Shown: positions 1 to 60,593 of the stretch, piece after piece | Numbering within the stretch: the stretch's first letter is position 1 | Layout of the letters: each line of letters begins with the position of its first letter | DNA from: a virus | Virus record (IMG/VR): IMGVR_UViG_3300006920_000048 | Coordinates: 1-60,593 of that record | Length of the DNA stretch: 60,593 bases | Strand: one strand, 5' to 3' | Made by a program: the position numbers and the translations under genes | Notes under the pieces: generated by a model | Databases searched by the model: none | Told to the model about the DNA's origin: nothing | The model's input: the letters and a program-made list of their open reading frames with translations, nothing else

Positions 1-300
1 CTACCGCAGCTACTGGTGAAGCAATAATAAACAGTGTCGCAACTTCCGCTGGTACAAGCACTACCGCAGCCACCGCTGCAATTCCAGGGTCGGTCGGCGC
101 GTCATCAGGGACGAGCACTGCCACCGCCACTGGTGAAGCAATAATAAACAGTGTCGCAACTTCCGCTGGGACAAGCACTGCCGCAGCTACCGGTGAAGCA
201 ATAATAAACAGTGTCGCAACTTCCTCTGGGACAAGCACCACCTCTGCCACTTCCGCAGGATCAGGGTCGACAGGTGCGTCAACAGGTACAAGCACTGCCT
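1..300 (+). repeat. 60-bp coding tandem repeats at left contig end
   Basis: Several units of exactly 60 bp sit here, including three close copies of the segment that starts GGTGAAGCAATAATAAACAG. They are in frame and encode 20 residues each. The same unit continues at 60421-60593. Confidence 0.85.
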
Positions 301-725
301 CCGCCATAGGAGCTTCAACGTCTGCTAGTGATGGGTCTAGTGCAGGACTTGGGGCTATGTCCGGTGTTGGGGAATCGCTAGTTTCCAGCGATGCGACAGC
401 CTCTGGCACATCAACGGTTTTAGGTGTTGGCTTTGGAGGTTTCGATGCGATAGGATCGTCATCTGGCACAAGTACAGTATCTGGCGTAGGCAGTGCGATT
501 TTTGATAGTGTAGGGGTCATATCAGGCTCAGCCATAACACTAGCTGTGGGGGCGATCAATGCTGCGGCATTAGGGTCTTCTGCAGGTGTGTCTATGGTTA
601 CAGGGATATCGGCATCCGGGTTTGCTAACGCTGGGCGTGTTGAACTTGTACACTTGACTCAGCCGGTTGTAGTTACAGACTACAAATCAATAGTTGAAGC
701 TGAGAAAATCAGAGTTTCTTTTTAA
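1..725 (+). CDS. Tail fibre / adhesin-like protein with 20-residue repeats, 3' part
   Basis: The reading frame is open from base 3 to the stop at 725, so this is the C-terminal part of a gene that begins off the left edge, most probably the open gene at 59656-60593. It consists of 20-residue repeats (Gly-Thr-Ser-Thr, a hydrophobic turn, then V-G/A-x-S), some encoded by nearly identical 60-bp units around STTAATGEAIINSVATSAGT. It closes with a nonrepetitive tail ending EKIRVSF that resembles the end of the repeat protein at 1855-3189. Ser/Thr/Gly/Ala-rich repeats downstream of a lectin-like domain suggest a virion-surface or host-contact protein; this role is inferred. Copy number may be wrong because the assembly breaks here. 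Confidence 0.7.
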   Translation, partial: TAATGEAIINSVATSAGTSTTAATAAIPGSVGASSGTSTATATGEAIINSVATSAGTSTAAATGEAIINSVATSSGTSTTSATSAGSGSTGASTGTSTASAIGASTSASDGSSAGLGAMSGVGESLVSSDATASGTSTVLGVGFGGFDAIGSSSGTSTVSGVGSAIFDSVGVISGSAITLAVGAINAAALGSSAGVSMVTGISASGFANAGRVELVHLTQPVVVTDYKSIVEAEKIRVSF

Positions 726-737
726 GGGTTATTGATT

Positions 738-1820
738 ATGGCATATTTATTCTCAGATGGGTTTGATGGTCACGGGGCCTTGGCTGATATATGGGACGTT
801 GCGGATGCTGGCTCATCTATTGTAACTGATGGGGGTAAATATGGAGCTGGCACTAATTCTATGGTGCTTGCTGGTGTGCTTGATACAAATAAAGTTCAGT
901 ACTCCGCGTCACCAGCCAGCCCTATCGGAGGTACTACCAACCCATTCCACATGGCGTTCTTCTTGAAAATACCTCTGACACCAATAACCTCTCGACTGTG
1001 CGTGGTGTTTCGTAGCACTGATGATGGTAGTGATGGCGGTGGTGTGTATCTAACCAACTCCGGTGTGCTGCAGTTTGGCATGCATGCAGCCAACATGTCG
1101 GAAGGCTCATCTTTGAGCCTCATTGCAGGTACAAGTAGTTTGGTATCTGACAACATATGGCACCACATAGAGCTAAAATTTGTAGCTGATAACACATTTG
1201 GTGTAGCCAAGATGTGGGTTGATGGTGTGCTTGAGATTGATTTCTCAGGGGATACGTTTACCTCTGGAACTATCACAGGCATCGGTTATGATCATATAAT
1301 CCTGCACTCGGCCTGGGCTGCAAATTTCGAGTGGGACGATCTCCTGGTTTGGGACGAAGAAGGCTCTTCAATGAACACCTCTACGCAACTTGGGGTTCAC
1401 CGGATAGAGACTATAATCCCGGATGGAGATGGCACCACGAATAACTTCACGGCTACAGGTGCAGGAACCACAAATGCAGGTAGGGTTGATGAAGTTGGAG
1501 CTGACGATGACACCACGTATGTTGAGAGTGGTACGTCAACCGACAAAGATTTGTACACTTACTCAGCCATGACATCCACACCAGCTATTGTTGAAGGTGT
1601 GGTCTTGCGTACTAGAGGAACCAACAACGCCGCAGGCGCTATCTCATTCAAGGCGAGAACGAGATCGAATGTTACAGAAGTTTGTGGGACTGCATTTCAG
1701 CTTTCTGCGCTTGGTGTTTATTCACAGTACACAGAGTTTGTTGCACTAGACCCAGATGGCAGTGTTGCATGGACTAAGACCAAGATAGACGCCGCAGAGT
1801 TTGGCGTGGAGGTGGTCTAA
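738..1820 (+). CDS. LamG/concanavalin-like tail protein
   Basis: I place the start at the ATG at 738, nine bases after AAGGG, rather than the in-frame TTG at 732. The first ~215 residues look like a concanavalin/LamG beta-sandwich: opening SDGFDGHG, a central segment around DNIWHHIELKF and VDGVLEIDFSG, and the closing strand DDLLVWDEEG. The second half (GDGTTNNFTATG, VDEVGADDDTTYVES) matches a pattern common in phage tail proteins that decorate fibres. It lies between two Ser/Gly repeat proteins, so a carbohydrate-binding or tail-appendage role is likely. The exact ligand cannot be read from the sequence. Confidence 0.75.
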   Translation: MAYLFSDGFDGHGALADIWDVADAGSSIVTDGGKYGAGTNSMVLAGVLDTNKVQYSASPASPIGGTTNPFHMAFFLKIPLTPITSRLCVVFRSTDDGSDGGGVYLTNSGVLQFGMHAANMSEGSSLSLIAGTSSLVSDNIWHHIELKFVADNTFGVAKMWVDGVLEIDFSGDTFTSGTITGIGYDHIILHSAWAANFEWDDLLVWDEEGSSMNTSTQLGVHRIETIIPDGDGTTNNFTATGAGTTNAGRVDEVGADDDTTYVESGTSTDKDLYTYSAMTSTPAIVEGVVLRTRGTNNAAGAISFKARTRSNVTEVCGTAFQLSALGVYSQYTEFVALDPDGSVAWTKTKIDAAEFGVEVV

Positions 1821-1854
1821 AAGGCTTTATTGAAGCTTACGAGATCAGTAAATT

Positions 1855-3189
1855 ATGGTAGATGCTGTTCGGATCACTCACCAGTACGCCGAGGTTGTTA
1901 CTTCAGGTAGTAGTTCTACCGCTGCCAGAGTAACGCAACAGTACGCCGAGGTTGTTACTTCAGGTAGTAGTTCTGCCGCTGTTCGCATCACTCACCAGTA
2001 TGTAGAGGTCATCTATGTAAACCCGTTTGGTCAGGCTTCTGGATCATCGGAGGTACTTGGTGTGGGTAACGCTGCCACACTATCAGATGGTTCGTCATCC
2101 GGTACTGGTGCGGCACTTGCAGTAGGTGCGTCAACCGCAGAGTCATCAGGATCGGCATCGAGCACAAGCACAGTTACAGCAGTGTCAGAGGTGTTGGTTG
2201 CAGCTGTTGGTGAGGCGTCTGGTACGAGCACAGTAACAGGCTTTCATGAGCCAGGAAGCACTGCCACAGCAGCAGGAACTGCCACTGTATCTGGTGTAGG
2301 TTTTGGAAATACTTCAAGTGTCGGATCATCTCTAGGAACCAGCACCGTTGTCGCTGTTGGAGAGACCATAACCGCCAGCCTTGGCAGTGCAGTAGGGTCT
2401 GCATCCACATCAGGTACAGGGTCATCTACTGTGGCTGTGGTAGCTACGTCGTCAGGGTCAGCAACCACTGTGGGGGTGGCAGTAGCCTCTCTGGTAGCGG
2501 AATCTGCAGGAACCTCAACAGTAATAGGTGTAGGAAGTTCGATTTCCAGTGGTGTAGCTACGTCATCAGGATCAACCACCTCAATAGCTGTGAGTACGGT
2601 CACGACTGACTCCGTTGGTAGCTGTTCAGGCTCCTCGGTGATCGCTGGAGTGGCTGATAGTATATGGGTATCAATCGCCGAGTCATCAGGGTCAGCTACC
2701 TCAACAGCTATAGGCTCATCAACCTCAGCAATCACAGGCCATGCAGAAGGTACAAGCACAACCGTAGCCACAGGGTCAGCTATAACCGATGTGGTTGCAG
2801 TGTCCACAGGTACAAGCACAGCCGCAGCCACAGGATCAGCCATACTGCCAGCAGTAGGTTCGTCATCAGGATTGTCGAGCGTCACAGGATTCGGGTTGGC
2901 ATTACTGCCAGCCACAGGAACATCAACAGGTGTGGGAACCGCTACTGGAGTAGGCAAGTCGAATGCTGCCTCGGAAGCGCACATGCATGGTGTAGCGTTG
3001 GTCACAGGTATAGGTTCGTCTCTGGCTGACGTTGTAGGGAGCGCAGCAGGTTTCTCTGCTGTTGTCGGAAAGTCTCGTGTATTTGATGCTGACTTATCAA
3101 ACATCATTTACATAGGTCATGTATCAGCACAACGGGTACATACAACAATAGAAGAAGATGAAGAGATTCGTCTGACAATAGAGGCATAG
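1855..3189 (+). CDS. Second 20-residue-repeat tail protein
   Basis: The protein is 444 aa. The N-terminus carries three imperfect copies of R-[IV]-T-x-Q-Y-[AV]-E-V, two of them encoded by near-identical DNA (1876-1980). Residues ~65-410 are about 17 tandem 20-residue units of the form GTSTVIGVGSSISSGVATSS. The C-terminus ends IEEDEEIRLTIEA, like the tail of the repeat protein at 1-725. The even period suggests a fibrous beta-structure. It is probably part of the tail fibre set with its neighbours. Low-complexity composition leaves long stop-free shadows on the opposite strand that should not be annotated. Confidence 0.75.
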   Translation: MVDAVRITHQYAEVVTSGSSSTAARVTQQYAEVVTSGSSSAAVRITHQYVEVIYVNPFGQASGSSEVLGVGNAATLSDGSSSGTGAALAVGASTAESSGSASSTSTVTAVSEVLVAAVGEASGTSTVTGFHEPGSTATAAGTATVSGVGFGNTSSVGSSLGTSTVVAVGETITASLGSAVGSASTSGTGSSTVAVVATSSGSATTVGVAVASLVAESAGTSTVIGVGSSISSGVATSSGSTTSIAVSTVTTDSVGSCSGSSVIAGVADSIWVSIAESSGSATSTAIGSSTSAITGHAEGTSTTVATGSAITDVVAVSTGTSTAAATGSAILPAVGSSSGLSSVTGFGLALLPATGTSTGVGTATGVGKSNAASEAHMHGVALVTGIGSSLADVVGSAAGFSAVVGKSRVFDADLSNIIYIGHVSAQRVHTTIEEDEEIRLTIEA

Positions 3190-3200
3190 GAGGTACGGGG

Positions 3201-3527
3201 ATGGATGAAACTCAGTTAAACTTTATTAACTCACAAGTAAGCACCTTGCAATGGGCATTCAATGTAGTGCTGCTGGTTGTCGGGGGTCTGGGAGGTATAA
3301 TTTTGAAAAATTTAACGGCTGCAGTTAGGCAGACACAACACACATGCGAAAACCTTGTTGAAGCTGACAAGGGTTTAGCAGATAAAGTTCAGTCGCTAGA
3401 AATTTTAGTAGCTGGACAATATGTGACCAGGCAATCACATGAGCGCTTGGAGGAAGGCATATTTAAGCGGTTGGATGTTATAGCTGATAAGATGGACGCA
3501 ATGCCTTGTAGAAACCCAAAAACTTAA
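3201..3527 (+). CDS. Single-TM coiled-coil protein, candidate holin or inner spanin
   Basis: The protein is 108 aa, with a GGAGG ribosome binding site nine bases upstream. Residues ~18-38 (WAFNVVLLVVGGLGGIIL) form one membrane segment, followed by a charged alpha-helical region likely to be a coiled coil. The short C-terminal part (YVTRQSHERLEEGIFKRLD) is typical of small phage membrane proteins beside lysis genes. It opens a cassette with a muralytic enzyme (4020-4511) and a lipoprotein (4508-5014). Holin or inner-membrane spanin are the obvious options, and the sequence alone does not decide between them. Confidence 0.6.
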   Translation: MDETQLNFINSQVSTLQWAFNVVLLVVGGLGGIILKNLTAAVRQTQHTCENLVEADKGLADKVQSLEILVAGQYVTRQSHERLEEGIFKRLDVIADKMDAMPCRNPKT

Positions 3528-3537
3528 GGAGAAAAGT

Positions 3538-4020
3538 ATGGTTATGCCTGTGAATACAAGTTATTTTTTAGAGATCCCATCCATGTGGCCTATACCGGAT
3601 GGTAAAGGCCATTGGATAACAACCGAACGATTGGTGTTTTACTCAGGAAGATTCGGAGTCAATATAATAATTGAAGCTGGTGCTGTAAACAACCTAGCAT
3701 CAGTACCTTGGCTATTCCGTAGATTGTTCTCAATCAACGGGCCTTCCAGACCTGCCGCCATGCTACACGACCCTTTGTATGAATTAGAAGGTAAAGTGCT
3801 TGGCCGCAAGTTCACAAAGGATGAGTGCGACTTAATCTTCTACGATGCCTTGGTCTGCACCAAGCGCAGCGTATTCGATGCGTACCCAAACTTATGCCAA
3901 GGCTACCTTGAGAAGCGTAAGATGGATGAGTCCATGCTGACGTATGAGCAGTTATGCCCGACATGGGTAGCCAAGATAATGTTGAAAGGTTTAAACATAG
4001 CTTTTTGGAGAAAATGGTAA
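3538..4020 (+). CDS. DUF1353 family protein
   Basis: The protein is 160 aa with the ribosome binding site AGGAGA. It shows the DUF1353 pattern: a GAVNNLASVPWLFRRLF segment, an AAMLHDPLYE motif with a conserved HD, and a D-E-C-D-L-I-F helix. DUF1353 proteins are frequent next to phage lysis genes but have no established biochemical role. Its stop codon overlaps the start of the muralytic enzyme (TAATG), indicating translational coupling. Confidence 0.8.
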   Translation: MVMPVNTSYFLEIPSMWPIPDGKGHWITTERLVFYSGRFGVNIIIEAGAVNNLASVPWLFRRLFSINGPSRPAAMLHDPLYELEGKVLGRKFTKDECDLIFYDALVCTKRSVFDAYPNLCQGYLEKRKMDESMLTYEQLCPTWVAKIMLKGLNIAFWRKW

Positions 4021-4511
4021 TGACTCCTAGCTATGCGCTGGTCAACATCATACGACCTGGACTAATGCACCTACCTGAAAAGATGCGCTCCTCGGATGCT
4101 GAGGCGCTACTCTTGGCAATTGGTTTGCAGGAGTCTAGGTTCGTACATCGCCGACAGGTTGGAGGCCCTGCTCACGGGTTCTTCCAGTTTGAAAAAGGTG
4201 GCGGTGTCATCGGTGTGCTGCAGCACCACAGCTCATCGTTGTTAGCTAATGAGGTTCTTCGGGAACTGGAGATATCAACCATCCATGCGTACGAGGCGTT
4301 GGTGTACAACGACACACTGGCTGTTGTGTTCGCACGATTACTTCTATGGACTGATCCACAACCAATGCCAAAAATTGGAGCTTTTGTGGATGTGACATGG
4401 GAGTGCTATCTCCGTAATTGGAGACCTGGAAAGCCGCACCCAGAGACGTGGCCTGCTAACTACAGAGCTGCATGTTCAGCTGTTAAAGAAAATAAAGGAG
4501 GTGATCTGTGA
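4020..4511 (+). CDS. Lysozyme/transglycosylase-like muralytic enzyme
   Basis: The start is taken as the ATG at 4020 in TAATG, ten bases after GGAG; an ATG at 4014 is too close to that site. The 163-aa product has the lytic-transglycosylase-like signature LLLAIGLQESRF, with candidate catalytic Glu38, followed by QVGGPAHGFFQFEKGGGV. It lacks a signal peptide or membrane segment, so release to the cell wall would need a holin or virion delivery. Position between DUF1353 and a lipoprotein supports an endolysin role, though a virion-associated lysozyme is also possible. Confidence 0.75.
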   Translation: MTPSYALVNIIRPGLMHLPEKMRSSDAEALLLAIGLQESRFVHRRQVGGPAHGFFQFEKGGGVIGVLQHHSSSLLANEVLRELEISTIHAYEALVYNDTLAVVFARLLLWTDPQPMPKIGAFVDVTWECYLRNWRPGKPHPETWPANYRAACSAVKENKGGDL

Positions 4512-5014
4512 AAAAACTACTACTTGCGATGGCATTGGCAATTATGCTATCGGGATGTGCGACAGGTTTGGATGTTGGTAAAGCGGTGTCTGGTGCTGCC
4601 GTTGTAGATGAAGCTGTTATGTCAGGCGATGTGCTCGATGCTATCCTCTCTGTAGAGCTGTCACCGGCTGATGCGGCAATTGTTGAAGACACGTATGACT
4701 TCTACATGCAGTTCAGGTCTACCTGGGCGGGTAATCCTGAAGCGGTTATGCTTGACCCGCTCTTGTTCGAGCGATTTAAAAAAGACTATCAGATACTAAG
4801 CGTAAAATATACCAATCTTAAGGGGGTGGTTGAGCGCAATGCTCACCGCTATAAACCATTGAGTCTTGGTGTTCTGCGTGACTACGACTCCATAGCTACT
4901 ATGTCGTACGAAGCTACTAACAAATTAATGGAGCAAGGTGATAAAACCCAAACCCTGAACAGCGCGTTAGAGTTTGGGACAATTATAGGTCGTCTGGTGA
5001 TCTTGCTGTTATAG
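4508..5014 (+). CDS. Lipoprotein, candidate outer-membrane spanin
   Basis: GTG start at 4508 overlaps the upstream stop (GTGA) and is preceded by GGAGG. The N-terminus is a classic lipoprotein signal: two lysines, a hydrophobic core and the lipobox LSGC with Cys17. The mature part is helical and charged. A lipoprotein directly after a muralytic enzyme fits an outer spanin, but at 168 aa it is longer than many o-spanins, and its hydrophobic C-terminus (IIGRLVILLL) is unusual for that role. Its stop overlaps the convergent primase gene by six bases. Confidence 0.7.
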   Translation: MKKLLLAMALAIMLSGCATGLDVGKAVSGAAVVDEAVMSGDVLDAILSVELSPADAAIVEDTYDFYMQFRSTWAGNPEAVMLDPLLFERFKKDYQILSVKYTNLKGVVERNAHRYKPLSLGVLRDYDSIATMSYEATNKLMEQGDKTQTLNSALEFGTIIGRLVILLL

Positions 5015-7822
5015 CTTGGTCATATCTACTTCCCAGCACCACACTTGCCCACCGGCTTTTGTGGTGCCAGCACCTAGAACTTTCTTGGCTTGCTTGTTCA
5101 ATATTACAGCATTAGACACCAGCACCGATTCCATCTCAGTGAAATTTACACCTGCCGCTTTGCAATGATCTTTCAGCACTGATTTGGTGATGTACGCCAA
5201 ATGGTGGGTGGTGTAATCCTCAACCCTAACAAATATAGATCCGGTAGGCATGCCCTCTTCCCAAAGGCTTTTGTTTGAATTTGCCACTTTAGGGGTTGGT
5301 GTGGCATCTAATCTGAGAGTCTCTCGACTGTACTTATCTAAAAATTCTGACAAGATAACCTCTGGAGTTCTTATACTATCCTTGACCCTGGTGCGTGTAC
5401 TCTGCAACTGCTTGCCACCCCAATGCACGCACTTCTGCACATCAAATGATATGAGACCAAGCTTCTTGGCAATGGAGCCAGCAACCAGTGATGTAGCTAA
5501 TATAGAAACCCAAAACCTCTCCTGCGTCTCACTGCCGAGCCGAGCAGTCAAAAAATTGATCATCTTGTGTATGTCCTCTTTGATCTCATCATAATGCTCA
5601 ACGACGTACTGGATGAACACATGGCCGGCGTGTCCGTAATTTTGATCTTGTGTGATGTTGGAATACCTGTTTGCTTCATCTTTAGTGTGTGATGTTGGAA
5701 GAGTCATGTGCAGCTGGAACACACGCATAGACTCCGCACCTGCCGCTCCTTTGGCACTTTGGATCATGTCATACGCATCGCTGTTTGATGATCCGAAGCC
5801 TATGAACGCCCAATCAGCTAGTATCTTGGATAGTGTGCCGTTCTGGTTGCTTCGGGACTTGCCTTCACCTTGGGTGATCTCTAATGCCAATGCGCTGAAT
5901 TGTGGGCCTGTCCAGTTAGTTATCTCATCCATGCACATGGATATGTTGCGATACATACCAAACTTTGTGGTTCGGGCATTGGCAGTCATACCACTCTTGG
6001 TACCGTTGAGGAGTAAATCAACCGGGTGTCCCCACACAGAGTTCATCGCCTTGAGAACAGTGGTCTTGCCTGTGCCTGACTCCCCAGAAGCAAACACAAG
6101 CGCACCTTTGTGCCCTGTCATGTGGTACAACGGTGATCCAAAAGCACCACAAATCATAAGTTGGTGAGCCTCATGACCTGGCGAGTTGTAGAACTCCATG
6201 CCTTCTACCCAACCTTCAAGAGTACCTTTCTGGACTATGCCTGGCATAGCATCACGGAAGGCATCAGACACTTCATGTGTCTCAACAGAGCCGTCGTTGT
6301 GGTATTCGACAGGAGCCAAGGTGAATGAGGTGTGTGTAGTATTCCAACCAAGTTGACCAATTAATTTCTTTGGTTTGGTTATCTTCTGTAGCTGGTGAAT
6401 ATATGCACTCATAAATGCCTTTAATTTTGTTATGTTATGTACTGTGACACCTTTTGAATTTAGAAGGGTGTCAAGAGCTTTTGGGTCAGCCATGATTGCT
6501 TGAGGAATCACAACATTGAAATCGTTTTTTCTTGGTGCGGTGAGTGTCCAGGTAATGTGGCTGTCGCCAGTCCTTGTATCTTCCAGCCTGGCAATCGGGA
6601 ATATATTGCCGACGTGAACCAGAGATGACTTGCCATCTTTTGATTCGTGCATGACACTTGCACCATACTCATTGTCAGTACGAAAATAACCACGTGGTAT
6701 TTCAATATCACCAATAGGTGTTATTGTTACCGTTGGCTGCTTTCTGAACTCTGTCACTGCTCGCTCTGGTTGGCCTAGCTGAGCTGGCGTGGATATCTTG
6801 CCAAACTTAGGGCACCCTTCACACAAACCCGCTGGGCCGCACTGCTGAAACCTCTTGCATGTTGTTGGGCCTGTAATCTCTTTAGTAGATTGCCAAAGCT
6901 TTCTTAACGTTATTGATCTTGAGTAGTCGGCATGAGCCTCTGACATGGCAATGGCTGCGTCTTCAGGATCTGTCATGTGTCTAGCTAGTGCTATACCTGC
7001 GTACCAGTGAGGCTCGTCCTTGCCTCCAGTCTGGTAGAGGTTGTCTACCTGTGCGCATTTCTCCAACACCTCATCAAACTCACACGGAGGGAACTTTCTA
7101 TCTGTGTTGCTGTCTAACCCGACTTCAACAGAAGTACCTTCGATTCCTGGCAGTGATGCTGATTGAGTAGCTGGAATCTTTGCCTTACTAACAGGCAGTC
7201 GAAGTATGGCTTCCTTCATGACCTTCAAGTCAATCGGATCGCAATCACACATCACAGAAACCTTTGTGCCACGCTTGATGTTGAATGTTCCTGGTACTCT
7301 CAACACACATGACGGGTTGGCGGTTAAAGCACTGTCAAACTTCAAACCGATTTCCAGCAGACCATCCTTGAGTCTTTCAGCTAATGGCTTCCATGATTCT
7401 TTCAGAACAGGCTTGACCAATGGCCAGTATACATGCAGACCCTTACCTGAGAATACAACCATCGGCTGTGGCATGTCGTAGTCACATATGAAATCGCGTA
7501 GCGCCTCATCAGCCTCAACATGAGAAGGGTACTTGCCGTCCTTACCTTCCTCACAATCAATATCAATCCAGAAGCACTTCAAGCCTTGGATGTTTGGTAT
7601 TGCTCGCGTGCCTTTAAGCTTTCCATCTATACGTGCTTGCTTTATAGACCCAAGCGCGAAGTAGATGTCAGTCTTTCCGTCATCCTTAAATCGGTTTATT
7701 GCTGACAGCATCTCACCAGAATTACCACACACAATCGGAAGGTGTTTGTCAGCCGTCTTGTTTGTGGTGTGGATGATCCTCAAGCCTTGAGGAACCAGTT
7801 TGTCTAGGAAATCCCTAATCAT
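5009..7822 (-). CDS. AEP-type primase fused to DUF927-like helicase
   Basis: The protein is 937 aa. The N-terminal part has an archaeo-eukaryotic primase motif CFWIDIDCE with Asp87 and Asp89, followed by the strand VVFSGKGLHVYW and a FDSALTANPSCVLRVPG block. Residues ~325-345 hold a cysteine cluster (CKRFQQCGPAGLCEGCP). The C-terminal half has the DUF927/SF3-like P-loop ASGESGTGKTT at ~577-585 and a Walker-B-like ISMCMDEITNW. This layout is known from phage and plasmid replication proteins that prime and unwind DNA. It is the last gene of the leftward replication operon and overlaps the small HTH gene upstream by eight bases. Confidence 0.85.
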   Translation of the reverse strand: MIRDFLDKLVPQGLRIIHTTNKTADKHLPIVCGNSGEMLSAINRFKDDGKTDIYFALGSIKQARIDGKLKGTRAIPNIQGLKCFWIDIDCEEGKDGKYPSHVEADEALRDFICDYDMPQPMVVFSGKGLHVYWPLVKPVLKESWKPLAERLKDGLLEIGLKFDSALTANPSCVLRVPGTFNIKRGTKVSVMCDCDPIDLKVMKEAILRLPVSKAKIPATQSASLPGIEGTSVEVGLDSNTDRKFPPCEFDEVLEKCAQVDNLYQTGGKDEPHWYAGIALARHMTDPEDAAIAMSEAHADYSRSITLRKLWQSTKEITGPTTCKRFQQCGPAGLCEGCPKFGKISTPAQLGQPERAVTEFRKQPTVTITPIGDIEIPRGYFRTDNEYGASVMHESKDGKSSLVHVGNIFPIARLEDTRTGDSHITWTLTAPRKNDFNVVIPQAIMADPKALDTLLNSKGVTVHNITKLKAFMSAYIHQLQKITKPKKLIGQLGWNTTHTSFTLAPVEYHNDGSVETHEVSDAFRDAMPGIVQKGTLEGWVEGMEFYNSPGHEAHQLMICGAFGSPLYHMTGHKGALVFASGESGTGKTTVLKAMNSVWGHPVDLLLNGTKSGMTANARTTKFGMYRNISMCMDEITNWTGPQFSALALEITQGEGKSRSNQNGTLSKILADWAFIGFGSSNSDAYDMIQSAKGAAGAESMRVFQLHMTLPTSHTKDEANRYSNITQDQNYGHAGHVFIQYVVEHYDEIKEDIHKMINFLTARLGSETQERFWVSILATSLVAGSIAKKLGLISFDVQKCVHWGGKQLQSTRTRVKDSIRTPEVILSEFLDKYSRETLRLDATPTPKVANSNKSLWEEGMPTGSIFVRVEDYTTHHLAYITKSVLKDHCKAAGVNFTEMESVLVSNAVILNKQAKKVLGAGTTKAGGQVWCWEVDMTKL

Positions 7823-8162
7823 TATGCTGACCTAGATCAACACCCTTTAGGATTGAATCCAACACTGCTACTCTATCAGACAGAGAGCCATAGACAGGCA
7901 GCGTGTTATCTTTATACGCTCGTGTGATAGCTTTCCCAAGCTTCACAACAAGCACCTTGTTCTCGTCAGACACATCGCATGTGGCAAAGAACCAGCGGTA
8001 CACGGTTGCCTTAGTGACACCTAATGCTTCAGCTACTTGAGGTACCGGCAGGTTAGTGCGGTACACAAGCAGCCCGAATTTAGGGCCAATGCAGTCCGGG
8101 TGTTCTTTTGCTGTTAGCACTACACGATTTATATTTTTTCTTGATGCGGCTAAATTTTTCAT
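7815..8162 (-). CDS. Small helix-turn-helix protein
   Basis: Start chosen at the ATG at 8162 (AGGA six bases before) rather than upstream. The ~115-aa product contains VPQVAEALGVTKATVYRWF, a good helix-turn-helix of the transposase/regulator type. It sits between the SSB-like protein and the primase and is preceded by a 30-bp hairpin (8188-8217) in the leader. It could be a replication-initiation or autoregulatory DNA-binding protein; its target is unknown. Confidence 0.7.
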   Translation of the reverse strand: MKNLAASRKNINRVVLTAKEHPDCIGPKFGLLVYRTNLPVPQVAEALGVTKATVYRWFFATCDVSDENKVLVVKLGKAITRAYKDNTLPVYGSLSDRVAVLDSILKGVDLGQHND

Positions 8163-8187
8163 AGCTAATCCTGGGGGAAAGATAGTT

Positions 8188-8217
8188 ACCCAAGCCACAA
8201 ACACATGTGACTTGGGT
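8188..8217 (-). promoter_or_regulatory. Leader hairpin before HTH gene
   Basis: Arms ACCCAAGCCACA and TGTGACTTGGGT are 12 bp long with one mismatch that becomes a G-U pair in the leftward transcript; the loop is six bases. It lies 26 bases upstream of the HTH start. No U-run follows, so it is more likely a translational or RNA-stability element, or a binding site for the HTH protein, than a terminator. Confidence 0.5.
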
Positions 8218-8247
8218 TTGACACTATACTACAATTTTCAGATTTTG

Positions 8248-9336
8248 TTACTCGTCATCGAAATCAGCCCACTGATCTGCAAGCGCTGCAAGATCGCTGG
8301 CATCACCTGCAGGCGCTTCCTTCTTAGCTTTTGGCACTTCTTGCTTAACCACGGCTTTCTTTGTCGGAGCTTCATCACCAAAGCCGTCATCTTCCTCATC
8401 ATCTTCAAGCGGAAGCTCTACCTGCTCAACCTTAGCCTTGCGAGGAGCGCGAGTACGTTTTGGAGGTGTGTCTATCACTTCGCTGGTTTTCTCAATCTTA
8501 GGAGCTGCGGCAGTGTCAACCTTACTTGCTGGCCGTAGAACCTGCTCATCTCCACCACTTGCAGGAGTTGGGATAACAGCATTGCCATTAACCATGTCCT
8601 TTACTCCGGTTGAGTTGACCAGCGCCTTGACGTCTTCCATCTTGTCTGCATCGACGAACTTAGCTGCTGAGAACAACAGCTTAGGGTAAGCAGTGTTAGG
8701 ATCGAACTTGATCTTGGTAACTACTGATGCGGTATGTTTTACACCACGAGCTTTCAGGAACGCGACATATTGATCCCAAGCAAAGAACCCTTTAGCCTCA
8801 TGCTCCTTAGCATCCTTGTCCCAAACAGATGTTTGAGGGAGTTTAAGCAACATAGCACCCATGCTTATTCGGCCGGCTGGCACCACCGCCAATCGCTTGA
8901 GTGTGGCACATGCGGTCACTTCCTTGTCGTTCTGGGTGATCTTGGAGCCTTTAACTGACCAAGGGCAAGAAGCACAAGTCTTGGCGCATGGTGACTCAAC
9001 ATCGCTGTCAGGTGCCACACCGTTTGACGACCAGCATGTAGGCCCCTGGCTCTCGCCTTCAACGAAGTCACCTTCAAAGTAGATGCGTGACCGAGCTTGA
9101 TTCACACCAACGACAATCATCTGCACTGTCGATACTGGTATAGCATCACCATCTTCATCAGGCTTGGTTATAACTGTTTCCTCACCGTCTTTCTTGAGAC
9201 GCCACTTGCCGCCTCTAAATGTGAGTGCAGGAACCGCTTCTCGGACGATGAGGTTTGTATCATCATCACTAAACGCATCTGCAATGTGGGCTGGTAAACC
9301 AGCTTGGCCGGGGAATAAAGCTAACTCTGTTGACAT
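8248..9336 (-). CDS. ssDNA-binding-protein-like replication protein
   Basis: The protein is 362 aa with an AGGAG ribosome binding site. The middle has a cysteine cluster (C101, C117, C121, C124, C143; CAKTCASCPWS) that probably binds a metal. The C-terminal third is a charged Lys/Glu/Ala linker ending in the acidic tip ADQWADFDDE, as in single-stranded DNA-binding proteins that recruit partners through their tail. The position directly before the primase genes fits an SSB. I do not recognise a standard OB-fold signature, so the call rests on the acidic tail and context. Confidence 0.55.
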   Translation of the reverse strand: MSTELALFPGQAGLPAHIADAFSDDDTNLIVREAVPALTFRGGKWRLKKDGEETVITKPDEDGDAIPVSTVQMIVVGVNQARSRIYFEGDFVEGESQGPTCWSSNGVAPDSDVESPCAKTCASCPWSVKGSKITQNDKEVTACATLKRLAVVPAGRISMGAMLLKLPQTSVWDKDAKEHEAKGFFAWDQYVAFLKARGVKHTASVVTKIKFDPNTAYPKLLFSAAKFVDADKMEDVKALVNSTGVKDMVNGNAVIPTPASGGDEQVLRPASKVDTAAAPKIEKTSEVIDTPPKRTRAPRKAKVEQVELPLEDDEEDDGFGDEAPTKKAVVKQEVPKAKKEAPAGDASDLAALADQWADFDDE

Positions 9337-9369
9337 CTACTTCTCCTTTAAGATTCTTAAAATTGTTAC

Positions 9370-9855
9370 TTAGGCGTTTTTCAAAGGTGCTTTTGGCGCC
9401 TTAATCTTCACCACGTTTTCTTTTGGATCAGGTGCCTGAAGGTCTGCATCAGGATCAGGTATATTCAAGCCTTCAGTGCCTTTAGTGGCAGGTGGTTCCG
9501 TAATCACACCAGGGTCAGCTTCTGCTGCAGCCATCAAAGCATCTTGGCGCAGTTTTAGAAGACCCTCAACATAGCTGTTGTGCTTGTTGAATTCTTTCAG
9601 GTTGCCGCATGTGACGTAGATGGCAACATCATAACCTTCTTCATTGCAAGGTTGGAACTGTGTGGTGAAGATGCAGTAGTGTGGGTTATCACGCTGCCAC
9701 TGTTCAAGGTCTACAGATCGAAGAAATCGCTTGAACTCAATGACTGGATCTTTGCGCATTTCTGGAATCGGCTTGCTTAAGTCTATTGAACCAGATGCCG
9801 TCACATACTCTGAACCTGCTTGTGTTACATCTAGGGTTTCATTTTGGTCTTCCAT
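9370..9855 (-). CDS. Hypothetical protein in replication operon
   Basis: The protein is 161 aa, preceded by the leader TTAGAGGTAATT that resembles those of the two genes before it. Residues ~35-100 form a compact domain (IEFKRFLRSVDLEQW, CIFTTQFQPCNEEGYDVAIYV). The last 50 residues are Pro/Asp/Lys-rich and probably disordered. Not recognised; co-transcription with the SSB-like gene suggests a replication accessory role. Confidence 0.65.
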   Translation of the reverse strand: MEDQNETLDVTQAGSEYVTASGSIDLSKPIPEMRKDPVIEFKRFLRSVDLEQWQRDNPHYCIFTTQFQPCNEEGYDVAIYVTCGNLKEFNKHNSYVEGLLKLRQDALMAAAEADPGVITEPPATKGTEGLNIPDPDADLQAPDPKENVVKIKAPKAPLKNA

Positions 9856-9863
9856 AATTACCT

Positions 9864-10274
9864 CTAAGTTTTGGTTGGTTTGCGGATTGATAATTTTGAT
9901 TCTTTGAAGATGTTAACTCCTGGAGGCAAATCCCCTTCGTTATCTTCCATGTACTGTTTTATAGCATCTGCCTTTAAGCTTTTGCTGAGAAATATCAGGG
10001 GGTCATGGTCGTTCTCCTTTAAAAATTGCGTGAACTCGGCCCAATCACTGCAACCAGCTTTAATGCTTTCGGTTATTGTTGCTGTGCCAAACTCTTTGGA
10101 CTTGATGCTGTCACCACCTGTGGCAATGATCTGCTTCTTAAGCTCAGTGCCAATGGTGTCCATCTTGCTGGTGATGTCAGCCAGCTCTTCCTTGTGACGG
10201 GCAGTGATCTCTGCCTTGACATCTCGCATCTTTACATAAATTCTAATCAGTTTTGCTGAGTCTAACGTTGTCAT
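9864..10274 (-). CDS. Coiled-coil hypothetical protein
   Basis: The protein is 136 aa. Residues ~10-50 form a charged helix with coiled-coil character (VKMRDVKAEITARHKEELAD). This is followed by the globular segment KEFGTATITESIKAGCSDW and a C-terminus with PPGVNIF. The fold order (coil then small domain) is reminiscent of nuclease-inhibitor-like phage proteins, but I cannot claim homology. Its leader AGAGGATTTACTTATG is the same as that of the 10573 gene. Confidence 0.65.
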   Translation of the reverse strand: MTTLDSAKLIRIYVKMRDVKAEITARHKEELADITSKMDTIGTELKKQIIATGGDSIKSKEFGTATITESIKAGCSDWAEFTQFLKENDHDPLIFLSKSLKADAIKQYMEDNEGDLPPGVNIFKESKLSIRKPTKT

Positions 10275-10285
10275 AAGTAAATCCT

Positions 10286-10573
10286 CTAAGTGTGTGTTTG
10301 GTTGTTGAGATCTTTGTCATCAGCTACAACTATTCTAGTAACAACCACAGTTACAGGGATCATCTTTGTAATGTGATCAATCTCTGCACGTATTTCTCGA
10401 TCTTGAATCATTCCTGTGTGGGCTTGGGTTATATCGGTGGTTCTTCCACGTGAAACATGCTCACCTGTGTGGGTGTGTCTGATTGAAATAGTAAGAAACT
10501 CACGCTCCATTTGATTTGGTTTGGTGTCCGTGAACATATGCACATGTGTTTCTTTTCTATATTTGCTCATCAT
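10286..10573 (-). CDS. Hypothetical protein, first gene after internal promoter
   Basis: The 95-aa protein starts at ATGATG after AGAGGATTTACTT. It is Thr/His-rich (ISIRHTHTGEHVSRGRTTD) with a beta-rich C-terminus (IPVTVVVTRIVVADD). Not recognised. It is the first gene downstream of the promoter at 10595-10623. Confidence 0.6.
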   Translation of the reverse strand: MMSKYRKETHVHMFTDTKPNQMEREFLTISIRHTHTGEHVSRGRTTDITQAHTGMIQDREIRAEIDHITKMIPVTVVVTRIVVADDKDLNNQTHT

Positions 10574-10594
10574 AAGTAAATCCTCTAAAATGAC

Positions 10595-10623
10595 AGTATA
10601 CCACTATAGCAGAGTTACATCAA
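10595..10623 (-). promoter_or_regulatory. Sigma70 promoter, TTGATG class
   Basis: Reading leftward: TTGATG, 17 bases, TATACT, then GTCATTTTA. The promoter overlaps the last codons of the helicase gene. The same layout and the same nine bases after the -10 occur at 18633-18661. Confidence 0.65.
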
Positions 10624-12170
10624 GTGATGATACTGTCGTATAAATCTAAAATATTGGCTTGGCCTTCCTGCTTACCTTCAAGCATCTTGTAGATCGACCA
10701 CTCCAGCGGGTGTGCGCCCATCTCCACGATGGTCATCTTGCGGGTTTGACCTGCTCTGTTGAACCGCTCCACAACCTGAAGTGCTTCATCGTTGCTGTAG
10801 ATCGGTGCGTAGAAGATCAATGTATCTGCTTCTGTTAAATTCAACCCGTGTGCCATAACCTTTGGATGGCACGCGAGGACGTGAGGGTTGGTAAGTGTCT
10901 TGAACTCATTAATCACTTCCCTGCGCTTCTTAAACGACACATCACCATTGAGGACTGCACAAGAGTAATGCTTACCTATATCATCTGCCAGATGCTCGAT
11001 GATACCTTTGAATGGCACGACTACTATAACTTTGGCATTAGCTTCGGCAATACACTCTAGCAGAAGATCAAGCCTTGGCTTGTAATCGACAGGAAGATAT
11101 AACCCTGTTTCTGTGTCTTTGATAACACCACACATGAGCTGGCGCATTTTATTTACTTTGTCTGCTGCGTTTACTGCTGTGATCTTGTGGTTCTTGGCTT
11201 CCAGCACAGCCTCATTCTTCATGCGAGTGAACTGCTTGGACTGCTCTTTTGACAGAACACATGATCGCTTTGTCCTCACTACTGGTGGCAGATCAAGACA
11301 ATCCTTCTTCTTGAACAACACCGCTGGCTGAAGCACGTCGAACGCCATCTTCTCAGACCCTGGCTTCGGTTCCCATTTGTATGTAGACAACTGCTTCATG
11401 GTCTTAGACTTGAACTGCCCAAAGTACACAGGGACCTTACTCGGATCAACCAATCTAGCGAGCGCCCATGCGTCTGTTGGTGCGTTAGGGCATGGTGTTG
11501 CTGTCATAGGCCACACACGAGTGTGCTTCCTTATCAGGCTGTAGAACAGTTTATATTTAGATGTGGTGGCATTCCGGTAATCAGAAGCCTCATCCAATAT
11601 AAGTATGTCATGGTCTTTAGCAGCTCTAAGCTCCTCGATCACAACCTGTATACCCTCATGGTTGATGATGTAGAAGTCCGCGTCAGAGTTCAGTGCTGCA
11701 AGTCGCTTCTCCCTGCTGCCATACACCAGCACAGCCCTGCGATGCATTAGGACATTGAACACTTCCTCCATCCACACACATTCAAGAGTGGATAGCTTGG
11801 CAACGATCAACACCTTGCGCACCTTGCCTATCTTCATTAGGTAATCAGCAGCCCATAACGCGCTTGCTGTCTTGGCAGTGCCTGCTTCATTTAACACATG
11901 TATGCGTCTATGTAGTGTTAACCGCGCTGCTGTAATTTTCTGGTGATCCCAAGGCGCATACTTCCCTGGCCAATCATACTGAGTAAGTATTGGGCTAGGA
12001 GCCTTAACACCCATGTTATTGAGTATTATGGTCTCCTGAAGCCCATGCCTAACAGCAAGGTTGAATTGACCTATGTTTATCGGTTTCTGTCTGTTATGCA
12101 GGAATTGCTCATACTTACCTGGATCACGTACCCGCAGGAGGATACTCTTAGATGGTTCATGTATCTGCAT
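10620..12170 (-). CDS. SNF2-like DEAD/DEAH-box helicase
   Basis: The protein is 516 aa with the superfamily-2 motifs in order: Q-like W-D-H-Q, motif I NEAGTAKTASALW (~93-101, with Ala in place of the usual Gly before KT), motif II LILDEASDYRN (~190), motif III MTATP (~223), and motif VI VERFNRAGQT (~468). This is the SNF2 type that phages commonly pair with a VRR-NUC nuclease, here the next gene upstream. It is probably a dsDNA translocase in replication or recombination. Confidence 0.85.
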   Translation of the reverse strand: MQIHEPSKSILLRVRDPGKYEQFLHNRQKPINIGQFNLAVRHGLQETIILNNMGVKAPSPILTQYDWPGKYAPWDHQKITAARLTLHRRIHVLNEAGTAKTASALWAADYLMKIGKVRKVLIVAKLSTLECVWMEEVFNVLMHRRAVLVYGSREKRLAALNSDADFYIINHEGIQVVIEELRAAKDHDILILDEASDYRNATTSKYKLFYSLIRKHTRVWPMTATPCPNAPTDAWALARLVDPSKVPVYFGQFKSKTMKQLSTYKWEPKPGSEKMAFDVLQPAVLFKKKDCLDLPPVVRTKRSCVLSKEQSKQFTRMKNEAVLEAKNHKITAVNAADKVNKMRQLMCGVIKDTETGLYLPVDYKPRLDLLLECIAEANAKVIVVVPFKGIIEHLADDIGKHYSCAVLNGDVSFKKRREVINEFKTLTNPHVLACHPKVMAHGLNLTEADTLIFYAPIYSNDEALQVVERFNRAGQTRKMTIVEMGAHPLEWSIYKMLEGKQEGQANILDLYDSIIT

Positions 12171-12468
12171 ATTGCTTATCGTGTTTTCCTAGCCATGACT
12201 GCAGCTCAAGCCAGCCTTCATGCTCGTTAATCATAAGAGTCGTACCACCAGCAGCATTGATATTACCTGCTGTGGTCACTTGACGATCAGTCATCTGTTT
12301 CTTGCCAGCCTTAAGTTCTATGGATAAGAACTGACCGTTGAAACAGATGATCACGTCAAGTGCTGGGGCGCCCATACCATTGCTTACAGGCCAGTACTGG
12401 TACAGGCTTTTTCCAAACGGCTCCAGCATATCCTTCAAACGTTTCTTGACTTTTCCCTCGGCTGTCAT
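12157..12468 (-). CDS. VRR-NUC domain nuclease
   Basis: The start is the ATG at 12468, which overlaps the upstream stop as ATGA. The 103-aa product is a minimal VRR-NUC domain: MTAEGKVKKRLKDMLEPFG, then GAPALDVIICFNGQFLSIELK with the catalytic D and E-x-K, then a Q-containing helix. VRR-NUC proteins are structure-specific nucleases. It overlaps the SNF2 helicase start by 14 bases, consistent with joint function. Confidence 0.85.
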   Translation of the reverse strand: MTAEGKVKKRLKDMLEPFGKSLYQYWPVSNGMGAPALDVIICFNGQFLSIELKAGKKQMTDRQVTTAGNINAAGGTTLMINEHEGWLELQSWLGKHDKQYADT

Positions 12469-12722
12469 TTGATCACCAACAGCCCTACGTCTTTTAGTGA
12501 CAGGTTGACGTGATCTGGCAATACACCATGTTTGCCGACGTAACTTATGCGACACGATATGGTTCGACCTGTCTTAGCGTCTGCAGTATCTATCTCGTGG
12601 AAAGTTGCTGAATCACCAACCGCAAAATCACGGTCTCGTGTATGGCGCATATCCGCCCTCATATCACCGTCAACGACATGTTGGAAGTGACCGCTCCACA
12701 TCTTAAGATCATGGTGTGTCAT
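12465..12722 (-). CDS. DUF3850 (ASCH-like) protein
   Basis: The protein is 85 aa. The sequence HDLKMWSGHFQHVVDGDM, then RDRDFAVGD and ISYVGK, fits DUF3850, a small ASCH-fold family thought to bind nucleic acids. Ribosome binding site AGGAG, eight bases before the ATG. It sits in a chain of overlapping genes feeding the nuclease/helicase pair. Confidence 0.8.
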   Translation of the reverse strand: MTHHDLKMWSGHFQHVVDGDMRADMRHTRDRDFAVGDSATFHEIDTADAKTGRTISCRISYVGKHGVLPDHVNLSLKDVGLLVIK

Positions 12723-13200
12723 CGTCTTTCTCCTGAACTCGTTCGTTTAACAAAGAGTACCCAATGTCATCCACCCAGCTGTCATGGTGGTCAGGTGTTG
12801 TTTTCAGCCTCGCCATCTTCAACAATTTCATCATGATGCAAACATCCGTCGTTGTTACTGGACATCCAAGATGAGTTGACCAATAAGTGGCTATGGTTCT
12901 CAGGTTGGCACCTGGATCGCCATAAGTTTTCTCCCGGTCACCGTGGATAATCTCAACAGCTTCTTTAGCCATGCTAGAAGCTGGCACATTTAAATCGGTG
13001 TCGGGGTCTGATGCTATATCTCGCCGACCTATTTTTCTAAGCGAAGCTACAAGTCCTTGCAGGTTATCATTGGATGCAGATGCAACAGATCCCGTGTAAT
13101 TACTCGAATTGTAGAGCCTTATAATTCCGTCCATATCCGACGCGATTCCTAATTCAGCAAGCTCTCTTAAAAGCTCCTTTCTAACCATTGCTGTATGCAT
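12709..13200 (-). CDS. DUF6378-like phage protein
   Basis: The start is the ATG at 13200 in a TGATG overlap; a GTG at 13203 is an alternative. The C-terminal ~80 residues show the conserved block GDREKTYGDP, followed by a VCIMMKLLKMARLKT helix and DSWVDDIGY. I recall this pattern as DUF6378, found in many phages with unknown function; the acidic helical layout resembles all-alpha NTP pyrophosphatases (inference). The N-terminal 80 residues are not recognised. Confidence 0.75.
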   Translation of the reverse strand: MHTAMVRKELLRELAELGIASDMDGIIRLYNSSNYTGSVASASNDNLQGLVASLRKIGRRDIASDPDTDLNVPASSMAKEAVEIIHGDREKTYGDPGANLRTIATYWSTHLGCPVTTTDVCIMMKLLKMARLKTTPDHHDSWVDDIGYSLLNERVQEKDDDTP

Positions 13201-13889
13201 CACCTGTTCCTCCCGTTATGCTCACAAGCTGTCACATCACAGTATTTCTGACACAAGCCGGACTTCTTTTCCGGCCAGCTGTCGGTGAGGAAAGCTTCTC
13301 TAAGTCGTTTAAGATCCGGTGTAAAGGCTTCCCAAAGCTTGGCTAAGTCTTTGCGATGGTAAGTCTTCGAGGTACTATCGTTATATGCCAACCACTCGAA
13401 CCGGGTGTGAACTGTCTGAATGGCAGGGTAGTGGTAAAACACCAGTATGGCAAACAGTTGTAGCTGCTTAACGTCAGGCTTAACCTTTCCCGATTTCCAG
13501 TCAATAATTGTCGCCGTTGTGCCGTCCGGGTGGAAGGCTAGTAAATCAAGGATACCTCGAAGCCATGTGTCTTTATCGAAGTACCCGCATGGTTTGAGCT
13601 TGCGGTTAAGGCTTGACTTGCCTTCCGCTACGAGGTCACAGCCCTGATCAGTAAGCTCGTCAAGAATACCTAGAACCCTGTCGGTCATGACTTTGGTGAG
13701 TGCGTCACTTTTTGCAAGGTCTATCTTGTTGCCGACATGATCCTCAGTAGGCTTGTGAACCCGATCACCCCACTTGGCTTCTGGGCCTTGTACATAAGGG
13801 TAATTTTTGGCCACTGACATCTCAAAGTACTGTCTGGCACAAGTGTTGAACTGGTTAAGTGCTGAGAAGCTCCAGGCTTTAGGTCTCAT
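13200..13889 (-). CDS. PD-(D/E)XK nuclease, RecB/Cas4-like
   Basis: The protein is 229 aa. It starts with WSFSALNQFNTCARQYFE (Cys near the N-terminus), has the nuclease core RGILDLL (~111-117) and ATIIDWKSGK (~128-137) followed by a Gln in the next helix, and ends with a cysteine cluster GLCQKYCDVTAC. This arrangement is that of RecB/AddB/Cas4-type exonucleases with an Fe-S or zinc site. It probably acts in recombination or host-DNA processing. It overlaps both neighbours by 1-4 bases. Confidence 0.85.
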   Translation of the reverse strand: MRPKAWSFSALNQFNTCARQYFEMSVAKNYPYVQGPEAKWGDRVHKPTEDHVGNKIDLAKSDALTKVMTDRVLGILDELTDQGCDLVAEGKSSLNRKLKPCGYFDKDTWLRGILDLLAFHPDGTTATIIDWKSGKVKPDVKQLQLFAILVFYHYPAIQTVHTRFEWLAYNDSTSKTYHRKDLAKLWEAFTPDLKRLREAFLTDSWPEKKSGLCQKYCDVTACEHNGRNR

Positions 13890-14164
13890 TTCATGTACTC
13901 GCTGACTGGTACAAAGCCTCTGGCGCGATCATAGATAGAAGCAATCACACTCAACTCTTCACCGACAGTCTGCATGTGGTTACGCTTGATGCGCTCAGCT
14001 CTTGGCCTAACCTCCACACCTTTGTGGTTTGTGTAGCCTGAGTGCCGGCGATTGTACCGCTGCACAGCACGTAACTGCTCACGCATACTGCCTTGGCCTT
14101 TCTTTGTTGCCTGACCTAAAGGTCTGCCACGAACCACGGTTTTTGATTTCTTCATCTTTGACAT
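13886..14164 (-). CDS. Small basic hypothetical protein
   Basis: The protein is 92 aa, highly basic at the N-terminus (MSKMKKSKTVVRGRPLG), with an AGGAG ribosome binding site and an ATGA overlap with the nuclease gene. The middle (VQRYNRRHSGYTNHKGVEVRPRA) may bind nucleic acid. Not recognised. Confidence 0.65.
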   Translation of the reverse strand: MSKMKKSKTVVRGRPLGQATKKGQGSMREQLRAVQRYNRRHSGYTNHKGVEVRPRAERIKRNHMQTVGEELSVIASIYDRARGFVPVSEYMK

Positions 14165-14174
14165 AATATTTCTC

Positions 14175-14396
14175 CTATCCTATACACTCACGACCTAGCC
14201 TCAGATTATCCATGAGGGTGTCGTTACATGTGGGGTTATTTTTACGATGCCATCTGCGCATCTGCCTGCGTTGCTTAGAGTTGCCTGGGAAATCTGAGTG
14301 CATACATCTTGGTCTGCTATCGTCTACCTCGTCAGACCATGAATCAGGGTCGTTTAACTTTCTAGCTATACGCCGAAGCTTCTTCAGTGTTACCAC
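14175..14396 (-). CDS. Small basic hypothetical protein
   Basis: Start taken as the GTG at 14396, five bases after AAGGAGG, which avoids an overlap of ~100 bases with the HNH-like gene. The 73-aa product is basic and contains RPRCMHSDFPGNSKQRRQMR, possibly a single metal or nucleic-acid contact. Not recognised. Confidence 0.6.
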   Translation of the reverse strand: MVTLKKLRRIARKLNDPDSWSDEVDDSRPRCMHSDFPGNSKQRRQMRRWHRKNNPTCNDTLMDNLRLGRECIG

Positions 14397-14397
14397 A

Positions 14398-14676
14398 CTA
14401 ACCTCCTTTTTTAATCGCTCCATTTTTGGTACGAGCGAAGCTCCTGTTCTTGCTAGGCGCTTGTGCTCGTAAATTGCTTGGTGTGTTACCACCACCCTTG
14501 CTTAAAGGTTTGGCGTGATCGACATCCTGCCCCTTCTTGACTGCACCTTTCTTAAGCATGTCACGTCTTGCTTGCTTGCGTTTGGCATTGTCACCACCGG
14601 GACTGGACTCTCCACGTTCAATCTGTGTCTTGCGTTCTTGCTTATAGTCACGTACATAATTCGGGCTGCTTGGCAT
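14398..14676 (-). CDS. HNH-endonuclease-like small protein
   Basis: The protein is 92 aa, ribosome binding site AAGGAG. The core VDHAKPLSKGGGNTPSNLR is the HNH-type D-H ... N signature, followed by SKNRSF. It is short for a full HNH nuclease and has a Lys/Arg-rich first half. It could be a minimal nicking nuclease or a degenerate HNH-fold DNA-binding protein. Confidence 0.7.
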   Translation of the reverse strand: MPSSPNYVRDYKQERKTQIERGESSPGGDNAKRKQARRDMLKKGAVKKGQDVDHAKPLSKGGGNTPSNLRAQAPSKNRSFARTKNGAIKKGG

Positions 14677-14705
14677 GATTGTCTCCTTGGTAAATCATCA
14701 GTATA

Positions 14706-14942
14706 TCAGGTATCTGCTTCAGCCTTAATCTCTGCATATGACTTCTTAGAGAGCTTCCAGTTGTTCTTCAAAAGGGTCTCCTTAGATAGATCCGTCTCAA
14801 ATTTAACGCGACTCTTTTCAGGTGTGTGTAAGTTGGTGACTACACCCTTCTGAGTCTCTGCGTCGTACGACAGAACTTGGTACTCAAGACTGTAAGCACT
14901 AGATCGCTTGTTGGTTGTCGTGTTGTGCAGGTATAATTTCAC
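14706..14942 (-). CDS. Hypothetical beta-rich protein
   Basis: GTG start at 14942 overlaps the upstream stop as GTGA, with AGGAG seven bases before it. The 78-aa sequence starts MKLYLHNTTTNKRSS and looks like a small beta barrel, then ends in a Lys-rich helix. Not recognised. Confidence 0.6.
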   Translation of the reverse strand: MKLYLHNTTTNKRSSAYSLEYQVLSYDAETQKGVVTNLHTPEKSRVKFETDLSKETLLKNNWKLSKKSYAEIKAEADT

Positions 14943-15178
14943 AATTTCTCCTGTTTAATATACGCTTCAAGTATTTTTATGCTCTCCTCCATATCTCGTA
15001 TGTGCCTAAACGCTTCTGCTGGAGCATCACCGGACTTAATAGCAGCCATCAATTCACGCTTTGTGTGATATGCCAGCTGTATGGTATTTGTATAAAACTC
15101 TTTTGCTGCAGCCCTTTGAGCCTTAGTCTTCAATTCCATCACAGGAACTACATACTCTGGTGGCGGCTTACTTGTCAT
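14939..15178 (-). CDS. Hypothetical alpha-helical protein
   Basis: I prefer the ATG at 15178 (MTSKPPPEYVVPVMELK), with GAAGGTG ten bases upstream. The ~79-aa product is mostly helical with a heptad-like C-terminus (MEESIKILEAYIKQEKL). Not recognised. It overlaps the secreted-protein gene by 11 bases. Confidence 0.6.
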   Translation of the reverse strand: MTSKPPPEYVVPVMELKTKAQRAAAKEFYTNTIQLAYHTKRELMAAIKSGDAPAEAFRHIRDMEESIKILEAYIKQEKL

Positions 15179-15422
15179 AATCAAATACACCTTCTTGGTT
15201 GGTTGAAAATCCCTTTCCATCCACTGGAACCCACACCTGTTCTTCTACCTGGATGAACTTATTTACTTTCTTGGTGTCCCTGTCCTTTCGTACAACCACT
15301 TTGGCCACCGGAGGGTTCGTGAATCTGACGTTGTCGCTGGCACATGCTGGCGGTATAAAACTAAGCACAAGAGCGCCTGTTATAACTCCACATATCCACG
15401 GGAAAAGTGTTCCTTCTTTCAT
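15168..15422 (-). CDS. Secreted/periplasmic hypothetical protein
   Basis: ATG at 15422 overlaps the polymerase stop as TGATG, with AGGAG seven bases upstream. The 84-aa product begins with a signal peptide (ICGVITGALVLSFIPP) and a plausible cleavage site after ACA. The mature domain (~58 residues) contains VEEQVWVPVDGKGF. An exported protein inside a replication operon is odd; it could act at the envelope, for example in exclusion, but nothing in the sequence proves this. Confidence 0.6.
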   Translation of the reverse strand: MKEGTLFPWICGVITGALVLSFIPPACASDNVRFTNPPVAKVVVRKDRDTKKVNKFIQVEEQVWVPVDGKGFSTNQEGVFDYDK

Positions 15423-18172
15423 CAATCTACTCCTTTTAAAGTTCCCCAAGTCTTACCTAACTTGGCATCAACTGGCAGTGGTATTGCAGGTGTCCACCCC
15501 CAGGCTTTTTGGTACGGTAAATTACTTAATACTTTCTTCATGTGCCTCACTTTCTGCTCCGCCTTGCCATCATCCTTGACGAATGTGAACAGTGCGTCAT
15601 GCAAATCCCATGCGTATATGTGATCAGCGTCAAAGTAATTGCGAGCTACTGCGATAGCAAGAGCTTTCATACATCCTCCAGACCCTTGAATGGGGAAGTT
15701 GATAGCAGTCTGTTGCTGATCCCATCGTGTAAGATCCCACAGCTTGATCCTTCTATGTCCGCGTGTCTCAGCGTACCCTTGTGTTGCCGCCTTGCGCTGT
15801 GCTTCTTTCCAATATTTAGGAACACCAGGATACGTGCGCAGGTACGTCTTCTTTATATGGTCAGCCTTGGCTCTCCAAAGCTGTAGTCCGTAGCCAGTTA
15901 GCGCACGAGACATTAATGACTCTACACCAATTCGGTATTGAAGTGAAAGGTTAGCGAATTTGCCCATGTTTCGGACTTCCTTAGCCAACGGATCAGTGTC
16001 TGCTTTGGTGCGCACCCACTCATAGTCTTTGCCTTCAATGTTGGCACCCATGTAAGCATGACCATCACCACCAGTCTCAAACAATTCAAGCATGGTCTCA
16101 TCTTCCGATTCACATGCCATCAATCGCATCTCTTGACCAGAGAAATCGAATTCAGCCAGCAAGTATCCAGGAGGTGCTCTCAACAGATTGCGAGCATTAG
16201 GCCCCCGCTCCCATTGGTGCAACGCTATACCTGTCTGGCATATGTTCTTGCCTTTACCTTGCGTCGATGAGTAGGTAAAGCGCCCTGAATTTCCAGTTAC
16301 AAATATTGTACCTTTGCTTCTAGCCAGCCAGTAACCTGTTTTGGTGCTTGTGCAGTAGGTTTTGATTGGCCCACTTACATACTTTACATGTCGATTGTGT
16401 ATCTGTGCAATCGGTCTGATGTGAGCCTCAGAAACATGTAACTCATAAATCCCTTTGTATGGCTGGTGTAGCCTTCCTTTCAGACCTGACAGATGCGCTG
16501 CTGTGTGCATCCACACAGCATTGGACTCAGAGTTAGTACTGTACTTGAAGCCTCCATCTTGATGAGGTGATCCATCCCAATACTTAGACTCCATTACAAA
16601 ACTTCTAAGACCTTCTTGTGTTGTGTCTAAAACCCAAGGGCCAAGGAACTTCTTGTCAGCGGTCATCCATGCAGGTATACACCCCTTGAAAATCGTTATG
16701 GTTGTCCTGTCTGAAAATTCATTCTTGCCTCTGTTCGCGTTATAGTCGATGGCATTGGCCTCTAATAACTCACGTAATCTCTCTATCTTGCGACCCTTCT
16801 TTAACGTGAATTTCACTCTGTATCTGCCAATATCCCACCAAGCATCTGCCTGAATAGCGCACAACAACCTCATTTGAGGGGGTGTTAGAGATCCGTTGAG
16901 TGTGGCAATGCCTGACACCGGCACGTCAACTCTGTGATTAATCAAAAATCCAGCTGTCTTGTCTTGCCATTTCTCGTATTTCTGCGATAGCGTGGGTATT
17001 TTATGGTTGTGTGTAAAATCACATCTCATACCTGGGTGGTTGACAGACACCATACCGTCAACAAGTCCACCATCAACTCTGTCAGCGTGTAAGAATTCTA
17101 TCTGTAGCTTGTCATCAACCTGGGCAATAACACCACCTTGCCAGTCATCTAGTCTTCTCCAGCCATCTGTAGTCAACACCTCAACATCACCTGGTACGCA
17201 ATATGTGCCAGACATGAAAGGTGATGGGTATGTTATAGGGCCTTTGTTGTACTCAGCACTCTTGCGCACCCCGCCGATAAACTTACTTGACTGCGTGTTG
17301 CACTTGCGCATGGCCATAAGTGCTCCGAACCGGAGATCCTCCGGGTGTTCAATTGATAGCTTAAGCAGTGTTTCTTTATCTGTAGATGCGTTGCCTGACG
17401 CGGATGTCTTTATGGGTGTATAACCCCAGCCATCAAACACCAGCGTGCGTAGCTTGGCAGGTGATCTTATTGTGGCCATCTCAATACCAGCAGCGTCAAG
17501 TGTAGCAATGGCAGCACGTGCTCTAACATCCTCTTCAAACGGTTCTAAGGCGTCAAGGTTAAGGGCGATGCCTGTTATGGCAGATAAAGCCACATCAGGT
17601 ATGCCATAACACTCAATAATAAGGCCGCGTATCTCGTCATTGGTCATAGTAGTCAGATACATTTGCGTAAGCTTGGCGGTGAACTTGGAGTCGCGCATGT
17701 TATAGATCAACAGATCTCGCCACTCTTCCTCTGTCTCAGGTACTTTTATATCTTGAATACCATAATCGGCAAACTGCGGCCATATTCTCTTGACTTCTTC
17801 CTTGAGGCCATACCCTACACCGCCAAACTGTTTGGCCTTCCAGCCATCAACCCGTTTGAGCGCGAGCATGCCATCCAACCACATGCACTGCTTAACCTCA
17901 TCAGTCAGATCAATGGCGCATAACCATGCCACATCGAACACTACATTCCAACCCACAAGGGTATACTCTTTCTCAGCTGCGTACACCAAAAATTTTCTTA
18001 GTGTCTCCTTTGATGGCATACATTTGGCGCATTTTATTCTACCATCCTGGCTGTTAGGAGACCACGCAGCGAATGACTTTATTGTAGCCTCACCTGTCTT
18101 GGCACGCCATGGTTGAAGTCCGTACTCCCTGACCTCTTGAGGTGTTTCCAAATCAAATCCACAAAGTTTCAT
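15422..18172 (-). CDS. Family-A DNA polymerase with 3'-5' exonuclease, interrupted by an intein
   Basis: The protein is 916 aa. The N-terminal exonuclease has CGFDLET (D7, E9), VGWNVVFDVAWL and YNMRDSKFTAKL. Polymerase motif A is AEFDFSGQEMR (~675), motif B RNMGKFANLSLQYRIG (~732) and motif C LHDALF (~857), where the usual Glu after HD is Ala. Residues 325-628 are an intein inserted in the TY/SGRFTYSS element that corresponds to the conserved T-G-R-L-S-S motif. Removal leaves a 612-aa polymerase, a normal size for a phage PolA with exonuclease. Its ATG overlaps the stop of the gene upstream (ATGA). Confidence 0.9.
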   Translation of the reverse strand: MKLCGFDLETPQEVREYGLQPWRAKTGEATIKSFAAWSPNSQDGRIKCAKCMPSKETLRKFLVYAAEKEYTLVGWNVVFDVAWLCAIDLTDEVKQCMWLDGMLALKRVDGWKAKQFGGVGYGLKEEVKRIWPQFADYGIQDIKVPETEEEWRDLLIYNMRDSKFTAKLTQMYLTTMTNDEIRGLIIECYGIPDVALSAITGIALNLDALEPFEEDVRARAAIATLDAAGIEMATIRSPAKLRTLVFDGWGYTPIKTSASGNASTDKETLLKLSIEHPEDLRFGALMAMRKCNTQSSKFIGGVRKSAEYNKGPITYPSPFMSGTYCVPGDVEVLTTDGWRRLDDWQGGVIAQVDDKLQIEFLHADRVDGGLVDGMVSVNHPGMRCDFTHNHKIPTLSQKYEKWQDKTAGFLINHRVDVPVSGIATLNGSLTPPQMRLLCAIQADAWWDIGRYRVKFTLKKGRKIERLRELLEANAIDYNANRGKNEFSDRTTITIFKGCIPAWMTADKKFLGPWVLDTTQEGLRSFVMESKYWDGSPHQDGGFKYSTNSESNAVWMHTAAHLSGLKGRLHQPYKGIYELHVSEAHIRPIAQIHNRHVKYVSGPIKTYCTSTKTGYWLARSKGTIFVTGNSGRFTYSSTQGKGKNICQTGIALHQWERGPNARNLLRAPPGYLLAEFDFSGQEMRLMACESEDETMLELFETGGDGHAYMGANIEGKDYEWVRTKADTDPLAKEVRNMGKFANLSLQYRIGVESLMSRALTGYGLQLWRAKADHIKKTYLRTYPGVPKYWKEAQRKAATQGYAETRGHRRIKLWDLTRWDQQQTAINFPIQGSGGCMKALAIAVARNYFDADHIYAWDLHDALFTFVKDDGKAEQKVRHMKKVLSNLPYQKAWGWTPAIPLPVDAKLGKTWGTLKGVD
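16289..17200 (-). other. Intein with LAGLIDADG-like endonuclease region (304 aa) inside DNA polymerase
   Basis: The intein runs from Cys325 to Asn628 of the precursor. Block A is CVPGDVEVLTTDGW, block B CDFTHNHKIP with T-x-x-H, and the C-terminus IFVTGN is followed by Ser as the first residue of the C-extein. Penultimate Gly replaces the usual His, a variant seen in other phage inteins. Two acidic helices, LRLLCAIQADAWW-like near residue ~435 and FVMESKYWDGSPH further on, resemble the two LAGLIDADG helices with their catalytic Asp residues, so the homing endonuclease may be active. Confidence 0.85.
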
Positions 18173-18384
18173 GGTGTTATCCCTATCGTGCCGTTTATAG
18201 TAAGTGTATCGCCGTCAAACTCAAACTCACACCCAGGCATCTCAGTGCGCAGCATTCTTTTGAAGTCCATCAACTGATTGGAGTCCCTCAATGCAAGCGG
18301 GTCGCTTGGTGTTACGGCTTGTCTGTGGTGATCATGAGCCACAATATGTGACCACGCCGATCTTATCAACTCTAAATCACTCAA
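18169..18384 (-). CDS. Mini-protein of the C-terminal N-G-C-I family (member 9)
   Basis: TTG start at 18384, six to seven bases after AGGAG and overlapping the upstream stop as TTGA. The 71-aa product opens with SDLELIRSAWSHIV and ends GDTLTINGTIGITP. The N-terminal amphipathic helix plus C-terminal strand motif matches the small proteins between 18639 and 21730. It directly precedes the DNA polymerase gene (ATGA overlap). Function unknown. Confidence 0.6.
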   Translation of the reverse strand: MSDLELIRSAWSHIVAHDHHRQAVTPSDPLALRDSNQLMDFKRMLRTEMPGCEFEFDGDTLTINGTIGITP

Positions 18385-18608
18385 GGGTGTCTCCTTATAA
18401 CCATGTACTCTCTAAATTCCATGTCTCTATCAAGCAAACGCTCAGTCTTTCCAAACATGGTGACGTTGTGCCTCTTGCCCCAAGCATATGCCGCTCTCAA
18501 TGCCTTCATAGCGTAAGTTCTGTCACCGCCAGCGCCGATTAAAATCTTCAAAGGGAGTTCTTTGGTGACATCTTTGAAATTATACTTAGGTCGTGGTGAT
18601 GGAGACAT
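18381..18608 (-). CDS. Hypothetical protein, first gene of polymerase transcript
   Basis: The 75-aa protein is encoded just downstream of the promoter at 18633-18661. It is basic with a central helix (GGDRTYAMKALRAAYAWGKR) and a C-terminus rich in Arg. It does not carry the mini-family motif. Not recognised; small DNA-binding protein is possible. Confidence 0.6.
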   Translation of the reverse strand: MSPSPRPKYNFKDVTKELPLKILIGAGGDRTYAMKALRAAYAWGKRHNVTMFGKTERLLDRDMEFREYMVIRRHP

Positions 18609-18632
18609 TGGAGTTCCTTGTGTTAAAATGAC

Positions 18633-18661
18633 ATTGTATCACAGTTCTTTAGTATCATCAA
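18633..18661 (-). promoter_or_regulatory. Sigma70 promoter, TTGATG class
   Basis: Leftward TTGATG, 17 bases, TACAAT, followed by GTCATTTTA. It overlaps the end of the mini-gene at 18639-18830 and would drive the polymerase operon. It shares its sequence layout with the promoter at 10595-10623. Confidence 0.7.
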
Positions 18662-18830
18662 GACGTGCCCACATTATGCAGTTGTTGATTACCCACACCG
18701 AACAGCTGCTGACCTTAACTGTGTGACCTGTGTCACGCAGCTTTCTTATGCACATCATCCATGCGGCGAGATCACCTGAAGTAAACTGCACCTCAGCCTT
18801 GTCCAACTTCGTGAAGATATCATCACGCAT
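18639..18830 (-). CDS. Mini-protein of the N-G-C-I family (member 8)
   Basis: ATG at 18830 with AAGG five bases before it, overlapping the preceding gene by eight bases. The 63-aa protein starts MRDDIFTKLDKAEVQF and ends VWVINNCIMWARLDDTKEL. The longer in-frame extension upstream is an out-of-frame reading of the preceding paralogue and should be dropped. Confidence 0.65.
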   Translation of the reverse strand: MRDDIFTKLDKAEVQFTSGDLAAWMMCIRKLRDTGHTVKVSSCSVWVINNCIMWARLDDTKEL

Positions 18831-18999
18831 TTCGACCTTCTTCGTGCAGTAATATACAACCATTAATAACCCACAACCCTTTACCGTTGTATTTTGCTGT
18901 GATGCCAAACTCACCAAGCTCACTCTCGAACAAACCCCACCATTGATCACCGTAGTAAGAGACGTGATCGTCAATCATCTTAAACAAGTCAACCATCAT
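18823..18999 (-). CDS. Mini-protein of the N-G-C-I family (member 7)
   Basis: ATGATG at 18999/18996, eight to nine bases after GAGG. The ~58-aa protein reads MMVDLFKMIDDHVSYYGDQ... and ends GLWVINGCILLHEEGRNA. Its last codons are nearly identical at DNA level to those of the next upstream gene (18989-19162), evidence of recent tandem duplication. Confidence 0.65.
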   Translation of the reverse strand: MMVDLFKMIDDHVSYYGDQWWGLFESELGEFGITAKYNGKGLWVINGCILLHEEGRNA

Positions 19000-19162
19000 C
19001 TCGACCATCCTCATGCAAAAGGATACAACCACCAACACACCACAGTTTGCGGCCGAGGTATTTAATATCATCCGGCATTCCTGTCGTGACTGCTTCGATT
19101 CTTAAGTCTGCAATAAAGACCTCAAATCTCTCAAAGATATCAGTTGAAGTTGATGTATCCAA
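18989..19162 (-). CDS. Mini-protein of the N-G-C-I family (member 6)
   Basis: A 57-aa frame starting at TTG 19162, eight bases after GGGAGGG, and ending at TGA 18989-18991. It contains DIFERFEVFIADLRIE and ends LWCVGGCILLHEDGRDDG, closely matching LWVINGCILLHEEGRNA of the next gene. It overlaps the gene before it by 23 bases and the gene after it by 11. Confidence 0.6.
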   Translation of the reverse strand: MDTSTSTDIFERFEVFIADLRIEAVTTGMPDDIKYLGRKLWCVGGCILLHEDGRDDG

Positions 19163-19433
19163 AGGTAGACCCTCCCAGAATTATCCGAACATCATCAACA
19201 GTTGCTAGATCAAACCCTGCCTTGAGTACAGCCGACTTGATTCTGCTGATCGGTGTGTCTGCTGCATCTATAATCACTTCAACCACACCATTGCGCACAC
19301 CAACCTCGCATGTATGTTTGCCATCATCTGGCAGTGATTGACCAAGCGCACTTATCAGATAGGTAAGCTTAGTCTCGGTGCGACGTGCTCTGTCTAGTAG
19401 TTCTCTAGTGTTTTCAATATCTTGTATTGTCAT
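19140..19433 (-). CDS. Hypothetical protein within the mini-gene array
   Basis: The 97-aa protein has a clear ribosome binding site (AAAGGAAAATAAA before ATG). The N-terminal half is a charged helix (IENTRELLDRARRTETKL), the rest alternates strand and helix (VRNGVVEVIIDAADTP, ILGGSTFGYINFN). It lacks the shared C-terminal motif, so it is either a diverged relative or an unrelated insertion in the array. Not recognised. Confidence 0.6.
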   Translation of the reverse strand: MTIQDIENTRELLDRARRTETKLTYLISALGQSLPDDGKHTCEVGVRNGVVEVIIDAADTPISRIKSAVLKAGFDLATVDDVRIILGGSTFGYINFN

Positions 19434-19458
19434 TTTATTTTCCTTTTAGTCATCATGA

Positions 19459-19695
19459 TTAGCTCCTGTATTTATCGGTCAATACAATGCACTCATACAC
19501 AATTTCAGTGCATTTAATCCCATTAGCCTCGATGTTGTACTCTTCAAAGATAGCACGACGTAACGCATTGCGAGTTCGTATATGCGATTTCTCTGACACT
19601 AACATTAACATTTTGCAAGTTATGTAATCCTTGTGTCTAAACCAACACAGCGCGTCCCATAACCTGAACAGCCTGTCTATTCGTGATCTTTTCAT
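19459..19695 (-). CDS. Mini-protein of the N-G-C-I family, divergent (member 5)
   Basis: Start chosen at the ATG at 19695, which overlaps the previous stop as ATGA; an ATG at 19707 is the alternative. The 78-aa product is more basic than its relatives (MKRSRIDRLFRLWDAL) and ends IKCTEIVYECIVLTDKYRS, where ECIVL aligns with GCILL. Membership is less certain than for the others. Confidence 0.5.
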   Translation of the reverse strand: MKRSRIDRLFRLWDALCWFRHKDYITCKMLMLVSEKSHIRTRNALRRAIFEEYNIEANGIKCTEIVYECIVLTDKYRS

Positions 19696-19925
19696 CCGGC
19701 CCACCATCCAGAAGGTACAACAAGGATAATGGTTCCATTCACGATTCCATGCTCATACCAGTGACCAGCGTCATCAGCGCAAGTGTAGCACTCGAAGGTA
19801 TCACACAAACGGAGGATCTCACCTTTCAACGTGGATCTGAACAGCATGTCGTTGGTGTTTGATCGCTGCTCGAACAGATCCTGGATGTGGTCTATTGGGT
19901 CACGATGTTCATATTTAGTCATCAT
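19692..19925 (-). CDS. Mini-protein of the N-G-C-I family (member 4)
   Basis: Start at ATGATG 19925/19922, overlapping the previous stop by 11 bases. The 77-aa protein has an N-terminal helix PIDHIQDLFEQRS and a C-terminal HGIVNGTIILVVPSGWW. Thr replaces Cys in the motif. Several Cys residues (LCDTFECYTC) occur in the middle. Confidence 0.6.
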   Translation of the reverse strand: MMTKYEHRDPIDHIQDLFEQRSNTNDMLFRSTLKGEILRLCDTFECYTCADDAGHWYEHGIVNGTIILVVPSGWWAG

Positions 19926-20139
19926 GATTAGATCCAAAACTGTTTGACAACATAATACACCCGTTAATTAGCGCCACTTCATGCAACTCCCCGTCAATGC
20001 GGTTGCAATCGAAGCTGAATGATGTGACCTTACTTTCTATCACCAGCCGTGTGTGATGTCGTGATGGTGCAGCCATGGTTGTGTGATCTTTCCACAACCG
20101 CTCAAGGTCTTCAAATTTAGTCGTTGAAGTCGGCTTCAA
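19915..20139 (-). CDS. Mini-protein of the N-G-C-I family (member 3)
   Basis: TTG start at 20139, six bases after GGAG, overlapping the end of the VWA gene by 23 bases. The 74-aa product opens KPTSTTKFEDLERLWKDHT and ends EVALINGCIMLSNSFG. The tight overlap with the VWA gene suggests translational coupling to it. Confidence 0.55.
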   Translation of the reverse strand: MKPTSTTKFEDLERLWKDHTTMAAPSRHHTRLVIESKVTSFSFDCNRIDGELHEVALINGCIMLSNSFGSNHDD

Positions 20140-21289
20140 TTGTTTCTCCAAAGCTCGCTACCTCCCCACTGTCCACCACCCATAGCACAGGCACGCTACA
20201 GCTATCAGGCATAGGCCCATACATATCGGTGAATATGATTAATAAATGGCACTCGTCTGCAGCCTCAGCGTACTCAATTATTGGGTGGAAATCAGTACCT
20301 CCACCGCCAACTGCACGCATCTGCAGGTCGTAGTCTGGCCCTGTATACACATCATTGCCTTTGATCTCTGAGTCGAAGTAAACAACATCAACCTCAGAAG
20401 GCTGGCAGTCGGACATGATGTCGGAGCAGTGAGTACCCATAGCACCAGCCTGAACATCACTGATAGAGCCTGAGTAGTCGAAGCCTATGATAACCTTGCC
20501 AAGAGACTCTGACGCCATCTTAGGGCATATCATACCGCCGTAGAGCATGGATCGTTTGAAGTCTGGCTTAGCCCAATTGAACTCAGCTGCAGTCATTGCC
20601 ACCATGTACTTCTGCAGCTGTGAGTACCATGGTTGTTTGACCACCTGAACGCCGGCTACGAACCGGCGCACTGTGCTGGTATCCTTGCCAGCGGCCTTCG
20701 CTGCTTCAGCCGCACTAGCAGTTCTTATGCCAACATCACGCTCATGCTCAGCAGCAGACTTGCCTTGATTATCAGCCGGGTCGTAGTCTTTGATGTCGAA
20801 CCAATCAGCATCAAGCCCATTCAACAAACCACCGCTACCATCACCAACACTCTCACCTTCATCCGGGTTTTCCTTGGACATTTTAATGAGCTTGTCATAG
20901 ACAGCTTCAGTAGACATGCCTTTGAACAAGTCCTCACGCAATAGCGCATCACCAGGAACCTTCAAGCCGTTGTCCTCGGATAGCAACCCATTGACCACAT
21001 AATCCGCAGCAATGTTCCAAATTTTTGGGTTGCGTATGCCGCGTCGTGATGAGTGGAACAACACCACGTGCATTATCTCATGTGCTAAGATAAACACCCG
21101 ATCTTCCAATGGTCTTGGATCGAACTTGGCAGGGTTGTACTGCAGGAACACACCGTTGGTGGCTGCGATTGGCCCTTCGTTGTCTACCTTTATTTTTAGA
21201 TCGTAAAGTAATGCTGTGAAAAATATGTCACGCATTGTTAGCTTGGTGACAGCATCAATAAATCCTTGTGACTGTTCTTCTCGTTTCAT
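20117..21289 (-). CDS. Metallopeptidase/VWA-like protein (DUF2201 type)
   Basis: The protein is 390 aa. The N-terminal domain has a zinc-protease signature FILAHEIMHVVLFH (His70, Glu71, His74, His79). The C-terminal VWA-like domain has a MIDAS-type FDYSGSISD (~271-279), GGGGTDFHP (~330) and IIFTDMYG. This domain pair defines the DUF2201 family, which usually accompanies a MoxR-type AAA+ ATPase, here encoded at 21732-22784. The middle 120-190 segment is Gly/Asp-rich linker. Such pairs remodel or activate protein complexes; a phage substrate is unknown. Ribosome binding site AAGGAAAAG. Confidence 0.85.
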   Translation of the reverse strand: MKREEQSQGFIDAVTKLTMRDIFFTALLYDLKIKVDNEGPIAATNGVFLQYNPAKFDPRPLEDRVFILAHEIMHVVLFHSSRRGIRNPKIWNIAADYVVNGLLSEDNGLKVPGDALLREDLFKGMSTEAVYDKLIKMSKENPDEGESVGDGSGGLLNGLDADWFDIKDYDPADNQGKSAAEHERDVGIRTASAAEAAKAAGKDTSTVRRFVAGVQVVKQPWYSQLQKYMVAMTAAEFNWAKPDFKRSMLYGGMICPKMASESLGKVIIGFDYSGSISDVQAGAMGTHCSDIMSDCQPSEVDVVYFDSEIKGNDVYTGPDYDLQMRAVGGGGTDFHPIIEYAEAADECHLLIIFTDMYGPMPDSCSVPVLWVVDSGEVASFGETIEADFND

Positions 21290-21322
21290 GTCTTTTCCTT
21301 TGTGTGTCTAGATACAATGTGT

Positions 21323-21342
21323 GCTAGTACCTAGCGTACTAA
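21323..21342. promoter_or_regulatory. Operator-like palindrome, variant spacing
   Basis: Half-sites CTAGTAC and GTACTAA as at the other sites, but separated by five bases instead of three. It overlaps the last codons of the mini-gene at 21331 and precedes the VWA gene leader. Confidence 0.4.
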
Positions 21343-21531
21343 AATAATGCAGCCATTTACAATAAGGCCGGTTACAATAGGGCCATCTGTAATAAAGGTG
21401 CTTTTGGAGTAAGCTAGTGGTGGACAACTCTCAGTCACATATGTAATTACCTGATTAAATTGCTCAAGGTTAGTAAGCCCCCAAGCACTGTGTTGGATCT
21501 CCCAAAAGTATTCCAGTTCTTCAAAGGTCAT
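21331..21531 (-). CDS. Mini-protein of the N-G-C-I family (member 2)
   Basis: ATG at 21531 with AAGGA seven bases upstream, overlapping the preceding gene by 11. The 66-aa protein starts MTFEELEYFWEIQHSAW and ends TGLIVNGCIILVR, one of the clearest examples of the motif. It lies between the MoxR and VWA genes. Confidence 0.65.
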   Translation of the reverse strand: MTFEELEYFWEIQHSAWGLTNLEQFNQVITYVTESCPPLAYSKSTFITDGPIVTGLIVNGCIILVR

Positions 21532-21730
21532 AGGGTATCCTTATACATCCTTGGATTGTTACTCCAGTAATGTCAAACTCCGCACCGGATCGCAGGAGTT
21601 TAGTTCTGCGTCTCATATCATGGCCTTTCATTGACATGCCGATGTGTACCCAACCTTGAGGTATGGAGCACTCCTTGGAAAACTCAGGCCATATAGCGTA
21701 CACCTCCTCAAGATCCTGGTGGGCTGACAT
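21521..21730 (-). CDS. Mini-protein of the N-G-C-I family (member 1)
   Basis: ATG at 21730, one base after the MoxR stop (TAACATG), so probably coupled. The 69-aa protein opens MSAHQDLEEVYAIWPEFS and ends ITGVTIQGCIRIPYDL. The longer frame reading back into the MoxR gene is a shadow. Confidence 0.6.
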   Translation of the reverse strand: MSAHQDLEEVYAIWPEFSKECSIPQGWVHIGMSMKGHDMRRRTKLLRSGAEFDITGVTIQGCIRIPYDL

Positions 21731-21731
21731 G

Positions 21732-22784
21732 TTAGGACAAGTCCAGGATAGCAGCTGTGAGTTCTTTATTCTCACGGAACCATGCACGATACTCAGGAGT
21801 GCGTGCAATAGCGTCACGATCACCACCGCTACTTGCCAACAGCTTGTGATACAACACCTGCACTTCCGTACCAAACCGCTCTGTGTACGTTCTGACAGCC
21901 TTTAAGTCTTTGGCCTTGGTCGTTGTTGCAAGCATGGCAATGACTGCCCATACGTCTGACATCTGCTCAGGCATGAAGGCTAATTTTGGGTCGTGTATGA
22001 TTTGATCATATGACACCAGTGTACGAGCGGCACGCAGGAACCCAATGAATTCTTTGCCAACTGACTCGCCAATATCACCGATGATCTCGTCTTCAGTCAT
22101 TTCTCCAGCTTCGGTGTCAAGCAGACCATCACTTAGACGAACCCATGCGCGAGGATTGGCCCATGCACCATACGTTTTTGTCTCCATATGCTTAGCGAAG
22201 CTATCGACATGGTGCATAGCAATGGACAAGTAAGCCTGCACGTACTGAGACGCACCGATATCTGCCAAGTGTTTCAAGAACCCGTCGACACACACTTCGA
22301 CCTCAACATGGCGTGATCGAGATAATAACGCGAGTGACTGCTGCACAACCCCGGACTTGTGTTTAAGGCTATTGGAGTCGGATATAATGATAACTCCTGC
22401 AGGCTTCTGCAACCCGCCCATGTCTTCGTTGTTGATGTACTTCTGCAGTGCTTTGTTTGTGGCTGGATCAGCATTGTCACGTTCACCCAAGAACAATATG
22501 CCTCGAATATTTGGATCATCGAATCGGTTCGGTAGAGCTGAGTTGTGGAAATGCTCTAATCGCTTGGAATCCATATTTGGTACCACAGCTGAGAAATCAA
22601 GTGGTGACATGCTTGGGGTGTATACATTCCAAAGCTTGAAGGACGGGTCATTCTTCTGGATGTCACGAACAGCTTGCTCAATAATCATCGTCTTACCAAT
22701 GCCAGGATTACCTGTCAAGTGGATGTTAACTCCTGTACGAACTGCACGAGTGATGATTGCTGGGATTTTTTGAATTGAAGTCAT
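21732..22784 (-). CDS. MoxR-type AAA+ ATPase
   Basis: The protein is 350 aa. Walker A is TGNPGIGKTM (~24-33); the Walker B position reads GILFLGERDNA, where Gly-Glu-Arg-Asp replaces the usual L-D-E; a sensor-like IIISDSNS follows, then an all-alpha C-terminus. Size and order fit the MoxR/RavA/CbbQ group, which works with VWA-domain partners. The metallopeptidase/VWA partner is two genes downstream on the same transcript. Ribosome binding site AAAGGAAAA. The leader shares the string GTATCTA and a CAAAGGA site with the VWA gene leader. Confidence 0.85.
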   Translation of the reverse strand: MTSIQKIPAIITRAVRTGVNIHLTGNPGIGKTMIIEQAVRDIQKNDPSFKLWNVYTPSMSPLDFSAVVPNMDSKRLEHFHNSALPNRFDDPNIRGILFLGERDNADPATNKALQKYINNEDMGGLQKPAGVIIISDSNSLKHKSGVVQQSLALLSRSRHVEVEVCVDGFLKHLADIGASQYVQAYLSIAMHHVDSFAKHMETKTYGAWANPRAWVRLSDGLLDTEAGEMTEDEIIGDIGESVGKEFIGFLRAARTLVSYDQIIHDPKLAFMPEQMSDVWAVIAMLATTTKAKDLKAVRTYTERFGTEVQVLYHKLLASSGGDRDAIARTPEYRAWFRENKELTAAILDLS

Positions 22785-22884
22785 AATATTTTCCTTTGTA
22801 TGTTTAGATACATAGCACGTTAGTGCCTTGTTTAAGTTAAAGTTTTGCTGCTTGGTTCGGCATAGTAGCCTTTACGTGTCCCGG

Positions 22885-22901
22885 CTAGTACGCCGTGCTA
22901 A
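22885..22901. promoter_or_regulatory. Operator-like palindrome
   Basis: CTAGTACGCCGTGCTAA, a copy of the TTAGTAC-N3-GTACTAA element, located at the end of the 22898 gene and ~100 bases upstream of the MoxR start. Confidence 0.55.
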
Positions 22902-23683
22902 CCAGGCAATTGATTACGTTCGTTAAATAAATTCTTACGTTCAGCAAGCATGTCGGTTATCTTGTCCATGACACACATCACAATGGCTGATGGGATATCA
23001 CAGCGTATTGGCTTGATGTGCTTGATGAGCTTCAACACGTCACGGCGTAACGTGACCAGCTGTTCGCTAATCTCTTCTTTGCGCTGCTCTTGCTGAAATC
23101 TTTCGCCATCCTCCCGTAGCACTTCGCACTCACGCTCTGCCATACTGTCTGCTGCCTTAGCTGCGTCGGCATGACTGCCATACACCTCACTGACGTCGAT
23201 AGTTATGCCATCGCAGTCCACTGTACGAATAGCTGCAAGGAAGGATGTATACTCGCCCTCACAACCTGTTTCGTTTCTAATTTGCGTGCATTTTTTGTGC
23301 GATATCTGGATAGTCAACGACTCGACTCTATCTAGGGAATCACCACCTACGTGCCACGTATTAACTGCATTAGGCTCCATACGTCCTGTGAACTCGTGAC
23401 CTTCCTTCATATACACATAATTGCCACACTCGCTGCGGTTGCAGTAGCTACGTGAGTACGTGCGGCGATACCATTGGTGTTGCTTGGCCTTTTTAATTGC
23501 CGCTCGTCTGGCAAGTACTTCAGCCGCACCCTTACCTATCTTATCGAGCACATCCTGATACACCTCGATGTCAATGTAGCTGTCACTAGCGGATCTGGCA
23601 AGTGAGTCAGAGTGTTGATGGATATGTGTGGCTAACTCGCCAGCCTTGGTTAGTGTGTAGTTATTGTCATTTCTTTTGAACAT
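22898..23683 (-). CDS. Hypothetical protein, Cys-rich
   Basis: Start taken as the ATG at 23683, eight bases after GAGGGG; ATG 23689 overlaps the previous stop but is only two bases from it. The ~261-aa product has a Cys-containing segment (YCNRSECGNYVYMKEGHEF), a beta-rich centre and a long charged helix with coiled-coil character (ERECEVLREDGERFQQEQRK). Not recognised. Confidence 0.65.
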   Translation of the reverse strand: MFKRNDNNYTLTKAGELATHIHQHSDSLARSASDSYIDIEVYQDVLDKIGKGAAEVLARRAAIKKAKQHQWYRRTYSRSYCNRSECGNYVYMKEGHEFTGRMEPNAVNTWHVGGDSLDRVESLTIQISHKKCTQIRNETGCEGEYTSFLAAIRTVDCDGITIDVSEVYGSHADAAKAADSMAERECEVLREDGERFQQEQRKEEISEQLVTLRRDVLKLIKHIKPIRCDIPSAIVMCVMDKITDMLAERKNLFNERNQLPG

Positions 23684-23685
23684 GA

Positions 23686-23994
23686 TCATTTCCCCTCTAT
23701 TATTTGATTAACTGGCCATCCCCTGGCATGCCGTGAGGCTAACGTGTTCAGTGATACTCCGGTCTTGATTGACCATTGCTTAATCGTACCTTCAGTGCCC
23801 TTGTACTTGAGTTTTATAGTTGGTTGTCGCGTACCTTTACGCCCTTCCCTTCCATTTATACACTCGGTAGGTGTCCAGCCCCTGTACTCACGATCTTGTA
23901 GTGTCCTTAGCGGCACGCCGTATTTACGAGCCATGTACGACAGCGTGGCTGTCTCACCTTTGTATGTAATAGTTATCTTACGTTTTTTTGACAT
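23686..23994 (-). CDS. Protein with two copies of a ~45-aa HTH/AP2-like repeat
   Basis: The 102-aa protein consists of two repeats: ITYKGETATLSYMARKYGVP ... RTLQDREYRGWTPTECINGR and LKYKGTEGTIKQWSIKTGVS ... LASRHARGWPVNQIIEGK. The pattern (Y-x-G, helix, G-V-x-x-x-T-L, R-G-W, I-x-G-K) is the small DNA-binding module often found with phage HNH or homing nucleases. Here it stands alone without a nuclease domain. The next gene upstream has the same two-repeat design. Confidence 0.75.
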   Translation of the reverse strand: MSKKRKITITYKGETATLSYMARKYGVPLRTLQDREYRGWTPTECINGREGRKGTRQPTIKLKYKGTEGTIKQWSIKTGVSLNTLASRHARGWPVNQIIEGK

Positions 23995-24322
23995 ATTTTT
24001 TCCCTATTTTTCCGTGAACTATCTCTATGCTGTTAGTCCAGCCTCTATAGTGTCGACCATAGATTGTGTTGTATGATACACCTGTAGCCCGAGACAGCTC
24101 GGTCAGTGATTGGTACGTAATCCCTCTATAGATGACAGGTGTTGACAGCTTAGTCGGGCCGAAGTTAGCCGGATCTCTCTTAGGTCTGCCTTCTATAATC
24201 TCATAATCAGCCCAGCCTCGTCTGGCTCTGGTGTAAAGTGTTGCTGCAGGCATGTTTAATTCTTCAGCCCACCGCCACAAACATTGTGTCTTGCCGTTGT
24301 AGTTAAGTTTAGTCTTTCTCAC
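23978..24322 (-). CDS. Second two-repeat HTH/AP2-like protein
   Basis: GTG start at 24322, eight bases after GAGGAG, replacing a longer unsupported frame. The 114-aa product carries LNYNGKTQCLWRWAEELNMP ... RGWADYEIIEGR and VIYRGITYQSLTELSRATGV ... YRGWTNSIEIVHGK, the same module as in the following gene. A paralogous pair made of four copies in total. Likely DNA-binding; targets unknown. Confidence 0.7.
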   Translation of the reverse strand: MRKTKLNYNGKTQCLWRWAEELNMPAATLYTRARRGWADYEIIEGRPKRDPANFGPTKLSTPVIYRGITYQSLTELSRATGVSYNTIYGRHYRGWTNSIEIVHGKIGKKYVKKT

Positions 24323-24326
24323 GACT

Positions 24327-24473
24327 TTATCTCCTCGAATATTCTTCTGCCTTCTGAACCAAGGCCACACGCATTTCATGGTACAGAGCCAGCTTTTTAG
24401 CTTCCAACACAATTAGCTTGTCAAGCGTAGCAATGGCTTGCCTATACTTCTTGGCCTTCGCTTTATCGTACAT
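24327..24473 (-). CDS. 48-aa helical mini-protein
   Basis: A short frame from ATG 24473 to TAA 24327-24329, filling the gap between two genes with no spare bases. The product MYDKAKAKKYRQAIATLDKL... is one long charged helix. Its stop lies within the ribosome binding site of the next gene (GAGGAGATAA). No strong ribosome binding site of its own is visible. Confidence 0.5.
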   Translation of the reverse strand: MYDKAKAKKYRQAIATLDKLIVLEAKKLALYHEMRVALVQKAEEYSRR

Positions 24474-24475
24474 AG

Positions 24476-25012
24476 TTATGACGCCAACTCAAGGATAGCT
24501 TCATTGATGCGCAGCTCTTCTTGCAGCTGCTCTATGGTGTCTGCCTTCACGCCCTTGACGACATCAGCACCAAACAACTCAACCAGCTTATTGGCTTGAG
24601 TCAGAGAATTATTACCTTGTTGCAACAGATGAGGCTTGTTCTGTCTGGCACGTGACGCTTTAGTCCACAACTCACTGGCCTGAGCCACCAAGTCTTTCCA
24701 CACACCTGGTAAGTCGCTCGTGGTGGTTGGGCAACTATCCGGTGTCCAGATTATCGGTGTGTGGTTCAAACGACGCAGCAGATCATTAAGTATAGAAAGC
24801 TGTGCGTTAGTGGTCACTGAGTAGCTGTAAGAGGTGACAAAGATCACATCTTGTTTTTTCTTAGTCTCAATGCGTGATGCTATGCATGTTGAGTAGCTAT
24901 ACAGCCTGTCAAAACCAGTGAATGAAAAATTTCCCGTTGGTGTTCTGGCATGGTCACGATCTTGTGATACCCATGCAGCTGCTACTTCTTCTTTTTTAAT
25001 TACGTGTCTCAT
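24476..25012 (-). CDS. Conserved phage hypothetical (DUF8033-like)
   Basis: The 178-aa protein has AAAGGAG before the ATG. The central block FDRLYSYSTCIASR followed by VTSYSYSVTTNAQLS resembles a phage family that I recall as DUF8033, of unknown role. The C-terminal half is helical with a Leu-rich end. The preceding leader has the shared CACAAAGGAG string. Confidence 0.6.
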   Translation of the reverse strand: MRHVIKKEEVAAAWVSQDRDHARTPTGNFSFTGFDRLYSYSTCIASRIETKKKQDVIFVTSYSYSVTTNAQLSILNDLLRRLNHTPIIWTPDSCPTTTSDLPGVWKDLVAQASELWTKASRARQNKPHLLQQGNNSLTQANKLVELFGADVVKGVKADTIEQLQEELRINEAILELAS

Positions 25013-25038
25013 ACTTATCTCCTTTGTGTAGTGTGTTG

Positions 25039-25401
25039 TTACCAGTTATAAATGACGTTACCGTCACGCTTGAATCGCATCGCCATTCCTGTTATTTTCA
25101 AGTCTCCATCCCACTCAGCTATGAATTTGGCAAGTGGGCTGTGGCTTATATATTTGGTTCCTTTTAGGTCTGAGGTAGTGCCATCCACATGGAAGCATGT
25201 AGTTTCTATAATATAACCGTCAGTGTGGATGAAGAACCATGTACCCATGCCTACAACAAACTCATCCAGATTTTTGTGCTTGCGCATGAGATTCAAAGCG
25301 TCATGGATGACAATTTTCTCTATGCTCTTGTTCAGCTGATCATATGCTCTGTTGAACTTGGCAAGCTCATCGCGTCTTAACTTAGCTATTTTGCCGCTCA
25401 T
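25039..25401 (-). CDS. Hypothetical protein, first gene of an early promoter unit
   Basis: The 120-aa protein lies behind promoter 25477-25505 and palindrome 25427-25443, with CACACAAAGGAGAAA as ribosome binding site. The N-terminal half is a charged helix (KLRRDELAKFNRAYDQLNKS), the rest beta-rich (GMGTWFFIHTDGYIIETT). Not recognised. As the first gene of a strong early transcript it is a candidate host-takeover factor. Confidence 0.65.
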   Translation of the reverse strand: MSGKIAKLRRDELAKFNRAYDQLNKSIEKIVIHDALNLMRKHKNLDEFVVGMGTWFFIHTDGYIIETTCFHVDGTTSDLKGTKYISHSPLAKFIAEWDGDLKITGMAMRFKRDGNVIYNW

Positions 25402-25426
25402 GGTGTTTCTCCTTTGTGTGCCCCAA

Positions 25427-25443
25427 TTAGTACGGTGTGCTAG
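25427..25443. promoter_or_regulatory. Operator-like palindrome in early leader
   Basis: TTAGTACGGTGTGCTAG, extended by flanking arms CCCCAA and TTGGGG to a 29-bp inverted repeat. It lies ~35 bases downstream of the -10 box and just before the ribosome binding site. Confidence 0.6.
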
Positions 25444-25476
25444 TTGGGGATTTGTAAGTCACTCAATGTTATATAC

Positions 25477-25505
25477 ATTATAGCACAACTACGCACTAAA
25501 TGCAA
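25477..25505 (-). promoter_or_regulatory. Strong sigma70 early promoter (copy 1 of 3)
   Basis: Leftward TTGCAT, 17 bases, TATAAT. The block TTGCATTTAGTGCGTAGTTG is identical to that at 28502-28530. Confidence 0.8.
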
Positions 25506-25526
25506 GCTTTATTTTCCAACAAACTT

Positions 25527-25850
25527 TTATTGAATAGTGTTCGATATAATGATAGCTGGATCGACTCCGGTGTTGAGATCATCATCATTGACCCGAGCAC
25601 CCCTAGCGTAAGTGTTTATGAATGCGCTACATATAATGAATTCTTCACGTGTCATTTCTTTTGAGCCGACGTGTACCTCAGAAACAACATCTGAATAGAC
25701 GTTGGACGCTTTAAGTTCAAGGATGTATGTGGCAATGAGTAGTGCCAACTCCGCATCGGTCTCAGCATCCATCAATATAAATGTCTCAATCTCTTGATCC
25801 CCTTTACCGAACTTCACAAGCTCAGTTATTCTAATCGTATAGTATTTCAT
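25527..25850 (-). CDS. Hypothetical protein
   Basis: The 107-aa protein begins MKYYTIRITELVKFG with GGAGACAAGCC before the ATG and an ATGA overlap with the upstream gene. Acidic and mixed alpha/beta (ETFILMDAETDAELALL). Not recognised. Confidence 0.6.
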   Translation of the reverse strand: MKYYTIRITELVKFGKGDQEIETFILMDAETDAELALLIATYILELKASNVYSDVVSEVHVGSKEMTREEFIICSAFINTYARGARVNDDDLNTGVDPAIIISNTIQ

Positions 25851-26209
25851 GGCTTGTCTCCATGTACTTGTGGTAATGCCTTACGACGGCATACGGTGAT
25901 GCGTCTCTGCAATCCTTGCAGTGTCCTGCTTGCGTTATATATGACACGCCCTCGTGCCTTTGGTATAGCCTGCCGTATTGCTATACGCCATGGCTTAGCC
26001 TTGAGGAAATCCATGCGGTTTTTGTATCTGCGAGTGGGGCTGTGACCCACACCAAGTATCTCTCCAGACTTGGCATCAAAGATAGTGACGCGGGTATAGA
26101 AGCTTATTGCACCACAAAATATTGGCAGGTGTCGCTTGCTCAAAGGCTTGTTGTATGGGAGGAATGGTTCGCCGTTTAGGGTGATGCATATGCTGTATTT
26201 CTTAGCCAT
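25847..26209 (-). CDS. Hypothetical basic protein
   Basis: The 120-aa protein starts MAKKYSICITLNGEPF, ribosome binding site GGAG. Very basic (RRYKNRMDFLKAKPWRIAIR). Not recognised; nucleic-acid binding is plausible. It follows palindrome 26225-26241. Confidence 0.6.
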   Translation of the reverse strand: MAKKYSICITLNGEPFLPYNKPLSKRHLPIFCGAISFYTRVTIFDAKSGEILGVGHSPTRRYKNRMDFLKAKPWRIAIRQAIPKARGRVIYNASRTLQGLQRRITVCRRKALPQVHGDKP

Positions 26210-26224
26210 GATGTTGTCTCCGGG

Positions 26225-26241
26225 TTAGTCCGCCGTACTAA
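26225..26241. promoter_or_regulatory. Operator-like palindrome
   Basis: TTAGTCCGCCGTACTAA, directly before the GGAG of the 26209 gene. The 28 bases around it are nearly identical to those around the copy at 31384-31400. Confidence 0.55.
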
Positions 26242-26426
26242 TGCGGTGTTGTTAGTTGAAACGCTACTTGATCTATATCAACATTGTCTGTGAGGTTTGT
26301 AATCTCAGCACATAGCAATACAAACTCAACTTTGTTCATGTTTTTAACCTTGCCTCTGACATATGACTTGTTGCCATTCAGCCAGCTCTCGCACAACTCA
26401 TTGATTTTTATGTGATTAACTTTCAT
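26238..26426 (-). CDS. Small hypothetical protein
   Basis: 62 aa, starting MKVNHIKINELCESWL with AGGAG nine bases before the ATG. Mainly helical. Not recognised. Confidence 0.55.
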   Translation of the reverse strand: MKVNHIKINELCESWLNGNKSYVRGKVKNMNKVEFVLLCAEITNLTDNVDIDQVAFQLTTPH

Positions 26427-26441
26427 AGTGTTGTCTCCTGG

Positions 26442-26606
26442 TTAGTGCATTCTGGAATGAGTCTCTAAGTCCACTCCATGCACAAGTTCAAATATGTAAT
26501 CAATAGATGTAAGAAATAGACAGAACATTAACGCGGCTAAGAAGTACAGTGGCCAGTCGTGCTTAGGCTCACTGCGGCCGTTAAAAGGTTTGATTTGCTT
26601 GGTCAT
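26442..26606 (-). CDS. 54-aa single-TM mini-protein
   Basis: ATG 26606 to TAA 26442-26444, with AGGAAG upstream and an ATGA overlap with the preceding gene. The product has one membrane segment (WPLYFLAALMFCLFLTSI) after a basic N-terminus. Small early membrane proteins often alter host membrane functions, but nothing specific can be said. Confidence 0.6.
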   Translation of the reverse strand: MTKQIKPFNGRSEPKHDWPLYFLAALMFCLFLTSIDYIFELVHGVDLETHSRMH

Positions 26607-26773
26607 AGTAGTTCTTCCTCAAATTTGCATTGTTTAGTTACGTGTCTGTCCTTAACCTTCAGCTGGTTCTTAGATTTGCTGAAGTACTTCCATTGTCCTT
26701 TAGTCTTCACGCGGTAGAGCAGAGGATTGCTAAGCCCTCCGCGTTTATAGAACTCTTGCTTTGTAAGTGTCAT
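26603..26773 (-). CDS. 56-aa basic mini-protein
   Basis: ATG 26773 after AGGAGAAACACCA, ending TGA 26603-26605 inside the next start. Sequence MTLTKQEFYKRGGLSNPLLY followed by a Lys-rich stretch. Probably nucleic-acid binding by composition only. Confidence 0.6.
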   Translation of the reverse strand: MTLTKQEFYKRGGLSNPLLYRVKTKGQWKYFSKSKNQLKVKDRHVTKQCKFEEELL

Positions 26774-26784
26774 TGGTGTTTCTC

Positions 26785-26970
26785 CTATCTGATTTTAGTC
26801 CACCCTATAAGTTGAGCGTCCAGTGATTCAAAGAATAGCATCCTAGGTACAAGCACCCCATCCACCCAAAAGTTGCTGACCTCTGTGCCGTGTGCGTCGC
26901 AAGCATAATATTTCCTGAACTCAATGCCGTTGATGGTAATAGTCTTGTTGCTTGATCTTGCTACACTCAT
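26785..26970 (-). CDS. Small hypothetical protein
   Basis: 61 aa with AAGGAGAAACACCC before the ATG. Beta-rich (TITINGIEFRKYYACDAHG, FWVDGVLVPRMLFF). Not recognised. Confidence 0.55.
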   Translation of the reverse strand: MSVARSSNKTITINGIEFRKYYACDAHGTEVSNFWVDGVLVPRMLFFESLDAQLIGWTKIR

Positions 26971-26982
26971 GGGTGTTTCTCC

Positions 26983-27072
26983 TTAAATATGTACAGCCAA
27001 ATAGAATAAGAACCCATACGCCAGCGTATCGAATATGAAGTCTCTTATCATATGACTCTGTTTTATTTTCAT
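26983..27072 (-). CDS. 29-aa membrane peptide
   Basis: ATG 27072 after TAGGAGGCTATC, stop TAA 26983-26985. The sequence MKIKQSHMIRDFIFDTLAYG continues as a hydrophobic segment to the end, so a tail-anchored or single-TM micropeptide. Support is the excellent ribosome binding site and the exact fit between two genes. Confidence 0.45.
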   Translation of the reverse strand: MKIKQSHMIRDFIFDTLAYGFLFYLAVHI

Positions 27073-27081
27073 GATAGCCTC

Positions 27082-27351
27082 CTAATACATCCTTTTGACT
27101 TCAGGGCACACAGACTTTAACGCTGTGTATATGTGGTCATCGCCAACATAGCTGTACAACTCAGCGCACACCCACTTGGTTAGGCCGCTAAAATGTAGCA
27201 GATCAAAACAAAACCTCTGTTGCAAATCCTTTACCAGACGGGATCTGTCAAATCTACCGTTCTCATAGTCAGTTACCATTCTGGGGTTGTCGTGCAAAAA
27301 TTTACTGGTGACTTCCTTGATGTGCTCCAGGTGTTCAGGTTTTATTTTCAT
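27082..27351 (-). CDS. Hypothetical protein
   Basis: 89 aa, helical, opening MKIKPEHLEHIKEVTSKFL. The first codons MKIK are shared with the next micropeptide. Overlaps the upstream gene by four bases. Not recognised. Confidence 0.55.
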   Translation of the reverse strand: MKIKPEHLEHIKEVTSKFLHDNPRMVTDYENGRFDRSRLVKDLQQRFCFDLLHFSGLTKWVCAELYSYVGDDHIYTALKSVCPEVKRMY

Positions 27352-27563
27352 GATAATCTCGCTTGTATAAGTTCAAATTCTAACCAATCACGCAGGTATT
27401 TTGGTATGGTGTAGTGGTTAGCCCTTAACTTGTTGATGTTGAACAGCCAGTAGTCCTCACCATTCGGTGCGTCATTGGATAGGTATACAATCTCAACACC
27501 TATGCGCTGATCATCTAAGAACGTTGTCGTATAGGACTTGCTGTATTTAATCATCGTTCCCAT
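27348..27563 (-). CDS. Hypothetical protein
   Basis: 71 aa from ATG 27563, or 68 aa from ATG 27554; neither has a strong ribosome binding site (GGGAACG before the second). Contains GVEIVYLSNDAPNGEDYWLF. Not recognised. Confidence 0.5.
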   Translation of the reverse strand: MGTMIKYSKSYTTTFLDDQRIGVEIVYLSNDAPNGEDYWLFNINKLRANHYTIPKYLRDWLEFELIQARLS

Positions 27564-27574
27564 CTAGCACAGCT

Positions 27575-28012
27575 TCATTGGTTTATGTCTTCAGGGTACA
27601 GCTCATCAGCCCAATAGTTTATAGCATCCCAATTTATACCGATGGTAGCGTCGTGATTCTCCTGTACCTTGTGCAACACATACATTGCCTGCTCTTTAGT
27701 CAGGCGTGGATTCTCGGACAACACATCATCAACACACCAAACAGAAGCTATACTATCAGAAGGATCATGACCAAGCACCCTGTCACCTGCAAGGATGGCA
27801 TGGATTGCCTTGACCTGTTCATTTGTTATGTTCAACCAGTTGGTAGCGCCACCAGCACCGCCATGCACTTGCAGCTTTGACTGGTACATATCTGATAGGC
27901 TTAACTTGTTGAACTCTGTGTCGATATACTCTTTTCTAACCTCCTCATATGTCGGGTTCGGTTGTGGCTCCAAGCCTTTAGGTGCTTCGTTGTTTTGGTT
28001 TGATTCGCTCAT
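27575..28012 (-). CDS. Hypothetical acidic protein
   Basis: 145 aa with GGAGGTAACACA before the ATG. N-terminal 30 residues are Asn/Pro/Glu-rich and probably disordered; the rest is helical (NITNEQVKAIHAILAGDRVL, LTKEQAMYVLHKVQ). Not recognised. Confidence 0.6.
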   Translation of the reverse strand: MSESNQNNEAPKGLEPQPNPTYEEVRKEYIDTEFNKLSLSDMYQSKLQVHGGAGGATNWLNITNEQVKAIHAILAGDRVLGHDPSDSIASVWCVDDVLSENPRLTKEQAMYVLHKVQENHDATIGINWDAINYWADELYPEDINQ

Positions 28013-28016
28013 TGTG

Positions 28017-28190
28017 TTACCTCCTGTTTTTACCTGATTCTATAAATCTCAATTCGTTGGCCATTCGACCAGCCGCATTCTTTGCCGCTCTCAAACTCTT
28101 GAATTTGATGCCTGGGTATATGCTGATACTGCACTCATCCCTATCACAATACCCGTTTATATAAAAGCCTCTGTACCTTATAGTCCACAT
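28017..28190 (-). CDS. 57-aa mini-protein
   Basis: ATG 28190 after AAGGAGACTGTCAA; stop TAA 28017-28019. The product starts MWTIRYRGFYINGYCDRDEC, then KFKSLRAAKNAAGRMANEL; the strand-strand-helix order resembles a small AP2/integrase-arm DNA-binding fold (inference). The start overlaps the previous gene by 13 bases and follows palindrome 28206-28222. Confidence 0.55.
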   Translation of the reverse strand: MWTIRYRGFYINGYCDRDECSISIYPGIKFKSLRAAKNAAGRMANELRFIESGKNRR

Positions 28191-28387
28191 TTGACAGTCT
28201 CCTTGTTAGTACGCCGTGCCAGTTGGTATACTTTATATGTACACGCCTTGTTATCAAACAATATTTTATATTTAAGTTGTGAGCCATCCCAATACTGATG
28301 GCATGTTCCAAGCTTAACGAGCTTAAGTCCTCTGGTAAGCTTGGCTAGTTCGTGGTCGTTAACGTGTATACGGTTCATGTGAGTCAT
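28178..28387 (-). CDS. Small basic hypothetical protein
   Basis: Start at ATG 28387 (MTHMNRIHVNDHELAKLTRG) after AGGAGGTTACACC. 69 aa, basic, with YWDGSQLKYKILFDNKACTY. First gene downstream of promoter 28502-28530. Not recognised. Confidence 0.6.
   Translation of the reverse strand: MTHMNRIHVNDHELAKLTRGLKLVKLGTCHQYWDGSQLKYKILFDNKACTYKVYQLARRTNKETVKCGL
28206..28222. promoter_or_regulatory. Operator-like palindrome
   Basis: TTAGTACGCCGTGCCAG, located within the coding end of the 28387 gene and 16 bases upstream of the next start. Confidence 0.5.
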
Positions 28388-28445
28388 GGTGTAACCTCCT
28401 GTTTGTGTGTCCTGATTTACCTCACGGTCACTGCGCTTCGCCGGA

Positions 28446-28462
28446 CTGGTACGGCGTACTAG
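28446..28462. promoter_or_regulatory. Operator-like palindrome in early leader
   Basis: CTGGTACGGCGTACTAG, ~40 bases downstream of the -10 of promoter 28502-28530, flanked by TTGGGG as at 25427. Confidence 0.55.
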
Positions 28463-28501
28463 TTGGGGAAGTTTCAGCCGAGATCCCCGACTGACAACAC
28501 C

Positions 28502-28530
28502 ATTATACACCAACTACGCACTAAATGCAA
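28502..28530 (-). promoter_or_regulatory. Strong sigma70 early promoter (copy 2 of 3)
   Basis: Leftward TTGCAT, 17 bases, consensus TATAAT followed by GG. Shares 20 consecutive bases with the promoter at 25477-25505. Confidence 0.8.
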
Positions 28531-28611
28531 GCACTTTATTCCAGCAAATCAACCGCTTACATCACCCATTAGGCGACAACCTAATACACTTCGCCGCACT
28601 ACTATGTCGAG

Positions 28612-29037
28612 TTATATTATCACCGCATCTTTACTGATTTGTGCGGGTGTTGGCAATTTTTGAATATCAGCCTTTCGAGTTATAACCTTGCGTTGAGCTT
28701 GTTGGATGGCCGCATGCAAACGCTGACGGTCTGCTACCATGTAAGCCTTGTTATCTGTATCGTTCAATAGAGCGGTTAGCTTATCCTGCCATGTAAGAAT
28801 ATTTTCTTCAAGCAGTCGAACTTCAAGATTCAATAGCTTAAGCCGTGTCATTATAACCTGACGTTTCAACGTCGTAGTGGCTACACTACCGCAGTACAAC
28901 AGCTTATCCCGCGCTTGCTGAAGCTCACTCTTACCTGCCATAGACTCCACGTGCGCCAAGGCCGCAGCTTCGGTTTTGATTCGCTGTAAGTCCTCTTTAG
29001 ATGGCAAAGAGGGGTTGCGTTTATTAATAGCTTTCAT
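28612..29037 (-). CDS. Coiled-coil protein of an L-Y-C-G-S paralogue pair (B)
   Basis: Start ATG 29037, nine bases after GGAG. The ~141-aa product reads SLPSKEDLQRIKTEAAALAH, then DKLLYCGSVATTTLKRQ and a long helix (LKLLNLEVRLLEENIL). It aligns along its first ~75 residues with the gene just upstream (A): same spacing from LP-[ST]-K to LYCGS. Recent tandem duplication is likely. Function unknown. Confidence 0.65.
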   Translation of the reverse strand: MKAINKRNPSLPSKEDLQRIKTEAAALAHVESMAGKSELQQARDKLLYCGSVATTTLKRQVIMTRLKLLNLEVRLLEENILTWQDKLTALLNDTDNKAYMVADRQRLHAAIQQAQRKVITRKADIQKLPTPAQISKDAVII

Positions 29038-29437
29038 ATTTGTTAAACTCCTTATTGTTGCGTAACCATGTGCGAAGATCAGCTGATTCTCTCTGTTTGG
29101 CTTCGATAGCCTTGGCAAGTGCTAACTGATCTGGATCAGGTCGCCTCCATTCACCTGATTCAAGCTGTGCTGTTGTTGGCAATGTGTGTTGAACATCTTC
29201 TGTTATTTTGGATCTCAAAACACCTAATTCCAAGCGCAGTAATTCAACCTTAATTTTGTACAATCTGACCTTGAATTTGTAAGCTCTTTTTGACAATACC
29301 GTAGCCTCACGACTGCCACAATATAGGATATTTTGCTTGGCAATCTGTAGTGGTGTTTTGTCTGGCAATGTGGTTGCGTGCTCAAAATCTGCACGCTGTT
29401 TTATGTGTTCAACTTCGCGTTTCGTAGGGAGTGTCAT
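29024..29437 (-). CDS. Coiled-coil protein of an L-Y-C-G-S paralogue pair (A)
   Basis: Start ATG 29437 after AAGGTGTATAT. The ~137-aa product contains TLPTKREVEHIKQRADFEH, QNILYCGSREATVLSKRA, and a long basic helix (KVRLYKIKVELLRLELGVL). Paralogue of the downstream gene. The conserved Cys in a short turn between helices could be functional. Function unknown. Confidence 0.65.
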   Translation of the reverse strand: MTLPTKREVEHIKQRADFEHATTLPDKTPLQIAKQNILYCGSREATVLSKRAYKFKVRLYKIKVELLRLELGVLRSKITEDVQHTLPTTAQLESGEWRRPDPDQLALAKAIEAKQRESADLRTWLRNNKEFNKYESY

Positions 29438-29698
29438 ATATACACCTTGTTTTTTGTTTAAGAACTGATACATTAACATTGTTTGAGATATAATACAAGT
29501 ATTTAGAGTATAGTTTTAGTAGTTAAACAAAAAAGGCTGTTTATAGCACAAAAATGAGGCACTATCCAAAATGTCACCGCTAACTATCCAAGGGGTATTG
29601 GTCAAAACGTGTTGTTTTATTTTGGTGTGTTTAGTGTGACGGTTCTGTAAGTGCTTGAAGTTCTTTAAGTTCTTTTGGTTTTGAGCTAAACAGTAATA

Positions 29699-29829
29699 AT
29701 TGTATCCAATAATCCAAATTAAAAACAGGATAGTCCCATATATTTCTAGCAAAAACGAATATTTTTTTATCTCGCAAAAAAATCCCTTAGGGCTATCCGT
29801 TTTTGAAAACGTGGATTATTGGATACAAT
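29699..29829. repeat. 18-bp perfect inverted repeat
   Basis: ATTGTATCCAATAATCCA at 29699-29716 and its exact reverse complement at 29812-29829, 95 bases apart. Could form a cruciform or bind a replication protein at two oriented sites. Confidence 0.8.
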
Positions 29830-30241
29830 AATAATAATAATACTAACTATAATATATATATATACTGATTTTAAATGGTTTTTTAATTTCATGCCATACA
29901 CAAATCACTATCCAAAATCTTTTTAAATTGTCTTTCAAGTTGAATTCAACCTTCAACGACATGCCAAAATCACCTTAAGACGTAAGCCGTAAGCCTCGAA
30001 GACAATAATACAAGCTTATTGAATTCGATCTCGTCCACAGTATACCACCACCACCACCTGATTATATGACTACTATGATGTTTCCACCATTCATAAATAG
30101 GCGCTACCGGCCTAAATCTAAAAGCCACGCGACGAACTCAGAGATACGTACACAACCCTAGCCACAAACACCTAAAACCCGTTAGGGGTCGATCTCGTGC
30201 GTTCTGGCAACATATTATTATCTACTACTATGCTTTAAAAT

Positions 30242-30270
30242 CCCTGATTAGTACACCGTACTAATCAGGG
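30242..30270. promoter_or_regulatory. Perfect 29-bp operator-like palindrome
   Basis: Arms CCCTGATTAGTAC and GTACTAATCAGGG, 13 bp each and exact, around ACC. It contains the consensus core TTAGTAC-ACC-GTACTAA and is the best copy of the repeated element. Confidence 0.7.
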
Positions 30271-30274
30271 TAAA

Positions 30275-30298
30275 TTCAGGGCGAAAAAAAGCCCTGAA
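30275..30298 (-). terminator. Hairpin downstream of the 248-aa gene
   Basis: Stem TTCAGGGC/GCCCTGAA with a loop containing seven A on the plus strand (U in the leftward RNA). It shares CCCTGA with the adjacent palindrome. It lies 35 bases after the stop of the 30333 gene, so a leftward terminator or attenuator is possible although the U-run is in the loop. Confidence 0.4.
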
Positions 30299-30332
30299 AA
30301 TCTCTCGATAATCAGGGCAAAAGGGAACGCTT

Positions 30333-31079
30333 TTAAGCTGCTTCTTCTTCTTTGTTTTCTTCAGAAGATCCAAAGAATTTTAGAAGAATGTGTAAGGCTT
30401 GTAGTTCTTTGGCGTTAGTACCGGGCAATAAGAACGCCTCAGCCGTTGTAAGGATATTCAATACAGCCTTGTTACAATCCTCACGGGTAAGCGTTTTACT
30501 GAGCTTTGCAGCTTCTTTGAACGCCTTGGCTTCTTCGTTACGTTTGGCCTTTTCCTTGGCTGAAGCCTTTTCAACTTCAGATTTAGGTGTGGCCTTTAGT
30601 GCTTCTGGCTTTGCTGCTGCAATCAAAGGGTGATAAGTGCGTATGCTGGTAGCTTGTGTCAGTACTTCCAACGCGGCTTTCCATCCTTTACCCTTGATAG
30701 TCTGTTTAGTACCATCTGATTCACGGCCAACGGTACCACCGTGAATCACCTTCATGGTGTTGTTCAACATTGTATTTCTACGGATTGCAATTGCTTCAGA
30801 ATTAAAAGTTAATGCAATTCTGGCCTGTACTAGCTTAAGCAATTTGGAATCGTCAAACACACCCATTTCGTTACATTTCAATACTAAGGATTTAAACGCT
30901 GTATACTCCGCACCCTCAGCCTTGTCGACAGCCTTGGACATTTTAAAATCCAGTTTGATGGCGTCTTCAAGTGCTTCGGGTAGAACTCCTACAGGTACAG
31001 CGTCGACCTTTACGGCTTTGGTTGGTGCTGGTTTGTTTGAGTTCATAACATTGTTTACAGCGTCAAGTATTTTGCTCAT
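30333..31079 (-). CDS. Charged hypothetical protein of early region
   Basis: 248 aa, AAAGGAATATATC before the ATG. N-terminal ~130 residues look folded (FKSLVLKCNEMGVFDDSKLL, MKVIHGGTVGRES), followed by a Lys/Glu/Ala-rich helix (EVEKASAKEKAKRNEEAKAF) and an acidic end (EENKEEEAA). Not recognised. It lies between the candidate origin and the third early promoter, so an initiator or early regulator is conceivable. Confidence 0.65.
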   Translation of the reverse strand: MSKILDAVNNVMNSNKPAPTKAVKVDAVPVGVLPEALEDAIKLDFKMSKAVDKAEGAEYTAFKSLVLKCNEMGVFDDSKLLKLVQARIALTFNSEAIAIRRNTMLNNTMKVIHGGTVGRESDGTKQTIKGKGWKAALEVLTQATSIRTYHPLIAAAKPEALKATPKSEVEKASAKEKAKRNEEAKAFKEAAKLSKTLTREDCNKAVLNILTTAEAFLLPGTNAKELQALHILLKFFGSSEENKEEEAA

Positions 31080-31154
31080 GATATATTCCTTTGTATAGTT
31101 TAATGGTTCAAGATTGAACCCCGCTACATACTGTCACTATGTAGCAAGATGAAT

Positions 31155-31310
31155 CTATTGGGAAACGTTTTGTAGCGCTGAATGGTACGTATTGCTTATG
31201 GCGGTAAAAGCCTCCACCACTTCGACTGCTACATGGTACATACCAGCCATGAACGCTACCACTAAGAGCAGCGATAAGATACTACCTTCTAACCCACGTA
31301 AATCAAACAT
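31155..31310 (-). CDS. 51-aa single-TM early protein
   Basis: ATG 31310 after AAAGGAGTATACACAA. MFDLRGLEGSILSLLLVVAF continues into a membrane segment and a short helical tail. First gene behind promoter 31344-31372. Confidence 0.6.
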   Translation of the reverse strand: MFDLRGLEGSILSLLLVVAFMAGMYHVAVEVVEAFTAISNTYHSALQNVSQ

Positions 31311-31343
31311 TTGTGTATACTCCTTTAAATTTAAGACAACTAC

Positions 31344-31372
31344 ATTGTATACCAAACACGCATAAAATGCAA
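31344..31372 (-). promoter_or_regulatory. Sigma70 early promoter (copy 3 of 3)
   Basis: Leftward TTGCAT, 17 bases, TACAAT. Similar to, but more diverged than, the copies at 25.49 and 28.52 kb. Here the palindrome lies upstream of the -35 instead of in the leader. Confidence 0.7.
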
Positions 31373-31383
31373 CTTGAGCCGGG

Positions 31384-31400
31384 TTAGTCCGCCGTACTAA
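31384..31400. promoter_or_regulatory. Operator-like palindrome
   Basis: TTAGTCCGCCGTACTAA, identical core to that at 26225-26241, 12 bases upstream of the -35 of the third early promoter. Confidence 0.55.
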
Positions 31401-31723
31401 TGCGGGATGGTATACATATAAAAAGCATCCTTTTTTCAGTAGCTTACCCACCCGAGGGGGTTGAGGAGACACATGCGTATGTATATATATACCCAAAGCA
31501 CGTACAGTTTTTCAGAATTTTCAGTGTTTTACCTCGTTACTATACTCTTCGATATACACAGCCAAAAGAACTTCCAGTCGAGAAAGTGATCAAAGCAACT
31601 TTTAGTATTTTCTCGATTAGACTCTCCAAGCGATGTCGGAATTCCGATAACGAAAAATTTTTTGACAAAAAATAAAATATAAGTTATAACAGTGTTTTAT
31701 CTCGTAACTTGTATAGGTGCTAT
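31401..31723. other. Divergent intergenic region with late promoter
   Basis: No gene is visible here. It contains a weak GGATG/CATCC hairpin followed by six T (31402-31440), two direct repeats of AGTGTTTTA-Y-CTCGT (31523 and 31691) and the rightward promoter at 31662-31690. This is where leftward early and rightward late transcription diverge. Confidence 0.55.
31662..31690 (+). promoter_or_regulatory. Strong sigma70 promoter for rightward late operon
   Basis: Consensus TTGACA, 17 bases of AT-rich spacer, TATAAC, 34 bases upstream of the first rightward start (31724). It is the only strong rightward promoter I see before the packaging genes. Confidence 0.8.
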
Positions 31724-31858
31724 ATGGATAATCTACGAAATAAGCTGCGTCAGCGCAAGCACCAAAAGCATGTCGTGGTGGCTGATGCTGTTAAATTCGC
31801 AATCTTTACTGCAACGTTCACTATTGCCACAGTGATCATGCTTTCTTTCTTTAAATGA
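31724..31858 (+). CDS. 44-aa single-TM mini-protein
   Basis: ATG 31724 after AGGTG; stop overlaps the next start (ATGA). A basic N-terminus (MDNLRNKLRQRKHQKH) followed by a hydrophobic segment to the end (FAIFTATFTIATVIMLSFF). First gene of the rightward operon. Confidence 0.6.
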   Translation: MDNLRNKLRQRKHQKHVVVADAVKFAIFTATFTIATVIMLSFFK

Positions 31859-32079
31859 CCATCATCTACGCAACCAAGATATGCCCTGGAACAAGAGTTC
31901 AACCACTGCACCATATGGAAGGGTCTCCTGAAAATTTCACGTATAACTCTTCTACCGTGGATGGGTTGAGTGTATACTGCAGGGGATGCGCGTGCTTCCG
32001 ACAGAAAGAATGGCGAGACAAAAACAAAGATAAAAAGAAAGCCGCACGCAAATCATATTATGCCAGGACGGGAAAATGA
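31855..32079 (+). CDS. Small Cys-containing protein, zinc-finger-like
   Basis: 74 aa. Cys10 and the block YCRGCACFRQKEWRDKNKDK suggest a small metal site followed by a basic tail, a pattern shared by many phage mini-proteins near HNH nucleases. Role unknown. Coupled on both sides by ATGA overlaps. Confidence 0.65.
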   Translation: MTIIYATKICPGTRVQPLHHMEGSPENFTYNSSTVDGLSVYCRGCACFRQKEWRDKNKDKKKAARKSYYARTGK

Positions 32080-32174
32080 TACCTCTTACAATATTACTCT
32101 TTTGGATCTGCTTATACACGCATTTGTACACAGAGTACCTGCTTGACGAAATAGACAAGGTGTGTAGAAAATGA
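32076..32174 (+). CDS. 32-aa membrane peptide
   Basis: ATG 32076 overlaps the previous stop and its own stop overlaps the next start (ATGA at both ends). MIPLTILLFWICLYTHLYTE is hydrophobic, then a charged tail. The double overlap in a run of coupled genes supports it. Confidence 0.5.
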   Translation: MIPLTILLFWICLYTHLYTEYLLDEIDKVCRK

Positions 32175-32392
32175 GCAAGAAAATGAAAAGTACACACCAA
32201 GTCAGGTTATGGATAATGGGTGTTAATTGGGATGGTGTGGAGGTAGGGTGGTCTGAGTGGAGATGCTACAAAAGTGTGCGTGCTGCTATACAGGGTATGT
32301 GTGATATAAAGAAAAGCGAGCCTGGGTGCAGACATGGGCGACGCTGGAAGATACTAGATCAAACCACAAGAAACATCTCTTTGTATGGGTGA
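32171..32392 (+). CDS. Small hypothetical protein
   Basis: 73 aa, basic and Trp-rich (VRLWIMGVNWDGVEVGWSEW), resembling a small beta-barrel. Start overlaps the preceding stop. Not recognised. Confidence 0.6.
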   Translation: MSKKMKSTHQVRLWIMGVNWDGVEVGWSEWRCYKSVRAAIQGMCDIKKSEPGCRHGRRWKILDQTTRNISLYG

Positions 32393-32398
32393 CAAAAA

Positions 32399-32914
32399 AT
32401 GAAACGAGATATGCAACAGACAGAGGAAGACTACCAAGAAGACTATGGTACGTCAGTGACAGTTCGTCAGCCCAAGACTTCCCCGGTACGACCACTGAGA
32501 CCAGCTGACCCGTCCAACCTTGGGTACCCGGCGACACTACCGATAGAGGTGGCGCTGAAGACTGACTCTATACAGAACATATGCAAGGCATACGATCTTA
32601 CCCGTGAGCAGTGGCAAGCGTTGTGTAAGGATAAGTCATTCCAGGAAGACTTCAGGGTTGCTCAAGGTCTGATCGCTGAAGGGTTCGGGTTCAAGCTAAA
32701 GGCTGCTATGCAAGCTGATGCTCTGCTCAAAACCAGCTGGGAGATAATTCATGACAGACTTACACCTCCAAATGTCAAGGCTGATCTGATAAAGAGTACT
32801 GTGAGATGGGCTGGTCATGACACACCTGCTCCAGCTGATGCTGGTGGCACAGGCTTTTCCATAAACATAAACTTCACTAAACCAGCCGAGTCAAGGATAA
32901 TAGATGCTGAGTAA
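32399..32914 (+). CDS. Candidate small terminase subunit
   Basis: 171 aa. After a disordered N-terminus comes YPATLPIEVALKTDSIQNI, an HTH-like segment (ICKAYDLTREQWQALCKD), a long helix (GFGFKLKAAMQADALLKTSW) and SVKADLIK-like VKADLIKSTVRWAGHD. This layout (DNA-binding helices then an oligomerisation helix) fits TerS, and it lies just upstream of the large terminase with only four small genes between. Assignment is by position and layout. Confidence 0.6.
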   Translation: MKRDMQQTEEDYQEDYGTSVTVRQPKTSPVRPLRPADPSNLGYPATLPIEVALKTDSIQNICKAYDLTREQWQALCKDKSFQEDFRVAQGLIAEGFGFKLKAAMQADALLKTSWEIIHDRLTPPNVKADLIKSTVRWAGHDTPAPADAGGTGFSININFTKPAESRIIDAE

Positions 32915-33071
32915 TGCACTGGTGCTAAAAGCAATAGGAGCTGCGTTTGTTGCCGGATTTGTTATGGGATTTCTGTTTGGCGCGTACCACAGTGACCACA
33001 CACTTACCCAATCCATAGGCGAGCTTATACGAGTCAAACAAATGATACGTGAGGAATTCGATGTCGAGTAA
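32904..33071 (+). CDS. 55-aa single-TM mini-protein
   Basis: ATG 32904 six bases after AAGGA, overlapping the TerS-like gene end by 11. A membrane segment IGAAFVAGFVMGFLFGAY is followed by a helical tail (TLTQSIGELIRVKQMIREEF). Membrane protein of unknown role in the packaging region. Confidence 0.6.
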   Translation: MLSNALVLKAIGAAFVAGFVMGFLFGAYHSDHTLTQSIGELIRVKQMIREEFDVE

Positions 33072-33255
33072 ATGCACATATTGCCATAGACCGGCGGATG
33101 ATGACTCCAAGTATTCGTACGGAGTTCCTGGCCATAAGTACGTCGTTAAGTGCAACAGATGGTGGTGTACACTCAAGCAAAAATGCAGCAGACAACTCAA
33201 ACAGTTAATATTCAAGGTGTGCAGCTACGTCATAGATAAGGTCAAACATGGCTAA
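33061..33255 (+). CDS. Zinc-ribbon-like mini-protein
   Basis: Start ATG 33061, six bases after GAGG. The 64-aa product has C-T-Y-C near the N-terminus and KCNRWWC about 25 residues later, a four-Cys zinc-ribbon arrangement, then a basic helix (KQKCSRQLKQLIFK). Role unknown. Confidence 0.65.
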   Translation: MSSKCTYCHRPADDDSKYSYGVPGHKYVVKCNRWWCTLKQKCSRQLKQLIFKVCSYVIDKVKHG

Positions 33256-33289
33256 GAAACCAAAGGCACTAATTTCAACAGGAGAAAAC

Positions 33290-33508
33290 ATGGAAAATGA
33301 ACATATAGGTTCTGGCCCTATTTCGGAGGAAGAGGCAAGAATAGGTATCCAGATGAAAGCTCAAGCCCAGAAGCTACATCGGCTGATTGCAGAGTTGGAG
33401 GCGTTGGGAGAGTCTGACCAGAGAGCCATCACTCTTGCCAAGACAAATTTGCAGCAAGGTTTTATGTGGTTAAATAGAAGTATAGTGAAACCAGAGATAT
33501 TTTGGTAA
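33290..33508 (+). CDS. Acb2/Tad1-type cyclic-oligonucleotide sponge-like protein
   Basis: Start chosen at ATG 33290 directly after AGGAGAAAAC; an ATG at 33248 lacks a ribosome binding site. The 72-aa product is a helical hairpin: MKAQAQKLHRLIAELEAL, then DQRAITLAKTNLQQGFMWL and RSIVKPEIFW. The order A-x-T-x-L-Q-x-G-F-M-x-L-x-R-x-[IV]-x-x-P is that of the Acb2 family (T4 Vs.4-like), which binds CBASS cyclic oligonucleotides and blocks host defence. Its place just before the terminase, in a region of variable small genes, fits an anti-defence gene. Confidence 0.7.
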   Translation: MENEHIGSGPISEEEARIGIQMKAQAQKLHRLIAELEALGESDQRAITLAKTNLQQGFMWLNRSIVKPEIFW

Positions 33509-33517
33509 AGGGTCATT

Positions 33518-34939
33518 GTGGCTAAGAAACCAGGGGTTCATTACAGCCCTCCACCGATTACGGAAGACTTCATCCAGGATTATATACCAGGGGAACTTTT
33601 CTTTTCGTTCATTGTCGGCCCGTTCGGTAGTGGTAAGACCACTGGCGCGTTGATGAAGATCGCGTATATGGCGTCGCTACAAGAACCTAACTCTGATGGT
33701 ATGCGCAAAACGCGCTGTGTGGTCGTTCGTAATACGTTCCCGCAGTTGAGAGATACCACGATCTCCTCTTTCAACTACTGGTTCAAGGACGGTGAGGCTG
33801 GTAAGTGGTTCGCTACCAAAAATACGTTCTTGTTGAAGTTTGCTGATGTTGAGTGCGAAGTCATGTTCCGTGCGTTGGATAACGCAGCTGATATTGCCAG
33901 AGTGCTGTCTCTTGAGACGACGTTCGCGGTATTGGATGAGTTTGTGCAGATTCAACCAGAGATCGTTGAGGCGCTGTCTGGTCGTTGTGGTCGGTACCCG
34001 CCAGCGTTTGAAGGTGGAGCTACGAATTTTGGGATGTGGGGTGCTAGTAATCCTGGTGAGGAGGATACGTGGTGGTTTGAGCATTTGTTGGAAAAGAAAC
34101 CAGGGAACGTGGCTTATTTTCATCAACCGAGCGGCTTATCGGAGGCACCTGAGAATTTTGAAAACTTACCGAAAAACTATTACAAAAATTTGGCCAAGGG
34201 AAAATCTTGGGCGTGGATCAAGCAGTTTATCGAGGCGGAGTGGGGTTACTCGCTCGCAGGCCGTCCAGTGGTTCCGACCTTCTCCCGCGAGATTCACGTC
34301 TCATCCAAACCACTCACCGCAGACCCCTATCTTCCGCTCATCATCGGTTATGATCCAGGAATGCACTGCGCACTCATCTTTGGTCAAGAAGACCTCTTCG
34401 GACGACTGTTCGTAGTTGATGAGTTAATCCTGGAGGGCTATGGTGCCAAAAGGATGATTGAAGACCAGTTGATACCGCTAATAAAGCGGAAATACAGCGA
34501 ATTTGAGATCATCATAAGTCCTGATCCAGCGGTAAATGGTAGAACACAGACAGATGAAACAACAGTAAGACAAGTGCTTAAGGATAAAAAATACGCTAAA
34601 TTTTTCTCTGTTTACACCGATGGGCAGAACACAAGGAACCTGTTGCAACCTCGCCTTGATGCCATAGACTACTTCACTACACGCCTTACTGAACGTGGGG
34701 CCGCATTGGTGATCGACCCAGGGTGTAAGAAGATAATCCGTGCTCTTGTCAGCGGTTGGAGATTCGAGAAAACACAGAAAGGTGAAGAGAAGGCCAAACC
34801 GGAGAAGAACCCATCCTCGCACCCAGGGGATGCATTTGGTTATCTTTGCAGGTATTATGTAAGCCACACGGCTAAGCATGGAAGTAGAATGTCCCCGAAG
34901 ACTTTCAGGCCACCGACATTTAATAATGCGTATGTATAA
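33518..34939 (+). CDS. terL: Terminase large subunit
   Basis: GTG start with AAGGG five bases before. The 473-aa protein has the ATPase motifs VGPFGSGKTT (~33-42) and FAVLDEF (~137-143) with SNP-like GASNPG coupling region. The RNase-H-like nuclease has GYDPG (~275), SPDP (~330) and HPGDAFGY (~434) as the acidic triad. It packages DNA into the prohead with the portal encoded next. The first five codons are nearly identical to DNA at 33248. Confidence 0.93.
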   Translation: MAKKPGVHYSPPPITEDFIQDYIPGELFFSFIVGPFGSGKTTGALMKIAYMASLQEPNSDGMRKTRCVVVRNTFPQLRDTTISSFNYWFKDGEAGKWFATKNTFLLKFADVECEVMFRALDNAADIARVLSLETTFAVLDEFVQIQPEIVEALSGRCGRYPPAFEGGATNFGMWGASNPGEEDTWWFEHLLEKKPGNVAYFHQPSGLSEAPENFENLPKNYYKNLAKGKSWAWIKQFIEAEWGYSLAGRPVVPTFSREIHVSSKPLTADPYLPLIIGYDPGMHCALIFGQEDLFGRLFVVDELILEGYGAKRMIEDQLIPLIKRKYSEFEIIISPDPAVNGRTQTDETTVRQVLKDKKYAKFFSVYTDGQNTRNLLQPRLDAIDYFTTRLTERGAALVIDPGCKKIIRALVSGWRFEKTQKGEEKAKPEKNPSSHPGDAFGYLCRYYVSHTAKHGSRMSPKTFRPPTFNNAYV

Positions 34940-34953
34940 AACCGAGGACGAAC

Positions 34954-37188
34954 ATGGCAACTCCTGAAATCACAGATGTTGAATTGGATGTAGATGGCAA
35001 GGCGATCCCTGTATTTAACAAGGAAGCACTGGCCTCTGTAGGTATGGAGCTTGAGAAGAAATACAAGGCTTTTGAAGCCGATAGAGTACCTGCTGAACAG
35101 CAATGGATGCAGAATGCCAGACAGCGATTAGGTATTTACGACGCGGATCTTTTGAAAGAGATTGGCCCCAACAGATCGAAAGCATACCCTAAGGTAACTA
35201 GGGCCAAATGTGTGTCCATGCTGTCAAAACTCATGAATCTGCTGTTTCCAGTGGGTGACGAGAATTGGACAGTTGAACCGTCAGAAATCCCAAATCTAGA
35301 CAAAGAGGATTTGGATCTTGTTTTGCAGAAGCTCATGGATGGAAAAGATCCTAACGCCGATCTGACAGATGAAGAGATTGAACAGGCCATACGTGAGTTT
35401 GCTGCGATTCGTGGCAAGAACCTCGCTAACCTGATAACTGACCAGCTCAGCGAGCTTGGTGGTGATCGTACGCTTAATTACACACGGTTATGTAGAGCGG
35501 TACTTAAGAGCGGGATTGAGTATGGAATCGGCGTGCTGTCCGGCCCATTCGTTGACGAGAAGGAAGTCAGGACGTGGACAACCGATCTGGACGGCAAACC
35601 TGTTGCTGTGACCAAGACTGTGAGTAGACCATTGTTTGAATATGTGCCGATTTGGGACTATTACCCAGACTTAAGTGCGCGATATTTCATCCAAATGTCA
35701 GGTCAGTTCCACCGAAAAGTGATGTCAAAGCATCAATTTATAGCACTAAAACAGCGCGATGACTTTATAGTTGACCAGATAAATAACGTTCTGGAGCTGC
35801 TTCCGAACGGAAATTATCAGAAAAAATCATTTGAAATAGAGCTTACCAGCCATGGTGTGCAGTCAAACACAGCACCGTCAACAGATAACAAAGGCAAGTA
35901 CGAGGTCATGGTATGGCTTGGATTCTGGTCTGGTAGAAAGCTTAAAGAGCTAGGCATCACCATCCCCGAAGATCGGTTGAATGATGATGTTAGGGCGCAT
36001 ATCTGGTTCGTCAAGAACACAGTTATCAAAGCTGTTCTTGACCCATGGAGTGACTTGCTTGGGCCGGATGAAACGGTTGAAATGTTCCACCAGTTCATAT
36101 TTGAGGAAGATGAGACCTCAATTATCGGTCAAGGGCTACCTCAGATCGTTCGTGATAGTCAGCTGGGGATTTGTGCAGGTACTCGCATGGTGTTGGACAA
36201 CAGCTCGATACAGCGCAATTTCGAGCTTAACACATCCATGCTTATGCCAGACCAAGACATGACAACCACGTCGAACGATAAGATATGGTACAGAGATGAT
36301 GATGGCCCGACAGCAAATACACCTGCTTTTAAGGTCATTGACATCCCATCACGACTTACGGAGATGCAGGCTATCATCGCGTTATTCCAAAGCTTTGCTG
36401 ACCAGGAGACGTTCGTTAATGCGGCTACAGGCGGTGATATGCAGAAAGGGCCGAGTGAACCATTCAGGACAGCGGCAGGCGCATCCATGCTTCGTGGAGA
36501 GGCAGCACTCCCATACAAGGACGTGGTGCGCAATTTCGACGTGTTTACAGAGTCTGTCATACGCTCTTTAATTCAGTTCAACAAGGTGTTTAATGAGCCT
36601 GACAACCAGTCGATTCGTGGGGATTTTCAAGCTATCGCTCGTGGCGCCACAAGTCTCATTGCTAAAGAAGTTCTGGGCATACAGCTTGATAACTTAGCGT
36701 CTACACTTACTGATGAAGAAAAGAAATATGTAGATTTTAGAAAGTTGGCCATTCTGCGCGTCAAAGTGCGCGATCTTGAATCCAGCGATGTGATCGTGGA
36801 TGAGATAGAGGCTAGGCGTATTGATGAAGCTGAGGCTCAGGCCAACGCAGAGGCCAGACAGCTTCAGACACAACAACTCTCGGCTACGTTGAGAGAAACT
36901 CTTGCCAAGACATTGAAAGACATGTCCTTGGCCAATAAAAACCAAGCGGCTGCAGAGGCGCAAACTGCCGGCGTTATTTTAGATTCACTTGAGGAGGGAT
37001 TGAATGCTACCGAGCAGATTAGTGATGGAGAAGGAACTGCTGGAGAAAGTCCGGCTAAACAACTCGAACTTGGCACTTCGGGACTTGGTGAAGCTGCTGA
37101 AGCTGCGACGGAGCAAATCGCAGGAGGCGTTGGTGCGGTGCCAGCCAGATCAGTTCCTGCAGGAGCAGGCCAAGGCGCGGGTATATGA
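34954..37188 (+). CDS. Portal protein
   Basis: 744 aa, directly after the terminase, with GAGGACGAAC before the ATG. Podovirus-type portal features: N-terminal helical clip region (PAEQQWMQNARQRLGIYDAD), LMNLLFPVGDENW, EYGIGVLSGPF and FEYVPIWDYYPD wing, MLMPDQDMTT crown-side segment, then a long C-terminal helix (~610-690). The last ~60 residues are Gly/Ala/Glu-rich and overlap another gene in the +1 frame (37004-37240), so they may be an overprinted extension. Confidence 0.9.
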   Translation: MATPEITDVELDVDGKAIPVFNKEALASVGMELEKKYKAFEADRVPAEQQWMQNARQRLGIYDADLLKEIGPNRSKAYPKVTRAKCVSMLSKLMNLLFPVGDENWTVEPSEIPNLDKEDLDLVLQKLMDGKDPNADLTDEEIEQAIREFAAIRGKNLANLITDQLSELGGDRTLNYTRLCRAVLKSGIEYGIGVLSGPFVDEKEVRTWTTDLDGKPVAVTKTVSRPLFEYVPIWDYYPDLSARYFIQMSGQFHRKVMSKHQFIALKQRDDFIVDQINNVLELLPNGNYQKKSFEIELTSHGVQSNTAPSTDNKGKYEVMVWLGFWSGRKLKELGITIPEDRLNDDVRAHIWFVKNTVIKAVLDPWSDLLGPDETVEMFHQFIFEEDETSIIGQGLPQIVRDSQLGICAGTRMVLDNSSIQRNFELNTSMLMPDQDMTTTSNDKIWYRDDDGPTANTPAFKVIDIPSRLTEMQAIIALFQSFADQETFVNAATGGDMQKGPSEPFRTAAGASMLRGEAALPYKDVVRNFDVFTESVIRSLIQFNKVFNEPDNQSIRGDFQAIARGATSLIAKEVLGIQLDNLASTLTDEEKKYVDFRKLAILRVKVRDLESSDVIVDEIEARRIDEAEAQANAEARQLQTQQLSATLRETLAKTLKDMSLANKNQAAAEAQTAGVILDSLEEGLNATEQISDGEGTAGESPAKQLELGTSGLGEAAEAATEQIAGGVGAVPARSVPAGAGQGAGI

Positions 37189-37240
37189 TAAACTAATCAC
37201 TGAAATAGAAAACACCAACCCCATAACAACAGGAGAATAA
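37004..37240 (+). CDS. Overlapping helical protein inside the portal 3' end
   Basis: 78 aa in the +1 frame relative to the portal. The start has an excellent ribosome binding site, GAGGAGGG, five bases before ATG 37004, and 185 bases overlap the portal gene. The sequence ELLEKVRLNNSNLALRDLVK, then SQEALVRCQPDQFLQEQAKA and a Leu-rich end, looks like a genuine small helical protein of the type that follows portal genes in other phages. It ends five bases before the scaffold start. Confidence 0.65.
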   Translation: MLPSRLVMEKELLEKVRLNNSNLALRDLVKLLKLRRSKSQEALVRCQPDQFLQEQAKARVYDKLITEIENTNPITTGE

Positions 37241-37244
37241 TTTT

Positions 37245-38237
37245 ATGACTATCGAAGATTTAGCATCAGCCACAGCGGAAGCAGGTGCGGCGACAGAAGA
37301 TGAAGTGGTGTTGACTGAAGAGGAGGCGTTTTCCGCTGCCTTTGACGAAGCAACCACAGTTCTTAGTGACGACACTGATGCAGAAGATACAGATGATGGC
37401 GCCACAGGTGCTGAAGGAGCCACCACAGATGCTACTGACGATAGTGGCTCTGGGGATGCTGATGGTGACGTTGATGATGGCGCAGCAGCGCCAACCAAAG
37501 ACGAGGTTGTATCGGCTGAGACGAATACAGCCTCCGCAAGAGAATTAGCTCTCCAGGCCCAGATTGATGAGTTGAAAGCAGCCGCCACTGCAGCGGTTAC
37601 TCCAGACACAAAACCCGTTGTGGAGCCTGAACCTGCGGCTGAGACTCCACAACCAACCCTGACAGAAGCGGAGGTAGCCAAGGTTACTGCGTACCGTGAG
37701 GAGTGGGGCGATGTAGCAGAAGCCGAGGCTCTTATTCGCAAGGAAGAGAATCAGGCGATTGTTGGGTATATCTTCAATCAAGTGAGGGATGTCCTGGCAC
37801 CACTTCTTGCCGCGCACGAGACTAGAAATGGCCGTGATCAGTATACAGAGTTAGTGGCTTTAGTTCCTGATTACGATACAGTTCGGGATAAAGCGGTAGA
37901 CTGGGTAGATAAGATGCCAGACGGTGTGAATAAGAAAATTTACACAGAGGTGACTAAGACAGGTACTCCTGATGAAGTCGCTGAAATGATAAACGCTTAC
38001 AAGAAGGCCACCGGGTATGAAACTAGCGCGGCGAGTACAGCGGGAGCGAAGCCTGAGGGATCGGGAGCAGAGGCAGAAGTTCAGAAAACAACAGGAACGG
38101 GAGCAGCAGCGAAACCGTCAGGAAAAGCGGCATCGGCGCTCAAAGTCGTAAAAACCGTCCGTTCTAAAACCAACACAGGAGGAGTTGATGTAAACGATTT
38201 CGACACAGCATTTGACGAATTCGCCCAAAAGAAGTAG
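37245..38237 (+). CDS. Capsid scaffolding protein
   Basis: 330 aa between portal and capsid. The first ~110 residues are very acidic, Ala/Asp/Thr-rich; the middle is helical (ELALQAQIDELKAAATAA, VTAYREEWGDVAEAEALIRK); the C-terminus is basic (ASALKVVKTVRSKT) and ends DFDTAFDEFAQKK. Acidic start and basic helical end are the standard make-up of scaffolds. AGGAG nine bases before ATG. Confidence 0.8.
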   Translation: MTIEDLASATAEAGAATEDEVVLTEEEAFSAAFDEATTVLSDDTDAEDTDDGATGAEGATTDATDDSGSGDADGDVDDGAAAPTKDEVVSAETNTASARELALQAQIDELKAAATAAVTPDTKPVVEPEPAAETPQPTLTEAEVAKVTAYREEWGDVAEAEALIRKEENQAIVGYIFNQVRDVLAPLLAAHETRNGRDQYTELVALVPDYDTVRDKAVDWVDKMPDGVNKKIYTEVTKTGTPDEVAEMINAYKKATGYETSAASTAGAKPEGSGAEAEVQKTTGTGAAAKPSGKAASALKVVKTVRSKTNTGGVDVNDFDTAFDEFAQKK

Positions 38238-38311
38238 GATTACATCTTAAATACACCAAAACAAGCTGGTGTGGGTGAAAATTAACCAAAAATTATCTGG
38301 AGATAATAGAC

Positions 38312-39340
38312 ATGACAGTTACGGCATACGGAGATATTAGCCCACGTACAGCTGCTTACGCAGTTACTGAACTATTGAAGCGAGGATTGCCTTACCTCAT
38401 TATCGAGAAGTTCGGCCAGACATACGTGATCCCATCAAACAGCACCAAGACCGCCAAATGGCGCCGTTATTTCTTGACTGGTGCGACTGGTTCAGCTGGT
38501 TCAGGCACGGGTGATTTCTTCACTCCACTGTCTACCACTCCACTGACTGAGGGTGTAACACCTACAGGTCGCAAATTGGCAAATCAGGACTATACTGTGA
38601 CGCTTCAACAGTACGGTGACTACGTTACTATTACTGATGTGGTCATGGATACCCATGAAGATCCAGTGTTGCAACAAGCCACTGAAGTCTTGGGTGAGTC
38701 AGCTGCGCAGACCATTGAGACCTTGCGTTTCAACGTTCTTAAAGCAGGCACCAACGTATTCTATGCCACAGGTTCAGCCCGTGCATCGGTTGTCGACAAA
38801 CCCACTCTAGCCATGCAGCGTCAGGTAACTACTGCGTTGAATCGTCAGAATGGTCGTAAGTTGACCCAGGTTGTAAGCTCAACACCAAACTTCAATAAAG
38901 AGTCCATCGAGGCTTCTTACATTGGTCTAGTTCACCCTGATCACGAGTCCGATATTCGTGGCATGACTGGATTTATCAATACCAAGGATTACGGTACTGT
39001 TACTCCTTTCGAGAGTGAAATCGGTAACGTGGAGCAGGTTCGCTATTTGAACTCAACCGTGTTTGCACCATTCCCTGATGCTGGTGGAGCCAAAGGTGTG
39101 ATGCGCTCAACCTCTGGTACACTTGCTGATGTATACCCGATCATCTATCTGGCCCGTGATGCCTTTGGTATCGTGCCTTTGAAGGGTAAGGAGTCCATCA
39201 AGCCAATGGTTGTTAATCCTAAGCCAGCGCCTGGCGATCCTTTAGCTCAGCGCGGTACTGTTGGTTGGAAAGCCTGGAACGCCACTGTCATCCTTATGGA
39301 TGCTTGGATGGCTCGTCTTGAGGCTGCAGCAACTGCTTAA
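38312..39340 (+). CDS. Major capsid protein (N4-gp56 family)
   Basis: 342 aa, GGAG before ATG. The opening (SPRTAAYAVTELLKRGLPYL, IEKFGQTYVIPSNSTKTAKW), the L-T-E-G-V-T-P element, the strand TVTLQQYGDYVTITDVVMDT and the late VYPIIYLARDAFGIVPLKG are those of N4-gp56-type HK97-fold capsid proteins. It is followed by a strong terminator-like hairpin. Confidence 0.9.
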   Translation: MTVTAYGDISPRTAAYAVTELLKRGLPYLIIEKFGQTYVIPSNSTKTAKWRRYFLTGATGSAGSGTGDFFTPLSTTPLTEGVTPTGRKLANQDYTVTLQQYGDYVTITDVVMDTHEDPVLQQATEVLGESAAQTIETLRFNVLKAGTNVFYATGSARASVVDKPTLAMQRQVTTALNRQNGRKLTQVVSSTPNFNKESIEASYIGLVHPDHESDIRGMTGFINTKDYGTVTPFESEIGNVEQVRYLNSTVFAPFPDAGGAKGVMRSTSGTLADVYPIIYLARDAFGIVPLKGKESIKPMVVNPKPAPGDPLAQRGTVGWKAWNATVILMDAWMARLEAAATA

Positions 39341-39345
39341 TCACT

Positions 39346-39384
39346 AAACTGTGAGAAGCTCCTTTGGGAGCTTCTCAGTTTTAA
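39346..39384 (+). terminator. Rho-independent terminator after capsid gene
   Basis: Stem GAGAAGCTCC/GGAGCTTCTC with a TTTG loop, extended by AAACTG/CAGTTTT, and followed by TTTTAATC. It would reduce transcription of genes after the capsid gene, a usual way to give high capsid levels. Confidence 0.8.
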
Positions 39385-39405
39385 TCAAATTTTAGGAGTA
39401 TTTAA

Positions 39406-39738
39406 ATGCCTATTGCTACTCAAGCAACAACCAACTCAGATGGTGTAATTCACCGTGTTCAGGAACTAATCACCACAAGCGCCGCTACAGCCACTGCCAT
39501 TACACTTACTTATGGCTTTGTGCCAAAGCGAGTTTTGATCCACAATGTCACTGATCGTATCTCAGATGAGTGGTTTGAGGGAATGGCAGCCGCATCATCG
39601 CTTCATGATGTTGCTGTTGGCACTCGCACTTTAGAGACTACAAATGGAGTTACTGTCAACACTACTTTGCGAACCGTGACACTCACTGCTGTAACCATGG
39701 CAGCCAGTAAAACGTTCGCTGTTCTTGTAGAAGGCTAA
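39406..39738 (+). CDS. Small structural protein, candidate capsid decoration protein
   Basis: 110 aa, AGGAG before ATG. Beta-rich (ATAITLTYGFVPKRVLIHNV, TLRTVTLTAVTMAASKTFAV). Position immediately after the capsid gene suggests a decoration or stabilising protein; not proven. Confidence 0.6.
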   Translation: MPIATQATTNSDGVIHRVQELITTSAATATAITLTYGFVPKRVLIHNVTDRISDEWFEGMAAASSLHDVAVGTRTLETTNGVTVNTTLRTVTLTAVTMAASKTFAVLVEG

Positions 39739-39745
39739 GGCTGAT

Positions 39746-40009
39746 ATGAGCGAAAGACTACTCACGATAAAGACTGCAGAAAACGGGTTCGTGGTTGAGG
39801 TGATGGATAAGAAGATCCAAGCTCAGAACGAAAAATCGAAATCGTCATATGAAGACCCTGAGCGTGAGTTTGTCTTGTCAACACCAGAAGAAGTAACCGA
39901 CTTTGTAAAGAAGGTCATGGCTGGTGTTGAATTGCCAAAGTCCGACGCAGAAGCGTTTGATGAGGCTTTTAAAGAAGCATCCAACCCCAAAGGAGCCAAG
40001 AAATTATGA
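39746..40009 (+). CDS. Hypothetical virion-region protein
   Basis: 87 aa, AAGG before ATG. A short strand-rich start (LLTIKTAENGFVVEVMDKK) followed by a charged helix. Overlaps the next gene (ATGA). Not recognised. Confidence 0.6.
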   Translation: MSERLLTIKTAENGFVVEVMDKKIQAQNEKSKSSYEDPEREFVLSTPEEVTDFVKKVMAGVELPKSDAEAFDEAFKEASNPKGAKKL

Positions 40010-40371
40010 GTGCAGACGACGCAGCATTTTTTGAAGATGATGATGATGGCGATGATTTAGGAACTCTAAACACACCGCCACAAACAAAACCAGCGGCCAA
40101 GCGCAACAAGGCGCAGAGGTCAGCTCCAGTAGTCAAGCCAGAGATGGTCAAGATACAGCTTGAGGAAGTAGACAACATGTCGCCAACAGGTCAATTCTTT
40201 GGTCTCAATGGAGTGGGATATAACTTACGTCCAGGTGAGCCAGCGATTGTACCAGTAGGCATCTTAAGTATTTTGAACGATGCGGTTATGTCAATTCCTG
40301 TCGTAGATGGGAATCAGACAGTTACAGGATATCGTGATCGTCTGCGTTTCCCATATAGGATCTTAGGCTAA
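40006..40371 (+). CDS. Hypothetical structural protein
   Basis: 121 aa. Very acidic N-terminus (EDDDDGDDLG), a basic linker, then a compact beta domain with FGLNGVGYNLRPGEPAIVPV. This domain pattern is frequent in podovirus head gene clusters; possibly a head-completion protein. Confidence 0.65.
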   Translation: MSADDAAFFEDDDDGDDLGTLNTPPQTKPAAKRNKAQRSAPVVKPEMVKIQLEEVDNMSPTGQFFGLNGVGYNLRPGEPAIVPVGILSILNDAVMSIPVVDGNQTVTGYRDRLRFPYRILG

Positions 40372-41133
40372 ATGAATCTCGGTGAACAGCTTGATGAATT
40401 ACGACGTAACCTATTAAGAGACATAAGTGACTTGGCTCCTGGCGGTGTCGATGATCGACTGTTCACTGACGCTTCACTGCTGTCATACATAAAGGACGCT
40501 GAACACAAGTTTGCAAGACGTACCTTTTGCATCATGGACGGCAACAACCCTAAAGCAACACAGATTAAACTGGTGACAGGACAGACTCTGTACCAGATGC
40601 ACAAGTCCGTGTTCGCGCTGATGTCGGCTCGATACACCGGCAAAACAACAGATTTAGTACGTGCAGGGCGATCCATAGTTGGGTTGCATGTTCCTGCGGA
40701 ATTTCTCACGTTCGACCCATCATCCAATGTAACACTGCCAAACGGCGAGCCTCAAGTGGTATACACCGATGAGTCAATGATGTTTGGAAATAACAATGGC
40801 ATGACGCTATCTGTATTTCCAGCACCATCAGCAACTGAGAATAACACGATTATAAACATACGAGTGTTTAGGAAGCCCATGTGTAGCTACACTATGGATG
40901 ACCTCGACAGAGAGTCAGAACTCCCAGAAGACTATCACCTTGATGTTCTTACATGGGCAGCGGTGAGAGCGTTTAATAACTTTGACGCTGACAAAGGTTC
41001 AGCAGCCAAAATCAAGCAGATGAATGATTTGTGGAATCTGGCAATTAAAGAAGGTATCAAAGACTCCAAGCGCCGCATGTTCAGTCCTGTGAAGATGCAG
41101 TACGGAACTACCGGAACTGTCTGGGCTAGATAA
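40372..41133 (+). CDS. Head-tail adaptor-like protein (DUF6682-like)
   Basis: 253 aa. Helical N-terminus (LGEQLDELRRNLLRDISDLA, DASLLSYIKDAEHKFARRTF) and a C-terminal block LPEDYHLDVLTWAAVRAFNN followed by a helix with F/K repeats, a pattern of phage adaptor proteins that sit under the portal. Start directly after the previous stop; its own stop overlaps the next ATG (TAATG). Confidence 0.7.
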   Translation: MNLGEQLDELRRNLLRDISDLAPGGVDDRLFTDASLLSYIKDAEHKFARRTFCIMDGNNPKATQIKLVTGQTLYQMHKSVFALMSARYTGKTTDLVRAGRSIVGLHVPAEFLTFDPSSNVTLPNGEPQVVYTDESMMFGNNNGMTLSVFPAPSATENNTIINIRVFRKPMCSYTMDDLDRESELPEDYHLDVLTWAAVRAFNNFDADKGSAAKIKQMNDLWNLAIKEGIKDSKRRMFSPVKMQYGTTGTVWAR

Positions 41134-42353
41134 TGTCAGAGCTTACCATAAAGGGCTTTGCTGGTATAAAAAACACGGTTCCGGTAGAGCGTATCCGAGC
41201 AGGGTGGGCGCGTCCAGATGTTCCTGATGTAGACCACGGCCCAGCTGATTTGGCTGAAGCGGTTAATGTTGATATAGATGATGGCAATGGGCTGTCTTTG
41301 AGATTTGGTACAGAGTTGCAGATTGCAGGCGCGGCCACGTCTTTGTGGTCAAGCGATGACATCGCACTTATGGTTCAATCAGGATCGCTAAAAAGAATTT
41401 TTGCTGACATGACAACCACTACCTTGACGACAGGTATTGGAGCTGATGTCAGCTATGTGAGGGTTGACAGGCGGGTGTACCTCAGTGATGGGGTTAGTGT
41501 AGGGGTGATAGATGGTGGTCAGTACAGGACGTGGGGGCTTGCGCTGCCACCATCATTGCTTAACCTTACGAGAGTACAAGGAAACCTGCCAGCAGGACGG
41601 TATCTGGTCAACATAACATATTTAAGAGATGATGGGCAAGAGTCTGGTACAGGACTATCTACAGCAATTGATGTGGTTGACAATTCAGGCATACAAGTTG
41701 TTTGGGATGCTCCGACAGATACCAGCATTTCTGAGGTGGCTATGTATGTCACCACCCAAAACGGAAACACACTTTACAGAGCTGTAACCTCTCCGGTTGG
41801 CGACGGTACGGCTACGTTCACTGGTGGAGTGCTCGCGGTTCCATTGAGCACTCAATGGCTAGAACAACCACCTGCAGGGCAGCTCTTGGCTGAGTACAAA
41901 GGCATAATCTACGTGGCTGATGGTGAGTACATACACGCATCAACTGCGCTTGGCTACGAATTGTTTGACGCTCGTGACTTCCAGCCGATTGACGGGACAA
42001 AAATAACCGTACTTGAGAGGAACGATTCTGGATTAATTGTCGGAACTGAGAAAAGTCTGGTGTTCTTGAAAGGCAACTCGTTTGCAGATTTTGAGTACAG
42101 CACAACACTGTCTGCAGGGGCATTGGCTGGATCTAGTATTGTGAGAGATGGGTTCTCTGTGTTCGGGCTTTCTGAACTAGCTGGAGCCGAAGTGGTTCTT
42201 GTTACTACGGAAGAGGGTGTTGTGGCAGTACTAGCTGATGGTGGCTACAGAAATCTAACACGAGACCGCTATGAGTTTGATATTGGTACGAAAAGTGCTG
42301 CAGTTTTTCGAGATGAGAGTACAATCCATCAATACATTTTATTTCAACAATAA
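41133..42353 (+). CDS. Beta-propeller-like tail protein
   Basis: 406 aa. Starts ELTIKGFAGIKNTVPVERIR, and has repeated blades such as VSYVRVDRRVYLSDGVSVGV and GIIYVADGEYIHASTALGYE, with LTRVQGNLPAGRYLVNITYL between. This is the common podovirus stopper or tail-tube companion (P22 gp10-like in layout). Likely part of the short tail. Confidence 0.65.
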   Translation: MSELTIKGFAGIKNTVPVERIRAGWARPDVPDVDHGPADLAEAVNVDIDDGNGLSLRFGTELQIAGAATSLWSSDDIALMVQSGSLKRIFADMTTTTLTTGIGADVSYVRVDRRVYLSDGVSVGVIDGGQYRTWGLALPPSLLNLTRVQGNLPAGRYLVNITYLRDDGQESGTGLSTAIDVVDNSGIQVVWDAPTDTSISEVAMYVTTQNGNTLYRAVTSPVGDGTATFTGGVLAVPLSTQWLEQPPAGQLLAEYKGIIYVADGEYIHASTALGYELFDARDFQPIDGTKITVLERNDSGLIVGTEKSLVFLKGNSFADFEYSTTLSAGALAGSSIVRDGFSVFGLSELAGAEVVLVTTEEGVVAVLADGGYRNLTRDRYEFDIGTKSAAVFRDESTIHQYILFQQ

Positions 42354-42368
42354 CCGTAGGAGTTAGAC

Positions 42369-43154
42369 ATGACTGCACGATTTAGCACTGGGTTACGTAA
42401 CTACGTAGCCGACAAAGGTAGTTACAGAGACGCACTTGCTGGTGGTATGCTTGAGATTTACACAGGCTCGCAACCTACAACCGCAGATGCAGCTCCGACT
42501 GGAACGCTTTTGACAACAATCACTGACGCAAGCGGCGCTCACACAAACGAGATATTGGCCCAAGGCACTGTAACGCTGACAGGTGGTGGATCTGGCTCCT
42601 TAAACACAATCACGGTTGACGGCATTGACATTCTTGGCGGCGCTGTAGCTTTCGACACGTCTCTGGCTGTAACAGCCGCAGCTGCCGCAGTGGCGATCAA
42701 TGCCAATCAATCTGAGCCGAGATACACCGCTGCCGTACTCTCTGGTGCCATAATCACCATTACCGCAGCTCGTGGTACAGGTACTGAGGCAAACGGTCTA
42801 GTTGTGGCTTCAACAGGCACAACCATCACAACTACTAATGTGAACATGGGAACAACGACAGCAGGTGTTGATTCTGTTAACGGTTTGCGTTTCGGTGTTG
42901 CATCTGGGGGCATTCTTAACAAATTGTCATCTCAAACATGGTCAGGTGTTACTGGAGTTACTGGTACTGCTGGGTGGTTCAGATTCACGGGATCAGTGGC
43001 TGATTCAGGGCTTCTTGATTCAGCTGGAACTGAGATCAGGCTTGATGGTGCTGTGTCAACATCAGGTCAGCAACTCAACATGAGCAGCACGTCCTTTGTG
43101 GCTACAGCTACAGAAACTATTTCAGCGATGCCTATAACCTTACCAGCAGCTTAA
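42369..43154 (+). CDS. Structural (tail) protein
   Basis: 261 aa, TAGGAG before ATG. Opens with MTARFSTGLRNYVADKGSYR and a G-G-x-L-E-I-Y-x-G-x-Q-P segment, then Thr/Ala-rich repeats. The first domain is common in phage tail cassettes. Probably a virion protein near the tail tip. Confidence 0.7.
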   Translation: MTARFSTGLRNYVADKGSYRDALAGGMLEIYTGSQPTTADAAPTGTLLTTITDASGAHTNEILAQGTVTLTGGGSGSLNTITVDGIDILGGAVAFDTSLAVTAAAAAVAINANQSEPRYTAAVLSGAIITITAARGTGTEANGLVVASTGTTITTTNVNMGTTTAGVDSVNGLRFGVASGGILNKLSSQTWSGVTGVTGTAGWFRFTGSVADSGLLDSAGTEIRLDGAVSTSGQQLNMSSTSFVATATETISAMPITLPAA

Positions 43155-43167
43155 TTTGAGGTAACTC

Positions 43168-44430
43168 ATGGGTACAGGAGTTGGTAGTGTAACAGTACCC
43201 GTTATCACGTTAAGTGCTGCGGGTACAACGACATCAGGGGTAGGTATTGTAACTGCCCCTAGTGTTGGTGTGTCAGGCACAGGCAAAGTGTGGAGACGCG
43301 GTGCTGTCAGTGTCGCAGCCCCAACACTGTCAGGATCAGGTGCGCGAGGTCGGGTAGGTGTAGGTGACATCTCAGCGCCGAGACCTGTTGTTTTAGCCGC
43401 TGGAGGAAACAGAGTAACTGTACCAGCTCCTACGCTTGTAGGTACTGGCGTCTCCGGTACTGTGAGCATAGGGGATGTTCAAGCACCAAGTGCTGAAGTG
43501 TACGGTAGCGCGATCTCAGGAAACTCAGGTACTGGTGACGTTCGCATCAGCGTTCCAAATATAGTAGGATCTTTTGGGTCATACTCAGACATAACAACAC
43601 CTGTCCCAACAGTGGCCGGGGTGGGTATGTCTGGCAAAACTGGTGTTGGTTCTGTATATGTGCCAGGGCCAGAGATTTCAGTAACCCTTACATCAAGGGC
43701 TTCAGGTCTTAGTGTAGGTGATGTGGCTGTACGACCACCCGCCGTATACGGGTCAGGCAGCCAGACAAAGCTCATCGCAGGCAATGTTAGTGTTGGTGCG
43801 CCGGCAGTTCAGGGTGCTGGTGTAAGTGGAAATGTAGGCTCAGCTAACATACAAGTCCCTCTGGTTGTTGTAGATGCTGCAGGTAATGTATCTACAGTAG
43901 GCACTGCGAGAGTGACAATACCAGCACCTCAAGTTGAGGGTAATGGTGTAACAGGAGTTCTAGCTCCGGTAGTTACTGGTATCTCAGTCAACACCAGAAC
44001 TGCTGCTAGTTCAGAAAACACAGGTCTGACGATCAATAGCATGACTGAGTATGCTGGGGTTATATTGGCAGCTACATCGACTGGTGTTGTCGCACTGACT
44101 TCTGGTGTAACCGATGACGGGACGTTAATTCAAGCGTCGGTGTCAGGTGGTGTGTCTGACTTCAACAGCACAGGTTTGAAGAAGGTTATAGCTGGGTATG
44201 TGTCATGTAGATCGTCAGGTGAACTTAGATTGTCACTCATAACAGACGAGAAGACAGAGAGAGTGTATCGACTTCTACCTAGGCAGACAGGCATACACGC
44301 AACGAAAGTTAGATTTGGTCTTGGTGTTTCTGGCAGGCATTGGCAGTGGAAATTGTCTAACATGGGCAACTCATTCGATGTGAATGAAATGACAATTGAA
44401 GTTGAGACTTTAGAGCGACGGATTTTCTAA
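43168..44430 (+). CDS. Repeat protein, candidate tail fibre or needle
   Basis: 420 aa. The first ~270 residues are ~21-residue repeats of the form G-V-G-x-V-x-V-P-x-P-x-V-x-G-x-G-x-x-G, different in sequence from the GTST repeats but equally regular. The C-terminal ~150 residues form a compact beta-sandwich (EYAGVILAATSTGVVALTSG, RYLLPRQTGIH-like segments). It ends TAATG at the next gene. Fibrous stalk plus head domain. Confidence 0.7.
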   Translation: MGTGVGSVTVPVITLSAAGTTTSGVGIVTAPSVGVSGTGKVWRRGAVSVAAPTLSGSGARGRVGVGDISAPRPVVLAAGGNRVTVPAPTLVGTGVSGTVSIGDVQAPSAEVYGSAISGNSGTGDVRISVPNIVGSFGSYSDITTPVPTVAGVGMSGKTGVGSVYVPGPEISVTLTSRASGLSVGDVAVRPPAVYGSGSQTKLIAGNVSVGAPAVQGAGVSGNVGSANIQVPLVVVDAAGNVSTVGTARVTIPAPQVEGNGVTGVLAPVVTGISVNTRTAASSENTGLTINSMTEYAGVILAATSTGVVALTSGVTDDGTLIQASVSGGVSDFNSTGLKKVIAGYVSCRSSGELRLSLITDEKTERVYRLLPRQTGIHATKVRFGLGVSGRHWQWKLSNMGNSFDVNEMTIEVETLERRIF

Positions 44431-46223
44431 TGGCCGTCAGAGATCAGCCAACAGTTATTAACGAGGCGATATCCACAGGAGTCGTTCGTATCGAGTTGTT
44501 CGGTGATAAAGTTGTAGCCAGAACACACATACACGAAGCACGGAAACTCACCGCACAACTACGCGCTATGTACGGTGTAACTGAGCGCATAGCCAACGGA
44601 GAGTCTGGTGGGTTTTACCAGCACACAGTCGAACTCCAAGACGGCACTACTATGATCGCCACAACCAATAACGGTCAAGATAGTGTATCCATAATCAGTG
44701 TTGAGAATGCCGAAGATGTGATATCTGAAGTCGAAATAAATCTCGTTGATTACGTTCCGCGTGTCTGGGTTGGTGCGAGAAAGATAAGTGGAGGTGAGGC
44801 TGTCAATACTGGAAAAAGTAACTCTAAAATTCACCTGTGTGTATGGGAGCCTGCCGATGAGTCAAGAACAGATTCAGGCGATAGTGTTTTGATAGTCTCG
44901 AACAGAGACACATTATTTGACACTGTTGACGAGAACGGCGATTTAGTAGACTCAATTGATTTTAGAGATAGTGTGCGCGATGATCGCTCCAAGTTTCCCT
45001 TAGGATGGGTAGAGGATTTTCCAGAGGGTTTGTCCAGATTAGATATTCTTACAGATTTTACTGATGACGATGGCGTATTCTGGGATGTTGTTATAAAAAC
45101 CACAGATGGTGTGATTCCTAGATCAGGTCGATATGACGTCAGATTGATGATTAAAGGAGAGGATTGCTTAGAAACAACACCTGTTGTGGTGGGTGTTAAG
45201 GCTATAGTTTTCGATGAGTTCGGTACTCGTACAGTTAAAGTTTCCACTAAACAAACAATTGACGAGATGACGGACTACAACAAAGTAATTTTCCCAAAGG
45301 GGTGGTTCGCTGGCGGAGAGGATTTTACACAGTCACCTGATGCGTGTGAAGCGTGTGGCGCGGCAGTACCGGACAACGGCACCAACCCGTACTCCAGCCA
45401 GTGGTGGCAGGACGGTATAGTTATGCTTGTATCACCTCCAACAAGCGGACCGACTCCAGATTATGATTTTGTTGGATCTACCGCAGCGCTGACCGCAGGA
45501 TCTGAAAATGGCCCCGCTGTTGGTTTTGATTACGATGGGTCTTTTCCAGGTAGGATCGACAGGGGGTGCTCTGATTGTGTTGTCGTCAATACAATCTACG
45601 GGTTCAGGGTAGAGGGTATTACGCCGACTCATATTGTCAGTGAGCGACCATTAGATGCAGGCAGCATATCACCTAAGTGCCCTCCTGAAGTGGCTCCAGA
45701 GACTTATTTGGGTCTTGAACTCAGGGTTAACAGAGCTATGTTATTCCCTAGCACCTTAATAGCTGCCGGACTTCCATCGTCTGTTGTTGCTAGAGGACGA
45801 GTCAGTCAGATGGAGGTAGCGCTTTCCGCAGTTACTACCCTTGAAGCATGGGAGGCAGGCGCTGCTAATAAAAAAACAGTGTCTGAGTTTAAAGCTGTTG
45901 GCTGGCCTTCAGGGACGTGCACAGTGGTTTTTCCCGCATGGTTTGTAGATTTTAACAATCCTACGGAGTGGGGGCGTGCGTGGCAGACCGCATCTGTACC
46001 GTTTGTTCTGCCAAAACCAGCAGAATTTATGCCTGGAGGTTTTGTATATGACACATCTACAGGTTTTGATGAGTCTCTGTATGTATTTTACAGCTACAAA
46101 GTTTCTAGTAGTGGAGTGGTTGCAAATTCGTTTACACAACTGAAGGTCACACAAGAAGAGTTCAATGAGTTGGCTGCGCAAGACTCGACAGCATGCTCAG
46201 AGAAATTTTTAGTTTTAGGGTGA
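44430..46223 (+). CDS. Large hypothetical virion protein
   Basis: 597 aa. N-terminal ~110 residues have alternating strands (GVVRIELFGDKVVARTHIHE), the middle is Asp-rich, and a Cys pair motif (SPDACEACGAAVPDNG) lies near 305. Ends KVTQEEFNELAAQDSTACSE. Not recognised, but its place between fibre and coiled-coil proteins and its size make it a structural protein. Confidence 0.6.
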   Translation: MAVRDQPTVINEAISTGVVRIELFGDKVVARTHIHEARKLTAQLRAMYGVTERIANGESGGFYQHTVELQDGTTMIATTNNGQDSVSIISVENAEDVISEVEINLVDYVPRVWVGARKISGGEAVNTGKSNSKIHLCVWEPADESRTDSGDSVLIVSNRDTLFDTVDENGDLVDSIDFRDSVRDDRSKFPLGWVEDFPEGLSRLDILTDFTDDDGVFWDVVIKTTDGVIPRSGRYDVRLMIKGEDCLETTPVVVGVKAIVFDEFGTRTVKVSTKQTIDEMTDYNKVIFPKGWFAGGEDFTQSPDACEACGAAVPDNGTNPYSSQWWQDGIVMLVSPPTSGPTPDYDFVGSTAALTAGSENGPAVGFDYDGSFPGRIDRGCSDCVVVNTIYGFRVEGITPTHIVSERPLDAGSISPKCPPEVAPETYLGLELRVNRAMLFPSTLIAAGLPSSVVARGRVSQMEVALSAVTTLEAWEAGAANKKTVSEFKAVGWPSGTCTVVFPAWFVDFNNPTEWGRAWQTASVPFVLPKPAEFMPGGFVYDTSTGFDESLYVFYSYKVSSSGVVANSFTQLKVTQEEFNELAAQDSTACSEKFLVLG

Positions 46224-46319
46224 TGGTGTATTGTGGTAGGATGTGGTAGGATGTGGTTGTTGAGATGCCTTACACCGGCATATCGAATGCAGTAGGCGAC
46301 GAAAAAGGCTCTGAAATTT

Positions 46320-48290
46320 ATGTCTAAATGTTCTGGATCTGTTGGAAACTTTGTATCCTCTGGGTTTGATACTGGACCTGCGTCAAGAGATACTCAGGCA
46401 CTTGTAACAGATCTGATTGGCGAGACTGGTACATTAGCAATAGAAGCTCAGGATAGAGCGTTAAGGTCAATTGAAAGGCTAGGTGACTTCGCTTTAGACA
46501 TAGAGTTGGTACACACACCGTCAATACCTGTGCCTACGCTACATATATCACCGATAGGTACTGCTCCAGCAGAGCCACCTAATCTGACAACTAACTTCGC
46601 CACAGCTCCATTGGAGCCAACACTAAGTCCGGTGTCAACAATTACAATTGAAGATCCTCCAGAGTTTCTGGATTCAGCTCCGTTGTTGTTGGATATACCT
46701 ATACCAGATCCTTTGAGTGCTGTGCTGCCGGTTGCACCAAGCCTGACGGATGTGGACATACCTGTGTCTCCAGATTACGTACTCCCTGATGTTCCAGTGC
46801 TGGCTGCGTTTAACCTGCCAGATGCGCCAGTGATAGACTTGCCAGTGTTCGATGCTGAAGTGGGCACATTGCCAATAGCACCAGATACTGAATTTGCTTG
46901 GGCTGAGGTTGAGTACAGTACGAATCTGCTGGCTGAGATGAACACTAAACTGTTGGCATTTGTTCAAGGTGACTCAACAGGGTTAGATCCTCTCGTAGAG
47001 GCAGCGATTTACAATAGAGCAAGAGATCGCCAAGCAGAGATAACCCAGGGATCTATTGATGAGGCCAATAGAAATATTGCGTCGAAAGGATTTAGAGTTC
47101 CTAATGGTGTTCTGGTTCGCATCGTGCAGCAAGCACTGCAGGAGCGTCTTCAGAAAGATTCGGACATCTCCAGAGATATAATGATCAAGCAGGCTGAGTT
47201 GGAGCAGTCCAATTTTCAATTCGCATTCACTACTGCAGTTCAGTTGGAATCAAGATTACTTGACCATTTCAATGCTGTGCAGGGGCGTGCGTTTGAAGCT
47301 GAGAAGTTTACATTCCAAGCACTTATAGATATCTTCAACGCCAAAGTATCTCTGTTTGAAGCTGATGTGAAAGCGTTTGGGGTAAAGGTTGAGATATTCA
47401 AATCAAGACTCCAAGCAGAGCTGGCTAGACTTGACATCTACAAAGCTGAGTTGGAAGGTCAGAAACTCATATCTGAGCTTAACGAGAGTCAGGTGAAGGT
47501 CTACACAGCCCAGATAGGTGCTGTTAGTGTTATCGTGGACATATTCAAATCTCAAGTGGAAGCCGCCAAGGTGGAGATCGACGGCCAGAAATCCAAGGTC
47601 GATGTGTATCGAGCGCAGCTACAAGGATATGAGTCCCAAGTATCTGCCAAGACATCAGAGTTCCAAGGGTACGCCACTCGCATACAAGCTGAGGCCACTA
47701 AGGTGGATATGTATGGCACACAAGCTCAAGCGTTCAAAAGTAGGATTGACGCATACAGCGCCCTGGTAACTGCCAAGCTTGGTGAGCAAGAGATTACATT
47801 TAAACAACTGCAAGAATTTCCTATTGAGATTTTCAAACAGAGAATCGCGGCGCACCAGTCAAATGTCCAAGCTGAAGCAGCAAGGGTAGAGGCTGTTGCA
47901 AATGTGTTCAAGACAAGAGTTGATGCGTTCGTAGCTGAAGAAGGTGCCAAGTCCACAAACATAGGTGCTCAGGTTGCTGTTCTGGAAGCCACCACTAACG
48001 TAGCTGTGGAGCAGTCCAAACTAGCTATTCAAGCATCTCAGACCAACACTCAGTTGGCGCTGTCTGCTAGTGAGACGGCGCAGGCATCACTGAGGGCGGC
48101 TGGCCAGCTGGCGGGTCAATTAGCTGCGGCGGCCTTAGCCGCCAGAAACGTAAGCGCTTCATTAAGCAGTTCTGACAGCTTCGGAGATTCTAGGTCGACG
48201 TCATCATCAGAAAGCACTTCAAAAAGTAGCAGTTGTAGTGACTCATTTTCTGATGTGGTTGTTACAACAGTAGACGGCGGAGGAACATAA
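46320..48290 (+). CDS. Coiled-coil internal virion or tail protein
   Basis: 656 aa. Residues ~70-200 are Pro/Ile/Leu-rich with many P-x-x-P repeats; residues ~220-590 are a nearly unbroken amphipathic helix with repeated F-K-x-[RK]-[IVL]-[DEQ]-[AV] units (DVKAFGVKVEIFKSRLQAEL); the end is Ser-rich. The long helix could span the periplasm during DNA ejection or form a tail rod. The usual ribosome binding site is weak (AAGG 12 bases upstream). A 96-base gap before it holds three TGTGGTAGGA-type direct repeats. Confidence 0.65.
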   Translation: MSKCSGSVGNFVSSGFDTGPASRDTQALVTDLIGETGTLAIEAQDRALRSIERLGDFALDIELVHTPSIPVPTLHISPIGTAPAEPPNLTTNFATAPLEPTLSPVSTITIEDPPEFLDSAPLLLDIPIPDPLSAVLPVAPSLTDVDIPVSPDYVLPDVPVLAAFNLPDAPVIDLPVFDAEVGTLPIAPDTEFAWAEVEYSTNLLAEMNTKLLAFVQGDSTGLDPLVEAAIYNRARDRQAEITQGSIDEANRNIASKGFRVPNGVLVRIVQQALQERLQKDSDISRDIMIKQAELEQSNFQFAFTTAVQLESRLLDHFNAVQGRAFEAEKFTFQALIDIFNAKVSLFEADVKAFGVKVEIFKSRLQAELARLDIYKAELEGQKLISELNESQVKVYTAQIGAVSVIVDIFKSQVEAAKVEIDGQKSKVDVYRAQLQGYESQVSAKTSEFQGYATRIQAEATKVDMYGTQAQAFKSRIDAYSALVTAKLGEQEITFKQLQEFPIEIFKQRIAAHQSNVQAEAARVEAVANVFKTRVDAFVAEEGAKSTNIGAQVAVLEATTNVAVEQSKLAIQASQTNTQLALSASETAQASLRAAGQLAGQLAAAALAARNVSASLSSSDSFGDSRSTSSSESTSKSSSCSDSFSDVVVTTVDGGGT

Positions 48291-48520
48291 TGTCTTCAGT
48301 AATTCAATCCGTAAAGAATACACAGCTGGGCCTTAAGTCAGGTATCACATCAGGTGTCCAAGCCAGTGTAAAGAACACCCAAAAGAAGCTAAAGCAGGAT
48401 CTTGGTCTAACAGCAAGATTACCTAGATTGGCAGATCCGCTAGGGGCGATACGAGGAGCTGGTGGTACTGTGAGTGCCTTGGACTTCGCTGATGGTACGG
48501 ACTCGGAAGGGTTGCTGTAG
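48290..48520 (+). CDS. Small virion-region protein
   Basis: 76 aa, start in TAATG. Basic helical first half (SVKNTQLGLKSGITSGVQAS), with an internal VKNTQ repeat, then GGTVSALDFADGTDSEG. Not recognised. Confidence 0.6.
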   Translation: MSSVIQSVKNTQLGLKSGITSGVQASVKNTQKKLKQDLGLTARLPRLADPLGAIRGAGGTVSALDFADGTDSEGLL

Positions 48521-48545
48521 ACTTACAAAATAATTGGAGATTGAC

Positions 48546-49523
48546 ATGGCTACACCGAAGGAAGAGATAGATAGAATACTCAATGCTCAGGGTGGTGCCA
48601 AGGTGCCGAATCTCCTGGCTAGAAACACGATTGATGTAAATAACGGAGGGGCTATTCCAGGTAGAGGCATTGGCGCTGATATAGTTAAGGGCGTGAATCT
48701 GGTTGGTAAGATACCCGGAACATTGGCACAACTTACACCGCAGGAGCTTGGTAGAGGTGCTGGAAAAGTCGCCGCTGATATAACTGATGTGGTGACTGGT
48801 GGCCCTGGTCAACGCCTATTAGGTTCCGCTCTTCAGGCAGCAAGACCTGGACTTGTCGCGTTCAATGAGGGCTTTACAGGTCGGACAGCAGGCCAACCAG
48901 CGGCAGGCCCCGATACAGTCCAGCCAACACGACTTGGAGCTGTTGAAACACCGCAAGCCACACAAGTGCAGGAACAGGTACGGGCCGCAGTAGCGCAGCC
49001 ACAGCCAGCGTTCGCTAGACAGCCAGCAGCACGTGACAGCGCTCAAGGATTCCTCGACACGGTTGCCGGAAACAGACAATCACTCATCAACGCTGGCGGC
49101 ATTGATGTGATTAGAGGGATGCAGACATCCATCGACACCCCGCTGCAGTCTAAGTTTGGGTTTACAAGCACGCCGACATCACAACTATCCCCTGGTGGGT
49201 TCCTTGGCGCTCGCAGGATTTCCGAGGCTGGAGGCTCTCCAGCCGTTGCTGCTGCCGCATTACAGGCTGGTGCAACGGAACGATCCGCAGGTATCCGCGC
49301 AGGTGCCGCGATAGAAGCGGCAAGATTGAGGGCAGAGGCTCTGGGTCTAGGTGCTGTCGGCAAACCACCGACGACAGATGCCGGTATAGTGGAGCAAATA
49401 AACTTCAGACTGGCTTCAGGCACTGATGCGAATGGAAACCCTCTTACGCCAGAAGATAGAGCTGTGCTTTTGAGCAATAAGAAGCAGATCCAACAGACCA
49501 ACCCTTCACTAGCGTTCCAATAA
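48546..49523 (+). CDS. Internal virion protein-like
   Basis: Start at ATG 48546 (GGAG seven bases before); an in-frame TTG at 48534 is not needed. The ~325-aa product is Ala/Gly/Gln-rich with helical stretches (ATERSAGIRAGAAIEAARLR). Its first residues ATPKEEIDRIL resemble STPSSELDRLL of the giant protein that follows, which suggests a shared packaging or targeting signal for internal virion proteins. Confidence 0.6.
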   Translation: MATPKEEIDRILNAQGGAKVPNLLARNTIDVNNGGAIPGRGIGADIVKGVNLVGKIPGTLAQLTPQELGRGAGKVAADITDVVTGGPGQRLLGSALQAARPGLVAFNEGFTGRTAGQPAAGPDTVQPTRLGAVETPQATQVQEQVRAAVAQPQPAFARQPAARDSAQGFLDTVAGNRQSLINAGGIDVIRGMQTSIDTPLQSKFGFTSTPTSQLSPGGFLGARRISEAGGSPAVAAAALQAGATERSAGIRAGAAIEAARLRAEALGLGAVGKPPTTDAGIVEQINFRLASGTDANGNPLTPEDRAVLLSNKKQIQQTNPSLAFQ

Positions 49524-49535
49524 GAAGACACCAAT

Positions 49536-52500
49536 ATGTCAACACCATCATCTGAACTTGACAGACTCTTGGGCAGGGCACCAGCAAAGAAGACGACCTC
49601 AACCGACCCTTTGTTAACACCATTGCCAGGATTGCCACCGCCAGCTACAGGTAACGGGTCTATTCTTAATGTTGTTAAGGATCTACCTAAATTTGCATTG
49701 TCTGGTGCCCAGAGTTTAGTGGCTGACACAGGGGCCATTGCCGAGGGCGCAGGTGCGTTCTTGCGTGACCCAACACTTGAGGCAAAGGGCAAGGCTTTCC
49801 GGGAATCTCAGACAGCCAAAATCGCTGAGCGTACTGAGACACTCTCACCAGAGAGTCAGCGTGTAGCAGGGGCAGGTATCACAGATATCGGATTGTTTGG
49901 CGGTAACGTACCCACCGGACAGTTCTTGTTGGGAAAGACAGCTGAACTGTTGCCAGGAACGTTGGCAGGTGGCGCTATAGGTAAAGGCTTACAAATAGCC
50001 ACTAAAGGAGCTATTGGCATTGGCGCTGGATCAGCTGTTGGCGAGTCGTTGGTATCTGCCCCAAGTGGTGCAGCGCAACAGGCTCGCAACATTGACTCCA
50101 CAAGTACAGAACAGTTATTGAAGGACTCTTCACAATTTAAAGCAGCATTTGATAAAAACGCGCATCTTTCTCCTGAAGAGCAGGACGCTGCCGCTCGATC
50201 AGAGTTAAAAGGCTTGGCCATCCCAACAGGTGCCTTGGCTTCAGCTCTGTCAGTGGCAGCAGGTTCTGCACTGGCCAACAGGGTATCCAAAGGAGCGGCT
50301 GGTGGTGTGTTCAGTGAAGCAGCAGATACTGCACAAGGAGTCATTTCTGGTACGCTCGGTGGTGCTAGACGTGAGGCTATACAAGAGGTTGCTCAATCAA
50401 CACTTGAATCAATCGCTGCAGATACCGTCACCGCCAAATTTGTAGATCCGGTAGCAGCGCAGTTGGACGGCATGATTAAGCGTGCAGGATTGGCAGCTCT
50501 TGAAGGTGCTGTGCTTGGTGGAACAGTCGGTGGCGTCATCGGTGGCGTCCAAGGTAAGCTGAATAAGGATGCTGCGAATAAGGTTGAAAAAGCCAGAGAG
50601 ATTGTAAAGGCTCAGGAGGCAGAAGCCAAGAAAGCCGTTGTTGGAGGAACAGCTGAAGCTGGCGCTGCTGCTGAGCCTGCGGCTACGCCACAAGCAACCA
50701 AAACAGCCGGACGTATTGTAAAGCAAGTGCTGGATATTCCAAATGAAAAGTCCAAAGTTGATGTGAATGGCCTGCGTGCCACTGCAGCGACATTAGCAGA
50801 GACTTCGCCTAAAGTGTTTGAAGAGATAGCAAACACTCTTGGGTTCAGTAAGAATATATCAATCGCGGATAAGTTGGAGCAGTTTAACATCGCAGTGGAT
50901 AAGCAATCTGGGCAATCCCCGGACACACGCAACCTATCTGTGGAGCAACGTCAGGCCAGAGAAGCCGCAGCAGCAGAGGCCAATGCAGAACCCCAAGGGT
51001 TGCCTGAAGGTGTAGAGGCCAACACCGTACGGGCTGCGCGTGAGGTTAAAGAAGCTGGGCCACGTCTTCCAAAGTCAACACGTGTTGAGCTTGAAAAGAT
51101 AGCTGCTGATCCTGATCCTATTGCGCGTGCAATAGCGTACAGCGAGGTGGTCAATCGCATAGGTGAAAGTGGTAAGAATCAGAAGGGTTTGGATGCTGCA
51201 GGAATTTTACTGGAAAAAGCACAAGCAGAAGTTCAATCGAATGAAGGTGTTGCACCAGCTGATTTAGCACCTGTAGATATTGCCGAAAAATTGGCGCCAA
51301 AAACTGACCCTGAAGCGGTAGGGTTTGACGATGTTAATTTCCAGACACCTACAGCTGTAAATGGTGAGATCCCATCAATCAACGACATCCCTGCCATACC
51401 GGAGACAGAGAACCTAACAGCTGCCAGTGTCGTGTTGCCGGAGGGCGCTCAATCACCTAACGTGGCAGAGATTGATAGTGCCAGAGCCACAGTGCAGACC
51501 GAAGGCGCTGCTGAGTCACAGGCTGTCGTTGCTGAGCAGGCAGCGGTTATAGAGCAAGCACAGGCTGTTGAGACGGCTGCAGCTGTTGAGCAGGTAGTTG
51601 GTGTAGAGCAAGCACAGGCTACTGAGCAAGTTGCGGAACAAGCTCAAATACTTCCAGAGGCTACCAAAGAGATTGCAGCGAACGCTGCAGTCGAGCAGGA
51701 TGCTCTGACACCGAAATCACTGAAGAGGAAATCAACCAAACAACTAAAGGCTATTGCCGCATCTGTAGGTAGTCAAGTAGAGAGCGACAAAAGGTCAGAA
51801 CTTATCGCCGACATTGTTAGTAGGGCTGAGGTTGGTGCGCCAATACAAGAAGCACCAGCACCAATACAAGAAGCACCAGCGCCATCGTCAGCACAAGATC
51901 CTGTAGTGCAGGTTCCTGGCATAGGTGTTGTAAACACATCCACGCGAAGCTTATCTGGGCTTACAGCCAGATCACTTGGTAGAGTAGCCAAAGCACTTGG
52001 AGTACCTCGTAACAAGGCCAAGAAGACTGAGTTTGTGAAAGCTATTCGTCAAGTGTTGATAGACAGCGTGGCTCCAGCTCCTGTACAACAGGCCGCACAA
52101 CAGGCCGCACAACAGGCCGCACAACCATCGACACCACCAGTAGTGTCAGACGCAGTACTTGCCACGATAACCAAAACACCAACACCTGTTGTGGATAACC
52201 TAGACAGCACACAGATTCGCCCTGAGACTGAGCAGGAGAAACAGCATAGGGTTGAACCTGTGCAAGTTATAACCACACCATTTACTGGCGAGGCTATCAC
52301 TGAGGCACGTATTAAATTCGGTGGCCCTGTGACGAGTGCTGCAGAGCGTGCCAGGAACAGACTAGGCGAGACCCACTTCGGCGATGACATTGAAGATATG
52401 GCAGCGGTTAACGCACTGAATGTTGACATCGAAGGCATGACTCTACCTCAAGCCAAGGAAGCTCTTCTGGCTGAGTTAGCAAGAGTTACTGCGTCAGGAA

Positions 52501-54719
52501 AGAGCATCGCACCTAACAACAGCATACTTTTCGCTGAGAAGAAAGAGCTTACAACTGATGCTGTGGCAAAAATTGCAGATGAGTTGATAAACAGCGCCGC
52601 CCCTGATCAATACGTAGCGTTGAATAATCTGTATCTGAAGTACCCGGATGTGGTTCAAACCCAGCTAGAGCGTGAAGCAAGACAAGCTAACCCGGATCTG
52701 GAAAACGCACTGGTGGAGATAAGCCTGGAACTTGACAAGGCCAACAACATACCACTTGAGTTTGCAGAGGAAGTGCTTGAGGATTACAACTCACTTACAG
52801 ACCAGCAGGCAGAGGACATCTTAATTGAGTCACTGCCAGACACCACCTCCAGAGGTATTCGGGCCAGCTTCTCAGACACTACAAATGGTGCTGGCATGAC
52901 GGTATCCCAGGTTAAAGCAGCGTTGTCCAAGCTGACCGGCCAAGGGTTTGTGCGTATTAATGTTGTCCAATCACAATCTCAACTACCGCCAAACGCCAAG
53001 AAGTTTGTTCAAGAGCAAGGTATTGAGACATCAGTTCGCGGATTGTTTGTACCTGGAGCTACAGCATCTCAAGACAAGATATTCATCATTGCAGAAAACA
53101 TAAAATCTGCTGATGGCGTTGTGTTCGTAGCACTACATGAAGCAGTTCATCGAGGTCTGGTTAAGACATTTGGGCCAAAATTAAGAAAAGTCCTGAACAC
53201 CATTCACGACGGCAATGCGACAGTTCGTGCGCAGGTAGATGCGCGTGTTGCAGCTAATCCAAACACACCTCGATTAACACATACCGAAGAAGTGCTGGCT
53301 GATATGGCCAGAGAAGGCAGCGCCAAAAATCTTAATCAGTGGGACAAGATAGTATCTTTCATTGCCAAGTTCCTGTCCAATTTAGGGTTCACTATACCGA
53401 TATCAGATGCGATTGTTGAACAGGTGGTTGCTGGGGCTAAGCGGTCTGGTCTTGAAGCTGACAACACAAGCATTCCTCAAGACACCGAGGCTTTCATGCG
53501 CCAGACACAAGATATACGTGCCAGCGTCAGACCTGATGATGGGCCGGTGCATACCATGGATAAGGTTGATGGCGTCTTGAATGATATGATCAAGTACGCT
53601 GAGTCATCAGCACCGTCGATAAAAGGCTGGCTGCACAGAAAGAATTTGTACTTCTCCACAGGTGCCCACATAGCTGAATTCTATGGTCGTATCCTTGGTA
53701 AGTTGATGGGGCCACAGGTTAAGGCAGCGATTGACGTGATCGAAGCTGCTAACGGCAGAGCTAGTGCGTTGGTGAACAAGCTGAACAAAGACACCTCCAT
53801 CATTGAGAAAGAGATGTCGGCGTTGTCTGAGAAGAATCAATCAACCTTGTACGAGTTGATGGGCGAGTCTACCCGCATGGGTATTTTCCCTAACAAGCCT
53901 TTTCATGAGCAGGAGTGGCTCACACTTAACCAGGATCGTGCCGATATCGCACGAGCACGAGAACAACATGCCAAACTCGCTGCGATTTACAACAACAACC
54001 CTGAAGTTGCTAAGGTGTATGATCGAGCGTTGGCACACAATAATCGTGATTTCGCTACAGCCTACGCATCTATTCTTAAGACACTGGCATTCTCATTCGA
54101 CGCGCCAGCTAACATCGTCGCAGGGTTAGATCCTAATTTGGAGTTGAGTGTTGATCCAAACATCAGATCTAAGTTTGCTGAAGGTGTCCAGTTGGCAGAG
54201 CTGTGGATGAGAACCCAAGCTGACTTCCAAGGTGCTGAAGCTCTGGTATCCATGCAGGAGTTCAGAACCAACCGAGGCCAAGGCCCGTATTTCCACCTAG
54301 GTAGATTCGGTAGCCACTTCATCCGGTTTAAAGTAGCGAACAATCCTGAAGCTCAGGCAGCAGTGAGTGCTGCACTGGCTGAGACCAAGCAGGATGAGGC
54401 TGCGTACGTGTCTGAAAACGCTGATAGTGTGTTCATGCGATTTGAGCACGAGCAACAACACCTTCAGAATACAGAGCTTCTACAAAAACTTCAAAAGGAT
54501 GGCCATCTTGAATCTATGACATCTGGAAAGCTTGAAGAGAACATGCAGAAGCTGGACACAGGCTCACTCACTTTTGTGCAGAACTTGCTTGGCAGAATTG
54601 ATACCGACATCACGCTGTCTGAAGATCCTGAAGCCTTGAAGATGACCAAGGAGACACTCCGCAGAACGATTGTAGAGATGATGCCTGAAGTAACCGGCAG
54701 CAAACCTTGCCAGACGTAA
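49536..54719 (+). CDS. Giant internal virion protein, N-terminal part, with HExxH motif
   Basis: 1,727 aa. Glycine-zipper, membrane-like segments at ~150-180 (GTLAGGAIGKGLQIATKGAI), ~230-260 and ~320-340; two SAP-like motifs at ~724 (TPKSLKRKSTKQLKAIAASV) and ~805 (ARSLGRVAKALGVP); low-complexity E/Q/A repeats between; a zinc-protease-like ALHEAVHRG at ~1200; then a long helical region. This is the composition of ejection/polyvalent proteins that enter the host with the DNA. It ends at 54719, but the homologous continuation lies in the +1 frame starting before 54727, so the gene is split. Confidence 0.8.
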   Translation: MSTPSSELDRLLGRAPAKKTTSTDPLLTPLPGLPPPATGNGSILNVVKDLPKFALSGAQSLVADTGAIAEGAGAFLRDPTLEAKGKAFRESQTAKIAERTETLSPESQRVAGAGITDIGLFGGNVPTGQFLLGKTAELLPGTLAGGAIGKGLQIATKGAIGIGAGSAVGESLVSAPSGAAQQARNIDSTSTEQLLKDSSQFKAAFDKNAHLSPEEQDAAARSELKGLAIPTGALASALSVAAGSALANRVSKGAAGGVFSEAADTAQGVISGTLGGARREAIQEVAQSTLESIAADTVTAKFVDPVAAQLDGMIKRAGLAALEGAVLGGTVGGVIGGVQGKLNKDAANKVEKAREIVKAQEAEAKKAVVGGTAEAGAAAEPAATPQATKTAGRIVKQVLDIPNEKSKVDVNGLRATAATLAETSPKVFEEIANTLGFSKNISIADKLEQFNIAVDKQSGQSPDTRNLSVEQRQAREAAAAEANAEPQGLPEGVEANTVRAAREVKEAGPRLPKSTRVELEKIAADPDPIARAIAYSEVVNRIGESGKNQKGLDAAGILLEKAQAEVQSNEGVAPADLAPVDIAEKLAPKTDPEAVGFDDVNFQTPTAVNGEIPSINDIPAIPETENLTAASVVLPEGAQSPNVAEIDSARATVQTEGAAESQAVVAEQAAVIEQAQAVETAAAVEQVVGVEQAQATEQVAEQAQILPEATKEIAANAAVEQDALTPKSLKRKSTKQLKAIAASVGSQVESDKRSELIADIVSRAEVGAPIQEAPAPIQEAPAPSSAQDPVVQVPGIGVVNTSTRSLSGLTARSLGRVAKALGVPRNKAKKTEFVKAIRQVLIDSVAPAPVQQAAQQAAQQAAQPSTPPVVSDAVLATITKTPTPVVDNLDSTQIRPETEQEKQHRVEPVQVITTPFTGEAITEARIKFGGPVTSAAERARNRLGETHFGDDIEDMAAVNALNVDIEGMTLPQAKEALLAELARVTASGKSIAPNNSILFAEKKELTTDAVAKIADELINSAAPDQYVALNNLYLKYPDVVQTQLEREARQANPDLENALVEISLELDKANNIPLEFAEEVLEDYNSLTDQQAEDILIESLPDTTSRGIRASFSDTTNGAGMTVSQVKAALSKLTGQGFVRINVVQSQSQLPPNAKKFVQEQGIETSVRGLFVPGATASQDKIFIIAENIKSADGVVFVALHEAVHRGLVKTFGPKLRKVLNTIHDGNATVRAQVDARVAANPNTPRLTHTEEVLADMAREGSAKNLNQWDKIVSFIAKFLSNLGFTIPISDAIVEQVVAGAKRSGLEADNTSIPQDTEAFMRQTQDIRASVRPDDGPVHTMDKVDGVLNDMIKYAESSAPSIKGWLHRKNLYFSTGAHIAEFYGRILGKLMGPQVKAAIDVIEAANGRASALVNKLNKDTSIIEKEMSALSEKNQSTLYELMGESTRMGIFPNKPFHEQEWLTLNQDRADIARAREQHAKLAAIYNNNPEVAKVYDRALAHNNRDFATAYASILKTLAFSFDAPANIVAGLDPNLELSVDPNIRSKFAEGVQLAELWMRTQADFQGAEALVSMQEFRTNRGQGPYFHLGRFGSHFIRFKVANNPEAQAAVSAALAETKQDEAAYVSENADSVFMRFEHEQQHLQNTELLQKLQKDGHLESMTSGKLEENMQKLDTGSLTFVQNLLGRIDTDITLSEDPEALKMTKETLRRTIVEMMPEVTGSKPCQT

Positions 54720-54726
54720 AAACCGC

Positions 54727-56592
54727 TTGGGTTATGATTTGGATATGCGCCGAAGCTTTGTTAAGCGATCTGCTGCCAATGCATTCATGGTTTCACATAA
54801 CACGACTCGGCCTGAGATCATGGGTGGGTTCAACTCGTTTAGAGCCGAGATTAAGAAGATTGAAGGTATAAACACACCGGAATCGGTAAAGACTCACCGA
54901 TTGGCTACAGATGTGCTTAACCACTTGAAAAAGCGGTTGGAGAACAACATGACACCAGTACACGCTCCTACGACGGACGCACTTGCTGCTCTTGGGTACA
55001 CGATGTTCTTGGCAAGTAACCCTCCACACATCCTTGCGAATATGACACAACCTATCCAGACTACACTGCCATTCCTTGGAGGGATGTTCGGGTTTACTAA
55101 AGCTGCTGGAGCCATGTTCAAGGCGTTGGGTGATGCGGTTAAAATTTTGAAAGATACCGTTCGAGGTGGTTACGGCGCTGCTGGTTGGACAGGTATCTTG
55201 GATGCTCACATCTCGGTTGATAGCGCGGATTTGAATGCTGGAGAGAAGGCTGCAATGAATGCGTTCATTGATTCAGGTAGGCTTGAGTTTACTCAGGCTC
55301 ATGGCATTGGTCGTATAGCACAAGGACAGAATGAGAGGCTTAATACTTGGTCAAAAGCCATGGGTGCTGCATCCCATTTCTCAGAAGCGATTAACCGTAT
55401 TGTCACCGGCTTGGCAGCATACAACCTGTCAATGGCGCGGGAGTTGGCCAACGGCAAGAGTCCTGAAGCAGCGCAGGCGGCAGCTACACAATTTGGATTA
55501 ACAGCCATAGGCAAGACACAGTTTTTATATGATACAGAGAATAAGGCTTACGCCTTCTCCAAGGATGGTGTGCTTGGTTCAGTGACACCACTTGCCACAG
55601 GCTTCCAGCAGTTCAATATGCAGATGCTTCAGTTGATATCTGATCTAACACTGCAAGCGTTCGACGGATCACCACAAGAGAAAGGTGAGGCCAAGAGAGC
55701 TATGGCTGGGATGCTGGCTACAACTACTATGCTTGCTGGACTGATTGGGCTACCGTTCATGGCAGTGATTGGCGCTGTTTATGATAGACTTGGTGACGAT
55801 GATGACCCTAATGATCTGCGAGCTGACATGACTGCTTGGCTGTCAAATATTTTCGGTGCTGATGCTACCAACATAATGATGCACGGTGCGGTTGATAAGG
55901 CTCTTGGTGGAACACTCAGCACCAGAGTAGCGTTGTCCGATATCATCCCTTTCTCAAGGTTCCTAGCTGATCGTAGAGAGTTGAAGGACAAGCTGGACTC
56001 TGGCGCTCTAGGTCTTCTAGGGCCATCAGTCGGTGCTGGTGTAAACATTGCGCTTGGTGCAGCCAAGATCGTTGATGGTGATGTGTTCAAAGGTATGGTG
56101 ATGATGTTACCTGCAGGACTTCAAGGCCCGTTGAAAGGCTTTGATCTAGCACAGAATGGATTTACAACTGGTCGTGGTGATCAACTGCCTATATCAGCAA
56201 GCTCCTGGGACACTATGATTCAGACATTGAATTTCAGCCCTACAGTGAAATCAGAGCTACAGCGCAATGTGAGTTCTGAGTTTGTGAGGGATAGCTTGTT
56301 GAACAAGAGAAAATCCCGACTAACACGTGACTTTATTGAAGCACTTGAAACTGGCAACGTTAATGATCAGCAGCGGGTAGGTAAGGAGATCGTAGCTTTC
56401 TTTGTACAAAACCCTGAACGTGGGGTGTTTGATATAGCAGCAGCTGTTAAAGGTAGGGATACTAAGCTGGCTGTAGCACGGGCTACTGAGACTGGTATTC
56501 AAACATCAGCCACACGAGCCGCTAGTGTAATAAACCGTCTACAAGGCAGCATAACCACTAATTTAAAAGAGAGTATAGCAAATGGGCTGTAA
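54727..56592 (+). CDS. Giant internal virion protein, C-terminal part (frame-shifted)
   Basis: 621 aa counted from a TTG at 54727 without a ribosome binding site; the frame is open from 54694. Reading PAANLARRKNRLGYDLDMRR straight after MMPEV of the previous frame gives a natural junction. The protein has MFLASNPPHILANMTQPIQT, a membrane-like TTTMLAGLIGLPFMAVIGAV, and RVALSDIIPFSRFL, features of the C-termini of large (2,000+ aa) phage internal proteins. So it is probably not an independent gene but the second half of the preceding one. Confidence 0.75.
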   Translation: MGYDLDMRRSFVKRSAANAFMVSHNTTRPEIMGGFNSFRAEIKKIEGINTPESVKTHRLATDVLNHLKKRLENNMTPVHAPTTDALAALGYTMFLASNPPHILANMTQPIQTTLPFLGGMFGFTKAAGAMFKALGDAVKILKDTVRGGYGAAGWTGILDAHISVDSADLNAGEKAAMNAFIDSGRLEFTQAHGIGRIAQGQNERLNTWSKAMGAASHFSEAINRIVTGLAAYNLSMARELANGKSPEAAQAAATQFGLTAIGKTQFLYDTENKAYAFSKDGVLGSVTPLATGFQQFNMQMLQLISDLTLQAFDGSPQEKGEAKRAMAGMLATTTMLAGLIGLPFMAVIGAVYDRLGDDDDPNDLRADMTAWLSNIFGADATNIMMHGAVDKALGGTLSTRVALSDIIPFSRFLADRRELKDKLDSGALGLLGPSVGAGVNIALGAAKIVDGDVFKGMVMMLPAGLQGPLKGFDLAQNGFTTGRGDQLPISASSWDTMIQTLNFSPTVKSELQRNVSSEFVRDSLLNKRKSRLTRDFIEALETGNVNDQQRVGKEIVAFFVQNPERGVFDIAAAVKGRDTKLAVARATETGIQTSATRAASVINRLQGSITTNLKESIANGL

Positions 56593-57169
56593 TATAAAAG
56601 AAACTTTCTGTGTTAACAGAGGTGCTACATTCATCAAGCGATTTATGTGGGACAACGGAGTGCTGGTATCAACACCAATTACAGCCATAACCCAATCGGC
56701 TCCTGCGGTTGTTACAGCAGCATCACATGGTCTGGTCAACGGGTGGCGAGCGGCTGTCGTGTCTGCAGGAGGCATGGTTGCGTTAAACAGTCAGAACTTC
56801 CCACCACATACAGCTGACCTTAAGGTGATCACTGTTGTTGATGCCAATAATGTGCAGTTTGATAATGTGAACTCCACTGACTATGCGGCATATACATCAA
56901 GTGGGTTCCTTGTGTCTCGACAGGCTGTCAGCCTCGCCGGTGCCAGTGCCACCATGAATATACGCTCAGCGCCTCAATCAGGTACTATTCTAAAGACACT
57001 GACTTCTTCCCCTGCTGCTGGCATCACGCTTGATGACAGTGCAAAGACAATAACAGTGACGTTCGATACCTTAGCAGAGACCTGGGACTTCGGGTACTTT
57101 GATTTGGAGGTTACACAAGCGTCAGGTGTAATTGTGGAGATATCCAACGGGACTATCCAAATCGAGTAA
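56582..57169 (+). CDS. Virion protein, tail-fibre cassette
   Basis: 195 aa, ATG 56582 overlapping the end of the giant protein. Beta-rich with an Ig-like layout (ITQSAPAVVTAASHGLVNGW, TVVDANNVQFDNV) and the ending SNGTIQIE. This order (G-x-x-V-T, ASH-G-[LY]-x-N-G) is frequent in phage ubiquitin-activating-enzyme-like or baseplate-hub domains of unknown function. Probably structural. Confidence 0.65.
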   Translation: MGCNIKETFCVNRGATFIKRFMWDNGVLVSTPITAITQSAPAVVTAASHGLVNGWRAAVVSAGGMVALNSQNFPPHTADLKVITVVDANNVQFDNVNSTDYAAYTSSGFLVSRQAVSLAGASATMNIRSAPQSGTILKTLTSSPAAGITLDDSAKTITVTFDTLAETWDFGYFDLEVTQASGVIVEISNGTIQIE

Positions 57170-57180
57170 GGAGTATAACA

Positions 57181-58008
57181 ATGCCAAACGACTATAAACT
57201 ACCAGGTCATACAGCGATAAACATAGCTACTGAGGATGTAGGTAGTAGACACTTCACGCTTGTTAAACCAGCTGATGGACTTGAGATTTCCAGAGGTAGT
57301 GTAGCTAATCTATCATCTGTCAACAGGTTTGGGGCAATACAAGCTGTAGGAACTACATATGAGGATGTGTGGTCGCAGGGAGGTACATGGGTTCCACTTG
57401 CAGCAGCAACCACTCTGGCGGTATCATCATCCAACGCTGCTGACACTGCTGCAGGCACAGGTGCGAGGACTTTACGAATACAAGGACTCGATGCTAATTA
57501 TCTTGCAATTTCTGAAGATATTACCCTTGCAGGGTTGACACCAGTAATAACCACTGAACTGTTCTTGTTCGTCAACAGAGCATTTGTTTTGACTGGCGGT
57601 AGTGCTTCGCATAATGTCGGTGTTATCTATATAGTTGATGACAGCGATACACACACTGCAGGGGTTCCAGATACACCGGCCTTGCTCCAAGCATACATAA
57701 TCGCGGCAGAGGGGGAGACGAGATTAGCCAGATACACTATACCGGATTCGGTTGGGGCGTATCTCACATCTCTTTATACAATCGCTGGAGAGAACAAAAT
57801 AATAACATTTCAGTTTTGGAGGTGGGATCATATAAACAGATCACAGCGGATAATGTTTGAGGGTTTAACAACAGATTCCAACATTACTAAAGTATTCCAC
57901 CCTCCTGCCGTGTTGGATGCCAAAACGACCATCCTTGTCCGTACTAAGGTTAGTGTTGGCACAGCAGCGGTGGCGTCAGGGTTTGACATTATTTTGGAGA
58001 GTGCTTAG
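57181..58008 (+). CDS. Structural protein
   Basis: 275 aa, AAGGAG before ATG. The sequence GRFGAIQ-like NRFGAIQAVGTTYEDVWSQG, then RTLRIQGLDANYLAISEDIT and NRAFVLTGGSASHNVGVI, matches a virion-protein type common to many podoviruses. Downstream lies a remnant copy of the end of the preceding gene (58009-58038). Confidence 0.7.
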   Translation: MPNDYKLPGHTAINIATEDVGSRHFTLVKPADGLEISRGSVANLSSVNRFGAIQAVGTTYEDVWSQGGTWVPLAAATTLAVSSSNAADTAAGTGARTLRIQGLDANYLAISEDITLAGLTPVITTELFLFVNRAFVLTGGSASHNVGVIYIVDDSDTHTAGVPDTPALLQAYIIAAEGETRLARYTIPDSVGAYLTSLYTIAGENKIITFQFWRWDHINRSQRIMFEGLTTDSNITKVFHPPAVLDAKTTILVRTKVSVGTAAVASGFDIILESA

Positions 58009-58038
58009 ATACCCAACGGAACTATTCAAATTGAGTAG
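58009..58038 (+). pseudogene. Remnant duplicate of the 56582 gene 3' end
   Basis: ATACCCAACGGAACTATTCA and the following bases through GAGTAG repeat, with six changes in 30, the terminus of the gene that ends at 57169 (encoding P/S-N-G-T-I-Q-I-E then stop). It has no start and is only 30 bases long. Confidence 0.55.
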
Positions 58039-58088
58039 TAATTAGTGTACTATTTGGCTTAACATATTTTTTATCTAGGAGCAATACC

Positions 58089-58517
58089 ATGAGTAAAGGC
58101 GATACATTTGAAAACGATTGGCTGAAGTTAGTGTTTAACGCAACAGCCATTGCCAATTTAGCAGACAACGCGGCGGCATCACCGATAACAAACATCGAAG
58201 TTGCTCTGCACACATCCGATCCAGGTGAGGCTGGTAATCAAACAACCAATGAAGCGACATACACAAGTTACGCACGTGTGTCAGTTGCACGTACCACAGG
58301 TGGTTGGACGGTCACAGGTAACAGCGTCAGTCCTGTTGCAACCATCTCATTCCCAGCAGGTACAGGTGGGTCTGGCACAGTGACCCATTGGTCAGCTGGT
58401 ACGGCAAACACTGGTACAGGTAAGATTATGTACAGTGGCACAGTGACTCCGAACATTGTTACCGGCAGTGGTGTCACACCCCAATTGACTACAGCCTCTA
58501 CTATCACAGAAGATTAA
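58089..58517 (+). CDS. Phage tail-fibre-cassette protein
   Basis: 142 aa, TAGGAG before ATG. The block VALHTSDPGEAGNQTTNEAT, then YARVSVAR and ISFPAGTGGSGTVTHWSAG, is a well-known conserved phage virion protein found next to tail fibres. Function not established; likely structural. Confidence 0.8.
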   Translation: MSKGDTFENDWLKLVFNATAIANLADNAAASPITNIEVALHTSDPGEAGNQTTNEATYTSYARVSVARTTGGWTVTGNSVSPVATISFPAGTGGSGTVTHWSAGTANTGTGKIMYSGTVTPNIVTGSGVTPQLTTASTITED

Positions 58518-58521
58518 ATAT

Positions 58522-58558
58522 GTAGATACCCCACCTGGACATCAGCAGGGGTATCTAC
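58522..58558. terminator. Intergenic hairpin, possible terminator
   Basis: Arms GTAGATACCCC and GGGGTATCTAC, 11 bp perfect, loop 15 bases, immediately after the 58517 stop. No U-run follows, so Rho-dependent termination or RNA processing is as likely. Confidence 0.5.
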
Positions 58559-58601
58559 TAAACAACATATTAATTAGATACAATTATTTAAGAGGTGAAA
58601 A

Positions 58602-59159
58602 ATGTTAACGGTAGAACAAAGAGCAGTGCTTAAAGCTGATATCGAGGCGAGCGTAGATCCTGCTGTGGTTACGGCGTTAGGCGGTGGAGTAGTAGGTAGG
58701 GATGACACGACATTAGCTGCCATTTATAACGCGGACTCTGCATATGTTGCGTGGCGAAGCGATACACCAAAAAGCGGAATTTTCACAGCGCTGGCTTGGA
58801 AGAGTATGACTCCAATAGATGTGCCTGACGGTACTACTTTATGGACTAACCGAAGCCTGGCATGCCAAGGTAAGCAATTTGTCTTGCAGACTATGCTAAT
58901 CTCTGCAGGCACTACTTTAGATATGTCAGATAATTCTGTAAGAACGGGTATTAAAGACGCTATACAGGATTTGCCTTCTGGTATCGGTGGCGCGCTGCAA
59001 GATGCAGGGTGGCCAACAGTTAAAGCCGTTTCTATACGGTTTGCAACAAGAGCTGAGGAGCTTTTCGCCATAGGAGGCGGAACCCAAGGAACTCCAGGAA
59101 AGTTAGTTTTCCAGGGCACTATTACAATCAACGATATAGGAACAGCATTCAATGGCTAA
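58602..59159 (+). CDS. Conserved phage tail-region protein
   Basis: 185 aa, AGAGGTG before ATG. Opens MLTVEQRAVLKADIEASVDP, then SDSAYVAWR-like NADSAYVAWRSDTP and DGTTLWTNRSLACQGKQFVL, a family often next to tail fibres. Seems an all-helical structural or assembly protein. Overlaps the next gene by eight bases. Confidence 0.7.
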   Translation: MLTVEQRAVLKADIEASVDPAVVTALGGGVVGRDDTTLAAIYNADSAYVAWRSDTPKSGIFTALAWKSMTPIDVPDGTTLWTNRSLACQGKQFVLQTMLISAGTTLDMSDNSVRTGIKDAIQDLPSGIGGALQDAGWPTVKAVSIRFATRAEELFAIGGGTQGTPGKLVFQGTITINDIGTAFNG

Positions 59160-59652
59160 TGAATCCTACATTAACAAAGGAACTTCTGTTCTCTTTAACG
59201 GCGAGGTTGGTGCTGGTGTAGCCTTTTCTATGGAAGGGGTCGCAAATGCCGCTGGTCGCGTGTCGGCTCAAAAAGATTGGGGCGCACTACCTAGACCTGA
59301 TAGGTACGGATGGTCTTGTGAGGTGCAGTGGCAAGCTACCCCGGCTCAAGGGGCAGTCCTAGAGCTATATATCGCGGAAGCCCCGGACGCTGATAGTACA
59401 CAAATCAGTGGTGATGTTGGAACGTCGGACGCGGCTTTAGGTGATGTTGATATGCGCCGTAACTTAAAATTCATAGGTGCGGTAGTCAGTGAAAATGCAA
59501 CAGCGAGTGAGAAATGTGTTGCTTCTGGTGAGTTTTATAGCGATATGCGATACCACAGCGCGGCTGGATATAACGCAGGCGGAGCGTCTATAAATGCTAC
59601 AGACTCAAACTTCAGATTGGATATTTGGCCTATTTACGATCAGGGCCAGTAA
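59152..59652 (+). CDS. Structural protein, receptor-binding region
   Basis: 166 aa, beta-rich (YINKGTSVLFNGEVGAGVAF, GWSCEVQWQATPAQGAVLEL), Cys-containing at two places, ending DIWPIYDQGQ. It lies directly before the lectin-like fibre and is probably virion-associated. No recognised motif. Confidence 0.65.
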   Translation: MANESYINKGTSVLFNGEVGAGVAFSMEGVANAAGRVSAQKDWGALPRPDRYGWSCEVQWQATPAQGAVLELYIAEAPDADSTQISGDVGTSDAALGDVDMRRNLKFIGAVVSENATASEKCVASGEFYSDMRYHSAAGYNAGGASINATDSNFRLDIWPIYDQGQ

Positions 59653-59655
59653 ACA

Positions 59656-60593
59656 ATGGCCGGTTATTTTAAAGCTCGGGATAGGGATAGGACGCGACAG
59701 CCTGACCCTGTCCCGCAGTTAAAAAACCCCGCTAGATGGGCGATGGTCGACGTCGAGGGGCGGCCGTTGATGGGCGTCTCTGCTCAGGATATCGTTAAAA
59801 CGTATAATAATGCTGCCACAACAGGCTATACCGCAGGCGGGAGGGCATTAGAGTTTTCAGCCAATACTGCTTGGGTAGGTTACGGCAGTAATGCAGCTCT
59901 ACAACTAGGTACGTTTACCTGGATAATACAAGTCGCAATCCCAGCTGGTGCAGGCAATACGACTTTATGTAACACCAATGCCGGGACTATAAGTTCAGGT
60001 GGCGCGGTTCTGTATCGCGACGGGGCGGGTCGTATACAGCTTACTAAGCTAGACATTGCCAGCATTATCTATCCTACTGCACCGCTAATGAAGACAGACG
60101 GTAGTTTATCGACTGTCGTTTTATCCTACAACTCATCGACAGGTCGAGCGCATGTTGCGATTGACGGTAGGCTGGCAACAGGCACTCAAACTACAACATT
60201 TAATCACGGGTTAGTAGCGTCTAACAGATATTACTTAGCAGATACCACTTTTGCAGCGGCGCACAAGCGAAATCTCCTAGCGATATCACCTTATGAAACA
60301 TTAGATGACAAAGAACTAATCAGTTTATCACTTAACCCCTGGCAAATATTTCAGCCGATCAGTCGCAGGATATGGGTTAGTGTGCCGGCTGGCGGTTCCA
60401 TAGGCGCGTCATCTGGGACGAGCACCACCGCTGCTACTGGTGAAGCAATAATAAACAGTGTCGCAACTTCCGCTGGTACAAGCACTACCGCAGCTACCGG
60501 TGAAGCAATAATAAACAGTGTCGCAACTTCCGCCGGGACAAGCACCACCGCTGCTACTGGTGAAGCAATAATAAACAGTGTCGCAACTTCCTC
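59656..60593 (+). CDS. Lectin-like (LamG) tail fibre, 5' part, continuing off the contig end
   Basis: The frame is open from ATG 59656 to the last base. Residues ~1-235 form a concanavalin/LamG-like domain (LGTFTWIIQVAIPAGAGNTT, VVLSYNSSTGRAHVAIDGRL) that closes with LSLNPWQIFQPISRRIWV, a well-known ending of this domain in phage proteins. From residue ~250 it changes to 20-residue repeats of type STTAATGEAIINSVATSAGT. The gene very probably continues at base 1 of this window; simple joining of the two ends puts the frame out by one, so bases or repeat units are missing at the junction. Confidence 0.75.
   Translation, partial: MAGYFKARDRDRTRQPDPVPQLKNPARWAMVDVEGRPLMGVSAQDIVKTYNNAATTGYTAGGRALEFSANTAWVGYGSNAALQLGTFTWIIQVAIPAGAGNTTLCNTNAGTISSGGAVLYRDGAGRIQLTKLDIASIIYPTAPLMKTDGSLSTVVLSYNSSTGRAHVAIDGRLATGTQTTTFNHGLVASNRYYLADTTFAAAHKRNLLAISPYETLDDKELISLSLNPWQIFQPISRRIWVSVPAGGSIGASSGTSTTAATGEAIINSVATSAGTSTTAATGEAIINSVATSAGTSTTAATGEAIINSVATS
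60408..60593 (+). repeat. 60-bp coding tandem repeats at right contig end
   Basis: Units starting at 60421, 60481 and 60541 are almost identical over 60 bp, with differences mainly at third positions (GCTGGT/GCCGGG). They match the units at 1-240, but no exact overlap of the two ends is present. Confidence 0.85.

Follow-up and report, generated by a model that had tools for sequence, protein, structure and literature searches.

The window analysed here is the whole 60,593-nt stretch of the IMG/VR virus record IMGVR_UViG_3300006920_000048, which comes from a tailed phage. The region of interest is a leftward block that holds helicase and primase genes besides a family A DNA polymerase (PolA), together with a MoxR-type ATPase and a metallopeptidase fused to a VWA-like domain (the VWA gene). 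Set among these genes are nine leftward open reading frames (ORFs) of 57–78 codons, referred to below by member number or by their left-hand coordinate. The genes are listed in leftward order:

21732..22784, minus strand: MoxR-type AAA+ ATPase; Walker A GNPGIGKT; phrog_1297 ATPase, 2.1e-41
21521..21730, minus strand: member 1, 69 aa, between the MoxR and VWA genes; ends VTIQGCIRIPYDL
21331..21531, minus strand: member 2, 66 aa; ribosome-binding site AAGGA; ends GLIVNGCIILVR; 11-nt overlap with member 1
20117..21289, minus strand: DUF2201 metallopeptidase fused to a VWA-like domain, N4 gp25-like
19915..20151, minus strand: member 3, 78 aa from TTG 20151 with GGAGG; ends VALINGCIMLSNSFGSNHDD
19692..19925, minus strand: member 4, 76–77 aa; ends GIVNGTIILVVPSGWWAG; 8–11 nt overlap with member 3
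19459..19695, minus strand: member 5, 78 aa; C-terminal motif EIVYECIVL, N-terminal motif DRLFRLWD
19140..19433, minus strand: non-member, conserved 97-aa gene; signature R-x-x-R-x-E-[ST]-[RK]
18989..19162, minus strand: member 6, 57 aa; TTG start with GGAGG; ends LWCVGGCILLHEDGRDDG
18823..18999, minus strand: member 7, 58 aa; ends LWVINGCILLHEEGRNA; 11-nt overlap with member 6
18639..18830, minus strand: member 8, 63 aa; ends VWVINNCIMWARLDDTKEL; 8-nt overlap with member 7
18381..18608, minus strand: non-member, 75-aa small gene
18169..18384, minus strand: member 9, 71 aa; TTG start with AAGGAG; ends LTINGTIGITP
15422..18172, minus strand: family A DNA polymerase with an intein-like insert; Pfam DNA_pol_A, 4.6e-35

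All nine ORFs are present with the stops given in the initial annotation, and most have plausible ribosome-binding sites. The best-supported starts are 18384, 18830, 18999, 19162, 19695, 19925 (or 19922), 20151 (or 20139, a TTG that gives a 74-aa member 3), 21531 and 21730. The genes had been described as overlapping head to tail by 1–23 bases. Most do overlap, but 21331, 19459 and 18639 end clear of the gene that follows, and 21521 begins a single nucleotide beyond the stop of MoxR; the range also needs correction, to 4–11 nt between adjacent members and, with non-member neighbours, to 4 nt (18381 and the PolA gene, the latter at the polymerase start and the end of member 9), 23 nt (19140) and 23 or 35 nt (the VWA gene).

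The sequence-based identification of a MoxR ATPase and a metallopeptidase/VWA protein was borne out by GNPGIGKT in the former and by HEIMH (HExxH) and DYSGS (VWA MIDAS) in the latter, together with the PHROG match listed above and Pfam matches to DUF2201_N (4.7e-34) and DUF2201 (5.9e-17). The intein-like insert of the polymerase is visible against relatives. The gene at 19140 is conserved across the whole phage group, and most relatives carry it downstream of VWA. An origin of the array from this gene was considered and rejected, since hhalign to the nine gave a probability of 1.2%.

The nine ORFs had been proposed to form a paralogous family with a common design, an N-terminal helix and a C-terminal strand, and both parts of this proposal hold. 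Two motifs are common to all: [DE]-[LI]-[FE], a helix motif, in the N-terminal part and h-[IV]-N-G-[CT]-I-h-L near the C terminus. An unsupervised 9-mer motif search on the whole proteins recovered the C-terminal motif in nine of nine, with a score of 712 compared with 189 ± 33 for shuffled sequences (z = 15.7) and a maximum of 394 in 150 control sets of nine small ORFs; the N-terminal 8-mer scored 284 against 126 ± 29 (maximum 219) in the same search. In a leave-one-out score combining both motifs, eight members rank first of 495 and 18639 ranks second (p about 0.001 for every member), with motif positions derived from all nine, so that this two-block test is not fully independent of the motif search. 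The C-terminal motif alone places six members first among the 495, 18169 second, 21521 fourth and 19459 fifteenth. Smith–Waterman comparison with shuffles gave p < 0.01 in 7 of 36 pairs (0.36 expected). With a full-length leave-one-out HMM, six members were the top non-training match and 18169 was second; 19459 and 21521 were missed. Judged on their sequences, the nine ORFs are one paralogous family, related beyond composition. The helix had also been called acidic, which fits most members but not 19459, the most divergent, which is basic with a pI of 9.4.

Asn-Gly turns are common in hairpins. Nine unrelated proteins might thus have converged on a β-hairpin with such a turn, and the identity of just 16–30% to member 3 (19915), along with the two members missed by the full-length HMM, would fit this. 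We nevertheless regard convergence as very unlikely: the control sets came nowhere near the family score, a second, N-terminal motif occurs in the same order, and there are traces of relatedness between neighbours at the DNA level.

A further possibility is that the shared C-terminal motif is an overlap artefact, each gene having its Shine–Dalgarno site within the 3′ end of the gene before it. Vibrio phage pVa5 offers a precedent: the LLEE or LLED endings of the small genes that surround its VWA gene arise because CTGGAGGA serves as ribosome-binding site for the gene that follows. Here too some parts of the tails (HEEGR/HEDGR, and RI in 21521) do overlap Shine–Dalgarno sites. The core [IV]NG[CT]I behaves differently. 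It is not a Shine–Dalgarno sequence, it lies 4–60 nt from the next start codon rather than at a fixed distance, and it recurs in the three members whose ends lie clear of the following gene. Its codons differ between members: among 134 codon pairs for identical residues, 95 have differing codons, with mismatches at codon positions 1, 2 and 3 of 0.48, 0.27 and 0.71. Third-position variation in the motif codons, and a motif placement independent of the following start codon, show that it is the protein that is conserved and not a ribosome-binding site, and we consider an artefact of this kind extremely improbable. Comparison at codon level offers a way to distinguish a genuinely shared C-terminal motif from one that the following gene's ribosome-binding site has created.

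The DNA similarity reported between 18823 and 18989 is present but confined to approximately 33 nt of the tail, where 25 of 33 positions are identical (76%); this alignment is of distinct DNA, excluding the sequence in which the two genes physically overlap. A stronger duplication trace is a 22-nt repeat shared by the ends of 19915 and 19459, with 21 of 22 positions identical:

19914..19935, minus strand: 22-nt repeat partner, spanning the end of member 3 and the start of member 4
19445..19466, minus strand: 22-nt repeat at the stop of member 5

The sequence at 19445..19466 is a copy of the junction between members 3 and 4 and a trace of duplication. The suggestion that the array is expanding was too strong, as these traces are short and most pairs are very divergent.

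Structures of two members, 21521 and 19915, were predicted using AlphaFold2. The two proteins are about 16% identical, and both models have the same α-α-β-β-β outline, at low confidence (pLDDT 63–66, pTM about 0.37). Foldseek searches of the models against viral and PDB libraries gave no match below E 0.1. One sequence match suggests a different fold: 27 residues of 21521 around YAIWPEFSKECSIPQGWVHIG match Pfam MbtH (PF03621; E 0.0045, 16.8 bits), and PDB chains of MbtH match at E 0.019–0.29, which might mean that 21521 is an MbtH-like protein and that the family derives from the MbtH fold. The score is, however, below the curated Pfam gathering cut-off of 27, the match covers only the N-terminal part and leaves the C-terminal half unmatched, and none of the other eight members shows it. 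The MbtH fold runs from strands to a helix; the 21521 model, although of low confidence, has helices first and three strands last. An MbtH identity was rejected on these grounds and has a negligible probability in our view.

Homologues of the family were then sought with single members and sub-alignments; the alignment of all nine has no segment of sufficient conservation for scanning a collection. None was found in IMG/VR viral contigs, in GTDB genomes, in 50,697 phage records (best E about 2–3, not credible) or in 50 related virus records, for which the same profile recovers the nine in the window. PHROGs, Pfam and NCBIfam gave no match above cut-off for any member, megablast of 15400–24000 against phages gave no match, and scans of viral contigs with MoxR and PolA found no closer relatives. 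The initial annotation knew of no described system with this arrangement, and we likewise found none in the databases searched and phages examined. The result is a documented nine-copy orphan gene family, known from one genome and dispersed over three spaces of a conserved phage operon.

The related phages are informative about these spaces. Eleven related records contain both the MoxR and the DUF2201 metallopeptidase/VWA gene, and none has a detectable family member. Relatives keep the skeleton of MoxR, VWA and the 19140 gene, and other small genes fill the slots. In G002, G009 and G019 the MoxR gene directly adjoins the VWA gene without an intervening small gene; in other relatives unrelated small genes lie there. 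Small genes in or near the MoxR–VWA gap of relatives were considered as distant members and rejected, the best two-block scores (18 and 15) being those of chance among 8,376 ORFs. L093 has two ‘MEAHLxLxGWxP’ paralogues in the slots, with related copies in L094, and two small genes in its MoxR–VWA gap cluster with single genes of L096 and L098; L097 has a pair of small paralogues in the operon slots. The ‘MEAHLxLxGWxP’ genes and a set of small EVEVEA genes resemble our family in their slots beside MoxR, VWA and the following gene, in size class and in being multicopy, but have no sequence relation to the nine and no PHROG match. The region also marks a slot of small-gene turnover common to a group of uncultivated phages. 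By eye, the EVEVEA genes resemble DpnD/PcfM.

The reading we favour, to which we give about an even chance, is that the nine are an orphan family, tandem-duplicated within the replication operon and then diverged, that encodes small binding proteins with varying partners, with MoxR/VWA as a neighbour. One orphan gene would have multiplied by tandem duplication in the high-turnover spaces of the conserved operon (MoxR – VWA – 19140 gene – PolA), followed by strong divergence. Each copy probably encodes a small soluble α-α-β-β-β domain in which the final two strands may form a hairpin with the conserved Asn-Gly turn, an outline inferred from the low-confidence models; hairpin and N-terminal helix would be the common scaffold, leaving the middle free to vary. 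The products would most likely be small stoichiometric binding proteins, each copy suited to a different or changing partner, with a host protein as the first candidate and a phage replication protein as the second. Copy number and divergence would then provide a panel of variants, and if the copies do bind host proteins, this is a ready-made natural variant panel of a minimal binding scaffold. A purely replicative role, as accessory factors of PolA or the helicase/primase and not directed at the host, seems unlikely. All nine do lie in one leftward block with the PolA, helicase and primase genes, and member 9 overlaps the PolA start, but the relatives have the same gene skeleton without such proteins, and nine diverging copies exceed what a replication subunit would need.

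It had also been suggested that the array is functionally linked to MoxR/VWA: the nine could serve the ATPase and the metallopeptidase/VWA protein as substrates, as adaptors or as exchangeable specificity subunits. In such a system the C-terminal hairpin would dock on the VWA domain, and clients would be chosen by the variable part. The members lie around and between the MoxR and VWA genes, the VWA domain in MoxR systems has been described as capturing substrate peptides, and bacterial MoxR–vWA conflict systems have a third variable component, VMAP, which like the nine is encoded beside MoxR and vWA (PMC7159879). VMAP differs, by that paper's description, in being a large tripartite protein with a VMAP-C domain; our proteins are of 57–78 aa. 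The MoxR–VWA pair is that of Schitoviridae/N4-like (N4 gp24/gp25) and jumbo phages; tblastn matched hundreds of phage records, Pollock, pVa5, Presley, XC38 and PA5oct among them. For jumbo phages, a role of the pair as a virion-assembly chaperone has been proposed (PMC7824862). The family lies beside the pair in none of the phages examined, and it was not detected in the relatives described above, some of which have the pair directly adjacent. Within the window, members also flank 19140 and abut PolA, and adjacency inside one gene-dense operon is weak evidence. The suggested link found no support, and the tie looks like one of shared location (synteny) and not of shared function. We consider a link quite unlikely, although members on both sides of MoxR and VWA would allow one in this single lineage; its more specific form, in which the hairpin is a docking tag and the body recruits host proteins for unfolding or cleavage, is improbable. 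If the copies did dock on MoxR/VWA, they would shed light on a chaperone pair that is widespread in phages and has so far only a proposed function.

The 19140 product also seems to end in a hairpin, and the window contains other tandem small-gene duplications, at 23686/23978 (E 4e-13) and 28612/29024 (E 5e-10).

All nine small ORFs were found at 18169-21730 on the minus strand of this IMG/VR virus record (60,593 bases), most with plausible ribosome-binding sites. In transcript order, the locus reads:

21732-22784, minus: MoxR ATPase (Walker-A ATPase)
21521 and 21331, minus: family members
20117-21289, minus: metallopeptidase/VWA gene (DUF2201_N/DUF2201, HEIMH, DYSGS)
19915, 19692 and 19459, minus: family members
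19140-19433, minus: 97-aa gene 19140
18989, 18823 and 18639, minus: family members
18381, minus: 75-aa gene
18169, minus: last family member
15422-18172, minus: family A DNA polymerase

The MoxR and metallopeptidase/VWA identifications are well supported by sequence. Pairwise Smith-Waterman alignment of the nine proteins, with shuffled sequences as the null, gave p<0.01 for 7 of 36 pairs (0.36 expected). A leave-one-out profile ranked six members first and 18169 second among all other window ORFs, and failed to recover 19459 and 21521. Because a motif chosen by a reader is open to hindsight, an unsupervised search was run. The best common 9-mer in the whole proteins was the C-terminal motif h-[IV]-N-G-[CT]-I-h-L, present in 9/9 with a score of 712, compared to 189 ± 33 (maximum 302) for the shuffled nine, at most 394 for 150 random nine-ORF sets from the relatives' neighbourhoods, and 221 for a single control set made up of nine small non-member genes of the window. 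The best 8-mer in the N-terminal 28 residues (SDLELIRS, DDIFTKLD, VDLFKMID, TDIFERFE, DRLFRLWD, QDLFEQRS, EDLERLWK, EELEYFWE and QDLEEVYA) scored 284, against 126 ± 29 (maximum 219). With both blocks, leave-one-out scoring ranked eight members first and 18639 second (495 ORFs); the membership of 19459 depends on the two combined. We therefore conclude that this is a genuine orphan family of nine members, which confirms and sharpens the initial annotation.

AlphaFold2 models of 19915 (helices 8-15 and 27-37, strands 41-48, 51-58 and 62-67; pLDDT 65.8, pTM 0.37) and 21521 (helices 3-20, 27-32 and 34-46, strands 50-53, 56-59 and 63-66; pLDDT 62.9, pTM 0.36) used an alignment of the nine members, so they are not independent. 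In both, the motif Asn-Gly is the predicted turn joining the last two strands. Foldseek against viral models and the PDB gave no significant structural match.

Where phage genes overlap, C-termini dictated by a ribosome-binding site can generally mislead a search for shared protein motifs. Vibrio phage pVa5 (3823-7289) is a case in point: its small genes around VWA carry the Shine-Dalgarno sequence of the following gene at their 3' ends, which gives their products a common LLEE or LLED C-terminus. This look-alike is why codons and distances matter. Among the nine, identical motif residues use unlike codons in 95 of 134 comparisons, with mismatch frequencies of 0.48/0.27/0.71 at the three codon positions; the distance between the motif and the following start ranges from 4 to 60 nt. 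The C-terminal motif does not match the pVa5 pattern, which we rejected as its origin; the residues beyond it (HEEGR/HEDGR) partly do.

The initial annotation suggested that the nine could be partners of the MoxR/VWA pair, which we consider improbable. In jumbo phages the pair has been proposed as a virion-assembly chaperone (PMC7824862); the best argument for adaptors is, by analogy only, the variable third component of bacterial MoxR-vWA conflict systems (PMC7159879). Comparison with relatives gives no support. VWA occurs in 13 of 23 related records and MoxR in 11, always with VWA. Neighbourhoods of the records carrying these genes were retrieved, and no member was found by HMM search there, by a profile search of whole related records that recovers the nine in the window, or by a two-block scan of 8,376 ORFs, a search depth limited by distant relatives (VWA about 30-35% identical) and by short, divergent proteins being hard to detect. 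Nor do members occur near the pair in Pollock, pVa5, Presley, phiFa, PA5oct or XC38. MoxR and VWA adjoin with no small gene between them in three related records (G002, G009, G019); in others, unrelated small genes fill the same slots, including their own paralogous sets. Their size, copy number and divergence, and where they lie in the genome, lead us to infer a binding function, which is not a result: the nine would be small binding proteins, host-directed first.

Unlike the nine, 19140 recurs in most related records with the pair; this conserved gene (19140-19433 here; 88-109 aa; R-x-x-R-x-E-[ST]-[RK]) follows VWA in most. The VWA-downstream slot of related phages L093 (11629-12218), L094 (9786-11189) and L097 (9790-10325) holds a different, multicopy small-protein family (MEAHLxLxGWxP), with no match in PHROG.

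The reported DNA-level similarity of neighbours 18989 and 18823 holds in their tails (25/33 bases alike), and a 22-nt stretch at the 19915 end/19692 start is repeated with one mismatch at the 19459 end. In most other member pairs no similarity is clear at the DNA level, and the duplications are therefore old for the most part. They are not peculiar to the array, since the window has further tandem pairs. Two paralogues with repeated NUMOD1/HTH-like units lie at 23686-24322 (mutual E 4e-13) and a second pair at 28612-29479 (E 5e-10). On the plus strand, a 122-aa ORF (357-725) resembles part of the downstream 444-aa ORF (1855-3189; E 6e-22), which by sequence is a partial duplication. The DNA polymerase carries an insert of ~300 residues (aa ~325-628), missing from the relatives' polymerases, which begins CVPGDVEVLTTDGW and ends FVTGN before S; judged by its terminal motifs, it is intein-like.
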